Source of the DNA: an uncultured Paracoccaceae bacterium
GTDB taxonomy: Bacteria; Pseudomonadota; Alphaproteobacteria; Rhodobacterales; Rhodobacteraceae
NCBI GenBank assembly: GCA_947489325.1
Contig: CANLDA010000004.1
Span: 62,001 to 126,000, forward strand
Length of the DNA: 64,000 nt
Direction of reading: 5' to 3'
The notes under the pieces were generated by a model. It was not told the DNA's origin and did no database searches. It saw only the letters and a program-made list of their open reading frames with translations. Shown here in pieces: positions 1 to 64,000 of this stretch. Made by a program: the position numbers and the translations under genes. Each line of letters begins with the position of its first letter. The first letter of the stretch is position 1.

Positions 1-1
1 T

Positions 2-523
2 ATCACGGCAGAGATGGTGGGGTTGTCAGCGACGGCGCGACGTGGGGTGGCGGTCAACTCCCTGAAGGCGTCGGCACAAGAAATGAGCCGTTGGGGACGT
101 GAACAGCTTGGTATGAAAAATTTACAACTTGTGGATCATTCCGGGCTTGGGGATGCATCCCGCATGCGTGTGGATGAGCTCCTGCATGTATTGGTGCAAT
201 CTGCGCGTCACAAGATGCTTATGCCGATTATGAAAGAGGTGTCATTGCGCCACGAAAATGGCGCCGTAAACCGACAACATCCCATCAAGGTGCACGCAAA
301 AACCGGAACATTGCATTTTGTCAGTGCTCTGGCTGGCTATGCCACAAGTCCGGGCGGCAAGCCGTTGGCTTTTGCGATATTAACGGCGGATACAGAGACA
401 CGTCGCAAGACGCGCAACAAATTTGGCGACCGTCCCAGAGGCGCGCGCACGTGGAACCGACGATCCAAGACCCTTCAGCAAAAGCTGATTGAGCGCTGGT
501 CGCGGATCGTTGACACGTCCTAA
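2..523 (+). CDS. D-alanyl-D-alanine carboxypeptidase/endopeptidase (peptidase S13, PBP4-like), C-terminal part
   Basis: This is the 3' end of a gene that starts before the window; the frame is open from base 2. The encoded protein would be a periplasmic penicillin-binding protein that trims or cleaves peptidoglycan cross-links. About 170 residues are visible. They include an SGL motif in DHSGLGD, matching the second active-site motif of S13 enzymes, and AKTGTL, the conserved KTG motif that lines the beta-lactam site. The catalytic SxxK lies upstream and cannot be checked. The protein ends in a basic tail. The next gene begins about 100 bases downstream on the same strand and looks functionally unrelated. 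The family call is firm from the two motifs and their spacing; the choice between carboxypeptidase and endopeptidase is open. Confidence 0.85.
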   Translation: MTAEMVGLSATARRGVAVNSLKASAQEMSRWGREQLGMKNLQLVDHSGLGDASRMRVDELLHVLVQSARHKMLMPIMKEVSLRHENGAVNRQHPIKVHAKTGTLHFVSALAGYATSPGGKPLAFAILTADTETRRKTRNKFGDRPRGARTWNRRSKTLQQKLIERWSRIVDTS

Positions 524-631
524 TTCTGCCCGCGCCCATTTTCATACTGGATTATTGCACAGGAACATTTCACGGTAGCACCATTGCAGGGCCGCAAACT
601 GTGGCGTTTTCGGCAAAAAAGGGCGTTTACC

Positions 632-1633
632 ATGACAGTGAAGTTGAAAACCCAAGACGCGCGCAAATTGATCCATGATGCCCTAGTGAACAGCGGTACA
701 TCAGTTCAGAACGCCCAGTATTTCACAGAAGCGATCCTAGATACTGAATTATCGGGCCTCGAGGGGCACGGGTTTTTCTGGCTGCAATATTACTGTGATC
801 ATTTGCTCAGCGGCAAAGTGGATGGCAAGGTCGTGCCACAAGTCGAGGCGTTGTCGGAAACCAGTTTTCGCGTGAATGCAGGGCATGGGTTCGCGCATCC
901 GGCGATTGAAGCGGGATTTAAGCGTCTTATTCCTGCAGCTCGATCGCATGGGGTGGCAGCCATGGGGGTGTATAATTCCTACAGTGCCGCAACGCTTGGG
1001 TTTCATACAGGCACGCTTGCGCAGGCGGGGCTGTTGGCATTGGGCGCAACGAATGCGATGCCGACTGTGGCACCGATTGGCGGCCACACACCAATCATTG
1101 GAACCAATCCGATTTCATTTGCCGTACCAGCACCAGAGGGAAAGATCGCCTTTTTGGTGGACCAATCTGCAACACAGGTGGCATGGACTGCGGTAAAACG
1201 CGCGGCGGAAAACGGTGAGGAAATACCATTGGGGTGGGCGCTTGATCCAGAGGGGTATCCAACAACGGATCCTCATGCCGGGCTGGATGGGTCTATGGTC
1301 CCGGCTGGGGGTGTCAAAGGATTTGGCATTGGATTACTGGTAGAGGTTCTGAGTGCGGCACTTGCTGGGGGAAGGTTAGGTCCGGATCAAGGGTCTTTTA
1401 CTGAACAGGATGGTAAGCCTATTGATAATGGACAATTTTTCATAGCTTTTGATCCTGAAAAATTTTCGGGCGGCACGTTTGATACCACGATCTCTGCGAT
1501 GGTGGCATCCATTACAGAACAGGAAGGTGCACGTTTGCCAAACGCGCGACGCGAGGCAAACAAGCTGCGATTGACGCGCGAGGGGATGCCCATTGAAGAC
1601 GATCTATACGCACGCCTGAAAGGGTTTACATGA
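632..1633 (+). CDS. Ldh2-family (malate/L-lactate/sulfolactate-type) NAD(P)-dependent dehydrogenase
   Basis: The 333-residue protein belongs to the Ldh_2 fold, a non-Rossmann family of cytosolic 2-hydroxyacid dehydrogenases that includes malate, ureidoglycolate, sulfolactate and delta1-piperideine-2-carboxylate enzymes. Family features seen are the N-terminal helical region, the GHGFAHPA stretch with the likely catalytic His near residue 92, the segment GGHTPIIGTNPISFAVP, and the C-terminal GGVKGFGIGLLVEVL stretch. I place the start at ATG 632; the frame is open upstream, but the extra residues are not family-like. Its stop overlaps the next start by four bases (ATGA), so it is the first gene of a coupled three-gene operon. 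The substrate cannot be told from sequence. Confidence 0.85.
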   Translation: MTVKLKTQDARKLIHDALVNSGTSVQNAQYFTEAILDTELSGLEGHGFFWLQYYCDHLLSGKVDGKVVPQVEALSETSFRVNAGHGFAHPAIEAGFKRLIPAARSHGVAAMGVYNSYSAATLGFHTGTLAQAGLLALGATNAMPTVAPIGGHTPIIGTNPISFAVPAPEGKIAFLVDQSATQVAWTAVKRAAENGEEIPLGWALDPEGYPTTDPHAGLDGSMVPAGGVKGFGIGLLVEVLSAALAGGRLGPDQGSFTEQDGKPIDNGQFFIAFDPEKFSGGTFDTTISAMVASITEQEGARLPNARREANKLRLTREGMPIEDDLYARLKGFT

Positions 1634-2478
1634 CCAAGGCTGCCCTGCACCAATTCCTTGAAAGTGTGGGGTTGGCGGATCCGCAGGCGCAGTTTCACAA
1701 GTTGAAAGGCGGATACCTCAATTCGGTTTGGCGTGTGGATACAGGTGATCAGAAATTGGTTGCCAAAGAATTTGCCACCCCGATGAGCGGCACGTTGTTT
1801 CCCAACTTACCAGAGGATGAGGCGCGTGCGTTGCGTGTGCTGAGCGGTCTTGGTGTAGCCCCTGATTTCGTAGGGTTTTGGCCGGAGGCTGCGCTGCTGG
1901 TCTATAGCTATGTCGAAGGTGCGATGTGGGACGGTGACATGCAGAGCGTGGCGCAGTTATTGTTACGCAAAGATGTGGCTGATCCGGCCGGATTTCGCAC
2001 TGTTCCTGTGGCACCCGCAGATATTTTGGCACAAGGCGATGCGCTATTTGCGCGATGCAAAGTCGGGGGTAGGATGCGCCGCCCCGATCCTGTTCACATA
2101 CCAGCACCGGAAAAACTCTCGCTTATTCATACAGATGTGGGGGTGAATCTTGTGGGTCAGGGACGTGGGCTGCGATTGATTGATTGGCAATGCCCGGCCG
2201 TGGGGGATATTTGCGAAGACATCTACAGCTTTTTGTCACCGGCCTTTCAAATCCTAGGGGAACGTGCGCCACTGACGCAGGGGCAAGTGGCGCATTTTTG
2301 GGAGGCGTTGGGGCGAGATGATCTTAGGGATCGATATAACCAACTCCGGCCCTTTTATGCATGGCGGTTTGCGGCCTATTGTGCGTGGCGAGAAGCCATG
2401 TTGGACGACGCCGATGTGTGTGCCCGGTATCGCCGCGCTTTGGCGGCGGAATTGTCGTATATGGAGTTGGGAACATGA
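1630..2478 (+). CDS. Aminoglycoside/choline kinase-like phosphotransferase
   Basis: The 282-residue protein has the protein-kinase-like fold of the APH family, which phosphorylates small hydroxyl-bearing molecules with ATP. Visible features are a glycine-containing N-lobe strand (KLKGGYLNSVW), the ATP-anchoring lysine in KLVAKEF, a catalytic loop HTDVGVN (one residue shorter than the usual HxDxxxxN), and the metal-binding aspartate in LIDWQ followed by VGDICEDI. It overlaps the upstream dehydrogenase and the downstream isomerase by four bases on each side, so the three proteins are probably made together and act in one pathway. A role in antibiotic resistance is unlikely from the context; a metabolic kinase is the better reading. 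The substrate is unknown. Confidence 0.8.
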   Translation: MTKAALHQFLESVGLADPQAQFHKLKGGYLNSVWRVDTGDQKLVAKEFATPMSGTLFPNLPEDEARALRVLSGLGVAPDFVGFWPEAALLVYSYVEGAMWDGDMQSVAQLLLRKDVADPAGFRTVPVAPADILAQGDALFARCKVGGRMRRPDPVHIPAPEKLSLIHTDVGVNLVGQGRGLRLIDWQCPAVGDICEDIYSFLSPAFQILGERAPLTQGQVAHFWEALGRDDLRDRYNQLRPFYAWRFAAYCAWREAMLDDADVCARYRRALAAELSYMELGT

Positions 2479-3440
2479 ATGTCCAAGCCACCATTCACAG
2501 TTTTAGCCTGTTGCATCATTTTGCTCAGAAAACCGATTTTGATGCCATTGCCTTTGCCGATTTGGCGCGCAGGCTTGGGTTTCAGGGGATCAGCCTGTCC
2601 TTGAATGATGCCAATTATCGCCATCTTGGTGGGCGTGACGTGAAACTGATGGAGCGCTTGCGCAACTATCTTGCGGCGCATGACATGAGTCTTGAGATCG
2701 ACACTTCTGATACCACACCTGCGCATATGTCTGAAATGTTGAAAGTCGCGCATCAAATGGGGGCGTCATCGCTGCGCACCTATACGTGGCATGGCGGGAG
2801 TATCACGAACATGATGCAAGCCACGGCGCATGATTTGGCGCAGGTTGTTGAAGAGGCGCAAGATTTGGGCGTTGTGATCGTGTTGGAAAATCACGAGGAT
2901 TTCACCGGGCCGGAATTGGCGCAGATCGTTGAGCAGGTTGATCACTCTAATATGAAAATCCTGTATGATTACGGAAATTCTCAAATGGTGCTGGAGGACC
3001 CCGAAGAGGCGCTTAAAGCGGTGTTGCCGCATGTTTATTCGGTTCACGTCAAGGACCACGTGATGATTCATCCAGATCATGCGGGGCAGTTGACTGTCGC
3101 GGGGGTGCCGCTGGGCGAAGGGTTTTTACCACTCAATGCGCTGACTGACACATTGCTGAAACAAGGATTGCGGCGGATCACGTTTGAAAACGTTTGGGCG
3201 TATAGCGCGCCGATCCGTGACGGGCGTCAGCCTTTGGGTGGGGTTGTTTTGGGGGAAGGTACGTTTGCCTATCTCAAGCCGCCGTTTGATCCATCACGTG
3301 TCGTTTTGGATCACACCAACATTTCGCCAGAGACCTTGGTGGCGCTTGAATACGACGCCTTAATAAAAGGGCGCCGCGCGTTTTTTGATATGTTGCTGGC
3401 GTGCGGGGCCACGGGCGATTGGGCCTCCGTCAGCCTGTGA
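2475..3440 (+). CDS. Sugar phosphate isomerase/epimerase-like TIM-barrel protein (AP endonuclease 2 superfamily)
   Basis: The 321-residue protein is a metal-dependent TIM barrel of the xylose isomerase-like superfamily. Strand-end ligands are recognisable: Glu in VIVLENHEDF, Asp/Asn in LYDYGNSQ, His and Lys-Asp in VHVKDHV, and Glu in ITFENVW. Members isomerise or epimerise keto-sugars, or act on inositols and sugar acids. The start at 2475 overlaps the kinase stop as ATGA; the frame is open for 38 codons upstream, but that is shadow sequence inside the kinase gene. With a dehydrogenase and a kinase in the same operon, a carbohydrate or sugar-acid breakdown step is likely, but no transporter or regulator accompanies it to hint at the substrate. 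Confidence 0.8.
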   Translation: MNVQATIHSFSLLHHFAQKTDFDAIAFADLARRLGFQGISLSLNDANYRHLGGRDVKLMERLRNYLAAHDMSLEIDTSDTTPAHMSEMLKVAHQMGASSLRTYTWHGGSITNMMQATAHDLAQVVEEAQDLGVVIVLENHEDFTGPELAQIVEQVDHSNMKILYDYGNSQMVLEDPEEALKAVLPHVYSVHVKDHVMIHPDHAGQLTVAGVPLGEGFLPLNALTDTLLKQGLRRITFENVWAYSAPIRDGRQPLGGVVLGEGTFAYLKPPFDPSRVVLDHTNISPETLVALEYDALIKGRRAFFDMLLACGATGDWASVSL

Positions 3441-3442
3441 TA

Positions 3443-3868
3443 TCACACAGTCATATGACGCGCCCGTGCACCGCGTTCGATGGCAGAGGCGTGCAGACGG
3501 TCAATATTCAGCTCATAACGCATTTCTTCCAACAGACGCAGTTCTGATTCAGCCAATGAACCATCTGCCGCCGCCACATCACAAGCCAATGCATAAGCGG
3601 TTTCAAACAGGCGCTCTGGCAGGTTGTCACGCACCAGACCAAACAGCGCCGCAAGCCCGTCTTCCTGTTCAAAGAGATCAAACACGGTTTGGCTGACGAA
3701 ATTCAGGCGATCATCATCATATCCTGCGAAAACTGGCAAATTGTTCACCGCAGATTGAATTTTGATCAGCTCAGCCGTGCGGATATTTTCGTCAGATGCA
3801 GAAACGGCAACCATGACCGCGACAAGGCAATCCTGCGGTGTAAGAGGATGGGGGGCTTCCTGAGTCAC
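3443..3868 (-). CDS. TerB-like tellurite resistance family protein
   Basis: The 141-residue, mostly helical acidic protein has the signature of the TerB fold: two helical repeats, each with a short acidic metal-binding loop, seen as SASDENIRTAE near the N-terminus and AADGSLAESEL near residue 110. TerB-like domains are thought to sense or bind divalent metals at the membrane in stress responses. No other ter gene lies nearby, so the name should not be taken as evidence of tellurite resistance. It converges on the preceding isomerase gene with only two bases between the stops. The family call is good; the function is unknown. Confidence 0.75.
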   Translation of the reverse strand: MTQEAPHPLTPQDCLVAVMVAVSASDENIRTAELIKIQSAVNNLPVFAGYDDDRLNFVSQTVFDLFEQEDGLAALFGLVRDNLPERLFETAYALACDVAAADGSLAESELRLLEEMRYELNIDRLHASAIERGARARHMTV

Positions 3869-4006
3869 GATAGGTATCCTTTGTAAGAGTTACCCTTAGA
3901 CTAAGTGCGCCAGTCTGTGCCAGCAAGAGGGAAGCGAGGCGATCCTTGTGCTGCGAAGGATTGTATCGTGGGTGATACCGGTCTGTCGGCAAGAAATGGC
4001 TGAAAT

Positions 4007-4405
4007 CTAAACGCCGATTTCAGGTCCTAAACACAGCATCTCTTCGCCTGCAGGTTGGATTTCATAGAGCTCGCGTGCATCAGGGGTGCTGATAAACTTT
4101 GCACGCAGGCCGTCCGCTTCATCAAAGAAATGCCAACATTGTGGGGTTGGGTTGTCTTCATAGACGAAACAGATGTCCCCCGTGTCTTCGTACCAATACC
4201 CTTCTTTACAGTGCCCATCCAGATATGACCAACGCACGCGCCGATTGGACAGATATTGTTCCGCGCCGTATCGGGTGCCGTTAGCCGCAAAGAACAACGT
4301 TTTGCCTTTGGTATATTCTTCAAACTCGGCCGGGTTCATGGGCTGTTGTGCCAACAGCGTGGCAGGCAATAGGAGGAGGGCGAGGACAATAAAACAGATG
4401 CGCAT
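4007..4405 (-). CDS. Exported protein of unknown function
   Basis: This is a 132-residue protein. I chose the internal ATG at 4405 because it gives a classic signal peptide: a short basic start, a run of hydrophobic residues, then an A-x-A-like site around TLLAQQ. Starting further upstream would bury this and overlap the neighbouring gene. The mature part is rich in aromatic residues and has several cysteines (DGHCKEGYWYEDTGDICFVY, then PQCWHFF and MLCLGPE), suggesting disulfide bonds in the periplasm. I do not recognise the family. It is co-directional with, and 53 bases downstream of, the AlkB-like gene. Calling it a real gene rests on the signal peptide and cysteine pattern. Confidence 0.65.
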   Translation of the reverse strand: MRICFIVLALLLLPATLLAQQPMNPAEFEEYTKGKTLFFAANGTRYGAEQYLSNRRVRWSYLDGHCKEGYWYEDTGDICFVYEDNPTPQCWHFFDEADGLRAKFISTPDARELYEIQPAGEEMLCLGPEIGV

Positions 4406-4458
4406 AATCGGATGCTGGCAGGTTGTGACCGCAAGTCCAATCAATTTGATGAAATTGT

Positions 4459-5478
4459 TTAAGATTTGCAGAACTTTGCCAAACGTTGGTCCATCATACG
4501 CCGCCAAAGCGGCGGGAAAAGCGCCACAACCCCCATGAATGGCAGAGGGCGGGGTAGGGTAGGCATGTCTTGTGTCAGAGTCAGCGCCGGATAACTACGG
4601 CTTGGATGCAGGTGATGGTCAGAATGGCGGGGCGCATTTAACATCAGAGCCGAAGAATAAAAATGCGGTGCGTTCCAACTGTGGTGCGCTTTGATAGATT
4701 CCAGCCGCCCTGTGGCATCGCGTATCCGTCGCAGGCCGTAATGCTGGACATAGTCACTGATCAACAGTTGCATCTGGGCGTATCCTGTCAGCAGGATCAA
4801 AGCCCCCAGACCGGGCAAACCCAATGTCACGCAGGCCAGCCATATCGTTCCCAAAGCCCCACCAATATAGGCCAGATAGGGGTGGCTCCACATTGGTTTG
4901 TGCGCCTTTTGCCGGGCTTGGGTTTCAGCACGCCAGCCTTTGACAAAAGACCCGGCCCAAGCGCGGGGCAAAAATTGATAGACCGATTGACCCACCGGAG
5001 CGGAATTAGGGTCCATGTCGCTTGCGGCCCAGATGTGGTGCACCTTTGGATGGGCGCTGGCATGGTGGCCAAACAAAAGGGTCGTATACACCAGAACCCC
5101 CAATCGGCGCGGCCAGCGGGCAGAACGATGGATCAATTCATGCGCATTTGCATTGCTGATTTGACCAAAGAAGATGCCAAAAGAGATGAAACACAAGCCG
5201 CGTTCCCAAATCGAGTGATTGCCTGCGCCAGAGATCGCCCAAACCCCCACGACCAACAACACGCAATGGGCAAGCCCCAGTACAGCAGACAGGTTGTGCC
5301 CGGCGGGGAATTCTCCATCACTGTCTTGATAGGCAACTGATCTCTGGATCAACCGATCCATGAAATAGGTGAATATTGTCAAGTAGATGAACGAAACCAA
5401 TACCCAAGCCCCGCCTGCGATCCCGGCCATCATCAACAGCAGAACGGCCACAGTAGTTATCAGGGTAAACCAAAGCAT
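4459..5478 (-). CDS. AlkB-like membrane di-iron hydroxylase/desaturase (alkane 1-monooxygenase family)
   Basis: The 339-residue integral membrane protein has about six hydrophobic segments and the histidine boxes of the fatty acid hydroxylase/desaturase superfamily: HELIHR, GHHASAHPKVHH, DYVQHYGL and APRHSDHHLHPSRSYP. The last two resemble the AlkB signatures NYxEHYG and LQRHSDHH, so AlkB-type terminal hydroxylation of alkyl chains in the inner membrane is the best guess. The boxes are not identical to classical alkane hydroxylases, and no rubredoxin or rubredoxin reductase is nearby, so the electron donor must come from elsewhere and the substrate could be another lipid. It is divergent from the fds-like gene, with 177 bases between. 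Confidence 0.8.
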   Translation of the reverse strand: MLWFTLITTVAVLLLMMAGIAGGAWVLVSFIYLTIFTYFMDRLIQRSVAYQDSDGEFPAGHNLSAVLGLAHCVLLVVGVWAISGAGNHSIWERGLCFISFGIFFGQISNANAHELIHRSARWPRRLGVLVYTTLLFGHHASAHPKVHHIWAASDMDPNSAPVGQSVYQFLPRAWAGSFVKGWRAETQARQKAHKPMWSHPYLAYIGGALGTIWLACVTLGLPGLGALILLTGYAQMQLLISDYVQHYGLRRIRDATGRLESIKAHHSWNAPHFYSSALMLNAPRHSDHHLHPSRSYPALTLTQDMPTLPRPLPFMGVVALFPPLWRRMMDQRLAKFCKS

Positions 5479-5655
5479 GATATGTGCCGCCTTTGGGTTA
5501 TGTCATGGGCGCCCTGATCAAAACGGTCCTGATTGTCAGATACAAGAGGCAATTGTATTTTCAACGCATCCGGGATCATGAATGTCGTTTTTGGGGCCTT
5601 ACATTCCGAACACGTCGGTATACAGTCCGTCAACACAGAATCCCAGGGGACCCAG

Positions 5656-7341
5656 ATGGCACTCGACGATCGTAAAGGCGTATGGAAATCAGGTAAGGGC
5701 AAAGGGCGTCACACGCCCAAAGGTCGTCAACTCGACGATCAGGCTCAGGCAGAAGTTCTTGAACTGTTGGGCGACAGCCCACGCAACCGCGATCTGTTGA
5801 TCGAATTTTTGCATCTGATTCAGGATAAATTTGGTTATATCAGCTCTGCCCATATCCGCGCGTTGGCGGATGAGGTACGCACTGGGCAGGCGGAAATTTA
5901 TGAGGTCGCCAGCTTTTACGCGCATTTCGACGTGGTGAAAGAGGGCGAGACGCCTCCGCCAGCTTTGACGATCCGTGTATGTGATTCCTTGTCCTGCGAA
6001 TTGGCGGGTGCTCAGCAACTGCAAAAAGCGCTTGAAGATGGTTTGGATGCCTCACAAGTGCGCGTTCTGCGTGCGCCTTGCATGGGCCGTTGCGACACGG
6101 CGCCTGTTTTGGAAATTGGTCACAATCACATCGACCACGCCACCCCTGAAAAGGTGCAGGCGGCGATTGCGGCGGATGACACACATGCGCATGTCCCTGC
6201 CTATGAAACCTTTGCCGATTATGCCGCGGAAGGTGGGTATGCCACGCTGAAAGATTTGCGTGAGAATGGCGAATGGGAGGCCGTACAGGCCAAAGTGAAA
6301 GAGGCTGGCCTGCGTGGTCTGGGTGGTGCGGGTTTCCCGTCAGGCACCAAATGGGGCTTTGTGCGCGCCAATGAAGGCCCACGTTACATTGCCGTGAATG
6401 GCGATGAAGGCGAGCCGGGCACATTCAAAGACCGCTATTATCTGGAACGCACACCGCATGTTTTCCTTGAGGGTATGCTGATTGCTGCATGGGCAGTTGA
6501 GGCAGAAAAAGCGTTTATCTATATGCGCGACGAATATCCTGCGGTCCTGGACATCCTGCGCCGTGAGATCAAGGCGCTTGAGGATGCTGGCATTGTCGAA
6601 GCAGGGTATATTGATCTGCGTCGCGGGGCTGGGGCCTATATCTGCGGCGAAGAAAGCGCGATGATCGAATCCATCGAAGGAAAACGCGGAGAGCCGCGCC
6701 ACCGCCCGCCATTCGTGGCGCAGGTGGGTATCTTTGGTCGCCCAACACTTGTGCATAACGTGGAAACGCTTTTGTGGGTCGCAAAAATCTGCCGCGAAGG
6801 TCCTGAATGCCTGAATTCCGTTGAGAAAAACGGCCGCAAAGGTTTGCGTTCTTATTCGGTGTCTGGTCGCGTGAAGAACCCCGGCGTGCATTTGCTGCCC
6901 GCAGGGTCCTCCATCACTGACATCATTGAGGCCTGTGGCGGTATGCTGGATGGCCATGCGTTCAAGGCCTATCAGCCGGGCGGCCCATCCTCTGGCTTGC
7001 TGCCTGCATCCATGGCTGACATTCCACTGGATTTTGACACGCTGCAACCGCATGGCACCTTTATCGGTTCTGCCGCTGTGGTGGTTCTGTCTGACAAGGA
7101 CAGTGCCAAGCAGGCGGCATTGAACATGCTGCGCTTTTTTGAAGATGAAAGCTGTGGTCAATGTACGCCTTGCCGCGTTGGCTGTGAAAAAGCGGTCAAA
7201 CTGATGGATCAGGACACGTGGGACACCGGACTTTTGGAAGAACTGTCGCAAGCCATGGTTGATGCGTCAATCTGTGGTCTGGGTCAGGCGGCGCCAAATC
7301 CGATCCGCATGACGATCAAGCATTTCCCCGACGAAATCTGA
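5656..7341 (+). CDS. Fused NuoE/NuoF-type NADH-binding flavoprotein, formate dehydrogenase beta subunit-like
   Basis: The 561-residue protein fuses a NuoE-like 2Fe-2S thioredoxin-fold domain (about 25–170; cluster cysteines near 109, 114, 142 and 146 in CDSLSC and CMGRC) to a NuoF-like FMN/NADH domain (GLGGAGFPSGTKW near 220, NGDEGEPGTFKDR near 248). It ends with a 4Fe-4S motif, SCGQCTPCR, and a later Cys in SICGLG. This architecture is that of FdsB-type subunits of NAD-dependent molybdenum formate dehydrogenases. The start at 5656 follows a good ribosome site (AGGGGA); upstream frame extension is rejected. No alpha subunit, fdhD or delta subunit follows; instead there is a strong terminator. 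The catalytic partner must lie elsewhere. Confidence 0.85.
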   Translation: MALDDRKGVWKSGKGKGRHTPKGRQLDDQAQAEVLELLGDSPRNRDLLIEFLHLIQDKFGYISSAHIRALADEVRTGQAEIYEVASFYAHFDVVKEGETPPPALTIRVCDSLSCELAGAQQLQKALEDGLDASQVRVLRAPCMGRCDTAPVLEIGHNHIDHATPEKVQAAIAADDTHAHVPAYETFADYAAEGGYATLKDLRENGEWEAVQAKVKEAGLRGLGGAGFPSGTKWGFVRANEGPRYIAVNGDEGEPGTFKDRYYLERTPHVFLEGMLIAAWAVEAEKAFIYMRDEYPAVLDILRREIKALEDAGIVEAGYIDLRRGAGAYICGEESAMIESIEGKRGEPRHRPPFVAQVGIFGRPTLVHNVETLLWVAKICREGPECLNSVEKNGRKGLRSYSVSGRVKNPGVHLLPAGSSITDIIEACGGMLDGHAFKAYQPGGPSSGLLPASMADIPLDFDTLQPHGTFIGSAAVVVLSDKDSAKQAALNMLRFFEDESCGQCTPCRVGCEKAVKLMDQDTWDTGLLEELSQAMVDASICGLGQAAPNPIRMTIKHFPDEI

Positions 7342-7363
7342 TCCTTTGATCCGATAATTTTTT

Positions 7364-7400
7364 AAAACACCCCGGTATGGATCTGCCGGGGTGTTTTCTT
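7364..7400 (+). terminator. Rho-independent terminator after the NuoE/F fusion gene
   Basis: A perfect 12-bp inverted repeat (AAAACACCCCGG at 7364–7375 with its complement at 7386–7397) has a 10-base loop and ends in a T-rich tail. It lies 23 bases after the stop codon at 7341. It would end transcription of the fusion gene and shows that no fds gene follows in the same transcript. Confidence 0.9.
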
Positions 7401-7496
7401 TTGCGCGTTTCGTTGCCTGTGCCCTGACGACAGGGACGACAAACCTAAACGAAGCTGATTTAACGTCTTCAGACATTCATCAGAGACTGAACTGCC

Positions 7497-8177
7497 ATGA
7501 CCATTCTTGAAGAGATAGCCCTGCGCCAGTCGATTATGTTCGGTGGCATTGCGGTGGGGCTGCTCTTTGCTGTGCTATATGCGCTGTTGTTCTGTTATCG
7601 TGGGCCAAGTTGGGCCAAAACGGGGATCAAAATTATCCCGGTACTGGGATTTGCGGTCGCGGGATATGCGAATTTTGCTGCCATGTTGGTTGTTGCCGGG
7701 TTGGGGCTTTCGGCGGTGGGGGATCTGGCGCTGTCGCGCGATACGCCAAAGACGTTCCTGTTTGGGCTGATAGCATTTGCAGGTGCGCATATTCTGTACA
7801 TTCTGCATTTTACTGATCTTGGTGGAGTGGCGTTGATCCCTTTGTGGGCGGCGGGTGTTGTCGTGGCACTGGCTGTATCATCTGAGGTTTGGCTTCGGCC
7901 CTTTACAGGTGCGATGAAGTGGCCTGTGCGGGCCTATGTCGTGGTGATCACAACGATGGCTGTGATGGCGCTGTCATTGCAGGGACGAGAACTGGCAATG
8001 TGGGGTGCGATGGCATTTGTGGTGTCTGATGTGATTTTGGCGATACAGGTTTTTCGCATGAAAGAAAGTGCGCGTTGGCAGGTGCCCGCCTCTGTGGCGC
8101 TGTGGGGGCTGTATGTTCTGGGGCAATGTATGATCCTTGCAGGTGCTGGCTTTGCGCGCCCGCTCTTTTCAATCTGA
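7497..8177 (+). CDS. YhhN/TMEM86 family integral membrane protein (lysoplasmalogenase-like)
   Basis: The 226-residue protein has about seven to eight predicted membrane helices and the YhhN family marks: an intramembrane KIIPVL, the acidic LSAVGDLAL segment and the following FLFGLIAFAGAHILY. Eukaryotic TMEM86B of this family hydrolyses the vinyl-ether bond of lysoplasmalogen. The bacterial role is poorly known, so the enzyme name is only family-based. The gene ends 43 bases before ftsY on the same strand and may share its transcript. The start ATG at 7497 is the first in frame after the upstream terminator. Confidence 0.75.
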   Translation: MTILEEIALRQSIMFGGIAVGLLFAVLYALLFCYRGPSWAKTGIKIIPVLGFAVAGYANFAAMLVVAGLGLSAVGDLALSRDTPKTFLFGLIAFAGAHILYILHFTDLGGVALIPLWAAGVVVALAVSSEVWLRPFTGAMKWPVRAYVVVITTMAVMALSLQGRELAMWGAMAFVVSDVILAIQVFRMKESARWQVPASVALWGLYVLGQCMILAGAGFARPLFSI

Positions 8178-8220
8178 GAAATCCGCATTAGGTGGGTAGG
8201 AATGATTTTCGGAGGGCCCG

Positions 8221-9411
<1,191 letters not shown>

Positions 9412-9464
9412 ACCCAAGGCGCGCACCCAAGTTTGGCGTCTGCGGAATTTGAGGGATGTCATAA

Positions 9465-10370
9465 GTGTTGAGTGAATGGCTGATCTCGCTTGAGGGCACC
9501 GAAGCAGGACATCAGGTCGCGCTAGGATTGGCGATTATGGCGGCGTTTTTGCATGCCGTTTTTGGTGCCTTGCAAAAAGGACGGCATGATCCATGGCTAA
9601 CCCGTGGCGCGATTGATTTCAGTTATTGCATGATGGCTGCCCCCTTCGCGTTTTTTGTGGTGCCATGGCCGGAGCCACATATGTGGCCCATCTTGGTGGG
9701 CGCCTTTTTCATTCACGTGGCTTATAAAGTGATGCAGGCCTATGCCTATTCCAAGGGCGCGTTCACGGTGGTTTATCCGGTGGTACGCGGCACAGGTCCA
9801 TTGTTTGCGGTCATCGGTGCGTATTTCATTTTTTCCGAGAGCTTTACTTGGGTGCAGTGGGTTGGCGTTGGAGTGTTGCTGAGCGGAATTTTTGGCCTAG
9901 CGCTCTATAATTTTCTGTATCTTGTAAGTGAGCGGGACACGTTGATGCTGGCGCTGTTTTTGGCGTTTCTAACGGGGTTGATCGTGGCGGGATATACCAC
10001 ATATGACGCTTATGGCATTCGTGCGACGGCCAATCCGTTTACTTTTCTGGCATGGTTTTTCTTTGTTGATGGGCTGTTCATGCCTGTGATTGCCACGCTG
10101 AGATGGCGTAGCATGGCGGCGCGTCCAGTACTTGGCCCTTTGATGATCAAGGGCGTGTTTGGTGGATTGTTGGCCTTTTTTAGTTTTGGATCCATCATGG
10201 TGGCGACGCGACTGGACAAAGTGGGCGAGGCGGCGGTGTTGCGCGAAACATCCACGGTGTTCGCGGCGTTGATTGGCTGGCTGGTATTGAAAGAGACTGT
10301 GGGACCACGACGTATTTTCCTCATGGGCTTGATCGCGGCAGGAGCTGTGATAGTGGAAATGGGAGGATGA
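9465..10370 (+). CDS. EamA-family (DMT superfamily) inner membrane transporter
   Basis: The 301-residue protein has about ten hydrophobic segments in the two-fold EamA arrangement. The first half includes VVYPVVRGTGPLFAVIGAYF, which matches the conserved end of an EamA repeat; the second half includes AAVLRETSTVFAALIGWLVLKE, the equivalent position. DMT transporters export small metabolites or take up amines; the substrate here is unknown. The start is probably GTG at 9465, with GAGGGA eight bases before it; the TTG directly after is an alternative. It lies between ftsY and the septation protein gene. A REP-like arm begins six bases after its stop. Confidence 0.85.
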   Translation: MLSEWLISLEGTEAGHQVALGLAIMAAFLHAVFGALQKGRHDPWLTRGAIDFSYCMMAAPFAFFVVPWPEPHMWPILVGAFFIHVAYKVMQAYAYSKGAFTVVYPVVRGTGPLFAVIGAYFIFSESFTWVQWVGVGVLLSGIFGLALYNFLYLVSERDTLMLALFLAFLTGLIVAGYTTYDAYGIRATANPFTFLAWFFFVDGLFMPVIATLRWRSMAARPVLGPLMIKGVFGGLLAFFSFGSIMVATRLDKVGEAAVLRETSTVFAALIGWLVLKETVGPRRIFLMGLIAAGAVIVEMGG

Positions 10371-10376
10371 ACATCC

Positions 10377-10407
10377 GCTCATCGCTCGCTGACGCGCGCT
10401 TTTCGCT
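10377..10407 (+). repeat. Single 31-nt arm of the dispersed hairpin repeat family
   Basis: This 31-nt stretch begins GCTCATCGCTC and ends TTTTCGCT. It matches the left arm of the copy at 57786 at about 26 of 31 positions. It begins six bases after the EamA stop codon, as the full copies do relative to their genes, but no matching right arm follows, so it looks like a half or decayed element. Confidence 0.6.
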
Positions 10408-10440
10408 TTTGTGTCGGCGCTTCAACAAAAGGACAGATTT

Positions 10441-11046
10441 ATGAGCACAGGCCGCCCAATTCCCTCTTGGCTTAAGACCGCATTAGAGATGGGGCCGATT
10501 GTTCTGTTTTTCGTGGCCTATCTGAAACTGCGAGACGAGGTGTTCACCATTGGTGGCACCGAATACGACGGGTTCATCGTTGTCACGGCTGCGTTCATTC
10601 CTTTGATGCTTTTGTCCTCTGCCATTCTGTGGAAGCTAACAGGCCATCTGTCGAGAATGCAGATCGCGACGCTTGTGTTGGTGGTGCTGTTTGGTGGGCT
10701 GTCGGTGTGGCTGAACGACGATCGGTTTTTTAAGATGAAGCCGACGATGATTTATGTGCTGTTTGGTGGCATTTTGGGTGTCGGACTGTTGCGTGGCAAA
10801 AGTTACCTGCAATCGGTGATGGAAGAGGTGTTACCGCTTGAGCAAGAGGGGTGGATGATCCTGACGCGCCGCCTGACGGCGTTCTTTTTTGGCTTGGCAG
10901 TGTTGAATGAAGCCATCTGGCGCACACAATCCACAGATACATGGGTTTATTTCAAGACATTTGGTCTGACAGCTGCGATTTTCGTGTTTTTCATGACGCA
11001 GGGTGGTGTACTTTCCAAATACGGGACCGAAGATCAGGAAGAGTAA
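10441..11046 (+). CDS. Septation protein A / inner membrane-spanning protein YciB (IspZ family)
   Basis: The 201-residue integral membrane protein has about five to six helices and the family signatures EMGPIVLFFVAYLK, KPTMIYVLFGGILGVGLLRGKSYL, GWMILTRRLTAFFFGLAVLNEAIWR and VYFKTFGLTAAIFVFF. YciB interacts with cell elongation and division proteins and affects the envelope. I start at ATG 10441, preceded by AAAGGAC; an in-frame upstream start would overlap the repeat arm and lacks a site. It is followed eight bases later by the amidotransferase gene, so the two are likely co-transcribed. Confidence 0.9.
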   Translation: MSTGRPIPSWLKTALEMGPIVLFFVAYLKLRDEVFTIGGTEYDGFIVVTAAFIPLMLLSSAILWKLTGHLSRMQIATLVLVVLFGGLSVWLNDDRFFKMKPTMIYVLFGGILGVGLLRGKSYLQSVMEEVLPLEQEGWMILTRRLTAFFFGLAVLNEAIWRTQSTDTWVYFKTFGLTAAIFVFFMTQGGVLSKYGTEDQEE

Positions 11047-11054
11047 AGGGTATC

Positions 11055-11765
11055 ATGACAAAGCGCATTGTTCTGATCACGCATAGCCTTCCTGATAAGG
11101 ATGATCGAGCATCTGATCATTTACGACGTCTGGGGTACCGATTGGACTGGAAAACCCCGTGTGAGGGAGATGTGCTGGAGCCTTTGTCAGACGATGTTGC
11201 GGGTACCATCGTATATGGCGGAAAATACTGTATCTCTGAAATAGATGATCTGCCGTTTATGCAGGCAGAGATTGATTGGGTGCGCCAATGCATGGCGGCA
11301 AATTTGCCCGTGCTGGGGATTTGTCAGGGTGCGCAGATGATTGCACACATATTGGGCGCCGATGTGGGGCCGCATCCAGAAGGGTGGCATGAGTTTGGCA
11401 GCTATACGGTGGAGCCAACAAAAGAAGGGCGCGATTTCCTGCCACATCCGCTGAATATGTTACAGGCGCATTTTCATCAGTTTCAGCTTCCCGACGGCGC
11501 GCGGCAATTGGCGAGATCAGAGTTGTTTGATAATCAAGCCTTTTCTTGGGGCGACAGGATATTCGGCGTGCAGTTTCACCCAGAGGTGACACTTGCAGGA
11601 TTCAAGCGCTGGCAAGAGGCGGATTGGTCACAAGGAAATGAGAAAAACCCAGGGGTGCAGAGCCGCGCGGATCAAGATCGGCTGAGCGCGGCGCATGATA
11701 TGGCCATGGATACATGGTTCCGTGGATTTCTGGATAAACTGTTCGACCCGGCGAAATATGTCTGA
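11055..11765 (+). CDS. Class I glutamine amidotransferase (GMP synthase-like GATase1 domain)
   Basis: The 236-residue stand-alone GATase1 domain has the nucleophile cysteine in GICQGAQM and the His-Glu pair in GVQFHPEV. Enzymes of this kind release ammonia from glutamine or act as gamma-glutamyl hydrolases; without a partner synthetase nearby the acceptor is unknown. The N-terminal LITHSLPDKDDRASDHLRRLGY is typical of GMP synthase-like amidotransferases in proteobacteria. The ATG at 11055 is eight bases after the upstream stop; upstream in-frame residues belong to a shadow of that gene. It converges on the GST gene with five bases between the stops. Confidence 0.85.
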   Translation: MTKRIVLITHSLPDKDDRASDHLRRLGYRLDWKTPCEGDVLEPLSDDVAGTIVYGGKYCISEIDDLPFMQAEIDWVRQCMAANLPVLGICQGAQMIAHILGADVGPHPEGWHEFGSYTVEPTKEGRDFLPHPLNMLQAHFHQFQLPDGARQLARSELFDNQAFSWGDRIFGVQFHPEVTLAGFKRWQEADWSQGNEKNPGVQSRADQDRLSAAHDMAMDTWFRGFLDKLFDPAKYV

Positions 11766-11770
11766 GATTG

Positions 11771-12445
11771 TTAAGGGCCGAACAAATCAGCCTGTACCCA
11801 TGTGTCTGACCTGTCCCCGCGCTTTTCAGCCATAAGAGCACGACCAGCACGCACTCCGGGGCGGTCCCACACTTTGCGCAACCATCGTGCCATATGAGGT
11901 TTGTCATTCAACGTTTGTGCCTGGCCTTCCCACAGCGAGGCCCACGGCCAGATGGCAATGTCGGCAATGGTGAAATTTGATCCGGCGACATATTCATGAT
12001 CGGCCAAGCGACGATCCAGAACGCCATAAAGACGTGCCACTTCGGTGCAGTACCGATCTTTGGCATAGGGGATATCATTGGGTGCATATTTCAGAAAATG
12101 ATGGGCCTGTCCGGCCATTGGGCCAACGCCGCCCATTTGCCACATCAGCCATTCATTAACGGCAACCTGTTCACGTGGGGACTGCCCACCAAAAAGGCCC
12201 GTCTTGCGCGAAAGATATTGCAAGATGGCCCCACTTTCAAAGACGGATATCGGCGCGCCGTCTGGGCCATCAGGGTCAATAATGGCAGGCATGCGATTGT
12301 TGGGCGCAATGCGCAGGAAGTCAGGGGCAAACTGATCACCTTTGCCAATATCAATCTGGTTCAGATTATACGGAAGCCCCATTTCTTCCAGCGCTATGGA
12401 TGCTTTCCAGCCATTGGGCGTGGGCCAATAATAAAGTTCAATCAT
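11771..12445 (-). CDS. Glutathione S-transferase family protein
   Basis: The 224-residue protein has a thioredoxin-fold N-domain (MIELYYWPTPNGWKASIALEEMGLPYNL, then RMPAIIDP and the glutathione gamma-Glu-contacting SVFESGAILQYL) and an all-helical C-domain with the N-capping motif FTIADIAIWPW. The sequence resembles the Ure2p/YghU-like GSTs, which work in glutathione-linked disulfide reduction or peroxide handling. It is cytosolic. It lies 19 bases downstream of the alpha/beta hydrolase gene on the same strand, so the two probably share a transcript. Confidence 0.9.
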   Translation of the reverse strand: MIELYYWPTPNGWKASIALEEMGLPYNLNQIDIGKGDQFAPDFLRIAPNNRMPAIIDPDGPDGAPISVFESGAILQYLSRKTGLFGGQSPREQVAVNEWLMWQMGGVGPMAGQAHHFLKYAPNDIPYAKDRYCTEVARLYGVLDRRLADHEYVAGSNFTIADIAIWPWASLWEGQAQTLNDKPHMARWLRKVWDRPGVRAGRALMAEKRGDRSDTWVQADLFGP

Positions 12446-12464
12446 GGGGCCTCCTGTCAGGGAG

Positions 12465-13394
12465 CTATGATGCGGGTTTTATCTGGCGGGGCAAGAGGGC
12501 AGGGCGCTGTGTGTCCTCACGTTCTGGTGTCGCAAGGCTGGTGGGTAACAAGAGACGTTGTAATTTTGCCAGCGGCAAGTCGTCAGGGCGACGGATCAAG
12601 GCGGAATAGAATGGAAAAACGCCGGGCCGCATATAGGTGGACCAATGACAGATGCGATGATCGCGTCTTGCCACCGGAAAGCCCAGCGAGCGCAAGGTTT
12701 TGATCACACCCGCTTGGCTGAGGTCTACCGTCAGCGCATTATCTGCAACGAAGCCTCGGCCCAAGGCGCGATCTTTGGCGACGGGTGGGCGGAGTGCCCA
12801 TTCAAACAGTCCATCATACGGCGCGTTTTCTGTGGCGCACATGTTGAAAAGCTCGCAGGATTTGCCTGCATCTGTTAGCACGGCATCACGGGCGGTGCTT
12901 TGATAAGACGCGGCATTCATCAATATCACACGTCCCAGATCGTTGGTGGCTAGAAACTGCATTGCCTTCAACGCAACTTGTCCACCCAAGGAATGTGCGA
13001 CCAGATGAACAGGGCGATGAGGCGCAATTTTTCGCAAGATTTGAACCACCTGCGCCAATGCGATGCCAGCAGTTTCGACCACCTTTGCAGCGGCCCAGAT
13101 ATGACCGCCTGCGTTCCAACCAAAGGCGATTGCAACACCTTCGCGCGCCTTGCCGCGACCAAACCCCAGATGGCGCGGCCAGCTTTTGATACGTGGGTGC
13201 GCGTGGCGTTCCAGCGAAAAGATATGCCCATGTGGACAACGATTGGGTCGGTGTGGTTGAAACCGATACCCATGGATCATTACCACCACCGGACCAGAGG
13301 TCATAAGGGCGGGTGACAGGATGCTGGACAAGGGCCGGGGGGATCCGTGAAGTTCTGGATTTGACCCATTTGCGTTTATTCTGATGATGGGCAT
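12465..13394 (-). CDS. Alpha/beta hydrolase (lipase/esterase-like)
   Basis: The 309-residue protein has an alpha/beta hydrolase core: oxyanion-hole region VVVMIHGYRF near residue 37, and the nucleophile elbow AHSLGGQVALKAM with Ser near 134. The late HWSTYMRPGVFP segment probably supplies the catalytic His. No signal peptide is evident, so it should be cytosolic. The start at 13394 has AGAGGG about nine bases upstream. The GST gene follows closely. Substrate class (lipid ester, thioester or other) cannot be told. Confidence 0.8.
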   Translation of the reverse strand: MPIIRINANGSNPELHGSPRPLSSILSPALMTSGPVVVMIHGYRFQPHRPNRCPHGHIFSLERHAHPRIKSWPRHLGFGRGKAREGVAIAFGWNAGGHIWAAAKVVETAGIALAQVVQILRKIAPHRPVHLVAHSLGGQVALKAMQFLATNDLGRVILMNAASYQSTARDAVLTDAGKSCELFNMCATENAPYDGLFEWALRPPVAKDRALGRGFVADNALTVDLSQAGVIKTLRSLGFPVARRDHRICHWSTYMRPGVFPFYSALIRRPDDLPLAKLQRLLLPTSLATPEREDTQRPALLPRQIKPAS

Positions 13395-13515
13395 GTCTGT
13401 GATACCCTCTTTCTGCTCCAGGTCATCCTTTCAGACTATTGTGCCGATTTCATGAAAACCCTGTTACCGGACCGTGACGGTGTTGACCTGCGCAACACAC
13501 CATACTAAAGCAGCT

Positions 13516-13569
13516 ATGTGGCGATTTGTTACCGGATTGCGGGCCACGTTAAACATCCCGCTAAAGAGG
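13516..13569 (+). ncRNA. SAM-II riboswitch in the metZ leader
   Basis: The segment fits the SAM-II consensus closely. The P1 stem pairs GTGGC (13518–13522) with GCCAC (13543–13547), extendable by one wobble and one A-T pair. The L1 strand reads GATTTGTTACCGGATTGC. The pseudoknot strand GCGG (13539–13542) can pair with CCGC (13558–13561). The ACGTTAAACAT and CGCTAAAGAGG segments are the conserved nucleotides of the family. SAM-II binds S-adenosylmethionine and lowers expression of methionine genes in alphaproteobacteria. It lies about 80 bases before metZ, with a terminator hairpin between. Confidence 0.92.
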
Positions 13570-13583
13570 TCAGGATGTGAAGG

Positions 13584-13619
13584 AACCCCTTTCGCTTGAC
13601 CGCGTCTGGGGGTTTTTTT
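13584..13619 (+). terminator. Attenuator hairpin between the SAM-II riboswitch and metZ
   Basis: AACCCC (13584–13589) pairs with GGGGTT (13609–13614), followed by a seven-T run (13613–13619). The loop can form an inner CGC/GCG pairing. Placed after the aptamer and before the gene, it suggests control by premature transcription termination rather than by blocking the ribosome site. That coupling is an inference. Confidence 0.75.
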
Positions 13620-13649
13620 GATGCGTTAAGGGCGCAAGAGGAGAATGAT

Positions 13650-14837
13650 ATGAGCGAATGGAACACACGCACCAAGCTCGTGCATGGTGGCACCCGCCGA
13701 AGCCAATATAACGAAGTCAGTGAGGCGATTTTTCTGACACAAGGTTTTGTGTATGAGACCGCCGAACAGGCCGAGGCTCGGTTTATTGAAACCGGCGAAG
13801 ATGAATACATCTATGCGCGCTATGGCAATCCAACAGTTGCAATGTTTGAAAACCGTATCGCGTTATTGGAAGGTGCTGAAGATGCCTTTGCCACAGCGTC
13901 AGGTATGGCGGCTGTGAGCGGCGCGTTGACGTCTTTGCTGAAGGCGGGTGATCACGTTGTATCGGCCAAAGCGCTGTTTGGGTCTTGTCTGTATATTCTG
14001 GAAAATATCCTGACACGGTACGGCGTAGAGGTGACCTTTGTTGACGGCACGGATCTGGGTGCGTGGCGTGCAGCAATGCGCCCGGACACCAAGGCGGTGT
14101 TTTTTGAATCCATGTCTAACCCGACGCTTGAAGTGATCGACATCGCAGCTGTATCAGAAATTGCTCATTCCGTGGGGGCAACCGTCGTTGTAGATAACGT
14201 GTTCTCTACCCCGGTGTTTTCCAACGCGATTGAGCAGGGCGCGGATGTGGTGATCTATTCCGCAACCAAGCACATTGACGGTCAGGGCCGTGCGCTGGGC
14301 GGGATCATCCTTAGCACCAAGGATTTCATCCGCGGTACGCTGGAACCCTATATGAAGCACACTGGCGGAGCACTTAGCCCTTTTAATGCGTGGGTCATGC
14401 TCAAGGGATTGGAAACCATCACTTTGCGCGTGAATGCACAGGCCGAAAGCGCCCAAAAGATCGCCGAGGTATTCGAAGGACACCCCGCCCTTGAGCGCAC
14501 GCTATATCCTGGTCTGAAAACCCATGCGCAAAATGCATTGGTGCAGACACAACTGGGCGGCAAGGGCGGCACCGTTTTGTCGCTGGACATCAAAGGTGGC
14601 AAAGAGGCTGCGTTCAAATTCCTCAACGCGATGAATATTGCGGTGATTTCCAACAACCTTGGCGACGCTAAATCCATTGCAACCCACCCTGCGACCACCA
14701 CCCATCAACGTCTGAGCGATGATCAGAAGATCGAACTGGGGATTGCCCCGGGCTTGATCCGGTTCTCGGTTGGACTGGAGGATACGGACGACCTGATTGC
14801 CGATCTGACGCAGGCGCTTGAGGCCTCGCAAGCTTGA
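13650..14837 (+). CDS. metZ: O-succinylhomoserine sulfhydrylase MetZ
   Basis: The 395-residue protein is a Cys/Met-metabolism PLP enzyme that uses sulfide and activated homoserine to make homocysteine in the cytosol. Family features are the YARYGNPT motif, ASGMAAVSGAL, the PLP-contacting VVVDNVFSTP, the Schiff-base lysine in YSATKHIDGQGR, and the C-terminal ATHPATTTHQRL and GLIRFSVGLEDTDDLIADL. The start ATG at 13650 has AGAGGAGA just upstream. The SAM-II riboswitch in its leader supports a methionine role directly. A good terminator follows. O-acetylhomoserine specificity cannot be fully excluded, but the overall sequence is MetZ-like. Confidence 0.93.
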   Translation: MSEWNTRTKLVHGGTRRSQYNEVSEAIFLTQGFVYETAEQAEARFIETGEDEYIYARYGNPTVAMFENRIALLEGAEDAFATASGMAAVSGALTSLLKAGDHVVSAKALFGSCLYILENILTRYGVEVTFVDGTDLGAWRAAMRPDTKAVFFESMSNPTLEVIDIAAVSEIAHSVGATVVVDNVFSTPVFSNAIEQGADVVIYSATKHIDGQGRALGGIILSTKDFIRGTLEPYMKHTGGALSPFNAWVMLKGLETITLRVNAQAESAQKIAEVFEGHPALERTLYPGLKTHAQNALVQTQLGGKGGTVLSLDIKGGKEAAFKFLNAMNIAVISNNLGDAKSIATHPATTTHQRLSDDQKIELGIAPGLIRFSVGLEDTDDLIADLTQALEASQA

Positions 14838-14845
14838 CCATCAAG

Positions 14846-14870
14846 GCCCCGGTTTCGTACCGGGGCTTTT
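14846..14870 (+). terminator. Terminator after metZ
   Basis: GCCCCGGT (14846–14853) and ACCGGGGC (14859–14866) form an eight-base-pair stem with a five-base loop and a TTTT tail. It begins nine bases after the metZ stop and separates metZ from the convergent DddP-like gene. Confidence 0.9.
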
Positions 14871-16117
14871 CACATCTCCCACGGGAAGCTATCTAATCGT
14901 TCTGGTCCGTGTTTGGTCACAAGCACCTGAGTTTCCAACTTTATGGATTCACTGCCCTTTTCGCCGATCAGACTTTCAATACAGATCACCATTCCGTCCT
15001 CAAACTTCCCACCGTGGGCACCTGCGAAATCAGGGTGCAGAGGCACAACAGGCCACTCGTCCGCCATACCCACACCATGCGCTGCAAGCGAGTAACGGTA
15101 ATCGACATAAGGGGTGGGGATGCGCCAGCTTTTCGCGTTGAATTCAGCAAAGCTTCGTCCGGGTTGCAGAAGGGCCATGTTGTGCTCGATCTGTTCGCGC
15201 GCAGCGGAATACAGCCGTTTTTGAGTGTCATTCATCGGGACATACCCGCAAGTCCAACTGCGTGACAGATCAGCGCAATAGCCATAGGGGCCGATCATGT
15301 CGGTATCAAAGCTGATCATTTCGCCAAGTTGGCATTCCCGATCAGAACATTCTTTGTACCACGGGTTGGTATTTGGGCCGCATGTCAGCAACTTGGTCTC
15401 AAGCCATTCACCGCCAGAGCGCGCGTTTTCAAAATGTAGATGCGCCCAAAGCTCCTGTTCGGTCACGCCGGGCACGGAATGCTCATATATGCGCGCCATG
15501 CCCGCCTCACACACCCGAATGGTCCAACGCATCAGGGCGATTTCATCCTCTGATTTGATTGCGCGGGCAATTTCGGTGACCTGGCCGCCATCGATCACTT
15601 TTAGCCCAAGCGATGAAAGAGCGTGCACTCCTTCAGGTTCCATCCGATCCACAGCGATACGCCTATTGCCGCCGCCATGTTGTTCCACAAGCCCCTCGAT
15701 TTCACGTGCCCATGGTGACAACCGTTCCTCTGCGCGGTCCCCGGCACACATGAACATCCAGCCGATCGCCTGTCTGACTTCGTCGATGCCCGGCAGCCCG
15801 TCATTCAAATGTTCGCAACCGTTGAACTCGAACATGTTCCCCGGCCCGTCGTTTAGAATAAGTGCATAGCGAATAGGGTTATGCGCGGTCCAGATCGACA
15901 TATTGGAACAGTCAAATGCGTAGCGAATGTTGACCGGGTCATAGAGGAGCAAGGCCGCGACATCTTGCCGATCCATTTCGGCGCGCAGACGGTTCAGACG
16001 ATAGGTGCGTGCGCGATCCAGAATATCTTGGGAAAGGGGTGACTTCAGCGGTTTATCCGCGCCATCAATATTTAGAAAAACGCGTTTGCGTTCGTCTTTG
16101 AAAACTGCCGCCTCCAT
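14870..16117 (-). CDS. DddP-like metalloenzyme of the M24 (creatinase/prolidase) fold, putative DMSP-lyase family
   Basis: The 415-residue protein has an N-terminal creatinase-like domain (1–180) and a pita-bread M24 domain. Candidate metal ligands are D271, D273, D283, H347, E381 and E395. An aspartate, D353, in HGVGMADEW lies 82 residues after D271, the same offset as the catalytic Asp377 from Asp295 in the characterised Roseobacter DddP. Stretches such as HGGGNRR, GGEW, GPNTNPW and SFDTD also match DddP as I recall it. DddP cleaves dimethylsulfoniopropionate to DMS and acrylate. The start is ATG 16117, sharing one base with the stop of the 2OG oxygenase gene. It may instead act on a related small onium compound or peptide. 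Confidence 0.7.
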   Translation of the reverse strand: MEAAVFKDERKRVFLNIDGADKPLKSPLSQDILDRARTYRLNRLRAEMDRQDVAALLLYDPVNIRYAFDCSNMSIWTAHNPIRYALILNDGPGNMFEFNGCEHLNDGLPGIDEVRQAIGWMFMCAGDRAEERLSPWAREIEGLVEQHGGGNRRIAVDRMEPEGVHALSSLGLKVIDGGQVTEIARAIKSEDEIALMRWTIRVCEAGMARIYEHSVPGVTEQELWAHLHFENARSGGEWLETKLLTCGPNTNPWYKECSDRECQLGEMISFDTDMIGPYGYCADLSRSWTCGYVPMNDTQKRLYSAAREQIEHNMALLQPGRSFAEFNAKSWRIPTPYVDYRYSLAAHGVGMADEWPVVPLHPDFAGAHGGKFEDGMVICIESLIGEKGSESIKLETQVLVTKHGPERLDSFPWEM

Positions 16118-16905
16118 CACGCGGATCGCCCATAAAATCCGCGCTGTTCTTCGGGCGAAAACGCCACGCCGGGGCGATCAAAAAAAGAAAAGACAGCAAT
16201 TATCCTGGCGGTTTCTCCTTTGACATCCCCCACACGATGCGGTGTGTTTTTGCCTCGAAAAATATTCAACGTGCCAGGTGAAAGCGACAAAGTCTGAACG
16301 CGGTCATCTTGTCCCTGCAGTAATTGCGCCACGCCCTCATAGTTCGGGTCATCGTCGCTGCGCAAATCTGTGCGATAGATAAATTCGCCTCCTTCATCAG
16401 GGGCCTGCAACAACATCGTTGTGGTGAATTCAGATCGATCAAAATGCCAGTTCAACTCCTGACCTTCATGATAAGACATGGCATTGATCCGTGCTAACGC
16501 ATCTTTCATCACAAAAAGTGCATCTTTTTGCATGACCGCGGCGATGAAGCTTACAAAGCACGGCCATTCATATAGTCGCATGAGCGCCGTGTTTTGCAGT
16601 TGATCGGCGCACAAGGTCAGATTGGATGTCTGAAATTGCGTTAGGGCAGGATGATCGTCTGGCAACCCATCAATTTTTTTCAGAAAATAGATATTGTGCG
16701 CACGTTCGTGGCGAAAGCTTTCACTATCGAACTTGGGCGTAATATGGTTGGCGGTTTCTTGTGCCACTGAGGGATGCATCAAGCCTTCGAGGTTAAACAT
16801 CCCGTTCTGCCCGAGGTCTTCGCGACATCTTGCAACAAGCGCCAGCCATTCGGGGCTTTCTGGTCGATCAAGGGGATACCGGTCCAGATCAATAATGTCG
16901 CGCAT
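16117..16905 (-). CDS. 2-oxoglutarate/Fe(II)-dependent oxygenase (HalD/ArpA-like family)
   Basis: The 262-residue double-stranded beta-helix oxygenase has iron ligands H154-x-D156 in NWHFDRSEF and H223 in TPHRVGDV, and a 2-oxoglutarate-binding arginine at R234. The layout (GGEFIYRTDLR, then PGTLNIFRGKNTPHRV) resembles the family in which amino-acid halogenases such as BesD occur. Because the Asp of HxD is kept, hydroxylation rather than halogenation is expected. I start at ATG 16905, which has GGAG at good spacing. It is translationally coupled to the DddP-like gene and divergent from a LysR gene, so the three look like a regulated two-step pathway. Confidence 0.8.
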   Translation of the reverse strand: MRDIIDLDRYPLDRPESPEWLALVARCREDLGQNGMFNLEGLMHPSVAQETANHITPKFDSESFRHERAHNIYFLKKIDGLPDDHPALTQFQTSNLTLCADQLQNTALMRLYEWPCFVSFIAAVMQKDALFVMKDALARINAMSYHEGQELNWHFDRSEFTTTMLLQAPDEGGEFIYRTDLRSDDDPNYEGVAQLLQGQDDRVQTLSLSPGTLNIFRGKNTPHRVGDVKGETARIIAVFSFFDRPGVAFSPEEQRGFYGRSA

Positions 16906-17002
16906 CACATTCTCCATTGTTTTGACAAGCATTGTCTCAACCCCGCTTTTGTGTCACTAGAAATACTCTTATGATGCAAAAGAAATTCTTGGGAATGGCG
17001 TG

Positions 17003-17890
17003 ATGAAGCTCCCACCTCTCAATGCGCTTCGTAGTTTTGAAACAGCCGCGCGCCAAGGAAGCTTCTCTTTAGCTGGGGCTGAACTTGGGGTGACGTCTGC
17101 CGCAGTATCATTGCAAGTGCGAAATCTAGAAAGCTGGATGGATCGCAAATTGTTCTTGCGCGAAGGCAACAAGATCAAACTGACAGACGCTGGGCGCGAC
17201 CTCTATGCCAATACTGCACCAGAGCTTGCGCGGATCGCCGATTTTACATCGAGTTTAACTGATTCTGGAACTTCGCGTCCCTTGGTGATTTCCACGTTGC
17301 CCGCGCTTGCTGAAACGTGGTTGCCTCCCGTTTTGGCCCGGCTGGGTGCACGAGCGATCAAGTTGCGCATCGAAGAAGATCCCGGTGATCTTCAAGGAGA
17401 AAGTATCGATATTCGGCTGAGTTATGGGCGCGTCGGATATGAAGATTACTGGGTTGCCCCGTTGTTTCAGGATGACCTAGTCCCGATGGCTTGCCCCGAT
17501 ATGGCAGAGAATTGGGATCAGGGGCGGCCTGATTTGCAGGCATCTCAGTTCATACACATGGATTGGGGGCCGTCCTTTACGCGCACCCCAAAATGGCAAA
17601 GCTGGTTTGAAGCACGCGGATGGGATAACCCGCCGCGCCCCTCCGAAGGGATAACCGTGCCGGGCGGAGCCACCGCGTTGGCCATGGCAGTCGAGGGCGT
17701 GGGGGTTGCATTAGGGCAGACCACATTAGCAAAGCCATTGTTAGCATCAGGCGGGTTGCGAAAACTATCAAATGTTACCATTCAGGCTCCGCAACCTTAC
17801 CGAGTTATTATTGCGCATCATAAGCTCTATCAACGTCGCATCCGGGCGTTTCTGGATGCAGCCGGAATTTCCGAGGTTCATATTGACTAA
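17003..17890 (+). CDS. LysR-family transcriptional regulator (GcvA/AmpR type)
   Basis: The 295-residue protein has an N-terminal winged helix (PPLNALRSFETAARQGSFSLAGAELGVTSAAVSLQVRNLE) typical of the GcvA subgroup and a periplasmic-binding-like effector domain. ATG 17003 is preferred; a GTG one codon before is possible. It is divergent from the 2OG oxygenase/DddP-like pair across about 100 bases, the standard arrangement of a LysR regulator controlling the opposite operon in response to its substrate. The effector is unknown. Confidence 0.9.
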   Translation: MKLPPLNALRSFETAARQGSFSLAGAELGVTSAAVSLQVRNLESWMDRKLFLREGNKIKLTDAGRDLYANTAPELARIADFTSSLTDSGTSRPLVISTLPALAETWLPPVLARLGARAIKLRIEEDPGDLQGESIDIRLSYGRVGYEDYWVAPLFQDDLVPMACPDMAENWDQGRPDLQASQFIHMDWGPSFTRTPKWQSWFEARGWDNPPRPSEGITVPGGATALAMAVEGVGVALGQTTLAKPLLASGGLRKLSNVTIQAPQPYRVIIAHHKLYQRRIRAFLDAAGISEVHID

Positions 17891-17983
17891 AACGTCGCAT
17901 ACCGCATCATTCCTTTCGAAATTGGCATTTCCACACGGAAAAGACTAAGTTAGATAATCCGCATTGCCTCAAAGGACGTGCCC

Positions 17984-19084
17984 ATGAACGTGCAGACGCC
18001 CAAAAATCAGTCCTCAATCAGCAGGGACGACGCCGCCGAGGCGCTGGAAAAGCTGCGAACTTGGGCAAAAAGCGCAAGCCCGACAGAGATTGCCGAGCTT
18101 GAACCGGCGGTTGCGCGTCTCTTGCCGGGACAAGAGGTGTCCAATTACCCGTCCTTGTCGCGGGAATATCAAGCTGATTTTGAGGTGGATGAAGATTATA
18201 AATGCACCTTGCCAGACCTGCAAAATGGGCCGACCAGCCTGATCCGTGGGGCGCAACGTCAAATCCAACACGTAGGGATTTCCAATTTCCGCCTGCCGAT
18301 CAATTACCACACTCGCGATGGCAACGACATCACCTTGGAAACAAGTGTAACCGGCACCGTAAGTCTTGAGGCCGACAAAAAGGGCATCAACATGTCCCGG
18401 ATCATGCGGTCATTTTACAAGCACGCGGAAAAAACCTTTAGCTTCGAAGTGATGGAAGCCGCGCTTGCGGATTACAAAGCTGACCTTGGCAGTTTTGATG
18501 CGCGCATTCAGATGCGCTTTCGCTATCCAATGAAAATTCCGTCCCTGCGCTCGGGATTGGAGGGGTATCAATATTACGATATCGCGATGGAAAAGGTGGA
18601 AATTGGAGGGCAACCTCTCAAGATTATGCATCTGGATTATGTCTATTCCTCCACATGCCCCTGTTCGCTGGAACTGTCCGAACATGCACGCCAATATCGC
18701 GGTCAATTGGCAACGCCTCATTCGCAACGATCCGTGGCGCGTATTTCTGTGGTGTCCCGCCCGATCCAGAAATTGTGGTTCGAAGATCTGATCGACATGG
18801 CGCGCCGCGCGGTGCCTACGGAAACACAGGTCATGGTCAAACGCGAAGACGAGCAGGCTTTTGCAGAACTCAACGCTGCCAATCCGATCTTTGTCGAGGA
18901 TGCCGCACGCCTCTTTTGCCACGAGTTGCAACAAGATGAACGCGTCGGCGATTTCCGCGTTATCGCCAGCCATCAGGAAAGCCTGCACAGCCATGATGCT
19001 GTTTCCATCCTGACCGAAGGCGAAACGTTCGCAGCAGGCTCCATCGATCCCAAATTGTTCACCACGCTCTTTCACGTGGGCTAA
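17984..19084 (+). CDS. folE2: GTP cyclohydrolase FolE2 (type IB)
   Basis: The 366-residue protein converts GTP to dihydroneopterin triphosphate, the first step of folate synthesis, using a metal-flexible active site distinct from zinc-dependent FolE. Family marks are HVGISNFRLPI, SRIMRSFYKH, the active-site cysteine segment YSSTCPCSLEL, ATPHSQRSVARISV and SHQESLHSHDAVS. The ATG at 17984 is preceded by AAAGGA with seven bases' spacing; a GTG six bases earlier is less likely. It stands alone between a LysR gene and trkH. The short upstream region shows no clear Zur-type palindrome. It supplies the pathway completed by folB and folP at 31533–33500. Confidence 0.95.
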   Translation: MNVQTPKNQSSISRDDAAEALEKLRTWAKSASPTEIAELEPAVARLLPGQEVSNYPSLSREYQADFEVDEDYKCTLPDLQNGPTSLIRGAQRQIQHVGISNFRLPINYHTRDGNDITLETSVTGTVSLEADKKGINMSRIMRSFYKHAEKTFSFEVMEAALADYKADLGSFDARIQMRFRYPMKIPSLRSGLEGYQYYDIAMEKVEIGGQPLKIMHLDYVYSSTCPCSLELSEHARQYRGQLATPHSQRSVARISVVSRPIQKLWFEDLIDMARRAVPTETQVMVKREDEQAFAELNAANPIFVEDAARLFCHELQQDERVGDFRVIASHQESLHSHDAVSILTEGETFAAGSIDPKLFTTLFHVG

Positions 19085-19222
19085 CGCGCGATCAGTTTTT
19101 TCGTGGAGAAAGTTATTTGGGGGGGGAGGTACGAGCCTTGTTCTGGACGGTGCAGTCCCCTCTGTGGCTTTTGTGCATGACTGTGCTTGACAGTTTGACA
19201 CCACCGGGCCAACCCTGCGTTC

Positions 19223-20671
19223 ATGTTTGATATAAGACCCGTCGGATATGTGATCGGCCTCTTGGTGGCCATGCTGGGGGCGGCAATGCTGCTTCCTATG
19301 CTGATTGATATTGTCGAGGGCAGAGGGCATTGGCCTGCATTTCTGGAATCCGCAATTTTGACCTTTTTGATTGGCGGGATGGTGGCGCTCAGTTGTCAGA
19401 ACGTCAATAAAGATCGTTTGACCATTCAGCAGACCTTTTTACTTACCACAGGGGTCTGGCTGGCTTTGCCCATTTTTGGGGCCTTGCCCTTCTGGCTTGG
19501 CGCAACCGAGGCCCGTTATGTGGATGCGTTTTTTGAGGCCATGTCAGGGTTGACGACAACCGGATCCACCGTTCTGAGCGGGTTAGAAGACTTGCCCCGT
19601 GGTATCCTTCTTTGGCGTGGGATGTTGCAATGGATTGGAGGCATCGGGATCATTGTTGTGGCGATGGTGTTCTTGCCGGAACTGCGGGTCGGGGGGATGC
19701 AAATCTTCCGATCAGAAGGGTTTGACACCTTTGGCAAAATTCTGCCGCGTGCGACGCAAATTTCATCACGTATTTCGGTAATATACGTTGCGCTGACTTT
19801 GATGTGCACCTTTGGGTATCTCATCACTGGCATGAACCCGTTTGATGCCACTGTACATGCGATGACCACGATCGCAACAGGTGGGTTTGCCAACTATGAT
19901 GCCTCTATGGGGGCCTTTGGTGGTGCCACGGAGTATATGTCTGTTGTATTCATGATATTGGCGGCCTTGCCCTTTGTGCGCTTTGTACAGATGACCGCTG
20001 GTTCTGCCGCGCCCTTGCTGCGTGACAGCCAGATACGTGTTTTTCTAGCCACTGCCTTGGTCATTGTTGCAATTGTAACGGCTTGGCAGTTCTTGCGCCT
20101 TGGGGACATCAGTGAAATCGCCTTTCGCAAAGCTTTGTTTAACACTGTGTCGATCCTGACAGGCACCGGATATGCCAGCGCTGACTACATGCTTTGGGGC
20201 AGCTTTCCAGTGGCGTTGTTGTTTTTTGTAGGGCTGATTGGGGGCTGCGCGGGCTCTACGTCGTGTTCCGTCAAAGTCTTTCGCTATCAACTGTTGTTTG
20301 CCTCTATCAAGGTACAACTGCGCAAACTGCACACTCCGAGTGGTGTGTTCACGCCGCGCTATCAGGGACGTCGAGTTGAGGATGATGTCCTGAGTTCGGT
20401 CATGTCCTTCTTTGTATTTTTTACTGTGACACTGGGCCTTTTGTCCGTGGCGCTTGGTTTGACCGGGCTTGATTTTGTAACGTCTTTGTCAGGGGCCGCA
20501 GCTGCATTGGCGAATATCGGCCCCGGACTTGGCGAAACGATCGGCCCTGCGGGCAACTTTGCCTCACTCAATGATACTGCAAAATGGTTGCTGGCGATCG
20601 GGATGTTGATCGGTCGTCTGGAACTGCTTGTGGTTTATGCACTTTTTACCCTTCGCTTTTGGAGAGCATGA
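19223..20671 (+). CDS. trkH: TrkH-family potassium uptake protein
   Basis: The 482-residue protein has about ten to twelve membrane helices built from four M1-P-M2 repeats. Pore loops with the key glycines are seen in GLTTTGST, MTTIATGGFAN, ILTGTGYAS and NIGPGLG. TrkH forms the K+-translocating subunit of Trk systems and needs a cytosolic TrkA RCK protein, which is not in this window. The first ATG with a hydrophobic start is at 19223. Its stop overlaps the start of the next gene by one base, so the K+ transporter and a ThDP enzyme share a transcript, an odd pairing. Confidence 0.92.
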   Translation: MFDIRPVGYVIGLLVAMLGAAMLLPMLIDIVEGRGHWPAFLESAILTFLIGGMVALSCQNVNKDRLTIQQTFLLTTGVWLALPIFGALPFWLGATEARYVDAFFEAMSGLTTTGSTVLSGLEDLPRGILLWRGMLQWIGGIGIIVVAMVFLPELRVGGMQIFRSEGFDTFGKILPRATQISSRISVIYVALTLMCTFGYLITGMNPFDATVHAMTTIATGGFANYDASMGAFGGATEYMSVVFMILAALPFVRFVQMTAGSAAPLLRDSQIRVFLATALVIVAIVTAWQFLRLGDISEIAFRKALFNTVSILTGTGYASADYMLWGSFPVALLFFVGLIGGCAGSTSCSVKVFRYQLLFASIKVQLRKLHTPSGVFTPRYQGRRVEDDVLSSVMSFFVFFTVTLGLLSVALGLTGLDFVTSLSGAAAALANIGPGLGETIGPAGNFASLNDTAKWLLAIGMLIGRLELLVVYALFTLRFWRA

Positions 20672-22272
20672 TGACAAATGATACCCAACGCCCGCTTGGT
20701 GCGCAGATTTCCCATATGCTGAAAGATCGCGGTGTGGATGTGATCTTCGGTATCCCGGGTGTGCATAATGTTGAAATGTATCGCGGTATCGAAGAGGCCG
20801 GAATTACTCATGTCTTGGCGCGCCACGAACAAGGCGCCGGGTTTATGGCGGATGGGTATGCACGCGCCAGCGGCAAATTTGGGGTGGCTTACGTGATCAC
20901 TGGCCCTGGCCTTTGCAACATCATGACGCCGATGGGGCAGGCCTATAGTGACAGCGTCCCTGTTCTTGTGATGTCCTCGTGTCTTGACGAAACATCTGCG
21001 CGGCGTGGGCAATTGCATCAGATGCTGAATCAAGAGGCTGCCGCTGCGACAGTGTGTGATTGGAGTGAAGAGGCGCGTTCTGCCGAAGCTGCCTATTCGT
21101 TGGTGGACCGCGCCATTTCCGAGTTTTCAAGCCGTCGTGCCCGCCCCAAACATATTCAGGTGCCGATTGCTCTGCTGGGGAGCATGGCTGACGCTGCGCC
21201 TGTTGCTCCGGGGGCACAAGCCAGCACCGGTGCCCTGAAAGTGGATGATCTCAGCGCTTTTGCAGCCACGCTTAAGGCAGCCCGCAAGCCGCTGTTTATT
21301 TTTGGCGGGGGTCTGCAGGGTGAACATGCAGCAGAAGCCGCGCGGACGATATTGCGTCAAAGTGGTGGCGCAGGTTTCACCACTTATGCTGGTGGTGGAT
21401 TGTTGGCTGCAGATGATCCTATGAGTTTTGGGTGTTATCTGGGGCGCCCCGAAAGTGCTAGGATCATTGGTGAGGCTGACTTGGTGATTGCCATTGGTAC
21501 ACAACTTGCCGAGGTGGATTTGTGGCGCAATGAGTTGGGTCATACAGGGACATTGGTGCGGGTGGATATTGATCCAGAAGTCTTGACTGATGAACATCGC
21601 GCTGATGTGGCATTTCATGCCGATGGTGTTGCGTTCTTGAGTGAACTGTCTGGTCATCTGACAGAAGAGGCCGCGTCAAAGTGGGAGGCGGATTCTGTGG
21701 CAGCGATGCGCGCGCGTTGGCGCGCAGAAACCGACGCAGAACGTCCAGGCATTGTGCCGATTTGTGACGCGCTTCGATCTGTGATGCCAGACGATGCGAT
21801 GGTGTTTTCGGATATGACGCAGTTTGCTTATGTCGCCAAAGAGGTTTGGGACATGCCCACACCAGGTCATTGGCATCACCCGACAGGGTTCGGTACGCTG
21901 GGATATGCCCTGCCTGCCGCAATTGGAGGAGCAATGGCACGTCCAGGGCAACCCACGGTATGCGTCGCGGGGGACTATGGATTTCAGTATACTATTCAGG
22001 AGTTGGGAACTGCGGTGGAACTGGGATTGCCTATGCCCATTTTGCTGTGGGACAATGGAAAGCTCAAAGAGATTGAAGATAGTATGGTCAACAGTCAGAT
22101 CGCTCCGAATGCAGTGGTGGCAATGAATCCAGATTTCTGCAAGTTAGCTGAAGCCTATGGGGCGCATGCGACTGAACCCGCAAACCTGACGGAACTGTTA
22201 GATGCAGTTAAGACCGCTTTTGTGGCGGATAAGCCGACGTTGATCCGAATGACACCCGCCATCAGAGGTTAA
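20671..22272 (+). CDS. Thiamine-diphosphate-dependent decarboxylase, AruI-like (5-guanidino-2-oxopentanoate decarboxylase type)
   Basis: The 533-residue enzyme has the acetolactate synthase/pyruvate decarboxylase layout: an N-terminal PYR domain with catalytic Glu in LARHEQGAGFMADGYAR, a central domain (KPLFIFGGGLQ, ADLVIAIGTQL), and a C-terminal PP domain with the Mg/ThDP motif GDYGFQYTIQE ending in LWDNGKLKEI. The pattern is closest, from memory, to AruI-type 2-oxo acid decarboxylases of arginine transamination. ATG 20671 has GGAG at good spacing; ATG 20668 directly before it is possible. A 31-bp hairpin starts six bases after the stop. The substrate assignment is tentative; the family is secure. 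Confidence 0.75.
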   Translation: MTNDTQRPLGAQISHMLKDRGVDVIFGIPGVHNVEMYRGIEEAGITHVLARHEQGAGFMADGYARASGKFGVAYVITGPGLCNIMTPMGQAYSDSVPVLVMSSCLDETSARRGQLHQMLNQEAAAATVCDWSEEARSAEAAYSLVDRAISEFSSRRARPKHIQVPIALLGSMADAAPVAPGAQASTGALKVDDLSAFAATLKAARKPLFIFGGGLQGEHAAEAARTILRQSGGAGFTTYAGGGLLAADDPMSFGCYLGRPESARIIGEADLVIAIGTQLAEVDLWRNELGHTGTLVRVDIDPEVLTDEHRADVAFHADGVAFLSELSGHLTEEAASKWEADSVAAMRARWRAETDAERPGIVPICDALRSVMPDDAMVFSDMTQFAYVAKEVWDMPTPGHWHHPTGFGTLGYALPAAIGGAMARPGQPTVCVAGDYGFQYTIQELGTAVELGLPMPILLWDNGKLKEIEDSMVNSQIAPNAVVAMNPDFCKLAEAYGAHATEPANLTELLDAVKTAFVADKPTLIRMTPAIRG

Positions 22273-22278
22273 GCCAAG

Positions 22279-22354
22279 GCTCATCGGTCCCTTTTGGTCC
22301 CTCTTCGCTTTCGAAAGCGTTGCAGCGAAGAGGGACCAAAAGGGACCGATGAGC
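22279..22354. repeat. Dispersed hairpin repeat, copy with perfect 31-bp arms; probable bidirectional terminator
   Basis: The arms 22279–22309 and 22324–22354 are exact reverse complements over 31 bases, with a 14-base loop. It lies six bases after the stop of the ThDP enzyme gene and seven bases after the stop of the convergent trypsin-fold gene. A T5 run follows the right arm, so it can end plus-strand transcription. The arm sequence recurs at 27972, 57786 and 10377. Confidence 0.9.
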
Positions 22355-22361
22355 GATTTTT

Positions 22362-24131
22362 CTATTCCCAACAGCTCACAAGAACGGTTGTTCCGGCTGC
22401 CAAAATGGTTAGGTCTTCGGGCGCAATGGCAGGTGAAGGTGCTGCCACCGAGTGGCTAATTCCCAAGTCTTTCATAACAGATTGAATTGCCGAAGGGGCC
22501 ACGACAAAACTGACTTCCTTTGGCAGTTGCTGCGTCGTGTCTGATGATGCAGGCAAAAGCATGCCAACAACCGCACCTGTTGCATCAAACACGGGTCCAC
22601 CCGCATCACCGGGTTGTGCAGTCAAAGACAGACGGGAGATATGATTCTCTCCACGCAAGCCCTGCACATCTTCCAACCGCCCAAATGTCAGAGTCGGCGC
22701 GCCTAACACGCCTTCAAAGGAATATCCCGATACGGCTACTTCTGATTGAAGACGAGGAGTCCCGTCACGCAGTTGTGCCACGTTCATGGGCGCAAGCGTA
22801 TCTACCGGGCGCAGGATGGCGACGCCAAGAGCCGTGTCATTGGTAATCACAGTGGCGGGATAATCGCCTTCAAGCGTGACTGTGCCGCATTGTTGCACGA
22901 CCTCTGACGTGGTCACCACCACCCCTGCCTGATTGATAAAGAACCCAGAGCGAGAAATTTTGGGTTGGCGAATTTCCAGCCCTGCCAGCAAATTGATATT
23001 TTGCACCGTTTCACTGCTTGCGGCAGGATCAAGGGCACCACCGATGCGGCCAAAGGATTTCTGCATCTCGTTCAAAACGCGACGGCGACGTTCTTCGTCG
23101 CCTGCGGGCCAAGCAAGGGTAAAGCCTTTGATCTCTCCATCCTTCAAGGTAACTTCGGTGTGTGAGATCATGTGCCCATCTTCACCGATTAACACAAATC
23201 CATCCTTGCGGCGTTCTCTTGGGCCTTCCAGTGGGACGATTTCCAGTGTCTGCATGATTTCATACAGGCCAAACAACGTGGCTTGATCGCCTTTTTGGCT
23301 GATCAAGAGGACCTTGGCATCTACGTCCCCGGTGGCGTCATAATGCACGAAAGGGAATTCAATCTTGGATTTTGCGACCACACCTGTGGGGATCTGCACC
23401 TCGATACCCGCGTCCAGATCAGCGATGGTTTGCAAATCAAGGCCCTTTAGAACGGCGAAATAGGCGTTTTTCAAAACCTTCCGCTGGCGTGTGGTCAAAA
23501 CGCCAGTGGGATCGAACGCATTGGCCGATTGCCATTCCGCCATCGACCGGCGTGTGCCTCGACCAAAGGCCCCATCAATGGCACTGTTATAAAATCCCGC
23601 CCATTTCAGCCAAACTTGCAATTCCTTGCGTTCTTCGCGGCTAAGCGCTGCTTCAGAAGCGCGGGCCTGACGGGGGGTTTCCTCAGGCTCGCTGCTGCTG
23701 TCGTCGATCTGGGTTTCTGCCGTCTCTACAGGATCGTCAGAAGAAGTCGTTTCTGGGATCGAGGAGCTTTCAGCTACGCTGGGCAAAGTGGTCAGCAGAT
23801 TTGCGCCGACGGGCCAGAACTGCGCGCGAAATGCGGATGTGAAGGCGATAAAGCTGTCCCTTGGGATCACTCTTTCTTCACGATACACACGCAGTACAGT
23901 TTCGGCGTCTTCGGGCGTATAAGGACCCAACACAATAGCATACCAGCCACCGCCAAGGCTGAAGCCGTTCACATCCTCGACCTCGCGGGCGTATTGCTGA
24001 ATACGGTCGCGCGCGACTGTCAGGCTTGGTTGTGCTTCAATTTGCACCCAAACGATTTCATTTTCTTGTGATAGAGCGGAGGTCAGGCTGCCAATAAAAA
24101 CGAGCAGCGCCGTGAAAAGGATTCGCATCAT
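22362..24131 (-). CDS. Secreted trypsin-fold protein with peptidoglycan-binding domain; catalytic triad lost
   Basis: The 589-residue protein has a signal peptide (1–22), a region resembling a SPOR/sporulation-related repeat (GGGWYAIVLGPYTPEDAETVLR, 60–81), an acidic Ser/Glu-rich linker (115–155), a PG_binding_1-like domain (165–225), a middle region I do not recognise, and a C-terminal S1C/trypsin-like domain (375–560). In that domain the usual TNAHVV is TTSEVV (E410), the DLALL position reads GVAIL (G436), and GDSGGP reads GDAGGP (A510), so His, Asp and Ser are all replaced. It should be a non-catalytic, cell-wall-associated periplasmic protein. The start at 24131 or 24128 is chosen because it yields the signal peptide. 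Confidence 0.8.
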   Translation of the reverse strand: MMRILFTALLVFIGSLTSALSQENEIVWVQIEAQPSLTVARDRIQQYAREVEDVNGFSLGGGWYAIVLGPYTPEDAETVLRVYREERVIPRDSFIAFTSAFRAQFWPVGANLLTTLPSVAESSSIPETTSSDDPVETAETQIDDSSSEPEETPRQARASEAALSREERKELQVWLKWAGFYNSAIDGAFGRGTRRSMAEWQSANAFDPTGVLTTRQRKVLKNAYFAVLKGLDLQTIADLDAGIEVQIPTGVVAKSKIEFPFVHYDATGDVDAKVLLISQKGDQATLFGLYEIMQTLEIVPLEGPRERRKDGFVLIGEDGHMISHTEVTLKDGEIKGFTLAWPAGDEERRRRVLNEMQKSFGRIGGALDPAASSETVQNINLLAGLEIRQPKISRSGFFINQAGVVVTTSEVVQQCGTVTLEGDYPATVITNDTALGVAILRPVDTLAPMNVAQLRDGTPRLQSEVAVSGYSFEGVLGAPTLTFGRLEDVQGLRGENHISRLSLTAQPGDAGGPVFDATGAVVGMLLPASSDTTQQLPKEVSFVVAPSAIQSVMKDLGISHSVAAPSPAIAPEDLTILAAGTTVLVSCWE

Positions 24132-24200
24132 ATGTATGTTGACCCTTGCAACGTTTAAAACAGTGACATTAACGCACATGTTTATCAGGTCTGGCAGATG

Positions 24201-24229
24201 TTGCACCCCCATTTTGCACAATGGTGCAA
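24201..24229. promoter_or_regulatory. Repeated TTGCAC motif in the intergenic region before glyQ
   Basis: TTGCAC at 24201 is followed by the palindrome TTGCAC-AATG-GTGCAA at 24214–24229, with 13 bases between the starts of the two direct copies. It sits between the divergent trypsin-fold gene and glyQ, 57 bases before the glyQ start, and could be an operator. No known regulator is assigned. Confidence 0.4.
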
Positions 24230-24285
24230 TTGACGATGTCGCAGCGAAGGCATAGGAACAACGCGCGTTTCCAAAGGGAAGAACC

Positions 24286-25215
24286 ATGCCAAAAAGCGAT
24301 AGCAAACCGAGCAGCTTTCAAGAGATCATTTTGCGGCTACAGGCTTATTGGGCCGAAAAAGGCTGCGCGATCATGCAACCTTATGACATGGAAGTGGGCG
24401 CAGGAACATTTCACCCGGCCACCACCTTGCGGTCCCTTGGTTCACGACCGTGGGCTGCGGCTTATGTTCAACCTTCGCGTCGCCCGACCGATGGGCGCTA
24501 TGGCGAAAACCCTAATCGTCTCCAGCATTATTACCAATATCAAGTGTTGATAAAACCCAGCCCACCCAACTTACAAAACCTGTATCTTGGAAGTCTGGCC
24601 GCCATTGGCATTGATATGGACCTGCACGACATTCGTTTTGTCGAAGATGACTGGGAAAGCCCCACACTGGGTGCATGGGGTCTGGGCTGGGAGGTCTGGT
24701 GTGACGGTATGGAAGTCAGCCAGTTCACCTATTTCCAACAGGTTGGAGGGCATGACTGTCATCCGGTTTCGGGCGAGCTGACCTATGGTCTAGAACGTTT
24801 GGCAATGTATGTGCTGGGCGTCGATCACGTGATGGATATGCCATATAACAGCCCGGATGCGCCTATTGCCTTGAAATACGGTGACGTGTTCAAGCAAACT
24901 GAAGAAGAATATGCGCGTTGGAATTTTGACGTGGCCAACACCGAAGTTCTGCTGCGCCATTTTGTCGAGGCCGAAGCCGAGTGCGAGGCCATCTTGGCCC
25001 AAGTGCATGACGACCCTAAAACCGGCAAGCGTATCATCATGGCGCATCCCGCCTATGACCAGTGCATCAAAGCAAGCCACATCTTTAACCTGCTGGATGC
25101 GCGCGGCGTTATTTCTGTGACGGAACGTCAAGCCTATATTGGACGTGTGCGCGCCTTGGCAAAACAATGTGCGGATGCCTTTGTGTTGACCGAAGCCGGG
25201 GGATATGCGGCGTGA
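24286..25215 (+). CDS. glyQ: Glycyl-tRNA synthetase alpha subunit
   Basis: The 309-residue class II synthetase alpha chain of the bacterial alpha2beta2 glycyl-tRNA synthetase activates glycine and charges tRNA-Gly in the cytosol. Conserved family stretches seen are [21 protein letters not shown], the class II motif [31 protein letters not shown] and [17 protein letters not shown]. The length is normal. The stop overlaps the GTG start of the next gene, and the beta subunit follows that, so all three are co-translated. Confidence 0.97.
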
Positions 25216-25739
25216 CCGGTAAAATACTTGTTATGATTATCGTGCTGTCTACGCTGATCTTTGGCGTTGGATTGTATTACACGCAGGTTTATGCGTTTTA
25301 TGAGGAGATCACCGCCGAGAGTTCGGGCGGTGTGACGCTTGTTGCACAGGCAGACGGCGTGACGCAGGAATTGAAACATCACGATTTTAAAGGCATCGAC
25401 AGCGTGTCATCGCCAATTCGCTATCGTGCTTGTTATTCGCTGATGCAGTCGCTGGATGTCTTGCAAGAATCTTATCAAACCTATCCCAAGGCTGTGCCGC
25501 TGACCTCGCCGAAATGGTTTGATTGTTTTGATGCAACCGAGATCGGTGAAGCTCTCGAAGCAGGCACAGCAAAGGCCTTTCTTGGAGTTAGCAACGTCAT
25601 GTATGGCATCGACCGGGTGGTCGCGGTGATGCCGGACGGCCGAGCCTTTGCTTGGCATCAAATTAACGACTGCGGCAAGCTTGCCTTTGATGGCGACCCG
25701 GTTCCTGCTCACTGTCCCCCTAAGCCAGAAGGCCAATAA
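25212..25739 (+). CDS. Membrane-anchored protein of unknown function between glyQ and glyS (probably DUF6446)
   Basis: The 175-residue protein has a single N-terminal membrane helix ([21 protein letters not shown]) and a periplasmic domain with four cysteines and conserved-looking stretches [19 protein letters not shown] and [22 protein letters not shown]. The start is GTG at 25212, forming GTGA with the glyQ stop. A protein of this type sits at this place in many Rhodobacterales genomes; I recall it as DUF6446 but cannot check. The link to glycyl-tRNA synthesis is by position only. Confidence 0.75.
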
Positions 25740-25740
25740 T

Positions 25741-27966
25741 ATGCCCGATCTGTTGATTGAACTGTTTTCCGAAGAAATTCCCGCTCGCATGCAGGTGCGC
25801 GCGGCGGATGATTTGAAAAAACGTGTAACGGACGGTCTGGTAGAGGCCGGGCTGACCTATGCCCATGCGCAATCCATGTCGACGCCACGTCGCCTGACGT
25901 TGGCCATCGAAGGCTTGCTAGCCCACAGCCCAACAGTACGCGAAGAACGCAAGGGGCCAAAGGTCGGCGCACCTGATAAAGCGATCGAAGGTTTTCTGCG
26001 GGGCGCAGGCCTGACGCGCGATCAGTTGGAAGAACGCGACACACCCAAAGGCGCGGTCTATTTTGCAGTGATTGAAAAGGCAGGACGCCCTGCGACGGAT
26101 ATCATTTCAGAAGTGCTTGAGACAACGATCCGTAATTTCCCATGGCCCAAATCCATGCGCTGGGGTGCTGGTAACTTGCGCTGGGTGCGTCCGCTGCATT
26201 CTATTCTTTGTTTGCTGAGCGATGAGGCGGGGCAAACAGTTATACCGATGGATGTCGATGGGATCACATCGACAGACACGACCGAAGGCCACCGGTTCAT
26301 GGGAACTGGGCGTTTTGCTGTCACAGGGTTTGAAGATTACGCTGCCAAGTTAAAGCGCGATCACGTGATCCTTGATCCCATCGAACGTGCCGATATGATT
26401 TGGGCAGATGCGCAGAACCTTGCGTTTGCGCAGGGTCTTGAATTGGTCGAAGATCGCGGATTGCTGGCCGAAGTCGCCGGATTGGTAGAATGGCCTGTTG
26501 CTCTGATGGGGGATATTGCCGAAGACTTTTTGAATCTGCCTCCTGAGGTGTTGCAAACCTCTATGAAAGAGCATCAGAAGTTCTTTTCAGTGAAAAACCC
26601 GAAAACGGGACGGATTGAAAAATTCATCACCGTGGCCAATCGTGAAACTGCAGACAATGGTGTGACCATTTTGGCAGGCAATCAAAAGGTTCTGTTTGCG
26701 CGTTTGTCCGATGCCAAATTCTTTTGGGAAAATGATATTCGTGTGGCCGAAACAGGTGGTCAGGCGTGGCTTGATAGCCTGAATAATGTGACGTTCCATA
26801 ATAAACTGGGCAGTCAGGGTGAACGTATTGACCGGATTGTCGCGCTGGCGCGTGATTTATCTGCGATAACTGGCTCTGATGCTGATCTTTGCGAAAAAGC
26901 CGCGCGTTGGGCCAAGTCGGATTTGAGTTCGGAAATGGTTTATGAGTTTCCCGAACTGCAGGGGTTGATGGGGCGGTATTATGCGGCACCTGCCGGGTTT
27001 CCGGCGGAGGTTGCGGATGCGGCACAAGATCATTACAGCCCACTTGGCCCATCAGATGACGTGCCAACGGCTCCGGTGTCTGTTGCGGTGGCTTTGGCGG
27101 ATAAACTGGACACGTTGACCGGTTTTTGGGCGATTGACGAAAAGCCAACAGGATCCAAGGACCCCTTTGCATTGCGTCGTGCTGCGTTGGGTGTGATCCG
27201 TTTGGTGTTGGAGAACAATTTGCGGATGCCGCTAGATCGTCAGTTTGATGCCCAGTTGCTGCGTCATGAAGCTGCGCAAAATGGAAATGATTCCGTTTCG
27301 ACTGCACTGTTGCAAGATCTGGAGAATGAAATTGCAGATCACGGCGTGTTTGGAGCGGCCATTCGTACAGTTCTGGATGCATTTGATGGGGATCTACCCG
27401 AGCATATGGAAGAGCTTAAGAACCGCTTGCCTGATACATCGCGCGATTTGCTGAGCTTTTTTCACGACCGTCTGAAAGTGTTTTTGCGGGACCAAGGGGT
27501 GCGCCACGATGTGATTGACGCCTGTATCGCGATGGATGGAAGTGATGATCTGACATTGCTTGTGAAGCGTGCGCGTGCGCTACAGGAGTTCATGTCGTCT
27601 GAGGACGGTGAAAATCTACTGCAAGGGTTCAAACGCGCCAACAACATTCTGGCGCAAGCAGAAGAGCAGGACGGCGTGGAATATTCCTTTGGGGCTGATC
27701 CTAAGTATGCTGAAAATGATGCAGAACGTGCATTGTTTGCGGTGATTGAAGCGCAGGCACCAGTCATTGAAGCGGCCGTTGAGGTCGAAGATTTCGGAGC
27801 CGCAATGGCGGGTATGGCCGAGATGCGCGCGCCAGTGGATGCGTTTTTTGAGGCAGTGCAGGTGAATACAGACAATCAAGTTGTGCGTCGCAATCGCCTG
27901 AACTTGTTGTCTGCCATTCGCAAGATTTGCGCAGGCGTGGCAGACTTCACTTTGATTGAAGGCTAA
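25741..27966 (+). CDS. glyS: Glycyl-tRNA synthetase beta subunit
   Basis: The 741-residue partner of GlyQ contributes tRNA binding. The N-terminal start PDLLIELFSEEIPARM, the segment FPKSMRW-like NFPWPKSMRWGAGNLRWVRPLHSI, the HD-like catalytic-remnant domain (LNNVTFHNKLGSQGERIDRI, AADAAQDHYSP-like ADAAQDHYSPLG), DPFALRRAALGVIR and a C-terminal anticodon-binding helical domain are all typical. It starts one base after the previous stop. It is slightly longer than the enterobacterial protein. A hairpin repeat begins five bases after its stop codon. Confidence 0.96.
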   Translation: MPDLLIELFSEEIPARMQVRAADDLKKRVTDGLVEAGLTYAHAQSMSTPRRLTLAIEGLLAHSPTVREERKGPKVGAPDKAIEGFLRGAGLTRDQLEERDTPKGAVYFAVIEKAGRPATDIISEVLETTIRNFPWPKSMRWGAGNLRWVRPLHSILCLLSDEAGQTVIPMDVDGITSTDTTEGHRFMGTGRFAVTGFEDYAAKLKRDHVILDPIERADMIWADAQNLAFAQGLELVEDRGLLAEVAGLVEWPVALMGDIAEDFLNLPPEVLQTSMKEHQKFFSVKNPKTGRIEKFITVANRETADNGVTILAGNQKVLFARLSDAKFFWENDIRVAETGGQAWLDSLNNVTFHNKLGSQGERIDRIVALARDLSAITGSDADLCEKAARWAKSDLSSEMVYEFPELQGLMGRYYAAPAGFPAEVADAAQDHYSPLGPSDDVPTAPVSVAVALADKLDTLTGFWAIDEKPTGSKDPFALRRAALGVIRLVLENNLRMPLDRQFDAQLLRHEAAQNGNDSVSTALLQDLENEIADHGVFGAAIRTVLDAFDGDLPEHMEELKNRLPDTSRDLLSFFHDRLKVFLRDQGVRHDVIDACIAMDGSDDLTLLVKRARALQEFMSSEDGENLLQGFKRANNILAQAEEQDGVEYSFGADPKYAENDAERALFAVIEAQAPVIEAAVEVEDFGAAMAGMAEMRAPVDAFFEAVQVNTDNQVVRRNRLNLLSAIRKICAGVADFTLIEG

Positions 27967-27971
27967 AGGTT

Positions 27972-28034
27972 GCTCATCCGTCCCTTAAGGTCCGTCTTCG
28001 CTGAGTGAAAAACGACCGTAAGGGAGTGATGAGC
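27972..28034. repeat. Dispersed hairpin repeat, imperfect copy after glyS
   Basis: The left arm 27972–28002 matches the left arm of the copy at 22279 at about 27 of 31 positions (GCTCATC…TCTTCGCT). The right arm (about 28011–28034, ending in TAAGGGAGTGATGAGC) pairs with it imperfectly: seven pairs, two mismatches, seven pairs at the base, then a degenerate upper stem. It begins five bases after the glyS stop and a T5 run lies a few bases beyond the right arm. Confidence 0.8.
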
Positions 28035-28114
28035 GTTTGACTTTTTGACGTAAGCTTTTACTTGCCAGATCAAGATCTCTGCGTATGCTGCATGCACGAA
28101 GGAGTGTCGCCGCA

Positions 28115-30655
28115 GTGCAGCAAAATGACCCAAATATCACCCTGATCACACCGGATGCCCCAATGGCTGCCACAACACATGGTGGCCGGGCCAAATGTTT
28201 GCAGCGCCTTGCGCGGTTGGACCTTCCTGTTCCGCAAACCGTGGCACTGTCTTTTCAGGCCGTTCATGACATTGCTGCGGGCGATATGCCCGATATTGCG
28301 GCGCTCAGCGAAGCCTTTGACCATGATGGTCTTTTGTGTGTGCGTCCCAGTTCTGAAGATCCCGATTGGGGGGGGCCTGGCGCTGTCTTGAACATTGGTA
28401 TGAATGATGGTGTTCATAAAGCTTTGTCTGAAACGCACGGGGCAGAGGCCGCAACCGCTTTGTACCTAAGGTTTATTCAGGCCTATTCCATACATGTCGC
28501 GCGACTTGATCCTGACATGTTTGATGACATTGATCTGAGTAGCGCAAATGCTTTGCAAGATGCGTTGGACGCATATGAAGATGAAGCCGAAGAACCCTTT
28601 CCGCAAGATCGCAATCTCCAACTCGCTGGCGTGTTACGGTCCATGGCCCGTGCTTGGGAAGGCACCTCCGCGCGTCTTTTGCGTCAGGCCAAAGGCGCAC
28701 CCGCAGATGCCGGGCTTGGGCTTGTTGTACAGGCGATGATTCTTGGCTTGGGGCAGAGAGAATGTGGCTCTGGTGTTTTGCAACTTGTAAGCTCTGAAAC
28801 CGGGTTGCCACAAATCACAGGCCGATATTTACAACAATCGCAAGGACGAGAAGCACTGGATGTAAAATCCGAAGCGTTGTTTCTGGAAAAAGACACACGC
28901 GGTGCGTCGCTGGAAGAACAGGCTCCAACGGCTTTTTCGCAAATCAAAGTGCACGCGGCCCTGATGCGTCAGAAACTGCGCGAAGAGATGCAGATCGAAT
29001 TCACCATTCAAGATGGCGAAGTTTACATTCTTGATGGGGTGCGGGTCCACCGCACTGCACAGGCCGCGGTGCGTATTGCGGTGTCTTTGGCCGAAGACGG
29101 TGTCATCCCCACACAAGAAGCCTTGATGCGGATTGATCCGCGTTCGCTGAATGAACTGTTGCACCGTCAGGTTGACCCTGATGCCGAACGGGACGTGATT
29201 GGCACGGGCATTGCCGCGAGTCCGGGCGCGGCCACGGGGCGAATTGTCTTTTCTGCGGCAGCGGCACAAGCAAGTGCCGCCCGCAACGAAAACTGTATTC
29301 TGGTGCGTCGCGAAACCAGTCCCGAAGATATTCGCGGTATGCATGCCGCTGCGGGTGTTCTGACAGAGCGCGGCGGCATTACCAGCCACGCGGCGGTGAT
29401 TGGTCGTGGGCTTGGTCTACCTTGCGTTGTTGGGGCGTCATCAATTCGGTTCCAGACACGCAAGAAAATGTTGACTTGTCCGGATGGTCGGGTCTTTCGC
29501 GAAGGGGATATTGTTACGGTCGACGGCAGTCATGGCGAGATTCTGGCAGGCCAACCAAAGATGCATGAGGCAACCCTTGACGATGCATTCCAGAAATTGA
29601 TGTCTTGGGCTGATGCGGAGCGCGATATTGGGGTGCGCGCCAATGCGGATACACCAACTGATGCGCAAACCGCGCGGAATTTCAACGCACAGGGCATTGG
29701 GTTGTGCCGCACGGAACATATGTTCTTTGAGGCCGATCGTCTGACGGTGATGCGTGAGATGATCTTTGCGGATCACAGTGACGACCGAAGGGCTGCCCTG
29801 GAACGCTTGTTGCCGATGCAGCGGGATGACTTCACAGAATTGTTCCGGATCATGCAGGGGCAACCTGTGTGCATTCGACTGTTTGATCCACCATTGCATG
29901 AATTTCTGCCCACGGATCGCACCGGATTGCGGGATTTGGCCGAGGCGTTGAACCTGCCTTTGTCTACTGTGACTCGCCGCGTGGAAGCACTTGGAGAATA
30001 TAACCCAATGCTGGGTATGCGCGGTGTGCGTCTTGGTGTGACGGTTCCTGAAATTTATGAAATGCAAGCGCGAGCGATTTTCGAGGCCACGCTTGATGCC
30101 AGCGCAGACGGCGAGGCCGTTGTGCCCGAAGTGATGATCCCACTGGTATCGGCAAAGCGAGAGGTCGAATTGGTCAAAACCCGCATTGACGGTGTTGCTG
30201 CTGCCGTGCGGACCGAACGGGGCGAAGATTTCACCTATCGTCTGGGAGTCATGGTGGAAACGCCGCGCGCAGCCTTGCGCGCAGAGGATATCGCACCGCA
30301 TTGTGAGTTTTTCAGCTTTGGCACTAATGACTTGACCCAGATGACCTATGGTTTGTCACGTGATGATGCGGGTCGCTTCATGTCAGAATATGTGCGCCTT
30401 GGGGTTTATCCTGAGGATCCATTTCACACGCTGGACGCCGAAGGTGTAGGGGAACTTTTGCGCATTGGGGCCGAGAGAGGGCGTGCGGCACAACCCGAAC
30501 TGACATTATCTGTCTGCGGCGAACATGGCGGTAGCCCCGAATCAATCGCCTTTTGCCGCCAGGTAGGGATTGACTATGTTTCCTGCTCGCCTTTCCGGGT
30601 GCCTGTTGCGCGGCTCGCCGCTGCCCAACTCGCGATTGAGGACAAGACCGGGTAG
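28115..30655 (+). CDS. Pyruvate phosphate dikinase-like PEP-utilising enzyme
   Basis: The 846-residue protein has the three-part PPDK layout: an N-terminal ATP-grasp-like region, a central phosphohistidine domain with ERGGITSHAAVIGRG (His near 425), and a C-terminal PEP/pyruvate barrel with GIGLCRTEHMFF, RLFDPPLHEFLP, GTNDLTQMTYG and the catalytic Cys in SVCGEHGG near 800. The N-terminal region departs from canonical PPDK, for example RPSSEDPDWGGPG where RSGARASMPGMMD is usual, so ATP use is uncertain. I prefer GTG 28115, which has GAAGGAG ten bases upstream; ATG 28085 is the alternative. It follows glyS in the usual Rhodobacterales order. Confidence 0.8.
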   Translation: MQQNDPNITLITPDAPMAATTHGGRAKCLQRLARLDLPVPQTVALSFQAVHDIAAGDMPDIAALSEAFDHDGLLCVRPSSEDPDWGGPGAVLNIGMNDGVHKALSETHGAEAATALYLRFIQAYSIHVARLDPDMFDDIDLSSANALQDALDAYEDEAEEPFPQDRNLQLAGVLRSMARAWEGTSARLLRQAKGAPADAGLGLVVQAMILGLGQRECGSGVLQLVSSETGLPQITGRYLQQSQGREALDVKSEALFLEKDTRGASLEEQAPTAFSQIKVHAALMRQKLREEMQIEFTIQDGEVYILDGVRVHRTAQAAVRIAVSLAEDGVIPTQEALMRIDPRSLNELLHRQVDPDAERDVIGTGIAASPGAATGRIVFSAAAAQASAARNENCILVRRETSPEDIRGMHAAAGVLTERGGITSHAAVIGRGLGLPCVVGASSIRFQTRKKMLTCPDGRVFREGDIVTVDGSHGEILAGQPKMHEATLDDAFQKLMSWADAERDIGVRANADTPTDAQTARNFNAQGIGLCRTEHMFFEADRLTVMREMIFADHSDDRRAALERLLPMQRDDFTELFRIMQGQPVCIRLFDPPLHEFLPTDRTGLRDLAEALNLPLSTVTRRVEALGEYNPMLGMRGVRLGVTVPEIYEMQARAIFEATLDASADGEAVVPEVMIPLVSAKREVELVKTRIDGVAAAVRTERGEDFTYRLGVMVETPRAALRAEDIAPHCEFFSFGTNDLTQMTYGLSRDDAGRFMSEYVRLGVYPEDPFHTLDAEGVGELLRIGAERGRAAQPELTLSVCGEHGGSPESIAFCRQVGIDYVSCSPFRVPVARLAAAQLAIEDKTG

Positions 30656-30807
30656 GGATTGCATTTTTTGCCACTGCATCTTGATGTTATGTTGCATAAC
30701 TGCAACGTGACTTTCACCTCTGTAGACGGATTGCCCTAAATTCGTTATATGCCGCCAATGCTCGGACGGGGGGACTGTCCGGCGCAACTGTGCGTGAGGG
30801 CAATAAA

Positions 30808-31443
30808 ATGCGTGTCTTGACTATCTTTCTGGCAGGGTTGAGCCTGCTTGTAAGTGCTGCTGTGGCCGATGTTCCGGTTCATCCACTTGGAAAAATTCTT
30901 GAGCGTGAAAAGCGTGGCTTGGCTGTGATGTCAGGCGACAAACTTCGCAGCCTTCTGACCGCACGTCCGGTGACTTCTTCGGAGCCCGTGCAATATAGCC
31001 GCAGTTGGATTGACGCAAAACCTGCCGTCAAAGGAAATGAGCAATGGGCCTGTCTGGCTGAGGCGCTCTATTTTGAAGCGCGCGGCGAAAGCGTAAAAGG
31101 CCAATTCGCAGTGGCCGAAGTCATTCTAAACCGTGTGGACAGCGCAAGCTATCCTGACACGGTGTGTGCGGTGATCCGTCAAGGTACAGGTCGTAAATAT
31201 CAGTGCCAGTTTACCTTTACCTGCGATGGTGTGGATGAGGTGGTTGCCGAGAAAGCCGCTTATGCACGGGGCGGTAAGATCGCAAAATTGATGGTAGATG
31301 GCGCGCCGCGCATTCTGACGCAAGGCGCCACACATTATCATACCAAAGCAGTGAACCCGTCATGGTCGCGCAAGATGCCACGCACTGCGACCATTGGTGT
31401 GCACCATTTCTATCGCCAGCCAACGCGTCTTTCCAGCAACTGA
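30808..31443 (+). CDS. SleB-like cell wall hydrolase
   Basis: The 211-residue exported protein has a signal peptide (MRVLTIFLAGLSLLVSAAVA) and, from about residue 80, a Hydrolase_2/SleB domain: WACLAEALYFEARGESVKGQFAVAEVILNRV with the likely catalytic Glu in FEARGE, then CQFTFTCDG and the late HYHTKAVNPSW. SleB-type lytic enzymes cut the glycan strand of peptidoglycan; in non-sporulating alphaproteobacteria they act in wall remodelling. ATG 30808 has TGAGGG seven bases upstream. It follows the PPDK-like gene by 150 bases and is followed by a strong hairpin. Confidence 0.88.
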   Translation: MRVLTIFLAGLSLLVSAAVADVPVHPLGKILEREKRGLAVMSGDKLRSLLTARPVTSSEPVQYSRSWIDAKPAVKGNEQWACLAEALYFEARGESVKGQFAVAEVILNRVDSASYPDTVCAVIRQGTGRKYQCQFTFTCDGVDEVVAEKAAYARGGKIAKLMVDGAPRILTQGATHYHTKAVNPSWSRKMPRTATIGVHHFYRQPTRLSSN

Positions 31444-31465
31444 CGCATTCCTGCTCTGGTTTGCC

Positions 31466-31495
31466 GTGCCGCGCCCTGCTAGGGAGACGCGGCAC
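31466..31495. other. Stem-loop between the SleB-like gene and folB
   Basis: GTGCCGCG (31466–31473) pairs with CGCGGCAC (31488–31495), and inside it CCCT pairs with AGGG around a three-base loop, with a three-base bulge. No T-run follows, so it is not a classical intrinsic terminator; it may be a 3' stabiliser or a processing site. Confidence 0.55.
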
Positions 31496-31532
31496 AGCTA
31501 TTTATGCGGTGATGTGAAAGGCCAAGAGCAGC

Positions 31533-32441
31533 ATGACGGATAAGATAACTCTTGCATTTGATGACCTGCAAGATCGATCCAAGGCGGATGGAAATGCGCA
31601 TCTGGATCGCATTTCCTTGCGCAATCATATCGTGGATGTGGAAATCGGCGCGTTTCAGCAAGAGCGTGACACGACACAGCGCATTTCCTTTGATGTGGTG
31701 GTCGAAGTTCGGCAGCTTGATCCTTCGCTTAAGGATGATGTGGATCGCATCTTGTCATATGATCGGATGACATGGGCGATTGAACATGAGTTGAATGCTG
31801 AGCGTCTGAATTTGTTGGAAACTCTGGCTGAACGTGTTGCGGATCGCATTTTGTTGGAACCACAGGCGCAACGCGTGTTTGTGCGTATCCAGAAACTGGA
31901 TCGCGGCAATGGCGAATTGGGCGTCGAAATCGTACGCGACCGCGCAGAGGCCGCCCGAATTGATCAACAAGAGGCGCCGCGCCCGATTGTGATGTTCTTG
32001 TCCAATACCGCATTTAGCAGTGGGCATCTTCAGGCTTGGATTGATCAATTGTGCGCCACTGAAGCGCCGATCTTACTATGTGTCGATATCCCTGATCTGA
32101 CACGCCCCTTGGCACAGACTTTGGTTAATCAGCGCAATATTGATCTATTGGCGATAGAACAATCGGCCTGGGTATTGGCGAGCTTGAACGACCGTTTTGA
32201 AGTCGTCGCGACGCGCACCGAATTAGACTGGGCGATGAAGAATGATCAGGTGTCTATCTGGGCCCCAGCCAAGATCGTTTTGGATGCGGTGGATGGTCCA
32301 CAAGGCAGTGATGGCGCAGAACTGGCGCTGTGGTTTGCACGCGAGACCAACGCAGTGAAGCTGATCTCGATCGGCAAAACGTTGCCTGAATGTGCGGATA
32401 TTGACGTTCTGAACCTGTCTGCGGATGTGCGGACCCTCTGA
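31533..32441 (+). CDS. folB: Dihydroneopterin aldolase FolB with a C-terminal extension
   Basis: The first 130 or so residues are a FolB domain: ISLRNHIVDVEIGAFQQERDTTQRISFDV with the conserved Glu, DRILSYDRM, NLLETLAERVADRILLEP, and the catalytic lysine in VRIQKLD. The reaction cleaves dihydroneopterin to hydroxymethyl-dihydropterin. Standard FolB is about 120 residues; here 302 residues are encoded, with an extra 170-residue domain (from about PIVMFLSNTAF) that I do not recognise as a HPPK. It stands immediately before folP and glmM on the same strand, so it forms a folate operon head. Confidence 0.88.
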   Translation: MTDKITLAFDDLQDRSKADGNAHLDRISLRNHIVDVEIGAFQQERDTTQRISFDVVVEVRQLDPSLKDDVDRILSYDRMTWAIEHELNAERLNLLETLAERVADRILLEPQAQRVFVRIQKLDRGNGELGVEIVRDRAEAARIDQQEAPRPIVMFLSNTAFSSGHLQAWIDQLCATEAPILLCVDIPDLTRPLAQTLVNQRNIDLLAIEQSAWVLASLNDRFEVVATRTELDWAMKNDQVSIWAPAKIVLDAVDGPQGSDGAELALWFARETNAVKLISIGKTLPECADIDVLNLSADVRTL

Positions 32442-32477
32442 AGCCTTGTAAAAGTAACTATAATCTCTCATTCACAT

Positions 32478-33500
32478 ATGATGACTGTTTATTATCGTGC
32501 CATCCCTCAAACCGATAACGCTCGTCCTGACGATGCCCTGAGCATTGCAGGTGGCTGGACATGGTTCAGCCATGCTGAACGTATCACGCGTGATGCCGGG
32601 ACAACGATTATTCCTGCCTCAGAGGTGCCGGCTGATGTACGGGATGCCATTGTTCGCCCGCGCGCGCGGATAGATCGATTGCGTATGGATCGCCCGCAAA
32701 TCATGGGCATCTTGAATGTCACCCCCGACAGCTTTTCGGATGGCGGGCAACACAACGGCCCGGCGCGCGCGTTGGCCCATGCCAAGCGCATGGTCGAGGA
32801 GGGGGCCGCGATTATTGATGTCGGTGGTGAATCAACGCGGCCCGGTGCCATGGAAATCCCTATAGAAGCAGAGATTGCACGGGTTGGACCTTCGGTGGCG
32901 GCCATTCGCAATATGCTTGATATTCCGGTCAGCATCGACACCCGCAAAGCTCCGGTGGCGCAGGTTGCGTTGGAAGCTGGGGCCGGACTTGTGAATGATG
33001 TGGCAGGATTTACCTTTGATCACAATCTCGCGCCGCTGTGTGTACGTGCCGACGTGCCCGTTTGCGTAATGCATGCGCAAGGTGATCCGGGCACCATGCA
33101 GGACAACCCGATCTATGAGAACGTACTGTTGGATGTGTATGATTTTCTGAACGCCCAGATTTCCATGCTGACAGGGTTGGGTATAGCCAAAGACAAAATC
33201 GTGGTTGATCCAGGGATTGGGTTTGGCAAAACGATCTCACATAACCTTGAATTACTTAACCGCATTAGCCTGTTTCACAGTTTAGGGTGCCCCATATTGC
33301 TGGGGGCATCTCGTAAAGGGTTCATTCGCGTAATTGGTAACGCACAGGACCCTCAAGGGCGGTCTTGTGGATCTGTCGCTGTAGCGCTGGAAGGCATTGC
33401 ACAAGGTGTGCAAATCGTGCGTGTACATGATGTTGGAGACACGCGGCAGGCCCTGAATCTTTGGCAGGCCGTGACAAAAGGAACTTGGCATGACGGATAG
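32478..33500 (+). CDS. folP: Dihydropteroate synthase
   Basis: The 340-residue TIM barrel condenses p-aminobenzoate with hydroxymethyl-dihydropterin diphosphate and is the sulfonamide target. It shows [30 protein letters not shown], the SIDTRKAPV segment, [18 protein letters not shown] and GASRKGFI. About 65 residues precede the core, a longer N-terminus than in E. coli. The start is ATG 32478 or the ATG directly after. Its end overlaps glmM by 11 bases, implying coupled translation. Confidence 0.96.
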
Positions 33501-34833
33501 GTTATTTGGCACGGATGGTGTGCGCGGTACGGCCAACAGTTATCCGATGACGCCAGAGGTCGCCTTGCGGATTGGAGCCGCCGTTGGTCGGCATTTTCGC
33601 AATGACGGCAAGAACGACCACCGCGTGGTGATTGGCAAAGATACACGCTTGTCGGGATATATGTTTGAAAATGCACTGACTGCGGGGCTTACGTCTTGTG
33701 GGATGAATGTGATCCTTTTGGGGCCTGTTCCCACGCCTGCGGTGGGCTTGCTAACGTCCTCAATGCGCGCTGATCTTGGTGTGATGATTTCAGCCAGCCA
33801 TAACCCGGCGATTGACAATGGGATCAAGTTTTTTGGCCCCGATGGGTTCAAGCTGTCCGATGAAGTCGAAAATAGGATCGAAGATATTTTTGCCAATGGG
33901 GCCTGCACGGTGCCTGCGGATAAGATTGGGCGGGCAACCCGGATCGAAGATGGGCGGTTTCGCTATGTGGAGCGGGTCAAGAACAGCTTTCCCGAGATTA
34001 AGCCGCTAAATGGTCTTAAGGTTGTGGTGGATTGTGCCAATGGTGCGGCGTATCGCGTGGCACCTGCTGCCTTGTGGGAATTAGGGGCCGAGGTAATACC
34101 GGTCGGGGTCGCTCCTAATGGCATCAACATCAATGAGGGATGCGGCAGCACAAATACTGAATTGGCTGCCCAAACCGTTGTCGCGCATGGTGCGGATGTG
34201 GGCATTGCGCTTGATGGTGATGCAGATCGTGTAATGATCATTGATGAAAAGGGCACTGTGGCTGATGGTGATCAGATCATGGGTTTGCTGGCCGCACGCT
34301 GGGCCGAAACCGGGCAGTTGCGCGGGGATGCGTTGGTGGCCACGGTTATGTCCAATCTTGGATTGGAGCGTTTCTTGCAGGAGCGCGGCTTGCGTCTGGA
34401 GCGCACTGCCGTTGGGGATCGTTATGTGGTCGAGGCAATGCGTCGTGGGGGATATAATCTTGGAGGTGAGCAATCCGGACATATCGTGATGACCGATTTT
34501 GCCACCACGGGCGATGGTCTGATGGCCGGATTGCAATTTCTAGCTGCGATGGTTTCTTCGGGCAAACCCGCAAGCGAGTTGACGCAAAGTTTTGAGCCGG
34601 TGCCACAGGTGTTGACCAATGTGAAATACTTGCCGGGCCAAACACCCTTGGCGGATGCCGGTGTGCAAGCCGCCATAGAGGATGGCGAGGCGCAATTGAA
34701 TGGCAAAGGGCGTCTGCTGATCCGTAGATCTGGTACAGAGCCGATTATTCGGGTGATGGCGGAATGCGAAGACGACGGGTTAATGCGTGCTGTTGTTGGT
34801 GGCATTGTCGCGGAAATTGAAGCAGCCGTTTAA
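33490..34833 (+). CDS. glmM: Phosphoglucosamine mutase
   Basis: The 447-residue alpha-D-phosphohexomutase converts glucosamine-6-phosphate to glucosamine-1-phosphate for peptidoglycan and LPS precursors. It shows the start [12 protein letters not shown], the phosphoserine motif [20 protein letters not shown], the metal loop [11 protein letters not shown], the sugar-specificity GGEQSGHI and the phosphate loop [12 protein letters not shown]. It overlaps folP. Its last four bases overlap the end of a convergent EamA gene. Confidence 0.97.
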
Positions 34834-35747
34834 CGGCGCTCTCCGAAAAACAACCGTCGCAGCGCGCCGTATTGGCTAAGGGCGACCCCGCACATGATCA
34901 ACAGCAATGCCCAGATCAGGCTGCCGGGCAGGGGTTCGCTTAGGATCAATGCACCAAGGATCACGGACCATACCGGCACTTGATAATTCACAAGGCTCAT
35001 AAATACAGGACCTGCGCTGCGCACGACCGCGACGCGCAGCAAGTTGGCACCAGCCGTTGGAATAAGACCCAGCGCAGCCACAGTGATCAGGGTGTTTCTA
35101 TCTGGCAAAACGGGTGCGCCTTCAACAATCAGGGCCGTGGGAATGACGGCAATTGCACCGATCAAAAGCAAAACAGCCGACAACCCCACAGGATCGACCT
35201 TGGGTAAACGTCGCATCAATACCGAACTGATTGCATAACAGCTCGCTGCGCCGACACAGGCAAGACGGCCGGGTAGTTCCAGTTGCGCACCGGTGCTGTT
35301 AAAGGCCTGTCCGCCAATCAGGATTGTGACGCCGATAAAGCCGATCACAAAGCCCAAGGCTCGTCGCCATGTCATTTTCTCGCCGGGCACTAAAAAATGC
35401 GCGAGCGGCAGAACGATCAGCGCCACACTTGCCATTGAAACACCCGCAAAGCCGGACGTCACATATTGTTGCCCCCAACTGAGCAACATGAACGGTACGG
35501 CTGAGCTGAGAAACCCAATGATCCACAGCGTGCGGTGCTGATGAGACGTTAAGGGAGCGGCAAATAGCTGGCCCCCGCGCACTTGCCAGACCAATGTTGT
35601 CAGTAATGCCCCGAACCCAATCCGATAGGCCGCCAACCAAAAGGGCGTGACGCCGCGCAGAGCAATTTCGATCACCATAAATGTACCACCCCAAGTGAGG
35701 CCCAGAATGGCAACCATAAGCCAGCTTTTTCGGGTGATTTCGGGCAT
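34830..35747 (-). CDS. EamA-family (DMT superfamily) transporter
   Basis: The 305-residue protein has about ten hydrophobic segments in two EamA repeats. [16 protein letters not shown] is the usual start of the first repeat, and [20 protein letters not shown] matches the end of the second. I start at ATG 35747 (MPEITRK), since the upstream in-frame extension is charged and non-family-like. It is a likely metabolite exporter with unknown substrate. It lies downstream of ilvC on the same strand, but the terminator at 35842–35867 separates the transcripts. Confidence 0.87.
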
Positions 35748-35836
35748 GGAGACCTTTCTGACCGGGGACACTGCACAAAACCTGTAAATGATGCGCCAGG
35801 TCAAGGTGGTTGAGGGGTTACGCCACGTAGAAAGCA

Positions 35837-35867
35837 AAGAAAAAGGCGCTCTGTGCAGAGCGCCTTT
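35837..35867 (-). terminator. Terminator of ilvC
   Basis: Read on the minus strand, an 11-bp perfect stem AAAGGCGCTCT/AGAGCGCCTTT (35842–35852 with 35857–35867) with a four-base loop is followed by TTTTTC. It lies 26 bases beyond the ilvC stop. Confidence 0.92.
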
Positions 35868-35893
35868 GACGTGTAGTCTTGATCTTAATGAGA

Positions 35894-36958
<1,065 letters not shown>

Positions 36959-37056
36959 TCATAGGCGGATTTTGGGTGAGGGCGAGCGCATTTGTCATGG
37001 AATTATGTAAATTTTTGCAATACACATTCGCCCAGATTGATATTATTGGTGAAATC

Positions 37057-37512
37057 ATGCTTGATGATCTCGATAGGCGCATACTGCGTCATTTACAGGC
37101 GGACCCTGTGCAATCGTTGCCTGATCTTGCTGACAGAATCGGACTGACTTCTTCACGCTTGTCACGCCGTTTGGACAAATTGCGCGAAAGTGGTGTGATA
37201 CGTGGCCAACATGCGGTGATTGATTGGCGTGCCTTGGGGTATTCGGTCGAGGTGTCGTTGCGTGTGACATTGGACAAGACCCAGACCCGCGCCTTTGACG
37301 AATTTATCGAGGCGGCACGCGATATTCCTGAGGTGATTGAAATTCAAACCTTTCTTGGGCGTGTGGATGTGCGCCTTTCTGTGATTGCGCGTGACATGCC
37401 GCATTATCAGGATATTTACCGCACGCGCATTCTGATCCTGCCACATATCAATGACATCGAGGCCCTGATGCATGTGGCACGGATCAAATCGGACGAAAGA
37501 CTGCCGATATGA
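37057..37512 (+). CDS. Lrp/AsnC-family transcriptional regulator (first of a coupled pair)
   Basis: The 151-residue protein has an N-terminal AsnC-type HTH (LDDLDRRILRHLQADPVQSLPDLADRIGLTSSRLSRRLDKLRESGVI) and a C-terminal RAM ligand-binding domain. ATG 37057 is used; the longer reading frame has no family support. Its ATG-containing end overlaps the next lrp gene (ATGA). It is divergent from ilvC, so branched-chain amino acid control is a fair inference, not shown. Confidence 0.9.
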   Translation: MLDDLDRRILRHLQADPVQSLPDLADRIGLTSSRLSRRLDKLRESGVIRGQHAVIDWRALGYSVEVSLRVTLDKTQTRAFDEFIEAARDIPEVIEIQTFLGRVDVRLSVIARDMPHYQDIYRTRILILPHINDIEALMHVARIKSDERLPI

Positions 37513-37967
37513 TCGACATTGATGACATTGACCGCAGTCTTTTGTGTGAGTTGGCACGTGATGTGACGCAAAGCGCCGGGGCGTTGGGACGGCAGTTCGG
37601 ATTGTCGCAACCTGCGACGTGGCGACGGATCAAACGCTTGCAGGATGCCGGGATTATTGCCGGGCGTAAACTTGATCTGGATCGCGAAAAGTTGGGATTT
37701 GGGGTGACCGTGTTTTTGGGGGTGAAGCTGGCCACCAAAGGGCGCATCAGCCTTGAAGATTTTGAACACGCAGTTTCAGCCATTCCAGAGGTGCAGACCG
37801 TGGAGCACGTGCTGGGCATGTATGATTATCGTCTGCGTGTCACCGCCCGCGACATCGCTGATTTTGAACGTGTGCTGCGCCGCCGGATCATGACACTGCC
37901 CGGGGTAGGGGATGTCGAGGCCAATGTCCTGCTCAGTGAAGAGAGGCGCCCCGGTCCTTTAACCTGA
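37509..37967 (+). CDS. Lrp/AsnC-family transcriptional regulator (second of a coupled pair)
   Basis: The 152-residue protein has an HTH (IDDIDRSLLCELARDVTQSAGALGRQFGLSQPATWRRIKRLQDAGII) and a RAM domain ending in TLPGVGDVEANVLLSEE. It differs clearly from the upstream paralogue, so it is not a recent duplication. Four-base overlap with that gene suggests equal synthesis and possibly mixed oligomers. No gene follows for about 175 bases. Confidence 0.9.
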   Translation: MIDIDDIDRSLLCELARDVTQSAGALGRQFGLSQPATWRRIKRLQDAGIIAGRKLDLDREKLGFGVTVFLGVKLATKGRISLEDFEHAVSAIPEVQTVEHVLGMYDYRLRVTARDIADFERVLRRRIMTLPGVGDVEANVLLSEERRPGPLT

Positions 37968-38143
37968 TATGGCGCATACCAATACTACGGATGTCGCCTT
38001 TCCGATATGTTGCCCTGTGTGAAAGCGGTATGAAAAAGCGAACAAGATTGGCGATTACGGCTTCGTTGTATGCAAAAGTAGACTTTGCCAATTGCTCATG
38101 CAGCGGCTAGCGGTGCTAGTCAAAGGAATTGAAGGAGGCCAAA

Positions 38144-39268
38144 ATGGCGCTTTTACAGAATATTGACCCAACAGGTCTGGATGAATTTTCGGTGGTCTTT
38201 ACTGATCGCTCTCTGAACCATATGTCAGCGTCGTTTCAGCAGGTGATGCTGGACGTCAATAGCCTGCTCAAAGAGGTGTATAATGCGGACGGCGTGGCAT
38301 TGGTTCCTGGTGGGGGCAGCTATGGGATGGAATCTGTGGCACGTCAGTTTGCCAAGGGTGCCAAGACGCTGGTTGTGCGCAACGGTTGGTTTTCCTATCG
38401 CTGGAGCCAAATCATGGAAGCAGGCGCTTTTGCCGCCGAATCTACGGTTCTGAAGGCACGCCAGTCGGGCAATGATGTGACCGCACCTTTCGCGCCCGCA
38501 CCAATCGAAGAGGTCGTTGCGAAAATTCATGAGGTCAAACCAGACGTCGTGTTTGCACCTCACGTTGAAACTGCCGCAGGTGTGATCCTGCCAACGGATT
38601 ATGTAACGGCTATGGCCGCTGCCGCTCATGAGGTTGGCGCGTTGATGGTTCTGGATTGCATTGCATCTGGGTGTGCGTGGGTCGACATGAAGGCAACTGG
38701 TGTGGATGTGTTGATTTCTGCGCCTCAAAAAGGGTGGTCTGCCTCACCATCTGCAGGGCTTGTGATGATGTCAGACCGTGCTTTGGCGCGTCTCGAAGAA
38801 ACAACATCAGACAGTTTCGCACTGGATCTGAAAAAATGGTATTCGATCATGCAGGCCTATGTGAATGGCGGTCATGCCTATCACGCGACAATGCCAACAG
38901 ATGCGTTGCGTGCGTTCCGCGATACCATGGTGGAAACCAAGGAATACGGGTTCGAAAAACTGCGCGATGCACAGTGGGCGCTGGGCAACGGCGTGCGTGC
39001 GATGTTGGCGGAAAAAGGCGTTAAGCCGGTTGCCGCTGATGGCTTTGGTGCGCCGGGTGTTGTTGTCAGCTTTACAGCCGATCCTGCCATTCAAAATGGC
39101 AGCAAATTTTCCGCGCTGGGCATGCAAATCGCCGCAGGTGTGCCTTTGGCATGTGATGAGCCAGAGGGTTTCATGACCTTCCGATTGGGCCTGTTTGGTT
39201 TGGATAAACTGTATGATGTGGACGCCACGATTGCGCGTTTGAAAAACGTGTTGGATCAGGTTCTCTGA
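38144..39268 (+). CDS. Class V PLP-dependent aminotransferase (alanine–glyoxylate/serine–pyruvate type)
   Basis: The 374-residue fold-type I enzyme has LVPGGGSYGMESVARQF as phosphate loop, the cofactor aspartate in LMVLDCIASGCAWVDMKATGVDV, the Schiff-base lysine in SAPQKGWSASPSAGLVMM, and the C-terminal FMTFRLGLFGLDKL. Family members transaminate small 2-oxo acids such as glyoxylate or act on alanine and serine. ATG 38144 has a strong GAAGGAGG upstream. Its end overlaps the convergent M50 gene by 13 bases. The exact substrate is open. Confidence 0.85.
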   Translation: MALLQNIDPTGLDEFSVVFTDRSLNHMSASFQQVMLDVNSLLKEVYNADGVALVPGGGSYGMESVARQFAKGAKTLVVRNGWFSYRWSQIMEAGAFAAESTVLKARQSGNDVTAPFAPAPIEEVVAKIHEVKPDVVFAPHVETAAGVILPTDYVTAMAAAAHEVGALMVLDCIASGCAWVDMKATGVDVLISAPQKGWSASPSAGLVMMSDRALARLEETTSDSFALDLKKWYSIMQAYVNGGHAYHATMPTDALRAFRDTMVETKEYGFEKLRDAQWALGNGVRAMLAEKGVKPVAADGFGAPGVVVSFTADPAIQNGSKFSALGMQIAAGVPLACDEPEGFMTFRLGLFGLDKLYDVDATIARLKNVLDQVL

Positions 39269-39963
39269 TCATCTGACCCAATTGGGCGGCGCAGCGAAAC
39301 ATTGCTGTTGTCGCCCAACCCCCAGCATAGACAGGCGCAGATCACCACAAGGCTGATCGCCAGCCACACGCCCCCCCAAAACATCGTTGTGCCGCCGATT
39401 TCCTCGGCCAGCATCCATGCATCCGATTGCAGATGCGCGCGCGAAATTGTGTCGCTGAAAATATCAAGCGGCACATAGATCATACTGGTCAGACCAATCA
39501 GGCGCAGGATCAGATCATTCAAGTCACGCCATAAAAACCGGGCGATTGCGATCATTGCGGCACCTGTTACCCCACAAAACAGCAAGGCAAAGCCGTCACG
39601 CACATAAAGTGCAGTGCAAAGCAGGATAAGCCCCCCGAGTATCCCCAACATAAAGCGATCAAAATGGGTGCGCACTGCGATAACAAATAATGCCACCCCA
39701 AGAGCAAGCGATCCGACATACCCTGCACTAAGGGTGAGAAAACGATTGCCACCAAGCGACAGAACCTGCCCACCTTGTTGGGCATCGACTGTCAGGCTGA
39801 CCACGCTGCCGCCCGTCAAAACCGTGGCCCCTGCGTGGGACAGTTCATGCAGCAGCACGATCAAGATTTTCAAAGGGACCAGCGCTGGTGTCGTCCACAG
39901 TGCAATAATCAAACCGCTGAGCAACGCTATCTGCCAATGGGCTTTGATCCAGTGGATAATCAC
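39256..39963 (-). CDS. M50-family membrane metallopeptidase
   Basis: The 235-residue protein has about six membrane helices and the zinc motif HELSHA inside the first half (VLLHELSHAGATVLTGG), as in M50B proteins related to SpoIVFB. A later DLNDLILRLIG-type stretch may provide the third ligand. It is likely an intramembrane protease of unknown target. It overlaps the downstream end of the aminotransferase gene, and its own start overlaps the end of the UbiH-like gene by four bases, so the two minus-strand genes are coupled. Confidence 0.8.
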   Translation of the reverse strand: MIIHWIKAHWQIALLSGLIIALWTTPALVPLKILIVLLHELSHAGATVLTGGSVVSLTVDAQQGGQVLSLGGNRFLTLSAGYVGSLALGVALFVIAVRTHFDRFMLGILGGLILLCTALYVRDGFALLFCGVTGAAMIAIARFLWRDLNDLILRLIGLTSMIYVPLDIFSDTISRAHLQSDAWMLAEEIGGTTMFWGGVWLAISLVVICACLCWGLGDNSNVSLRRPIGSDDQRT

Positions 39964-41159
39964 CGTGCGCCCAATCCCATCTGCATTAGGGTTTTTCGCA
40001 CTGGACCAAGGGAATAAAGCGCGTTTAACCCCATCGCACGCGCATCTCGGAGCGGGCGAGCGGACATCATTGATGCCCGATTGAGCATATCAATGCCTTT
40101 TACGCGTAACGTCACCTCTGTGTGGCGCTTGCGGTGATATGTGTCCAACATCTTGGCATCCCCAAGGTTTGCAGGATCAGCCTTGGCCAAGTCCAGTAAA
40201 ACCCGCATATCGCCCAGTGACATGTTCAAACCTTGTGCGCCAATTGGGGGCACCACATGCGCGGCCTCTGCTACCAATGCGATGCGCTGTGCACTGAGGC
40301 GAGGGGCAACTTGGCTGATGATGGGCCAAATGGTGCGGCGTGATGCCAGCGTCAGAGGGCCAAACAGCTCGCAACTGCGTTCTGTCATTGCGGCCTCGAA
40401 CGCGGGTACAGGCAGGTCGTATAGGTCTTGCGCACGCGGCCCGCGCTCCATCCAGACCAGCGCCGATGATGGGCTGCCTTGGTAATCGGGCAGAGGCACA
40501 AGCGTAAATGGCCCACCAGTGCGGTGAATTTCTGTGGAGACATTTTCATGCGGTACCGGATGTGTCACCGCAAAGGCCAGCGCCTTTTGTCCATAGCGAA
40601 TGGTTTTCACCGGAATTCCAGCCGCTTCGCGCATGGGGGAATGGCGCCCGTCTGCGGCGATAACCAGTTTGCAACGGGTTTGGCTGCCATCGCTCAACCC
40701 AACACGGGCCTCGGCTGTGCGGGTGAACAGGTTGGTTGTCGATACACCAAGCCGCAGATTGACGTTGGGCATGTCTGTTAGCGCAGCCATCATCTCACGT
40801 CGCAACAGCCAATTGGGAAGGTTCCACCCAAAGGGTAAATCCGACAGATCGCTTGCGTTGAAATCTTTGACGATACGCGGCTTGGGTTCGGCACCGCCTG
40901 CATCCACGATACGCATGATTTGCAAAGGTGCGGCGTGGTCTTCAAGGCGTGCCCAAAGACCAGCCTCTTGCAACAATCCGCGCGCGGGTTGCAGGACCGC
41001 CGTGGTGCGCAGATCGGCACCTTCTTCATCGCGAGTTGTGATTGGTGGAGTAGGGTCCACACATTGCACCGAAAACCCGGCAGAGGCAAAAGCGGCGGCT
41101 GCGGTTAACCCGGCAATGCCACCGCCGGAAACGAGAATATCATAAAACTGATCTGTCAC
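39960..41159 (-). CDS. UbiH/COQ6-family FAD-dependent monooxygenase
   Basis: The 399-residue flavoprotein hydroxylase of the ubiquinone-biosynthesis type has the dinucleotide motif VSGGGIAGLTAAAAFASAG, the DG motif in AADGRHSPMREAAGI, and the AEAAHVVPPIGAQGLNMSLGDM motif near the FAD pyrophosphate site. I prefer GTG 41159 with GGAG eight bases upstream; ATG 41186 is possible but extends into non-family sequence. It probably hydroxylates a ubiquinone precursor ring at the inner membrane; which position cannot be told. Confidence 0.88.
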   Translation of the reverse strand: MTDQFYDILVSGGGIAGLTAAAAFASAGFSVQCVDPTPPITTRDEEGADLRTTAVLQPARGLLQEAGLWARLEDHAAPLQIMRIVDAGGAEPKPRIVKDFNASDLSDLPFGWNLPNWLLRREMMAALTDMPNVNLRLGVSTTNLFTRTAEARVGLSDGSQTRCKLVIAADGRHSPMREAAGIPVKTIRYGQKALAFAVTHPVPHENVSTEIHRTGGPFTLVPLPDYQGSPSSALVWMERGPRAQDLYDLPVPAFEAAMTERSCELFGPLTLASRRTIWPIISQVAPRLSAQRIALVAEAAHVVPPIGAQGLNMSLGDMRVLLDLAKADPANLGDAKMLDTYHRKRHTEVTLRVKGIDMLNRASMMSARPLRDARAMGLNALYSLGPVRKTLMQMGLGAR

Positions 41160-41230
41160 GTGAGGACTCCAGAAAACCTGCCCCATAGTTAGGCAAGTTT
41201 TTGAGGATGTCCAAGCGACAACCTGTCCCG

Positions 41231-41473
41231 CTATCCGCGTGTGATTAGGATCAACACGACAAAAATCACCGGCACCAGACAGACGGCAGGAATGTAAAGC
41301 CCCGGGATGCCAAACAGCATGATGGAAATGCCCCAAAGCGACACAAATGCCAAAAGCGCATACCAGATGTTTTCCGGGCCTTTGTACATTAGGTCACGCG
41401 CGATCCAGCCGATGATCGGAACCATAAAGAACAAGCGCTGCCAAAGTGGGGGGCGGGGATGTATCGGTGCCAT
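41231..41473 (-). CDS. Small inner membrane protein of unknown function
   Basis: The 80-residue protein starts at ATG 41473, which has a clear AGGAGA site seven bases upstream. It has an amphipathic N-terminus (PLWQRLFFMVPIIGWIARDLMYKG) and two membrane helices. I do not recognise it beyond a typical small hydrophobic protein found near ubiH-like genes. The good ribosome site and clean hydrophobic pattern support it as a real gene. Confidence 0.65.
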   Translation of the reverse strand: MAPIHPRPPLWQRLFFMVPIIGWIARDLMYKGPENIWYALLAFVSLWGISIMLFGIPGLYIPAVCLVPVIFVVLILITRG

Positions 41474-41556
41474 ATGCGTCTCCTGTTTTGCAGGTATCGA
41501 TTTAGCGCAAAAAGATGCACATAAAATGTGCCATTTTGTCACTTATCCCAAAAGGG

Positions 41557-42207
41557 CTATACCAGTTTGTTCAGGAAGGCGGCCAAATCATCGGTGTGGT
41601 GGTGAATGTAAGGCGCGTCATGGGGCGTGGGTGCGACCAAAACCGTGCGCATTCCCATGTCATGCGGAGCTGCTAGATTGCGTTGATCGTCCTCAAACAT
41701 GGCGGCGTTTTGTGCTGTGATACCGTCGCGTTCAAAGATCGCCTCAAAGGCAGCGCGTTCGGGTTTAGGGCGATAATTTGCATGTTCCACGCCGTATATC
41801 GCATCAAACAGGTCTGACAAGCCGCGCGCCTCTAATACGCGTTCGGCATAAGAGGCAGACCCATTGGTGTAGACGATGCGCCGTCCCTCAAGGTCACGGA
41901 TCACGCTGGCAAGTTCCGGGTCTGGATCCAGTGGATCCATTGAAATATCGTGCACCGCCACGAGGTAAGGATCAGGATCAAGATCATGTTCGCGCATCAA
42001 CCCGGCGAGGGTTGTGCCATGCTCGGCCCAGTATTTTTGCCGCAACCTGTCTGCCTCGGGTTTGTCCACTCCCAGTGTGTTCATGACATAGGCGGTCATT
42101 TTCACCTCTATCTGGTCAAACAGACGCATGTGTGGTGGGTATAATGTGTTATCAAGGTCAAAGACCCAGGTGTGCACAGACTGAAAATGTGATTTTGGCA
42201 TGGCCAT
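41557..42207 (-). CDS. HAD-family pyrimidine 5'-nucleotidase
   Basis: The 216-residue HAD phosphatase has motif I FDLDNTLYPP, motif II VYTNGS, lysine in YRPKPERAAF and motif IV MFEDDQRNL. The spacing and HTWVFDLDNTLYP start match the SSM1/YjjG-like pyrimidine 5'-nucleotidases, which dephosphorylate UMP and CMP. The first ATG is at 42207; ATG 42201 two codons on is equally plausible. It is divergent from the GntR gene, with 93 bases between. Confidence 0.87.
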   Translation of the reverse strand: MAMPKSHFQSVHTWVFDLDNTLYPPHMRLFDQIEVKMTAYVMNTLGVDKPEADRLRQKYWAEHGTTLAGLMREHDLDPDPYLVAVHDISMDPLDPDPELASVIRDLEGRRIVYTNGSASYAERVLEARGLSDLFDAIYGVEHANYRPKPERAAFEAIFERDGITAQNAAMFEDDQRNLAAPHDMGMRTVLVAPTPHDAPYIHHHTDDLAAFLNKLV

Positions 42208-42300
42208 AACCTATGCTTTCGGGACGCATTTGCGCAATAGCGGGTTGAAAGAAATGCGCGGCCGTGCATAGTTTGCGCGCTATCGTGACAGGAGCCAAAG

Positions 42301-42939
42301 ATGGTACATTCCAAAGCGCCAAGCAAAGACGCCTATTCGATGATACTGGAAGCGATCGACGTCGGGGTTTATAAACCCGGCGATCGTTTGGTGGAAAGCG
42401 ATTTGGCCGAGCGATTTGGCGTATCGCGCACCCCGATCCGCGAGGCGTTGCAACGTCTGGAAACTCAGTCCTTGTTGGTACGTGATGGGCGCAGCCTTAT
42501 CGTGTCGTCCTTGGATCACAATCAGATGTCGGAACTTTATGTGGTGCGTATCGAACTCGAAGGGCTGGCGGCACGGCTTGCCGCGCGCCACGCTACGCCA
42601 GAGGAAACGCAGGTGCTGCGCGAGATGGTCACGACCGATGGCACCTTGGTGGATGATTCGGGTGCTTTGGCACGCGCCAATCGCCGGTTTCATAAACAAA
42701 TCCATCTGGCATCGCATAACAGATATTTGGTGCAACAACTTGATCTTGTGCATCGCTCCATGGCGCTTATGGCGACCACGTCGCTTGCTGTCGAAGGGCG
42801 GGGTCCGGTTGCTTTGTCAGAACATGATGCGATTGTCACAGCGATAGAAAACCGTGACGAAGATGCAGCCTATGCTGCGTTGAAAGATCATATATCCAAG
42901 GCATTCATCACCCGCCTGAAATCAGACCCCGACGCCTGA
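42301..42939 (+). CDS. GntR-family transcriptional regulator (FCD type)
   Basis: The 212-residue protein has an N-terminal GntR winged helix (YKPGDRLVESDLAERFGVSRTPIREALQRLE) and an all-helical FCD effector domain with likely metal-binding histidines (ANRRFHKQIH, LSEHDAIV, AYAALKDHI). A ribosome site (ACAGGAGC) precedes it. It probably regulates a catabolic operon not present here, or the divergent nucleotidase. Its last 18 bases overlap the 3' end of the convergent glycosyltransferase gene. Confidence 0.9.
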   Translation: MVHSKAPSKDAYSMILEAIDVGVYKPGDRLVESDLAERFGVSRTPIREALQRLETQSLLVRDGRSLIVSSLDHNQMSELYVVRIELEGLAARLAARHATPEETQVLREMVTTDGTLVDDSGALARANRRFHKQIHLASHNRYLVQQLDLVHRSMALMATTSLAVEGRGPVALSEHDAIVTAIENRDEDAAYAALKDHISKAFITRLKSDPDA

Positions 42940-44817
42940 GTACTGCGCATTACGGCCTTCGTCTGTTTGAGCGTGGGCCGTTTTGTCCCAGAAAAACGGA
43001 CGGAACACCAATTCCAACAAACCTTTATAAGCGGCAATCGTCGCCATAGGGAAATACAGCCCAAGTGTCAGAACCCATGGGATCAGGCGCGCACGCCCTT
43101 GGCCATGGATGGCATAAATCGGTACGACGATATCAATCGCTGCAACAAACAGAAAAAGACTCCACACCATCACAAAGTAGGTTTCTGGTAAGATTGCTTG
43201 AAGCGGGTTGGCATTGCCCAGAAGCGTGAGCCAAAAGCTCCAGATCAGAGGGGCAAGCAGGAATTGCGATAAGGTGGTCAGAAAGAAGATTTGAAATCCC
43301 CAAAATTTACGTGCGCCCAGTTGACGATAGAGCAGCACAGGCGCGCGCATATGGACGCAATAAGTGACCATGTACCCCTTAAGCCACCGAGACCGTTGGC
43401 GAATCCACGGCCAAAATCGGCAATTTGCCTCTTCTTGCGTGACGCTGTTGATCAATTCCGTGCGATAGCCATGTCGGGCAAGACGTATTCCCAAATCAGC
43501 GTCTTCAGTCACGTTATGGCTGTCCCATCCGCCCAGTTTTTCCAGCGGGTCACGACGAAAGAATACCGTTGTACCTCCCAAGGGAATCGCAAGCCCCAGC
43601 CGCGCAACACCGGGCAGCATCACCCGAAACCACGTGGCGTATTCCAATGTGAAACAGCGAGAGAACCAATTTGTATCGGGATTGTAATAATCCAAAATCC
43701 CTTGCAGACAGGCGACCTCGGCAGGGGCGCTGGCAAACCGATGGGCCACTTTTTCCAATTGATCTGGGGCAGGGGCATCTTCAGCGTCCCAAATGCCGAT
43801 GATGTCGCCACGACAAAAATCCAGCGCATAGTTCAGCGCCCGCGGTTTCGTCGTCACGCCGTCGCTTGTGGGCACTTCGATCATGCGCATCCAATGGGGC
43901 AAGTTGGTGCCTTGTATGGCGGCGTGGGTCAGGGTGTCTTGTTCCTCAACCACCAGAACGATATCCAGCAATGCCTTTGGGTAAGTCAGGCGTGACAGGC
44001 GTGAAATCAGGGCGGATACAATTTCGGGTTCTCTGAACAGCGGAACAAGAACTGACACACGTGGCAGTCGCGCCCCTTCCTTAAGTGGCGGGGTGGAGGG
44101 AAAGCTGTCTTTGGTCAGGCGTGCAAACAATGCTGCAAGTTTCAAACCCGTCGCAAAGACAAGAGTCACAATGGCCCAAATCATCAAGAGGGCAAAAATC
44201 TGCTGTGGAAATTGCCACGTGAAGGCACAGATTAAGGTGCACATCAACACGCAAACTGCCCATTGGCGCCCGGTCCAAATACTCCAGTGGCGGCAGCTTT
44301 CGGTGTCAGAAACTCGTGTTTCTGCGTTTTGTGTCAGTATCTTACGATGCGTTTGGGCGATATAATCTGCAACCTGCGTTTCGGAGGTGCAGGAAATCAA
44401 GGCACCGCGCAGATGGCTGGGCAAGGCCAGACGCAGTTGTGTCAGTCGATCCGGACGCCCCGTTGCCAGAACGATCAATCCCCCCAGTTTCATCCACGGA
44501 ATGACGTTGTGTTTCAGGCAAAATTCGGGTGGCAGCAGATGTGACAATCGCTTGTCCGGTGGGCTGCGGTCCAGATCTAAGTGCTGTGCCGTGTAATGCT
44601 CCGACAAAGTTTCCAGTGCTTGATCCTGTGTGATCCAGCCCTTTGAAACCAGAATCTCCGTCAAGGTCGCATCCCAGCCATATTGACGGTCCAACGCATA
44701 AAATAACTGCCAAGGCGTAATCACGCCCTTTTCTATGAGCCGCCGCCCGACTGAAACATGACGTTCTTGTGTGGAAACCGATTGGGGCGCAAATAGACGG
44801 ACGCCAAGATCGCTCAT
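42922..44817 (-). CDS. MshEN-domain family 2 glycosyltransferase, putatively c-di-GMP-responsive
   Basis: The 631-residue protein starts with an MshEN-like (GspE N-terminal) domain: two tandem motifs, VGRRLIEKGVITPWQLFYAL (23–42) and LTEILVSKGWITQDQALETL (52–71), resemble the c-di-GMP-binding repeats of MshE and NfrB. Two membrane helices (about 185–230) follow, then a processive-type GT2 domain with WDAED (343–347), TEDAD (437–441) and RQRSRW (473–478), then C-terminal membrane helices. It probably polymerises and exports a polysaccharide across the inner membrane. A perfect CtrA box lies 47 bases upstream. There is no clear ribosome site before ATG 44817. No partner polysaccharide gene is adjacent. 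Confidence 0.82.
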   Translation of the reverse strand: MSDLGVRLFAPQSVSTQERHVSVGRRLIEKGVITPWQLFYALDRQYGWDATLTEILVSKGWITQDQALETLSEHYTAQHLDLDRSPPDKRLSHLLPPEFCLKHNVIPWMKLGGLIVLATGRPDRLTQLRLALPSHLRGALISCTSETQVADYIAQTHRKILTQNAETRVSDTESCRHWSIWTGRQWAVCVLMCTLICAFTWQFPQQIFALLMIWAIVTLVFATGLKLAALFARLTKDSFPSTPPLKEGARLPRVSVLVPLFREPEIVSALISRLSRLTYPKALLDIVLVVEEQDTLTHAAIQGTNLPHWMRMIEVPTSDGVTTKPRALNYALDFCRGDIIGIWDAEDAPAPDQLEKVAHRFASAPAEVACLQGILDYYNPDTNWFSRCFTLEYATWFRVMLPGVARLGLAIPLGGTTVFFRRDPLEKLGGWDSHNVTEDADLGIRLARHGYRTELINSVTQEEANCRFWPWIRQRSRWLKGYMVTYCVHMRAPVLLYRQLGARKFWGFQIFFLTTLSQFLLAPLIWSFWLTLLGNANPLQAILPETYFVMVWSLFLFVAAIDIVVPIYAIHGQGRARLIPWVLTLGLYFPMATIAAYKGLLELVFRPFFWDKTAHAQTDEGRNAQYSGVGV

Positions 44818-44846
44818 GAAAAATACCCGCAGTAAATCTACGGGTA
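44818..44846 (-). terminator. Short hairpin with T-run upstream of the glycosyltransferase gene
   Basis: Read on the minus strand, TACCCG and CGGGTA (44841–44846 with 44824–44829) form a six-pair stem with an 11-base loop, followed by TTTTT up to the start codon region. It could end carA transcription just before this gene. It overlaps the likely promoter zone downstream of the CtrA box. Confidence 0.5.
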
Positions 44847-44863
44847 ACTTTCTCGCTTTAAGG

Positions 44864-44878
44864 TTAATCTTTCGTTAA
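44864..44878 (-). promoter_or_regulatory. CtrA binding site (TTAA-N7-TTAA)
   Basis: TTAA at 44864–44867 and at 44875–44878 are separated by exactly seven bases; on the minus strand it reads TTAA-CGAAAGA-TTAACC, matching the full CtrA consensus TTAA-N7-TTAAC. It is centred about 54 bases before the glycosyltransferase start codon. In alphaproteobacteria CtrA controls cell-cycle and motility genes. I saw no other perfect site of this kind in the window. Confidence 0.75.
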
Positions 44879-44907
44879 CCGAGATGAACGGAAAGGCGAG
44901 ACGCGAT

Positions 44908-46065
44908 TTAGACGCGTGCAGCCATATGTTCAGCAAACCGTTCAAACAGATAAAAGCTGTCTTGTGGGCCGGGGCTTGCCTCTGGGTGGTGTTGTACGGA
45001 GTAAACTGGACGATCCGCCATACGAATGCCGCAGTTGCTGCCGTCAAACAGGGACACATGAGTTTCAACCACGCCTTCGGGCAGGGACTGGCTGTCGACT
45101 GCAAACCCGTGGTTCATTGACGTGATTTCCACCTTGCCAGTGTCTTGATCTTTGACCGGGTGGTTTGCGCCGTGGTGGCCGTGGTTCATTTTTACAGTTT
45201 TTGCACCCAGTGCGAGCGCCAGCATCTGATGTCCCAAACAAATCCCGAACACAGGCAGGTCCGTGGTGTTCAGAATTTCCTTGATCATGGGCACCGCGTA
45301 TTCCCCAGTTGCTGCGGGATCACCCGGTCCATTGGACAGGAACACGCCATCGGGATTGTGTGCCAATATATCTGCCGCTGTGGCGGATGCGGGCAGAACT
45401 GTCACATCACAACCTGCCGAGGCCAAGCAGCGTAGGATATTGCGTTTGGCACCGTAATCGATGGCAACAACCTTGTGCTTTGGGGCCTCTTGGCGGACAT
45501 AGCCTTCGGGCCAGGCCCAACGCATTTCATCCCAACGATAAGACTGTGCGCAGGTTACGTCCTTGGCAAGATCCAGCCCTTCGAGACCAGAGAAGCCTTT
45601 GGCCTTGGCTACAAGGGCCGTTGTGTCAAAATTGCCATCAGGATCATGAGCCAGCGCGGCATGAGGCGCGCCTTGTTGGCGAATGGCACGTGTCAGACGA
45701 CGTGTATCCACACCACCGATTGCAATCCGACCACGCGCGGCCAACCAGTCAGACAGCTCACCGTTGGAGCGCCAATTCGACGGCTCTGTCGGGTCCCATT
45801 TGACAACCATGCCTGCGGCGACTGGATCATTGGTTTCATCATCTTCGGGTGTGACACCCGTGTTGCCGATATGGGGGAAGGTGAAGGTGACGATCTGGCC
45901 TGCATAAGACGGGTCCGTCATGATTTCCTGATACCCAGTCATTGCGGTGTTGAAACACAGCTCGGCGATGGTTTCACCCGTTGCCCCAAAGCCGCGCCCA
46001 TAAAATAGGGTCCCATCGGCAAGAGCCAAACAAGCAGTGGGGTGGTTTTGTGGGGTATCGGCCAT
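44908..46065 (-). CDS. carA: Carbamoyl-phosphate synthase small (glutaminase) subunit
   Basis: The 385-residue protein hydrolyses glutamine and passes ammonia to CarB for arginine and pyrimidine synthesis. It has the CarA N-domain (LALADGTLFYGRGFGATGETIAELCFNTAMTGYQEI) and a GATase1 domain with the nucleophile in VFGICLGHQM and HHPEASPGP. ATG 46065 has AGGAGAG nine bases upstream; the longer in-frame start lacks one. carB is not adjacent. yqeY is divergent across 183 bases, the usual Rhodobacterales arrangement. Confidence 0.97.
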   Translation of the reverse strand: MADTPQNHPTACLALADGTLFYGRGFGATGETIAELCFNTAMTGYQEIMTDPSYAGQIVTFTFPHIGNTGVTPEDDETNDPVAAGMVVKWDPTEPSNWRSNGELSDWLAARGRIAIGGVDTRRLTRAIRQQGAPHAALAHDPDGNFDTTALVAKAKGFSGLEGLDLAKDVTCAQSYRWDEMRWAWPEGYVRQEAPKHKVVAIDYGAKRNILRCLASAGCDVTVLPASATAADILAHNPDGVFLSNGPGDPAATGEYAVPMIKEILNTTDLPVFGICLGHQMLALALGAKTVKMNHGHHGANHPVKDQDTGKVEITSMNHGFAVDSQSLPEGVVETHVSLFDGSNCGIRMADRPVYSVQHHPEASPGPQDSFYLFERFAEHMAARV

Positions 46066-46248
46066 GTCGCGACTCTCCTGAGGTGACAAATTTGCCGGAA
46101 ACTAAGGCGCTGGCGTGCCAGCGTCAAGGGAAAGGTAAATTTCAGATTACGTTTAAAATCAAATAGTTAGCTTTGCGTGCCTCCTGTTGCCTGCCAGATA
46201 AGCTTTCTGTATGGTGCGAAGTTCGTGTTTACGAGGGATGAAAACACT

Positions 46249-46707
46249 ATGTCCATGCGAGAAGAGATCAACGTATCGCTGAAACAAGCGATGAGAGATC
46301 GTGCGGCAGAACGCCTGTCAACATTGCGTCTGATCAGTGCTGCGATCAAAGATCGTGACATTGTTGCGCGCGGCGAAGGCAACGATGATGGTGTCGGCGA
46401 TGACGCAATTCTGGGCATTTTGTCCAAGATGGTAAAGCAACGTCAGGAAAGTGCCCGCACCTATGAAGAAGGTGGGCGTTTGGATTTGGCCGAACGCGAA
46501 TTGAACGAGATCACCGTGATCGAAGAGTTCTTGCCCAAGCAGTTGGATGCCGATGAAGTCGAAAACGCCATTGCGGCGGCGATTGAAGAAGTCGGCGCGA
46601 CCTCTATTCGTGACATGGGTAAGATCATGGGCGCGTTGAAGGCCAAATACACCGGTCAGATGGATTTTGGCAAAGTTGGCCCGCTGATCAAGGCGCGCTT
46701 TTGCTAA
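46249..46707 (+). CDS. GatB/YqeY domain-containing protein
   Basis: The 152-residue all-helical protein matches the YqeY family, related to the C-terminal tRNA-binding tail of GatB. Marks are LRLISAAIKDRDI, MVKQRQESARTYEEGGR, EITVIEEFLPKQL and DMGKIMGALKAKYTGQMDFGKVGPLIK. ATG 46249 lies after GAGGGATG; the second ATG at 46255 is possible. The role is not established, but it is thought to touch tRNA or amidotransfer. A strong terminator follows. Confidence 0.9.
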   Translation: MSMREEINVSLKQAMRDRAAERLSTLRLISAAIKDRDIVARGEGNDDGVGDDAILGILSKMVKQRQESARTYEEGGRLDLAERELNEITVIEEFLPKQLDADEVENAIAAAIEEVGATSIRDMGKIMGALKAKYTGQMDFGKVGPLIKARFC

Positions 46708-46734
46708 GGCCCATTCGCCACGGATAAGACGATC

Positions 46735-46758
46735 AAGGGGCCTTACGGCCCCTTTTTT
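46735..46758 (+). terminator. Terminator after yqeY
   Basis: AAGGGGCC (46735–46742) and GGCCCCTT (46747–46754) with loop TTAC and a T6 tail form a textbook intrinsic terminator 27 bases after the stop. The convergent PhyH gene ends just beyond it. Confidence 0.95.
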
Positions 46759-46761
46759 GTT

Positions 46762-47565
46762 TCAGGATGCCGCGGGCCAAATGGTTGGGAACCAATCTTC
46801 GCGCAGCTTTTGTCCCTCTTGCATGTCGTGATCTGGAAAGGGGGGGGAGGTGCGCCCAGGGCGTTGCGTATAATGGGCATCATCGCCCACCAAACGCAGC
46901 GAAAACGCTCGGCGGCGGGTGTCGGATGTATTGCCACGTGCGCCATGCAGCACATCATAGTTAAATGCCACCGCGTCGCCCGGCTCCATTTCCCATTCTA
47001 AAACAGTCATGCCTTCGGCGTCAGGGTCTGGGATCGGCATATAATCGTCTTCATTTGGAAAAAAGCTCTCTTCGCTGGCCCAACGGGTTGGGAGTACGGG
47101 CTTTTCCCATTTGTGAGACCCGGCAACACAGCGCAGTGCTGCGTTTTTGACGGGATCCATAGGAGACCAGAAACTGACGGTTTGTTTGCCTTTGACAAAA
47201 TAATACGGCCCATCCGTGTGCCATGGCGTTGGCATAGAGGTGCCGGGTTCTTTGACCAACACATGATCGTGAAAGACCTGAACGCTTTGCGAATGCATCA
47301 AATCGGCCGCAACTTCGGCCGCCGGAGATGTTTTGATCACCTCTTGAAATTCAGGAATACGCTGCCAGTTGCAATAGTCATCAAAGAAGCGCCCTGTCTG
47401 GCCTTCTTTTTGGTTTTCGGATGCATATGGGCCTGGGTCCTGCATGTTACGCTCAATGCCCATGCGCAAGGTGTCTACGTGATCGCGGAACAATCCTTTG
47501 ATCAGGACAACGCCGTCGCGCTGAAAGTTCTCAATATCTTGCTGCGTCAGCAATGGATGTGTCAT
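46762..47565 (-). CDS. Phytanoyl-CoA dioxygenase (PhyH) family 2OG/Fe(II) oxygenase
   Basis: The 267-residue oxygenase has iron ligands H116-x-D118 in PWHTDGPY and H207 in DVLHGARGN, and an arginine in the RRRAFSLRL stretch for 2-oxoglutarate. PhyH-type enzymes hydroxylate small acids, betaines or lipids in the cytosol. ATG 47565 has AGGAGA eight bases upstream. It is divergent from a LysR gene across 84 AT-rich bases, so its substrate probably induces it. Not ectoine hydroxylase by its motif surroundings; the substrate is unknown. Confidence 0.85.
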   Translation of the reverse strand: MTHPLLTQQDIENFQRDGVVLIKGLFRDHVDTLRMGIERNMQDPGPYASENQKEGQTGRFFDDYCNWQRIPEFQEVIKTSPAAEVAADLMHSQSVQVFHDHVLVKEPGTSMPTPWHTDGPYYFVKGKQTVSFWSPMDPVKNAALRCVAGSHKWEKPVLPTRWASEESFFPNEDDYMPIPDPDAEGMTVLEWEMEPGDAVAFNYDVLHGARGNTSDTRRRAFSLRLVGDDAHYTQRPGRTSPPFPDHDMQEGQKLREDWFPTIWPAAS

Positions 47566-47649
47566 CGCGAGTCTCCTGTTGTGTTTGAAGAGTATCTGAC
47601 AATAATGAATTAGCTTCTAATAATACTTAGCTATGTATAATATAGACAC

Positions 47650-48561
47650 ATGCTATCTTTGACATTACGCCAGTTGGAATATGTTGTTGCAGTCGGGCGT
47701 GCGGAATCGTTGAGTGAGGCCGCGCGTACATTGCATATTTCGCAACCGTCTTTGTCCGTGGCCTTGACCCAGATTGAAGCCATCGTTGGGCAAAAGGTTT
47801 TTTTGCGTAGCAAGGGACGCACGATTGAACGCACAGCATTTGGTGTGGATTTCTTGGATCGGGCGGCAGAGATAATTGATCGTGCTGCGCTGTTGGAAAA
47901 TTCGGGTCGACATGGGGTGACCGATGGGTTGTGGGTGACCATTGGGTGTTTCACTGATTTGGCACCTGTATGCCTTGCTCCGATGCGGCGCTTTTTGCAG
48001 GACCGGTTTAATCTTGCTGGTCTTAATCATCGTGTCTTGGGGTTCTCTGATCTTGCCGAGGCGATGCAAGAAGGCAGTGTAGATTTTGCCGTGACCTATG
48101 ACGTGGGCCTTGATTCTGGGTTTGAAAAACACGAACAAGCGGTGATTGCGCCGCATGTTTTTGTGCCCTGCGACGATCCGCTGGCCGACCAAGAGACGGT
48201 TGGCCTTGGCGATCTGGATGGGCGAGAGATTATTCTCTCTGACGAAGGGTTGTCCTACCGTCACTTTCTGGCGTTGTTTCAGCGTGCTGGCCTTGATTTG
48301 AAGGTCGGCCATAAAACATCTTCGGTGGAATTGATGCGCGCACTTGCTGCCCACGGGCAAGGAGTCGGCATCAGTTATACCAACCCACCAACGGCCCAAA
48401 GTTATGACGGTATGCCCCTGACAAGCATTCCGGTGTCAGATTCTATGGCCCAAGAAGCCGTAATTCTTGCGCGTTCAAAGACGCGGCGGCTTCAGGTTGG
48501 GATTGAAACGGTGTTGGACGCCCTAAAAGGGGCAGCGTTCGTTCCCAACGGCCGAACGTAA
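47650..48561 (+). CDS. LysR-family transcriptional regulator
   Basis: The 303-residue protein has an N-terminal HTH (LTLRQLEYVVAVGRAESLSEAARTLHISQPSLSVALTQIEAIVGQKVF) and a CbbR/CysB-type effector domain. The intergenic DNA before it (about 47600–47640) is AT-rich with TTA…TAA pairs of the T-N11-A kind that LysR regulators bind. The start ATG has no strong ribosome site. It presumably controls the divergent PhyH-family gene. A bidirectional hairpin follows. Confidence 0.9.
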   Translation: MLSLTLRQLEYVVAVGRAESLSEAARTLHISQPSLSVALTQIEAIVGQKVFLRSKGRTIERTAFGVDFLDRAAEIIDRAALLENSGRHGVTDGLWVTIGCFTDLAPVCLAPMRRFLQDRFNLAGLNHRVLGFSDLAEAMQEGSVDFAVTYDVGLDSGFEKHEQAVIAPHVFVPCDDPLADQETVGLGDLDGREIILSDEGLSYRHFLALFQRAGLDLKVGHKTSSVELMRALAAHGQGVGISYTNPPTAQSYDGMPLTSIPVSDSMAQEAVILARSKTRRLQVGIETVLDALKGAAFVPNGRT

Positions 48562-48572
48562 TCCGACCAGGT

Positions 48573-48607
48573 ACAAAAAAGGCGCGCATTTCTGCACGCC
48601 ATTTTTC
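48573..48607. terminator. Bidirectional terminator between LysR and the small DUF gene
   Basis: A run of A6 precedes GGCG-C-GCA, a short loop, then TGC-A-CGCC and T5. The stem has one C/A mismatch. The convergent gene ends on both sides (48561 and 48626) make a shared terminator likely. Confidence 0.8.
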
Positions 48608-48625
48608 TACGATACGACACTGCAA

Positions 48626-48946
48626 TCAGGCGGCTTCGGCCTGTTGTGCTGCGTTGCGACGTTCGCTTTCTTCGCGCGACAGGGCAACGGATGTCCGTAC
48701 GCCTTTGCCGACAAAATCCATCAAACCCGATACAACACGTTCGTTCGGGTCAATACCAGCACAGGTCAACACTTCGCGACCATCGCGCGAACGTGCCCAG
48801 CGGGCGATTTGCTCGGGGCCGTTGCCATATTTCTTGTCATCGGCAATGGCATCATCCAATGCGGCCAAAACGACCGCTGCAAATAATTTGCGCGCGCGGT
48901 TGCCTTGTTCATTGTTAAAAGCCGTTCCATCAACGAAATCTCTCAT
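48626..48946 (-). CDS. Small conserved protein of unknown function, probably DUF6280
   Basis: The 106-residue cytosolic protein (MRDFVDGTAFNNEQGNRARK start; ARWARSRDGREVLTCAGIDP in the middle; a Glu/Ala-rich tail) has one cysteine and no membrane segment. I recall very similar proteins in this position, divergent from efp, across Rhodobacterales, where they carry only a DUF number. It has a helical N-terminal half (KLFAAVVLAALDDAIADDKKYG). The function is unknown. Confidence 0.8.
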   Translation of the reverse strand: MRDFVDGTAFNNEQGNRARKLFAAVVLAALDDAIADDKKYGNGPEQIARWARSRDGREVLTCAGIDPNERVVSGLMDFVGKGVRTSVALSREESERRNAAQQAEAA

Positions 48947-49161
48947 CTCGTCGTCCTTGTATTATTGCTCTTGCGTTTTCGGCGTGAGGCCTCTTATGGA
49001 CTATTCATTACGATTCGGGTAGCCCATAGATGCATACCTTCGTTGCAAATTTTGCATATCTTTCTGCAGGTGCAGCACGAGATAGGCTGTCTTGCCTCCC
49101 GGCTGCCTGCGAGATATAGGTCCGAGCAAGTTTTTTTCAACCTTCTGACAGGTTTTGCCAA

Positions 49162-49725
49162 ATGCCTAAAATTAACGGAAATGAAATCCGCCCCGGCAAT
49201 GTGCTGGAACATAACGGGGGTCTGTGGGCCGCTGTCAAAGTCGATCACGTGAAACCCGGCAAGGGCGGCGCGTTCGCTCAGGTCGAGATGCGCAATCTGC
49301 GAAATGGCTCTAAGCTGAACGAGCGTTTTCGCTCTGCCGACAAAGTAGAACGCGTGCGCCTGGAACAAAAAGACCAGCAATTCCTTTATGAAGATGATGG
49401 AATGCTGATCTTCATGGACACGGAAACCTATGAGCAAATTCAGTTGTCTGCTGAATTGTTGGGGGACCGCCGCCCGTTTCTGCAGGATGGCATGACTATT
49501 GTTATGGAATTCCACGAAGAAGAGGCGCTGAATGCGACCTTGCCGCAGAAAGTTACCTGCAAGATTGTCGAAACCGAGCCTGTGGTCAAAGGTCAGACAG
49601 CTGCCAACAGCTTTAAACCAGCGATTCTTGATAATGGCGTTAAGGTCATGGTGCCGCCGTTTGTGGGGCAGGATGAAATGATCGTCGTGAACACCGAAAC
49701 CATGGAGTACTCCGAACGCGCCTAA
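49162..49725 (+). CDS. efp: Translation elongation factor P
   Basis: The 187-residue EF-P rescues ribosomes stalled at polyproline stretches. It has three beta-barrel domains: a KOW-like N-domain ([32 protein letters not shown]) with the loop lysine in KPGKGGA that is modified in many bacteria, then the OB domains ([43 protein letters not shown]). The length and sequence are normal. Its 5' region of 215 bases carries no recognisable gene. A clear terminator follows. Confidence 0.97.
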
Positions 49726-49753
49726 TGGCGTGATTTTATCGGTTTTCAATTTC

Positions 49754-49780
49754 AGGCCTCGCAAGTGCGGGGCCTTTTTT
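49754..49780 (+). terminator. Terminator after efp
   Basis: AGGCCTCGC (49754–49762) pairs with GCGGGGCCT (49767–49775), including one G-U pair, with a four-base loop and a T6 tail. The convergent LysR gene ends inside the tail. Confidence 0.92.
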
Positions 49781-50660
49781 ATCGTGCGGACTGAAGTGCG
49801 GATTGGCGAAGCCAATCGGTAAAGGCGCTGACCTCTGGTGATTTTCCGCTGCCGCTGCGTTGAACAAGGAAATACCCATAATCTGCCATTGTCATTGGCC
49901 CCAAGCGAAAGAGGGCTCCGCGGCTGATTTCGTCTTCGACCAACGCATCATTCAGTGCCACGCCTTGCCCATCCAGCACCGCCTGCACCCGCACATTGGG
50001 GTCAGGAATAATGAGAGCCTCGGTTTGGTCTTTAAACGGAAGTTTTGCACGCTTGTGCCAATCAGCCCATGCGGTGCTGTGTTCTTGATCGTGCAATAGT
50101 GTGAAACTTGCAAAGGCCGCTTGCAGCCCTTCTTTCTGCACCTGCTCAAAAGCCGTGCGATTTCCGGTTGGGGCAACAGGCATCAGAAACAGCGGTTCAA
50201 CCTGACAATCTCGCCAGGTGCCTTTGCCCCAACGAATGGCCAAATCGGCACCTTCGCCGGAAAAATCGCGCAAGCTGATCATAGGTTGAATGCGCAAACG
50301 AATGTCGGGATGCGCGCGCATGAACTCGGTAAGGCGTGGCGACAACCAACGAGAGGCAAAATATGTCGTCACCCCGATTGTAAGCGTGCGTTCGTGATGG
50401 CTGGCAAGGGTGCGCGCGCTGCGCTCGATTTGTTCAAATCCGATTTGGGCGCTGCTTAACAATTCACGCCCGCGGTGTGTTAGGCGAATGCCGCGCGGGT
50501 GTCGTTCAAACAAATCAAACCCCAACTCTGCTTCTAACTTATGCAACTGATGGCTGAGAGCTCCTTTGGTAAGGCATAACTCTTCTGCTGCAGAAGCGAG
50601 GCTGTCATGCTGCGCAATGATCACAAAGTTTCGTAAGCTATCAAATTGTCTTAGGCGCAT
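49779..50660 (-). CDS. LysR-family transcriptional regulator (GcvA/AmpR type)
   Basis: The 293-residue protein has an N-terminal HTH (RQFDSLRNFVIIAQHDSLASAAEELCLTKGALSHQLHKLEAELGFDLF) and the GcvA-type effector domain with ADLAIRWGKG. ATG 50660 is chosen because the longer frame upstream is not family-like. It is divergent from the MttB-family gene across 99 bases and most likely controls that methyltransferase operon in response to a methylated amine. Confidence 0.9.
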   Translation of the reverse strand: MRLRQFDSLRNFVIIAQHDSLASAAEELCLTKGALSHQLHKLEAELGFDLFERHPRGIRLTHRGRELLSSAQIGFEQIERSARTLASHHERTLTIGVTTYFASRWLSPRLTEFMRAHPDIRLRIQPMISLRDFSGEGADLAIRWGKGTWRDCQVEPLFLMPVAPTGNRTAFEQVQKEGLQAAFASFTLLHDQEHSTAWADWHKRAKLPFKDQTEALIIPDPNVRVQAVLDGQGVALNDALVEDEISRGALFRLGPMTMADYGYFLVQRSGSGKSPEVSAFTDWLRQSALQSAR

Positions 50661-50759
50661 GCTGGACTCTGGTTTGTATGAATGGAGTTTAAATTTTTTC
50701 ACCAGTAAGAGCAATTTATTTCGATTTTCAAACCTCCGTTTTGGGCAGATGGTTTGAAC

Positions 50760-52298
50760 ATGATTAGGATGCGACACAAACCTCACAGCACGAAACGGCG
50801 CGGTCGGCGCAGCACAGGAGCTGTGACTATGGCACCTGCGGTGCATACTCGACGCAACATACCTGCCTATGAGTTGCTGGATGAGGTGGCCTTAGCCAAG
50901 CTTGAATCCCATGCAGATTGGTTGCTGGAAACTGTGGGGATGGAGTTTCGCGGCGATGCGACCGCGTTAGAGTTATTTGACGCCGCAGGGGCGCGTGTGG
51001 AGGGGGAGAGGGTGCGCTTTGCCCCCGGTCAGGCTCGCGAAATCTGCGCAACCGCTCCGCAAAGCTTTGCGCTGCACGGCCGCAATCCCGCGCGTACAGT
51101 GACGCTTGGCGAAAATGGCATGGTCTTTATGCCCGGGTATGGGTCGCCCTTTGCGAGCGATCTGGACAATGGCCGTCGCTATGCCACGCTTGAGGATTTT
51201 CAGAACTTCGTAAAGCTGTCTTATATGTCCCCGGCCATGCATCATTCGGGTGGGACAGTGGTCGAACCTGTCGATATCCCGGTGAATAAACGTCATTTGG
51301 ATATGATGCTGGGCCATCTGACTTTGTCTGACAAACCCTTTATGGGCAGCGTCACAGCACCGAACCGCGCGCGCGATAGTATTGCTATGGCACAGATGAT
51401 GTTTGGGGCAGAGGTGATGGAACGTCATGCTGTGATGCAGGGCAACATCAACATCAACTCGCCCTTTGTTTTTGACGACACGATGTCAGGGGCTTTGCGA
51501 GAGTATGCAGCGGCAAATCAGTGCGTTTGTGTGTCACCTGCGATTTTTGGCGGGGCTATGGGGCCAGTAACGCCCGCGGCCGTCGCCGCGCAAACCTTGG
51601 CCGAAGGTATGGTGGGCGTGGCGTTAACACAACTGGTGCGCCCCGGATGCCCTGTGGTCATGGGCAGTTTTCATTCCACGATGAATCTACGCAGTGGCTC
51701 GCTTACTTTTGGCACGCCAGAGGCCAATTTGGTGACCATGGCGCTTTCGCAATTGGGGCGTCGTCTGGGCGTGCCTGTACGATCAGGTGGCGGGCAGGTT
51801 ACAGCAGCAAACGCACCTGACGGGCAGGCGATGATGGACAGCGTGAACGCAATGTGGGCCACGGTTTTAACCGGTACACATCAAGTTTGGCATGCGGCAG
51901 GGTGGCTCGAGGGTGGGCTGACCATGTCTTATGAAAAGTTCATCCTTGATCTGGACAATTGTGGTGCTCTTTTACGGATGATGCAGGGGATGGAAGTGTC
52001 TGACGCCACCTTGACCCAAGAAAGCTATGCCGAGGTTGGCCCAGGAGAAAACTTCCTCGCCACGAGCCATACCATGGCGCATTTCGCCAATGCCAATTAC
52101 GAAAGCCTGCTGCCGGATGCAGGCCCCTATGAAACGTGGTCAGAGGCTGGAAGCCAGAGCGCCGCACAGCGGGCAAATTTGCGCTGGAAAAATATGCTGG
52201 CACGTTATGAACCCCCGGAAATTTCTCCATCGGTTAAGGCCGATTTGGAAGAGTTTGTCACAGCCCGCAAGGCTGGGATGGCGGATGAATGGTATTAA
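50760..52298 (+). CDS. Non-pyrrolysine MttB-family (trimethylamine methyltransferase superfamily) methyltransferase
   Basis: The 512-residue TIM-barrel protein belongs to COG5598. Marks include the basic RRGRRS start, NIPAYELLDEVALAKLESHADWLL, FMPGYGSPFASDLDNGRRYATLEDF and GSFHSTMNLRSGSLTFGTPEA. There is no in-frame amber codon, so pyrrolysine is absent; known members of this kind demethylate betaines such as glycine betaine. ATG 50760 keeps the basic N-terminus; ATG 50829, which has AGGAG upstream, is an alternative. A GcvT-family gene follows 15 bases on. No corrinoid protein or RamA-like activator is nearby. Confidence 0.85.
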   Translation: MIRMRHKPHSTKRRGRRSTGAVTMAPAVHTRRNIPAYELLDEVALAKLESHADWLLETVGMEFRGDATALELFDAAGARVEGERVRFAPGQAREICATAPQSFALHGRNPARTVTLGENGMVFMPGYGSPFASDLDNGRRYATLEDFQNFVKLSYMSPAMHHSGGTVVEPVDIPVNKRHLDMMLGHLTLSDKPFMGSVTAPNRARDSIAMAQMMFGAEVMERHAVMQGNININSPFVFDDTMSGALREYAAANQCVCVSPAIFGGAMGPVTPAAVAAQTLAEGMVGVALTQLVRPGCPVVMGSFHSTMNLRSGSLTFGTPEANLVTMALSQLGRRLGVPVRSGGGQVTAANAPDGQAMMDSVNAMWATVLTGTHQVWHAAGWLEGGLTMSYEKFILDLDNCGALLRMMQGMEVSDATLTQESYAEVGPGENFLATSHTMAHFANANYESLLPDAGPYETWSEAGSQSAAQRANLRWKNMLARYEPPEISPSVKADLEEFVTARKAGMADEWY

Positions 52299-52313
52299 TC
52301 AAAGGAACACTCA

Positions 52314-53408
52314 ATGACAGAAGAACTTAGTCGTACATCGGCATTGGCATCACGGCACAGGGCCCTTGGATCGGGGCTTGAAGATTGGAACGGGATGGGG
52401 ACGGCATGGAGCTATGACAGTGATCCCAACGAGGAACATGATGCGGTGCGTGACCACGCAGGCATGTTTGACATGTCTCCACTGAAAAAGGTGATGGTAC
52501 GTGGACCAGATGCACAGGTGGTGCTGGATCATCTTACAACCCGTGACCTTAACAAAGTCGCACCGGGGCATGCGGCATATTTGTCCGTATTGACCGATGC
52601 AGGCACAATGGCTGACGATGCCATTGTGTCAAATAACGGCGATGATGAATGGATGATCGTGCATGGTTCCGGTGACACCATGGATTTGCTCACCGCCTCT
52701 GCCCAAGGCCATGATGTTAATGTGACTTTTACTGATGACTTACATGACCTGTCCGTTCAGGGGCCAAAGTCACTGGAGATATTGAACGCAGCTTGTGACG
52801 TGGATCTCAGCGCGCTGAAGTATTTTCAACACACGGCAGCGACAGTGTTTGGGCACCCTTGCCGTATCTCGCGTACCGGATATTCAGGTGAGCGTGGGTA
52901 CGAAATTTTTGCCGATGACAGTGTGATTGGGGATATTTGGGACAATCTGATCGACGCAGGTGTTATGCCCTGTTCCTTTACCGCCTTGGACAAGGTGCGG
53001 ATTGAAGCAGGGTTGTTGTTTTACGGCTATGACATGACTACGGATCACACTCCGTGGGAGGTGGGCCTTGGTTTCACAATCAGTAAGAACAAGGCTGATT
53101 TCCGAGGTAAAGAGGCTTTGTTGATGGCCCAAGGTGCAGAGAAGGTGGCCAACGTTTGTTTGGATGTCATCCACGATGATATGCTGGCAGGGGGAGAGAC
53201 CCTGTCGTTGAACGGATCAGAGGTCGGCGTGGTGAATAGCCCGGCGTTTTCACACCGTTTGGGGAAATCTTTGGCGCTTGCGCATGTCGATCCTTCAGCA
53301 GCGGCAAGCGGGACCGTGTTGGAGGTATCAGGTGATGGCATCACAACCACCGCGATGGTTGTCGCGTCGCCCATCTATGATCCGACAAAAACACGTACCC
53401 ATGCATGA
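52314..53408 (+). CDS. GcvT-family tetrahydrofolate-dependent aminomethyltransferase
   Basis: The 364-residue protein has the GcvT fold. Family-type stretches are DHAGMFDMSPLKKVMVRGPDA, VLDHLTTRDL, SVQGPKSLEIL, ISRTGYSGERGYEIF, the folate-site aspartate/arginine segment TALDKVRIEAGLLFYGYDM and GLGFTISKNKADFRGKEAL. Such enzymes move a one-carbon unit from an N- or S-methyl donor to THF. It differs from the glycine-cleavage T protein and from DMSP demethylase as I recall them. It is co-directional with the MttB gene (15-base gap), so the pair likely takes a methyl group from a quaternary amine or sulfonium to THF. Confidence 0.82.
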   Translation: MTEELSRTSALASRHRALGSGLEDWNGMGTAWSYDSDPNEEHDAVRDHAGMFDMSPLKKVMVRGPDAQVVLDHLTTRDLNKVAPGHAAYLSVLTDAGTMADDAIVSNNGDDEWMIVHGSGDTMDLLTASAQGHDVNVTFTDDLHDLSVQGPKSLEILNAACDVDLSALKYFQHTAATVFGHPCRISRTGYSGERGYEIFADDSVIGDIWDNLIDAGVMPCSFTALDKVRIEAGLLFYGYDMTTDHTPWEVGLGFTISKNKADFRGKEALLMAQGAEKVANVCLDVIHDDMLAGGETLSLNGSEVGVVNSPAFSHRLGKSLALAHVDPSAAASGTVLEVSGDGITTTAMVVASPIYDPTKTRTHA

Positions 53409-53416
53409 ACAAGAAT

Positions 53417-53444
53417 TGCGCCTGAGAAACTAATCTCGGGCGCA
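53417..53444. terminator. Hairpin between the convergent gcvT-like and ygfZ genes
   Basis: TGCGCCTGAGA (53417–53427) pairs with TCTCGGGCGCA (53434–53444), including one G-U pair, around a six-base loop. T-runs are weak on both strands. Its place between two stop codons suggests a shared terminator. Confidence 0.65.
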
Positions 53445-53451
53445 GTTGAAT

Positions 53452-54186
53452 TTATGTGGCTGATTTCACCTTTGCGTCACCAGCCATCATTCCATCACCT
53501 ACACGATCAAACCGCAAATAGGCGATGGCCATATCCCCGGAACGACTGTGCAGCACGCCCACGGCTTTGCCATCACGCGTTATTTGGGTGCCGGGGCCAG
53601 AGACACCTTCCAGATGCACCTGTGCCAAACCTTTACGCAACTCGGTTTTGTGCTTCATACGCGCGGTAACTTCTTGGCCTACATAACAGCCTTTGCGGAA
53701 ATCCACGCCGTTCAGGCGCTCAAACCCCATTTCAAGGATAAAGCTGTCAGGACCAAGTTCCTGGCCAGTGTCTGGGATCACATGCTGAACGCGTCGTGCG
53801 GTCCAATCCACAGTATCGTCGGTTTGTGGGATGTCTCGATAGGCGCGCCATCCCATATCGGCGTGGCGCGGGTCTGCAAATCCATCCGCAGGGACGTCGC
53901 CCGTCCCGCGATGCACATAAAGATCACCCTCGCGTATCGCGACATCTGCCCGCAGTCGGTACATGTTCAGGCGCTGCATTAATGACGGGGCAAGGGCATT
54001 ATCGACGTCCAGCAGAACAGCATCACCTGCTCGTACCAAAAAGAAATCCGCAAGATATTTGCCTTGCGGCGTTAACATCGCAGCATAGACCATTCCCTGA
54101 TCCAGCTTGCGAATATCATTGGTGATGAGACCTTGCAGAAAGTCCTGCTTGTCCGGGCCGGTGATTTCAAGAATGCTGCGCGCCAT
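53452..54186 (-). CDS. ygfZ: YgfZ/CAF17-like folate-binding protein
   Basis: The 244-residue GcvT-like protein carries the YgfZ signature KGCYVGQEVTARMKH, with its conserved Cys, near residue 165. YgfZ assists 4Fe-4S cluster enzymes such as MiaB and binds folate. The N-terminal LEITGPDKQDFLQGLITNDI and the middle FILEMGFERLNGVDF are typical. It is shorter than the E. coli protein, as in other alphaproteobacteria. It is divergent from the glycosyltransferase gene. Confidence 0.9.
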   Translation of the reverse strand: MARSILEITGPDKQDFLQGLITNDIRKLDQGMVYAAMLTPQGKYLADFFLVRAGDAVLLDVDNALAPSLMQRLNMYRLRADVAIREGDLYVHRGTGDVPADGFADPRHADMGWRAYRDIPQTDDTVDWTARRVQHVIPDTGQELGPDSFILEMGFERLNGVDFRKGCYVGQEVTARMKHKTELRKGLAQVHLEGVSGPGTQITRDGKAVGVLHSRSGDMAIAYLRFDRVGDGMMAGDAKVKSAT

Positions 54187-54252
54187 GGGGTCCTGTTCCT
54201 TATCTTGATACTCATATAGGGATAGAACCAGCTTGCAACAGGGGGAAAAGAC

Positions 54253-54930
54253 ATGCGCGCGCCTTTGTCGGTGATCGTACCCACATTGAACGCAGAGAAA
54301 ACGCTTCCAGGGTGTCTTGAAACCCTGATGGAAGGCGTGAAGTCAGGCATTATCCGCGAGGTTTTGATTAGCGATGGTGGCTCAAGCGATGCCACGCTGA
54401 AGATTGCAAAAGACGCAGGCTGCGAAGTGCTGACAGGACCTGCCTCACGGGGAGGGCAGTTGCGGCGCGGTGCTGATCACGCACAGGGCGCGTGGCTGTG
54501 GTTTGTGCATGCTGATAGTCGCCTCAGCGAAGGCTGGTGTATTGCTGTCATATCTCACATGTCCCAAGAAACAGCAGGCTATGGGCGGTTGAAATTTGAT
54601 GACACAGGTTTTGCGGCGCGTTGGGTTGCTGGCTGGGCAAATCTACGGTCTCGATTTTTGGGGCTGCCATACGGCGATCAAAGCCTTCTTATCCCCAGAA
54701 CGCTTTATCAGAACGTGGGCGGGTTTGTGGATCAGCCGTTGATGGAGGATGTTGCGATGGCGCGTGCCTTGCGTGGAAAACTTCACCCTCTGGACATCTC
54801 CATTCAAACCAGCGCCAGCCGGTATCAACGTGCGGGATGGGTCAGGCGTGGTTCAAAAAACCTGACACTGTTGATCCGCTATCTGCTGGGGGCGTCACCA
54901 GAAACATTGGCCAAGTCATATCCCCAATAA
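54253..54930 (+). CDS. Family 2 glycosyltransferase of the TIGR04283 type
   Basis: The 225-residue protein has a GT-A fold: SVIVPTLNAEKTLPGCLETL at the start, ISDGGSSDAT, the metal-site FVHADSR, and the subfamily marks RGGQLRRGADHAQGAWLWFVHAD, NLRSRFLGLPYGDQSLLI and QPLMEDVAMARALRG. TIGR04283 members are often named for arsenosugar synthesis, but ArsS is not present here and the DUF2064 partner is not adjacent, so the acceptor is unknown. No membrane segment is seen. A terminator follows. Confidence 0.85.
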   Translation: MRAPLSVIVPTLNAEKTLPGCLETLMEGVKSGIIREVLISDGGSSDATLKIAKDAGCEVLTGPASRGGQLRRGADHAQGAWLWFVHADSRLSEGWCIAVISHMSQETAGYGRLKFDDTGFAARWVAGWANLRSRFLGLPYGDQSLLIPRTLYQNVGGFVDQPLMEDVAMARALRGKLHPLDISIQTSASRYQRAGWVRRGSKNLTLLIRYLLGASPETLAKSYPQ

Positions 54931-54947
54931 GGCCACTTGGCCTTTTT
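54929..54947 (+). terminator. Terminator after the TIGR04283 glycosyltransferase
   Basis: AAGGCC and GGCCTT form a six-pair stem with loop ACTT and a T6 run, overlapping the stop codon. Confidence 0.85.
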
Positions 54948-55046
54948 TGGTGACAATATCTCTGGGGTTTGGAGGCGGGCCACCATTAGGGGGTATTTGG
55001 TGGCTGGCTTTCAGAGAAAATGCGTTTGAGGCTGCCAATTCTCCCC

Positions 55047-56915
55047 TTAAAGTCTGGGCAAGCGGGCCAACAAACGTGATACAAATGACGACTGCGGCTC
55101 TACCAGTTTAGCATTCGCGACCTTGGTTTTCTGACGCACCATTTCTTCGGCGCTCTGGCCTTCGGTGTTGAATTGTAGGCGATAGAGGTCAGCATATAGG
55201 CCACCACGTTCTAACAACTCTTCATGAGTGCCCTCATCCACCACTTTTCCGCGATCCATAACCACAATTTTGTCAGCATCGCGCACAGTTGACAAACGGT
55301 GCGCAATCACCAATGTCGTGCGCCCCTTGGAGAGCCGATCCAATGCCTCTTGGACCACCGTTTCAGACTGTGCATCCAGCGCGCTTGTGGCTTCGTCCAG
55401 CAAAAGAATGGGGGTGTTGCGCAGCAATGCCCGAGCAATTGCGACGCGTTGGCGCTGGCCGCCTGACAGGCTCGAGCCACGTGGACCTACAGGGGTGTTT
55501 AAACCATCGGGCAACTTGCGCACAAAATCGCTGACATGGGCCCCGTCCAGGGCTTTCATCAGGTCTCTTTCAGAAATGTTTTTATGGTTGAAAAGAATAT
55601 TCTCACGCAGGGTTTCATCAAACAAAAGAGCATCTTGAGACACCACAGAGAACATGTCACGCAAATCGCCCAAGCGCATGTCTGATGTTTTCACGCCACC
55701 GACCATGGCTGCGCCACCTTGTGGATCGACAAGACGGGTCAAAATGTTAAAAATTGTCGATTTACCGGCGCCCGAGGCTCCGACAATGGCTGTGGTCTGG
55801 CCTGCTTTGGCTGTGAAGCTTGCTCCGCGCAAGACTTGAACCTCACCATATGAAAGGGTCACATTGTTCAGCGTCACATCGGGCACGCCTTTGGGGGCAG
55901 GTTTTGGGTTTGCAGGGTCGCGTAGGCTCGGCACGGAATCAAGCAGCTCTTTCAAACGCTCAATCCCGGCGGCGGCGACTTGCCATTGGCCGCTTACAGC
56001 GCCCAGTCGACGCAAAGGTTCAAAGGCAAACCCCATAGCCGTGAAAAAGGTCATAAATTCGCCGACCGTTTTGTCACCTGAAATGATTTCGCTGCCACCA
56101 TAAATTAGGACCCCCAAAAAACCGATCCCTGACATGATATCGATCAGACCCGGAATAGCAGCCGTGCCGAGAGCAGAGCGCACCTCTGTGTGTACAAGTT
56201 TGTTGGTCAGGTCGCGATATTGCTTGGATTGGTATTTCTCCAACCGATTCAGTTTGACAGGCACAATACCATGAAAAACTTCATCCAAACGGGTGGCCAG
56301 TGTCGCCCCTAAGTCCCGTGCTTCGCGTGCGCGACGTCGCACAAATTTCTGAACCAGCAACGAAGGCAGCACAAGTATAGGGGTGCCAATGCAGGCCACC
56401 AAAGTCCAGCGCCAATCTACGCTGACGGCAACAGACAAGAGCACAGTCAATGAAATTGCGTCGCGCCCAGCACCCGTCATGATTGTCTTCCAAACCTGAT
56501 TGATCGAGGAAACATCAGATTGAACACGTTGAATAAGATACCCGGGGGGGTGTGTTTGATGGAACGAATTATCCTGGCGCATCAATTGATCCAAAAGATC
56601 AGTCCGCAGCTCGGCGGCGGTCTTTTGGGTGATGCTGGTCATCAGAACCTTTTGAACAACGCTTGCTATGGCGCGGAAAGCAAAAATGCCTAGAATCGCG
56701 ATGCCAACCCACCACAAAGCGCCGACCTCTCCGGCCAAAAAGACATTATCAAACATTGGCTTCATCATCCAACTGAGTGCGCCAAGCATGGAGCCCTCGA
56801 TGGACATGAAAACAACGGCAACAACCAAGATGCCTATGTGTTTGCGTAAGTAGTTGACCCAAAGCCAACGCAGCAGTTTTGGATTCTCAGGTGCCGTTTT
56901 GGGCTGTTTGGTCAC
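55047..56915 (-). CDS. ABC exporter, fused permease and ATPase (MsbA/LipidA-type)
   Basis: The 622-residue half-transporter has six membrane helices (about 20–320) and a C-terminal ATPase: Walker A VGASGAGKSTIFNIL, Q-loop VVSQDALLFDETLREN, signature SLSGGQRQRVAIARAL, Walker B ILLLDEATSALD and H-loop VIAHRLSTV. It probably works as a homodimer exporting a lipid-linked or hydrophobic substrate. The start is GTG 56915, overlapping the upstream phosphatase stop as GTGA, so the two are coupled. Confidence 0.93.
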   Translation of the reverse strand: MTKQPKTAPENPKLLRWLWVNYLRKHIGILVVAVVFMSIEGSMLGALSWMMKPMFDNVFLAGEVGALWWVGIAILGIFAFRAIASVVQKVLMTSITQKTAAELRTDLLDQLMRQDNSFHQTHPPGYLIQRVQSDVSSINQVWKTIMTGAGRDAISLTVLLSVAVSVDWRWTLVACIGTPILVLPSLLVQKFVRRRAREARDLGATLATRLDEVFHGIVPVKLNRLEKYQSKQYRDLTNKLVHTEVRSALGTAAIPGLIDIMSGIGFLGVLIYGGSEIISGDKTVGEFMTFFTAMGFAFEPLRRLGAVSGQWQVAAAGIERLKELLDSVPSLRDPANPKPAPKGVPDVTLNNVTLSYGEVQVLRGASFTAKAGQTTAIVGASGAGKSTIFNILTRLVDPQGGAAMVGGVKTSDMRLGDLRDMFSVVSQDALLFDETLRENILFNHKNISERDLMKALDGAHVSDFVRKLPDGLNTPVGPRGSSLSGGQRQRVAIARALLRNTPILLLDEATSALDAQSETVVQEALDRLSKGRTTLVIAHRLSTVRDADKIVVMDRGKVVDEGTHEELLERGGLYADLYRLQFNTEGQSAEEMVRQKTKVANAKLVEPQSSFVSRLLARLPRL

Positions 56916-57595
56916 GCCTCAATCGCCTTTTTTTGGTCGAACGCGGTTTGAATATCCTGATCATTATATTCGGCCGCGATCCAATTTTCGAATGAAATCG
57001 CGTCGCGAGCATTCCGTGCCTGATACGTGCGCAATAGGTAATCCAATATACCGGTCTTGGTGAACTTCAGGTGGACATATTTTACCGACAGCATGCGCCG
57101 GGCCTCTTGAACAGGGGTATCGCACATCACCATCAGATAAATGGCCGATGCGAATCCAGCGCGATCTGCCCCGGATTTACAATGCATCACAAAAGGGCGT
57201 TCAAGGGTGCGAAATGTTTCGATGAGTTCTAGAATGTTCTCGCGCTTGGCAGTGTGACGGGCCTTGAGGGGGCGGTCTATCAACGTCAGGCCTAGGTCTT
57301 CGCAAATTTGTAGCTCTGTTAGATAATGGGCTGAGTTGCTGACGCCACGCAGGTTGACTACGGTTTGAATGCCCATGTCACGCATCTTCTCAAAGCGTTC
57401 TCGTGTTGGGTTGTTCGAGCGGAATGCACCGGGTGCAATCTCATGAAAATTGGTCCAAAAAACGCGCAGAATTCCGTGGTCAAACCAATTCATATAGATG
57501 CGCGCACGCCGCTCGTTTTCCGGAATACGCGGGTCGACATTGTAATAGTCGCGCATACGACGTTCCAGATTGTAGAAATACTTTCTCAGACTCAT
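56912..57595 (-). CDS. Dual-specificity/tyrosine-type protein phosphatase-like protein
   Basis: The 227-residue protein has the cysteine-phosphatase loop HCKSGADRAGFAS (CX5R) and a preceding general-acid region (RPLKARHTAKRENI). The N-terminal NWFDHGILRVFWTNFHEIAPGAFRSNNPTRERFEKM resembles the bacterial tyrosine/inositol phosphatase-like group. ATG 57595 has AAGGA at good spacing; the longer start at 57637 does not. It is translationally coupled to the ABC exporter, so it may modify the exporter's cargo, for example a lipid phosphate, or its regulator. Confidence 0.82.
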   Translation of the reverse strand: MSLRKYFYNLERRMRDYYNVDPRIPENERRARIYMNWFDHGILRVFWTNFHEIAPGAFRSNNPTRERFEKMRDMGIQTVVNLRGVSNSAHYLTELQICEDLGLTLIDRPLKARHTAKRENILELIETFRTLERPFVMHCKSGADRAGFASAIYLMVMCDTPVQEARRMLSVKYVHLKFTKTGILDYLLRTYQARNARDAISFENWIAAEYNDQDIQTAFDQKKAIEA

Positions 57596-57785
57596 TCCAC
57601 GTTCCTTGACGTCGCCGTTTTTCTTGGTCGGTTCCATCTAGTGACTTGTGTGTTGCGAAGCAAGCTATTGGCGAGAGGTCGTGGGATGTGCGTGTCTGAA
57701 GGGATACGGATATGTGGAGAAGTGTGTTGGATGGCGTCGATAAATGGGTCGGCATCTCTGGTTTTGCTGGGATCACTTTGTCTGC

Positions 57786-57852
57786 GCTCATCGCTCCCTT
57801 GCGGGCGCTCTTCGCTGAGCGTGCGATGATGGACCGTAAGGGACTGAAGAGC
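57786..57852. repeat. Dispersed hairpin repeat, copy after the 58-residue membrane protein gene
   Basis: The left arm (57786–57816; GCTCATCGCTC…TCTTCGCT) pairs imperfectly with the right arm ending at 57852. Read on the minus strand it begins seven bases after the stop of the small gene at 57860. It shares the arm sequence with the copies at 22279, 27972 and 10377. Confidence 0.75.
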
Positions 57853-57859
57853 CGTCAGT

Positions 57860-58036
57860 CTAGCTGCGATGATTTTGCAGTCGATCGATGGCCATGTTCA
57901 AAAGAAACCCAACAAGTATGACAGCACCCAAACCCCAAGCTGCCCAAAGCGCTGTGAACATCCACAAGAGGTTTACAAGCCCCATCACAAGGCATGTGTT
58001 AGTGTAGTTTTCTACCGCTTGTTTGGGTTGGCGCAT
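57860..58036 (-). CDS. Small membrane protein, 58 residues, unknown function
   Basis: This gene was found by reading the minus strand: ATG at 58036, preceded by GGAGAAAAAC, to TAG at 57860–57862. The protein starts MRQPKQAVENYTNTC and has two hydrophobic helices (roughly LVMGLVNLLWMFTALWAAWG and AVILVGFLLNMAI), then a short basic tail ending NHRS. The good ribosome site, clean hydrophobic pattern and position downstream of the HisC-like gene on the same strand argue that it is real. I do not recognise the family. A hairpin repeat follows its stop. Confidence 0.7.
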   Translation of the reverse strand: MRQPKQAVENYTNTCLVMGLVNLLWMFTALWAAWGLGAVILVGFLLNMAIDRLQNHRS

Positions 58037-58096
58037 GTTTTTCTCCGGGATCCATCATAGAGAGGAGTCCCCATGCAGGAATTCAGAACTTTGTGA

Positions 58097-59200
58097 TTAG
58101 CCAATATCTGCCAAAACTGCTGGTAAGATTGAGGCCACCAAAGCAAGGTCCTGAGGACGTCCACAACTTAGCCGGATGCAGCGATCCTGCGGAGCGGCAA
58201 ACGGCATGCGCACAAAGATATCGCGGGCCACCAGCCCTTCCAAAACAGCTTTGGCATAGGCTGCATCACGCCCACAATCCACGGCCACGAAATTTGTTGC
58301 TGATGGAATGGTCCGCAACCCATTATCTGACGCAATACTGTCGATTTCACTGCGTGCGGCCTCTACTTGTGCTACGGTTTGTTTCAACCACACCTGATCT
58401 TTAAGTGCTGCGAGTGCGCCTGCCTGAGCGGGACGGTTCATGCCGAAATGGTTGCGAATTTTCTCGAATGCAGAAATGAGACCGCTTGCCCCCATCGCAT
58501 ATCCCACCCGCGCACCGGCCATGCCATAACCTTTGGAAAAAGTGCGCATTCGAATGACGCGAGGATCATTCACGTCATAGATCGCAGCGACATCAGCCGG
58601 AGCAAGTTCTACATAGGCCTCATCTAGGATCAGAAGGCAGTCGTTGGGAATACGATCAAACATGCTCACGATATTATCGCCTGAGTACCACGTTCCCATC
58701 GGGTTGTCGGGATTGGCGAAATACACCAGTTTTGCATTCACCTCAGCGGCTTTTTGCAAAAGTGCGGCAAGGTCCTCTCGGTCATCGCGATAGGGGACTT
58801 TATGTAACGTGCCGCCAAACCCACTGACGTGGTAGTTGAACGTCGGATAGGCCCCTTCAGACGTAACAACGGTGTCCCCTGTTTCAATTATCAATCGCAC
58901 AAGATTGCCAAGTAGCCCGTCGATGCCTTCTCCGACCACGATGTTTTCGGGGGCAACGCTGTGATGTTCTGCCAAAGCATCACGTAAATCCTGACTTGTG
59001 GAATCACCGTACATCCAAATATCCGCAGCTGCGTCCCGTAAGGCCATCATCGCCTTTGGCGACGGGCCAAAGATATTTTCATTGGCGCCCAGACGGGCAG
59101 CAAACGGGCGGCCTGTGGCGCGCTCTCGCACTTCGGGGCCCACAAAGGGCACGGTGGCTGGAAGTGATTGAGCAATGCGGGTGTAGCGAGGTCCTGTCAT
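58097..59200 (-). CDS. HisC-like PLP-dependent aminotransferase
   Basis: The 367-residue fold-type I class II aminotransferase has ARLGANENIFGPSP at the start, GEGIDGLLGNLVR, the PLP-site YFANPDNPMG, ILDEAYVEL and the Schiff-base lysine in RTFSKGYGMAGARVGYA. It resembles histidinol-phosphate aminotransferase in layout, but no his gene is near and a broader amino acid specificity is possible. ATG 59200 is used; the frame extends further up without family support. It is divergent from the crotonase gene across 256 bases in which I see no gene. Confidence 0.87.
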   Translation of the reverse strand: MTGPRYTRIAQSLPATVPFVGPEVRERATGRPFAARLGANENIFGPSPKAMMALRDAAADIWMYGDSTSQDLRDALAEHHSVAPENIVVGEGIDGLLGNLVRLIIETGDTVVTSEGAYPTFNYHVSGFGGTLHKVPYRDDREDLAALLQKAAEVNAKLVYFANPDNPMGTWYSGDNIVSMFDRIPNDCLLILDEAYVELAPADVAAIYDVNDPRVIRMRTFSKGYGMAGARVGYAMGASGLISAFEKIRNHFGMNRPAQAGALAALKDQVWLKQTVAQVEAARSEIDSIASDNGLRTIPSATNFVAVDCGRDAAYAKAVLEGLVARDIFVRMPFAAPQDRCIRLSCGRPQDLALVASILPAVLADIG

Positions 59201-59456
59201 GCCCAAACCCTGCCGCAAGGTTTTGATTGGAGCAAGGAGAATCAAGCGATCTGTTTTGTGTGCGCGGTGTGATACGTCGGGGGCGGGGGGAGAAAGACGT
59301 TCAACCGTTTACCGGTACGGTGCCGTCGGGAGGCTTCGGCGAGGATATTGGGACTCAGAAGAAATAGGTTTGCCTGTTCGTTACTGGACGGGCCTTACGT
59401 CAGACTGGCTATGCGGGCAAAGACAAGGCAGGATGATGAAACAAAGGAGACCCCGA

Positions 59457-60248
59457 ATGGCCAATATCACGCTACAGTTGGAAAACCACATTGCTTACGT
59501 CACGCTGGCGCGTCCGGAAAAGCTAAATGCGCTGACGTTTGAGATGTTGCGTGAATTGGTGGCTGTGGGCGAATCCTTGATCCTGCAGGATGATTTGCGT
59601 GCGGTGGTCCTCGCGGCAGAAGGCAAGGCATTCTGTGCAGGATTGGATGTTACAAATTTTGCTGTTCTGGCAGGAATGGACTCTCAAGAACAGATAGTAA
59701 AACGCACTCATGGCAATGCTAATTTGTTTCAGCAGGCGTCTCTCGTATGGAGGAAAATACCTGTTCCAGTGATTTGCGCCCTTCAGGGCGTTGTGTTTGG
59801 CGGAGGATTGCAGATTGCTTTGGGCGCGGACGTTCGTTTTGCCTCACCGGACGTGAAGATGTCGATTATGGAAATGAAGTGGGGAATTGTGCCAGATATG
59901 GGGGGCATGACGATGTTGCCGTATCTACTGCGCAGCGATGTGTTACGCTTGTTGACCTATACGGCAGAGCCTTTTGATGTGGCGCAGGCTTTGGAATGGG
60001 GGCTTGTGACCGAGATTTACGAAGATCCCATTGCTGAGGCACGCAAAACGGCCCAAGAGATTGCCATGAAAAGCCCTTCTGCAATTCGAGCGGCGAAGCG
60101 TCTTATTGGGTTTGCAGAGGCAAACATGGCGCAGCCGGATACCGTGTTGATGGAAGAAAGCCGTGAACAGGCGGCCTTAATTGGGGAACCAGATCAGATG
60201 GAGGTGATTGCAGCTGAACTTGGCAAACGCGCGCCAAATTTTGGGTGA
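59457..60248 (+). CDS. Crotonase-family enoyl-CoA hydratase/isomerase
   Basis: The 263-residue protein has a crotonase fold: LARPEKLNALTFEMLRELVAVGE, the oxyanion segments AFCAGLDVT and VVFGGGLQIALGADVRFA, and IMEMKWGIVPDMGGM. In classical hydratases the first catalytic Glu follows GGG as ELA; here a glutamine stands there (GGGLQIA), while the second Glu and an Asp after Pro are present. This fits an isomerase-type or other crotonase reaction better than simple hydration. ATG 59457 has AAAGGAGA at ideal spacing. Position gives no pathway link. Confidence 0.87.
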   Translation: MANITLQLENHIAYVTLARPEKLNALTFEMLRELVAVGESLILQDDLRAVVLAAEGKAFCAGLDVTNFAVLAGMDSQEQIVKRTHGNANLFQQASLVWRKIPVPVICALQGVVFGGGLQIALGADVRFASPDVKMSIMEMKWGIVPDMGGMTMLPYLLRSDVLRLLTYTAEPFDVAQALEWGLVTEIYEDPIAEARKTAQEIAMKSPSAIRAAKRLIGFAEANMAQPDTVLMEESREQAALIGEPDQMEVIAAELGKRAPNFG

Positions 60249-60308
60249 GGTTTTCGTTAGGCCTTTTGAAATTTGACCAACATAATGCGGAAGATGGGAT
60301 GCCCTGTT

Positions 60309-61499
60309 TTATGGGCGATGCATGGTTTTGCGTCCGAATATCAATAGCATTACTGCGGCAAACCCAAATAGTGCCATTGTTAGGGGAATTGCCCGATGTG
60401 TGTCATCAAACAAAGCCGCCGCCAAGGTAGCACCTGCTGCGCCGATACCCATTTGTATGGCTCCGATAAGGGATGCAGCAAAGCCGGGCATCTTGCCTGC
60501 TGGCTCCATGGCAAGAGCAACAGATGTTGGCATGACGGTGCCGAAGCCTAGAACATAAAGGCACACCACACCCCAAAATGCGGCGAGTGAAGGTGAGAAC
60601 ATTAGCAAGCTTGTCGCACAAAGACTGCACACGCCCAGTAGCCCGACTGCCATAATAAACACCCGTTGGACTGGGATGGTTTTCAGTAAGTAGCGAATAC
60701 CAAGGGCCCCTACCGTATTAGATAGCGCAGCCAACGCAAAAAGGGATCCGAATGCCTCAGGGGTGACACCGTATTGGGTTTCAGTCAACACAGCCCCAAT
60801 GGACAGCATCGCAGCATATCCACCAAAAGCTAAACCTCCCACGATCATTGGAATCAGAAATGCGGGCATCGACATGAGTGTGTGTGCAGAAGGGATGACG
60901 AAAGATAAAGAGAAGCGATCAGGCCGCCTGTCCAGCGCCGTTTCTTCCACAAAAAGAACGCTGTAGATCAGAAGCAATACACCCAACGCCGCCAGAGCCC
61001 AAAATATGGCCCGCCAGTCAAAGATGACCAATAGACCAGAGCCAATGACAGGGGCAATCAAGATAGCGATGGTTAGGATGGCAGTAAGCGCAGCAAGGGT
61101 CTTGGCGGCATCATTGCCAGAACTGACATCACGAACCATGGCGCGCGCGATGACAGGGGCGCCTCCGGTTAGACCTTGGAGCGCGCGCATCACGATGAGG
61201 AACCCAAAGCTGGGGGCCAAGGCGCAGGCGACGCTTGCCAATGTAAATCCCACAAGAGAGATGATCAGGGCAGGGCGGCGGCCAAAGGCGTCAGAGAACA
61301 GGCCCCAAAAAAGCTGCCCCGCCGCAAAGGCCAAAAGATAGACGCCTACCAATAAGGTGCCATATGCGTCGTCGACACCGAAATCACGTGCCACGACGCC
61401 GGTTGCAGGTAGGATAATGTCAACAGCCACAGCAGAGAGGGCGGTGATGCCACCAAAAAAGACCATCGCATCTGTTCGATCAAATGTGGATTTAGACAT
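60309..61499 (-). CDS. MFS drug-resistance-type efflux transporter (Bcr/CflA-like)
   Basis: The 396-residue protein has about 12 membrane helices. FFGGITALSAVAVDIILPA with AVDIILPA and the loop FSDAFGRRPALI (GxxxDxxGRR type) match the Bcr/CflA family of proton-driven drug exporters. RALQGLTGGAPVIARAMVRDV in helix 4–5 is also characteristic. ATG 61499 is chosen; the longer frame overlaps the valS terminator region. It lies downstream of valS on the same strand, separated by a strong terminator, so it needs its own promoter. Confidence 0.9.
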   Translation of the reverse strand: MSKSTFDRTDAMVFFGGITALSAVAVDIILPATGVVARDFGVDDAYGTLLVGVYLLAFAAGQLFWGLFSDAFGRRPALIISLVGFTLASVACALAPSFGFLIVMRALQGLTGGAPVIARAMVRDVSSGNDAAKTLAALTAILTIAILIAPVIGSGLLVIFDWRAIFWALAALGVLLLIYSVLFVEETALDRRPDRFSLSFVIPSAHTLMSMPAFLIPMIVGGLAFGGYAAMLSIGAVLTETQYGVTPEAFGSLFALAALSNTVGALGIRYLLKTIPVQRVFIMAVGLLGVCSLCATSLLMFSPSLAAFWGVVCLYVLGFGTVMPTSVALAMEPAGKMPGFAASLIGAIQMGIGAAGATLAAALFDDTHRAIPLTMALFGFAAVMLLIFGRKTMHRP

Positions 61500-61551
61500 G
61501 TCGCAATCGCTTTTGATTTGGGGCAAGGCAGGCAAAGGTTCGGCTGCGTAT

Positions 61552-61577
61552 AAAAAAGGGCACCCGAAAGTGCCCTT
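61552..61577 (-). terminator. Terminator of valS
   Basis: Read on the minus strand, AAGGGCAC and GTGCCCTT (61570–61577 with 61556–61563) form an eight-pair stem with a six-base loop followed by T6. It lies 26 bases after the valS stop. Confidence 0.95.
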
Positions 61578-61603
61578 GGGATTTACAGAGATAGGTAACA
61601 GGA

Positions 61604-64000
61604 TTAGCCGATTTCGGCCAGTCGATCCAAAGCAGACTTGAGCTTGGCTTCTTCTTCCTCGCGTGCCGCAAGATTTTCGCGGGTTTCAACGATCACCTCA
61701 TCCGGGGCGGAGGCCACGAATTTAGGGTTGTTGAGACGGCCACGCAGGCCACCAAGTTCCTTGGCCAGCTTGCCCAGAGATTTTTCCAGGCGGGACTTTT
61801 CGGCATCTACATCAATGATGTCAGCCAAAGGCAGGCCAAAGGTCGCGCCCTCGACGGCCACAGTGGCACATCCCTTGGGGAAGCTATCGACTGCATCCAG
61901 ACTGGTCACGCGGGCCAGTTTCATGATCATGGTTTGGTTGCGATCCCATGCGGATTTGGCGAAATCGTCAAACTGTGTGACCAGCATGGGAATTTTGGCC
62001 CCCGCTGGCACGTGCATCTGCTGACGGGTGGAACGAATGTTTTCAATTGCCGCAATCACCCAGTTCATTTCACGGTCTGCATCCGCATTGACCAGATTGG
62101 CACCATAGGTAGGCCAGTCTGTCACAACCAACATATCGTCGCGCTTGGCGGTGTTGGCCCAGAGCTCCTCTGTGATGAAGGGCATGATGGGGTGCAACAA
62201 GATCATGCACTGATCCAGCACCCAGCCCAGCGTTTGGCGGGTTTCGGCAATCACGGCCGCATCGTCGGAGTTGAACAGCGGTTTGCTGAGTTCGATGTAC
62301 CAATCGCACACCTTGCCCCAGACAAAGGCATAAAGCGATTGCGCGGCGTCGTTGAAGCGAAAGCCATCAAGGGCGGCGTCAACTTCTTCGCGGACCTTGG
62401 CGGTTTCCCCGATGATCCATTGGTTCACGGCAGCCGTGGCATCCGGGCAGGTCGCGCCGGGTTGAGTGGCGTCATAGACGTTGTTGAAGTTGGCGAAATT
62501 GACCGCGTTCCACAGTTTGGTGGTGAAATTGCGATAGCCCGCGATGCGCTGCATGTCGAGTTTGAGCACGCCGCCAAGGCTGGCCATCGCCGCATTGGTG
62601 AAACGCAGGGCATCGGCGCCGTATTCGTCGATGATTTCCAGCGGGTCCACCACGTTGCCGGTGGATTTGGACATCTTCTTGCCCTTGGCGTCACGTACAA
62701 GACCGTGCAGATAGACGGCGTCAAACGGGATTTGGTCGACCACGGCCAGTTGCATCATAATCATGCGCGCAACCCAGAAGAAGAGGATGTCCTGCCCGGT
62801 GATCAGGGTGGAGGTTGGGAAGTATTTCTGCATTTCTGCTGTGTCTTCGGGCCAGCCCAGCGTGCCGATGGGCCAGAGGCCGGAGGAGAACCAGGTGTCG
62901 AGGACATCGGGATCGCGCCAAAGATACACTATTCCATCGTGATCTCGAGAGCCTAGTTTGGGCGAATTGTCAACTAGTTCGACAATTTCAAAGTCATAAC
63001 CGTAATGCTCATAATATTTGCGCATCTGCCAGAGAACTTCTTTCTCATTTGGCGCGCAAAAAGATTTTAAGTTGTTGTAGCTGGGCGAAGTCAGCGGATC
63101 TACATCTTCTAGTTTCCCAGTGTCCCAATCTATTCTTGTGGTGGACACTAAAACTTCCGGCCCATACCAAACCGGCACCTGATGGCCCCACCAGAGCTGG
63201 CGGGAGATGCACCAGGGCTCAATATTCTCAAGCCAGTGGTAATATACCTTCTCGCCACTTTCGGGCAGGATTTTGATATCTCCATTGCGCACAGCGTCCA
63301 GCGCGGGGCCGACAACCTTTTCGGCGTCGACGAACCATTGGTCCGTCAGCATCGGTTCGATCACCACTTTGGAGCGGTCACCGAAGGGCTGCATGATCGG
63401 TTTCGATTCGACGTAGGGTTCAAGGAGCGGCCCCGGATCGGTGTCCCGGGCTTGCTCCGGGACCTCCACCATAACCGCCAGCCCTTCGCTGGTGATCTGG
63501 TCAACCACCAGTTTGCGCGCCTCAAACCGATCGAGCCCGCGCAGATCATCGGGAACGAGGTTGATGCTGTCGGCCTCAGTCTCGCTCAGCGTGCGCTCAC
63601 CCTTGGCCACGGCCATCGCCGTGGCGGCCATTTCTGCGTAAGCCGCACCATCGGCGCGCATGGCACCTTTGGTATCCATCAGCCGGTACATGGGAATGCC
63701 GCCACGTTTGGCGACCTCATAGTCATTAAAGTCATGTGCGCCGGTGATTTTAACGGCGCCAGAGCCAAAATCCTTGTCCGGGTATTCATCAGTGATGATG
63801 GGGATCAGGCGGCGGTGTTCTTTGGGGCCGACGGGGATTTCACACAGTTTGCCCACGATGGGCGCATAGCGTTCATCGGATGGATGTACAGCAACCGCAC
63901 CGTCGCCCAGCATGGTTTCGGGACGGGTGGTGGCGATAGAGATATAATCGCGGGTCTCGCGCAGGGTCTCGTTGCCATCCTCGTCTTTTTCGACGTATTC
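61604..64000 (-). CDS. valS: Valyl-tRNA synthetase, partial (C-terminal ~800 residues)
   Basis: The gene continues past the right edge; the frame is open to base 64000 and begins there with residues leading into IATTRPETML, the class I editing-domain motif. Visible parts are the CP1 editing domain, QLWWGHQVPVWYG, DVLDTWFSSGLWPIGTLGWP, the KMSKS loop (GKKMSKSTGNVVDP), the helical anticodon-binding domain, and the C-terminal coiled coil (DAEKSRLEKSLGKLAKELGGLRGRLNNPKFVASAP). Two parts are unusual: an in-frame palindrome near 63443 and an AT-rich, longer-than-usual segment at about 62931–63150. ValRS charges tRNA-Val in the cytosol. Confidence 0.97.
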   Translation of the reverse strand, partial: EYVEKDEDGNETLRETRDYISIATTRPETMLGDGAVAVHPSDERYAPIVGKLCEIPVGPKEHRRLIPIITDEYPDKDFGSGAVKITGAHDFNDYEVAKRGGIPMYRLMDTKGAMRADGAAYAEMAATAMAVAKGERTLSETEADSINLVPDDLRGLDRFEARKLVVDQITSEGLAVMVEVPEQARDTDPGPLLEPYVESKPIMQPFGDRSKVVIEPMLTDQWFVDAEKVVGPALDAVRNGDIKILPESGEKVYYHWLENIEPWCISRQLWWGHQVPVWYGPEVLVSTTRIDWDTGKLEDVDPLTSPSYNNLKSFCAPNEKEVLWQMRKYYEHYGYDFEIVELVDNSPKLGSRDHDGIVYLWRDPDVLDTWFSSGLWPIGTLGWPEDTAEMQKYFPTSTLITGQDILFFWVARMIMMQLAVVDQIPFDAVYLHGLVRDAKGKKMSKSTGNVVDPLEIIDEYGADALRFTNAAMASLGGVLKLDMQRIAGYRNFTTKLWNAVNFANFNNVYDATQPGATCPDATAAVNQWIIGETAKVREEVDAALDGFRFNDAAQSLYAFVWGKVCDWYIELSKPLFNSDDAAVIAETRQTLGWVLDQCMILLHPIMPFITEELWANTAKRDDMLVVTDWPTYGANLVNADADREMNWVIAAIENIRSTRQQMHVPAGAKIPMLVTQFDDFAKSAWDRNQTMIMKLARVTSLDAVDSFPKGCATVAVEGATFGLPLADIIDVDAEKSRLEKSLGKLAKELGGLRGRLNNPKFVASAPDEVIVETRENLAAREEEEAKLKSALDRLAEIG
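62931..63150. other. AT-rich, divergent segment inside valS
   Basis: Counting by hand, bases 62941–63120 are about 42–43% GC, against about 57–62% in the 60-base lines on either side. The encoded piece, between VWYG and RDPDVLDTWFSS, is about 75 residues; E. coli ValRS has roughly half that there. It stays in frame. Confidence 0.7.
63443..63463. repeat. In-frame palindrome inside valS, REP-like
   Basis: GTCCCGG (63443–63449) and CCGGGAC (63457–63463) flank GCTTGCT. It encodes part of EVPEQARDTDPGP in the editing domain. Sequences of the GGTCCCGG…CCGGGACC kind are common dispersed repeats in alphaproteobacteria; here one seems to sit inside a coding region. Confidence 0.55.

Follow-up and report, generated by a model that had tools for sequence, protein, structure and literature searches.

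In this work we have followed up a set of 31-nt hairpin arms which lie close behind stop codons in the window, the term we use for the whole stretch of 64,000 nucleotides that was analysed. The arms belong to a dispersed repeat family which has at least 73 arms at 52 sites in the window's own genome. The structured unit of this family is the single 31-nt arm, and in the own genome most units follow closely on a stop codon, particularly at junctions of convergent genes. We read them, with a probability of roughly 0.6, as a REP-like palindromic family, that is, as portable stem-loops at the 3' ends of mRNAs or between cistrons which have spread by copying. So far the family has been found only in Rhodobacterales and in the window's own taxonomic family. 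REP-like repeats are widespread, and it is still unsettled whether they are parasites or parts of the machinery of gene expression; the family described here offers a clean case, with a fold fixed by covariation, a simple rule of placement and one operon junction which carries varied palindromes. Our work further contributes a repeat family specific to its lineage, near which no mobilising enzyme has been recognised, and annotators could now recognise these elements rather than label them terminators.

The window holds seven arms, two at three of its four sites and one at the remaining site (Table 1). All four sites were found again where the sequence-only reading had placed them, and our measurements agree with the distances of 6, 6, 5 and 7 nt which it gave to the stops of the EamA, thiamine-pyrophosphate enzyme and glyS genes and to the convergent stop at 22362. 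They agree as well with the perfect match of the two arms at 22279 and 22324, which form an inverted repeat of 31 bp; a T-rich stretch lies 3' of this pair. The offset given for the fourth site stood in part: the distance of 7 nt from 57860 is correct, but the minus-strand reading frame of 58 codons which ends there matches no family and is absent from the calls of the gene finder. The swapped ends of the second arm of this site, at 57822, correspond to a flip of A-T to T-A. The single arm at 10377..10407 lies 33 nt ahead of the next called start.

Table 1. Arms of the repeat family in the window and the genes beside them
Feature	Position	Strand	Remarks
Single arm, GC subtype	10377..10407	-	Folding (GA) strand is the minus strand; head 6 nt past the stop (10370) of the EamA-family gene
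Pair arm 1, GG subtype	22279..22309	-	Head 6 nt past the stop (22272) of the thiamine-pyrophosphate enzyme gene
Pair arm 2, same sequence as arm 1	22324..22354	+	Head lies 7 nt away from the stop (22362) of the convergent gene
Pair arm 1, CG subtype	27972..28002	-	Head 5 nt past the glyS stop (27966)
Pair arm 2, AC subtype	28004..28034	+	7 differences from its partner; pyruvate phosphate dikinase start 50 nt further on
Pair arm 1, GC subtype	57786..57816	-	Found with the covariance model
Pair arm 2, central A-T flipped to T-A	57822..57852	+	7 nt from the stop (57860) of a minus-strand 58-codon ORF
EamA-like transporter gene, upstream of the first copy	9465..10370	+	PF00892
Thiamine-pyrophosphate enzyme gene (5-guanidino-2-oxopentanoate decarboxylase subfamily), upstream of the second copy	20668..22272	+	
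Convergent gene, trypsin-like and peptidoglycan-binding domains	22362..24131	-	
glyS, glycine-tRNA ligase beta subunit, upstream of the third copy	25690..27966	+	

In the own genome, the 52 sites recovered with the covariance model comprise 31 single arms and 21 pairs, and this count is a lower bound, 150 of the 1573 first-look candidates having been scored. Searched as a plain 31-nt pattern with up to three mismatches, the repeat occurs at 49 places compared with 0 for the reversed control, and a looser pattern is found at 104 places compared with 8. The 19 copies of the AG subtype show 28 departures in all from their consensus: 22 in three columns of the loop, 5 in the outer pair and 1 in a remaining column. 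Much greater variation is seen among the 24 copies of the GC subtype, with 98 departures, 30 of them in loop columns and many in the inner stem and the outer pair. Neutral decay would scatter the changes of the AG subtype more evenly, and their clustering in the loop therefore reads as constraint: either the copies are held by selection, or only well-formed ones multiply.

The single arm folds as GC-[GA]-A-[GA]-XZ-[GA]-CC-loop-GG-[GA]-Z'X'-[GA]-T-[GA]-GC, and its folding strand, the complement of the GCTCATC reading, is AGCGAAGA-XZ-GACC-nnAA-GGGA-Z'X'-GATGAGC. The stem has 2+1+2+2 pairs, interrupted by G.A steps; in the own genome its Watson-Crick steps alternate with three 2x2 steps of G.A and A.G, and the innermost of these is often partly paired in relatives. 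The fold is established by covariation and the mismatches by their conservation. Mutual information among 56 collected arms is highest for the column pairs 8-23, 9-22 and 1-30, all of which satisfy i+j=31. In the alignment of 50 of these arms (A1, which omits six, namely inner-stem variants and one doubtful arm), 98.0% of 350 cells are paired, five of the seven pairs have changed on both sides, and none of 500 shuffles reached the observed covariation score. RNAalifold, given no structure as input, returned the same fold. The relatives, represented by 90 distinct rows with identical ones counted once, have 98.2% of 602 cells paired and six of the seven pairs changed on both sides, in an alignment (A2) which was fitted to the model and so favours the model's structure. 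The central A-T pair becomes G-C or T-A in these relatives.

Could the two arms of a pair together be the unit, as the sequence-only reading had supposed? All 21 pairs of the own genome are head-out, with the GCTCATC ends outside, and in 10 of them the gap is 0-2 nt; in relatives 26 of 31 pairs are head-out and five stand in the other order (loci L043, L099, L110, L130 and L143). Identical arms were found in only two of the 18 comparable own pairs, so the perfect hairpin at 22279 is an exception. Partners agree on average in 3.72 of 8 variable columns against 3.59 for random arms (P=0.40, 18 pairs, three of the 21 being omitted because one arm is not 31 nt long). Pairing between the two arms is not conserved, and the long hairpin of two arms is ruled out as the unit, since partners are no more alike than random arms and the single arm has a covarying fold of its own. 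A different arrangement was seen in one relative (locus L155, genome G092, contig C151), in which a direct tandem array with a spacing of 48 nt lies in a block recurring at 483 nt and has a BIME-like appearance.

The next question is which of the two strands folds, and as which nucleic acid. There are 14 wobble cells which can be read as G.U on the folding strand and 3 of the opposite kind. Counted among the 62 relative rows that are 31 nt long (28 of the 90 distinct rows are of other lengths), the outer G.A step is invariant (62/62 and 61/62), the middle one is present in 55/62 and 56/62, and the inner one is weaker (50/62 and 26/62, with a C-G pair in 22). The own genome has G.A or A.G in 42 to 50 of its 50 arms across the six columns. 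A GNRA loop closes 43 of the same 62 relative arms and 16 of the 50 own ones. The folding strand has the lower predicted RNA energy in 47 of the 50 arms of the own genome and 59 of the 62 relatives, and the mean for the opposite strand, which is the one read from the head-side gene, is no better than that of shuffled sequence. Just 35 of the 50 own and 28 of the 62 relative arms have the proposed fold as their predicted RNA minimum; with DNA parameters the folding strand is lower in 46/50 and 50/62, and the proposed fold is the minimum in none. RNA is the easier reading of the fold, with single-stranded DNA as a possible alternative.

The placement of the units was determined against gene calls from a home-made finder. 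The 52 own sites divide into 26 convergent, 18 tandem and 2 divergent ones, 5 in genes and 1 at a contig end; convergent junctions thus make up 26 of the 46 intergenic sites, compared with 26 of 195 other junctions of the same DNA, and the residual gaps at convergent sites are short (median 13 nt). The distance from head to stop (n=50) has a median of 6 nt and is at most 10 nt in 39 cases, 5-7 nt in 23 and above 200 nt in 3. The offset which the sequence-only reading had called fixed is, then, concentrated in the own genome and not constant. Its broader claim, a dispersed repeat family close behind stop codons, was borne out: the two outcomes which it had named as fatal to itself, an absence of further copies and a random placement, were looked for genome-wide and neither was found. 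The tails of single own arms are placed differently from the heads (n=20, 8 within 10 nt of a stop, median 18.5 nt; Mann-Whitney P=0.003), and 9 of 10 own tandem pairs lie closer to the upstream stop than to the next start (P=0.002 for uniform placement). In relatives the head lies within 10 nt of a stop in 22 of 35 cases and the tail in 2 of 15. Their 73 sites comprise 12 convergent, 26 tandem and 8 divergent ones and 27 that overlap a called gene or a contig end. These tallies, like those of pair order in relatives and of strand in single arms, may include a few loci twice, as the named loci L032-L053 partly overlap the unnamed loci L098-L146 (L043 and L099 look like one genome). Does such a placement mean that the element targets stop-proximal DNA, as had been suggested? 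It would follow equally from selective survival of copies beside stops or from a use made of the hairpin at that position. Among single arms between codirectional genes the folding strand is in the upstream mRNA in 12 cases and the other strand in 12; an element that acts in cis as the folded RNA of one strand would not be expected to split evenly.

Copies also occur inside genes, three of the own ones in mutL, hrpB and leuS. Single in-gene copies are read in sense on the folding strand in 15 of 17 cases, and within mutL this strand encodes a hydrophilic stretch. The own mutL copy is in frame and lies in the linker; a scan of 30 mutL loci found a copy in two of them, L059 (G000) and L172 (G018), both in frame in the linker and from two genera. 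Insertion of the units is what we infer, because no exact empty site was found; in mutL the linker lengths of the 30 loci are too variable to define an insert. At the position of the leuS copy relatives have a similar sequence, which may be an ancient insert or a coding coincidence. Chance probably accounts for a further match of 27 bits, which lies within the called gene at L079:553-1266. Two further mutL genes deserve mention for themselves: that of G001 (L170) has a GC-rich stretch which by eye looks like a decayed copy and has no match to the model, and in L176 (genome G009) mutL lies in two frames just past the linker, through either a frameshift or an assembly error.

How far does the family extend? 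An exact pattern with 22 fixed bases, run against a collection of 84,980 species, matched 22 contigs, which are titled Rhodobacterales or carry the names of genera which we take to belong to this order. Within the window's own taxonomic family the covariance model matched at least 36 of 394 genomes, own included and each a different genus; this is a lower bound, as 18 candidates were scored per genome. Fuller scoring gave 6-67 copies in ten of the matched genomes. None of 24 genomes from other families of the class was matched. With matches in only 36 of 394 genomes, there seems to be no general need for the repeat. In some GC-rich relatives the head reads GCTCGTC.

More questions are raised by the junctions which the repeat occupies in several lineages. 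The proteins flanking some own sites match those at element sites in other genera, and we studied the serC-serA junction, which was picked for having copies in several genera, in 30 genomes, 19 of them chosen as carriers; one had no SerC match, which leaves 29. The repeat family is present there in 7 of 29 genera (six by the model and G304 by eye), and a strong hairpin, scored against shuffled sequence (z<-2), lies behind the serC stop in 22 of 29, made up of all 7 gaps with the family and 15 of the 22 without it; among the non-carrier genomes the figure is 8 of 11. Control tandem gaps of 40-150 nt without the element, all of them from the own genome, contain such a hairpin in 9 of 40 cases. 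The other palindromes at this place, typed by eye, are of a GTAG type in G018, G086 and G020 and of a CCGGATC type in G009, G215 and G010 (the last weak, z -1.1), and further gaps hold yet others. The types of occupant show no clustering on a SerC+CobS tree (12 changes versus a shuffled mean of 12.0), but only 3 of the 26 inner branches are well supported, and with so weak a tree some copies may still share descent. At cobS-cobT the family is present in 3 of 27 cobS loci, in several of which cobT is not adjacent, and the other occupants include a GTAG-type pair in G414 and a RAYT gene in G010.

The serC-serA position looks favoured, and different genera have filled it with different palindromes. 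Is it possible that at some Rhodobacterales junctions selection keeps a strong stem-loop behind the upstream stop, and that unrelated repeats alternate in such hairpin slots? We offer this only tentatively and would sooner bet against it. In that case the G.A repeat would represent a hitherto undescribed class of portable RNA stem-loops, spread by an enzyme other than RAYT, and serC-serA would be the clearest slot, with the G.A-zippered repeat, the GTAG-type and CCGGATC palindromes and others as its fillers. As a separate observation, a run of C (about CCCCC, then A or T) was seen by eye between the hairpin and the serA ribosome-binding site in several genera, whatever the palindrome (loci L187-L215), and it may be part of the control of serA.

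What, then, is the nature of these units? They might be purely selfish or neutral palindromes which insert anywhere and survive where they are tolerated, that is, behind stops, at convergent junctions and in hydrophilic linkers, with no function for the host. This alternative is possible, although we hold it to be on the unlikely side. It accords with the patchy distribution and the high copy number in a few genomes, with the copies inside mutL, hrpB and leuS and the sense in which in-gene copies are read, with the even split of strands in tandem gaps and with the short residual gaps at convergent sites. It accounts less well for the sequence constraint on the AG subtype outside the loop, for the occupation of orthologous junctions in several genera, and for the other hairpins found in the corresponding position at serC-serA, in carrier and non-carrier genomes alike. 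We favour the REP-like reading, according to which the units would have been spread by copying through an enzyme, and copies next to stops would have survived since a stem-loop there is harmless or useful. The transcript would thereby gain a structured 3' end or an intercistronic stem-loop, which could keep exonucleases away from the upstream message or adjust the relative output of two genes of an operon. Roles of this kind have been proposed for REPs.

REPs are described as imperfect hairpins of 20-40 nt which form tag-out dimers, heterodimers and arrays, lie within 20 nt of 3' ends, mainly at convergent and unidirectional junctions, and are found also inside repair, helicase and tRNA-synthetase genes (PMC3733652). 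GTAG-tagged REPs, or BIMEs, accompanied by RAYT, are known from Escherichia and Pseudomonas (PMC3733652; see also PMC2817692). As a dispersed palindrome of 20-40 nt with 3'-end placement and tag-out dimers, our family is a REP in the broad sense, and it resembles GTAG REPs in its size, imperfect hairpin, outward dimers, heterodimers, arrays, placement and intragenic copies. It differs from them in having G.A steps throughout the stem, in the absence of an adjoining RAYT-like ORF and in the absence of GTAG at the foot of the hairpin, where the arm ends are AGCGAAGA and GATGAGC and the flanks were inspected too. A second group, the CGTC REPs, belongs to Alphaproteobacteria, including RPE-4 and RPE-6 of Rickettsia, was found to have no associated transposase, and consists of units with a stem of 8-9 bp, the first two pairs of which are A-T, and in most cases a CCA tail (PMC3733652). 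Our family shares with this group its home in Alphaproteobacteria, mostly tag-out dimers, intragenic copies and the lack of a transposase (here, of a RAYT-like ORF) beside the copies. Judged against that published description, the combination of a CGTC, TGTC or CCTC tag, A-T stem pairs 1-2 and a CCA tail is not found in it: the stem has the layout given above, G-C or C-G predominates at the variable pairs 9-24 and 10-23, and TCTTCGCT forms the tail. The tag alone is no clean difference, given the GCTCGTC head of some GC-rich relatives. For REPs of E. coli within about 15 nt of a stop codon, ribosome stalling and a role in translation are cited (PMC12306157); our hairpins are likewise near stops, and differ in sequence and lineage. 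Because the family shares the behaviour of REPs but not their stem layout or tail, and has no GTAG tag, we call it REP-like and set it apart from described REPs.

The sequence-only reading did not know the arms as a named repeat, and no such name was found in the literature or Rfam. Four stretches of the repeat were unmatched in the literature, and the papers found by searching for REPs or palindromes in Rhodobacterales deal with other organisms, a search which covered statements other than species lists in figures. In Rfam nothing scored above threshold for the repeat in the whole window, and no match in 22250-22380 reached the gathering threshold of its family.

Could these be REPs of the ordinary kind, which owe their mobility to a RAYT (REP-associated tyrosine transposase) that was later lost or is encoded at some other place in the genome? 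Their size, imperfect hairpin, head-out dimers and the arrays in one relative are what one would expect, and so are the placement and the copies inside genes, which match reports on REPs (PMC3733652), but we think this explanation improbable. No GTAG tag is present, and no RAYT-like ORF was found beside the arms in the loci examined, which at own sites extended up to 2.5 kb to each side, by a phmmer query and a motif scan. The phmmer query matched only its own locus and missed the Y1 loci, and it is the motif scan that carries the test; a looser motif scan also matched two unrelated proteins, each in two overlapping loci. Matches to PF01797 (Y1 transposase) were found in 5 of 56 genomes, by a model which scores a true RAYT only at E=0.011, and seven Y1 loci scanned for arms contained none (best E 0.5). 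The true RAYT, which NCBIfam NF047646 recognises at 1e-51, is the one at the cobS-cobT locus of G010 (L223), where it is flanked by GTAG-type repeats (by eye) and no arms of our family are present. Since PF01797 is insensitive to a RAYT of this type, one could be located elsewhere in carrier genomes. The only PF01797 match of the own genome (L031, contig C39:14912-15052) is a partial Y1 transposase with an internal stop, presumably of the IS200 type.

The sequence-only reading had also proposed terminators spread by copying, and intrinsic (Rho-independent) or bidirectional terminators multiplied in this way would indeed stand shortly behind stops and between convergent genes; moreover, a pair of arms can form a long hairpin, and the pair at 22279 is followed by its T-rich stretch. 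We nevertheless regard this as very improbable. Rho-independent terminators share with our family the hairpin shortly past the stop, but the U-tract is absent beside the element, T making up 26% of positions 1-8 outside the head (152/584 in 73 arms), which makes a U-tailed terminator unlikely. In addition, two arms adjoin a separate terminator-like hairpin which has a T-run (loci L002 and L015), paired arms are not matched to each other, and the strand read from the head-side gene shows, on average, no advantage in folding over shuffled sequence. Binding sites of a dimeric DNA-binding protein, or DNA uptake signals, would likewise show dyad symmetry and many dispersed copies, but are scarcely credible here, as the asymmetric columns are mostly one-strand G.A mismatches, the pairs covary inside one arm, and an uptake signal would be expected to occur more often than 73 times in 4 Mb. 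Lastly, the sole Rfam match of the window is a SAM_alpha riboswitch at 13508-13585 on the plus strand (62.7 bits), which lies away from the repeat and ahead of the called gene at 13650.
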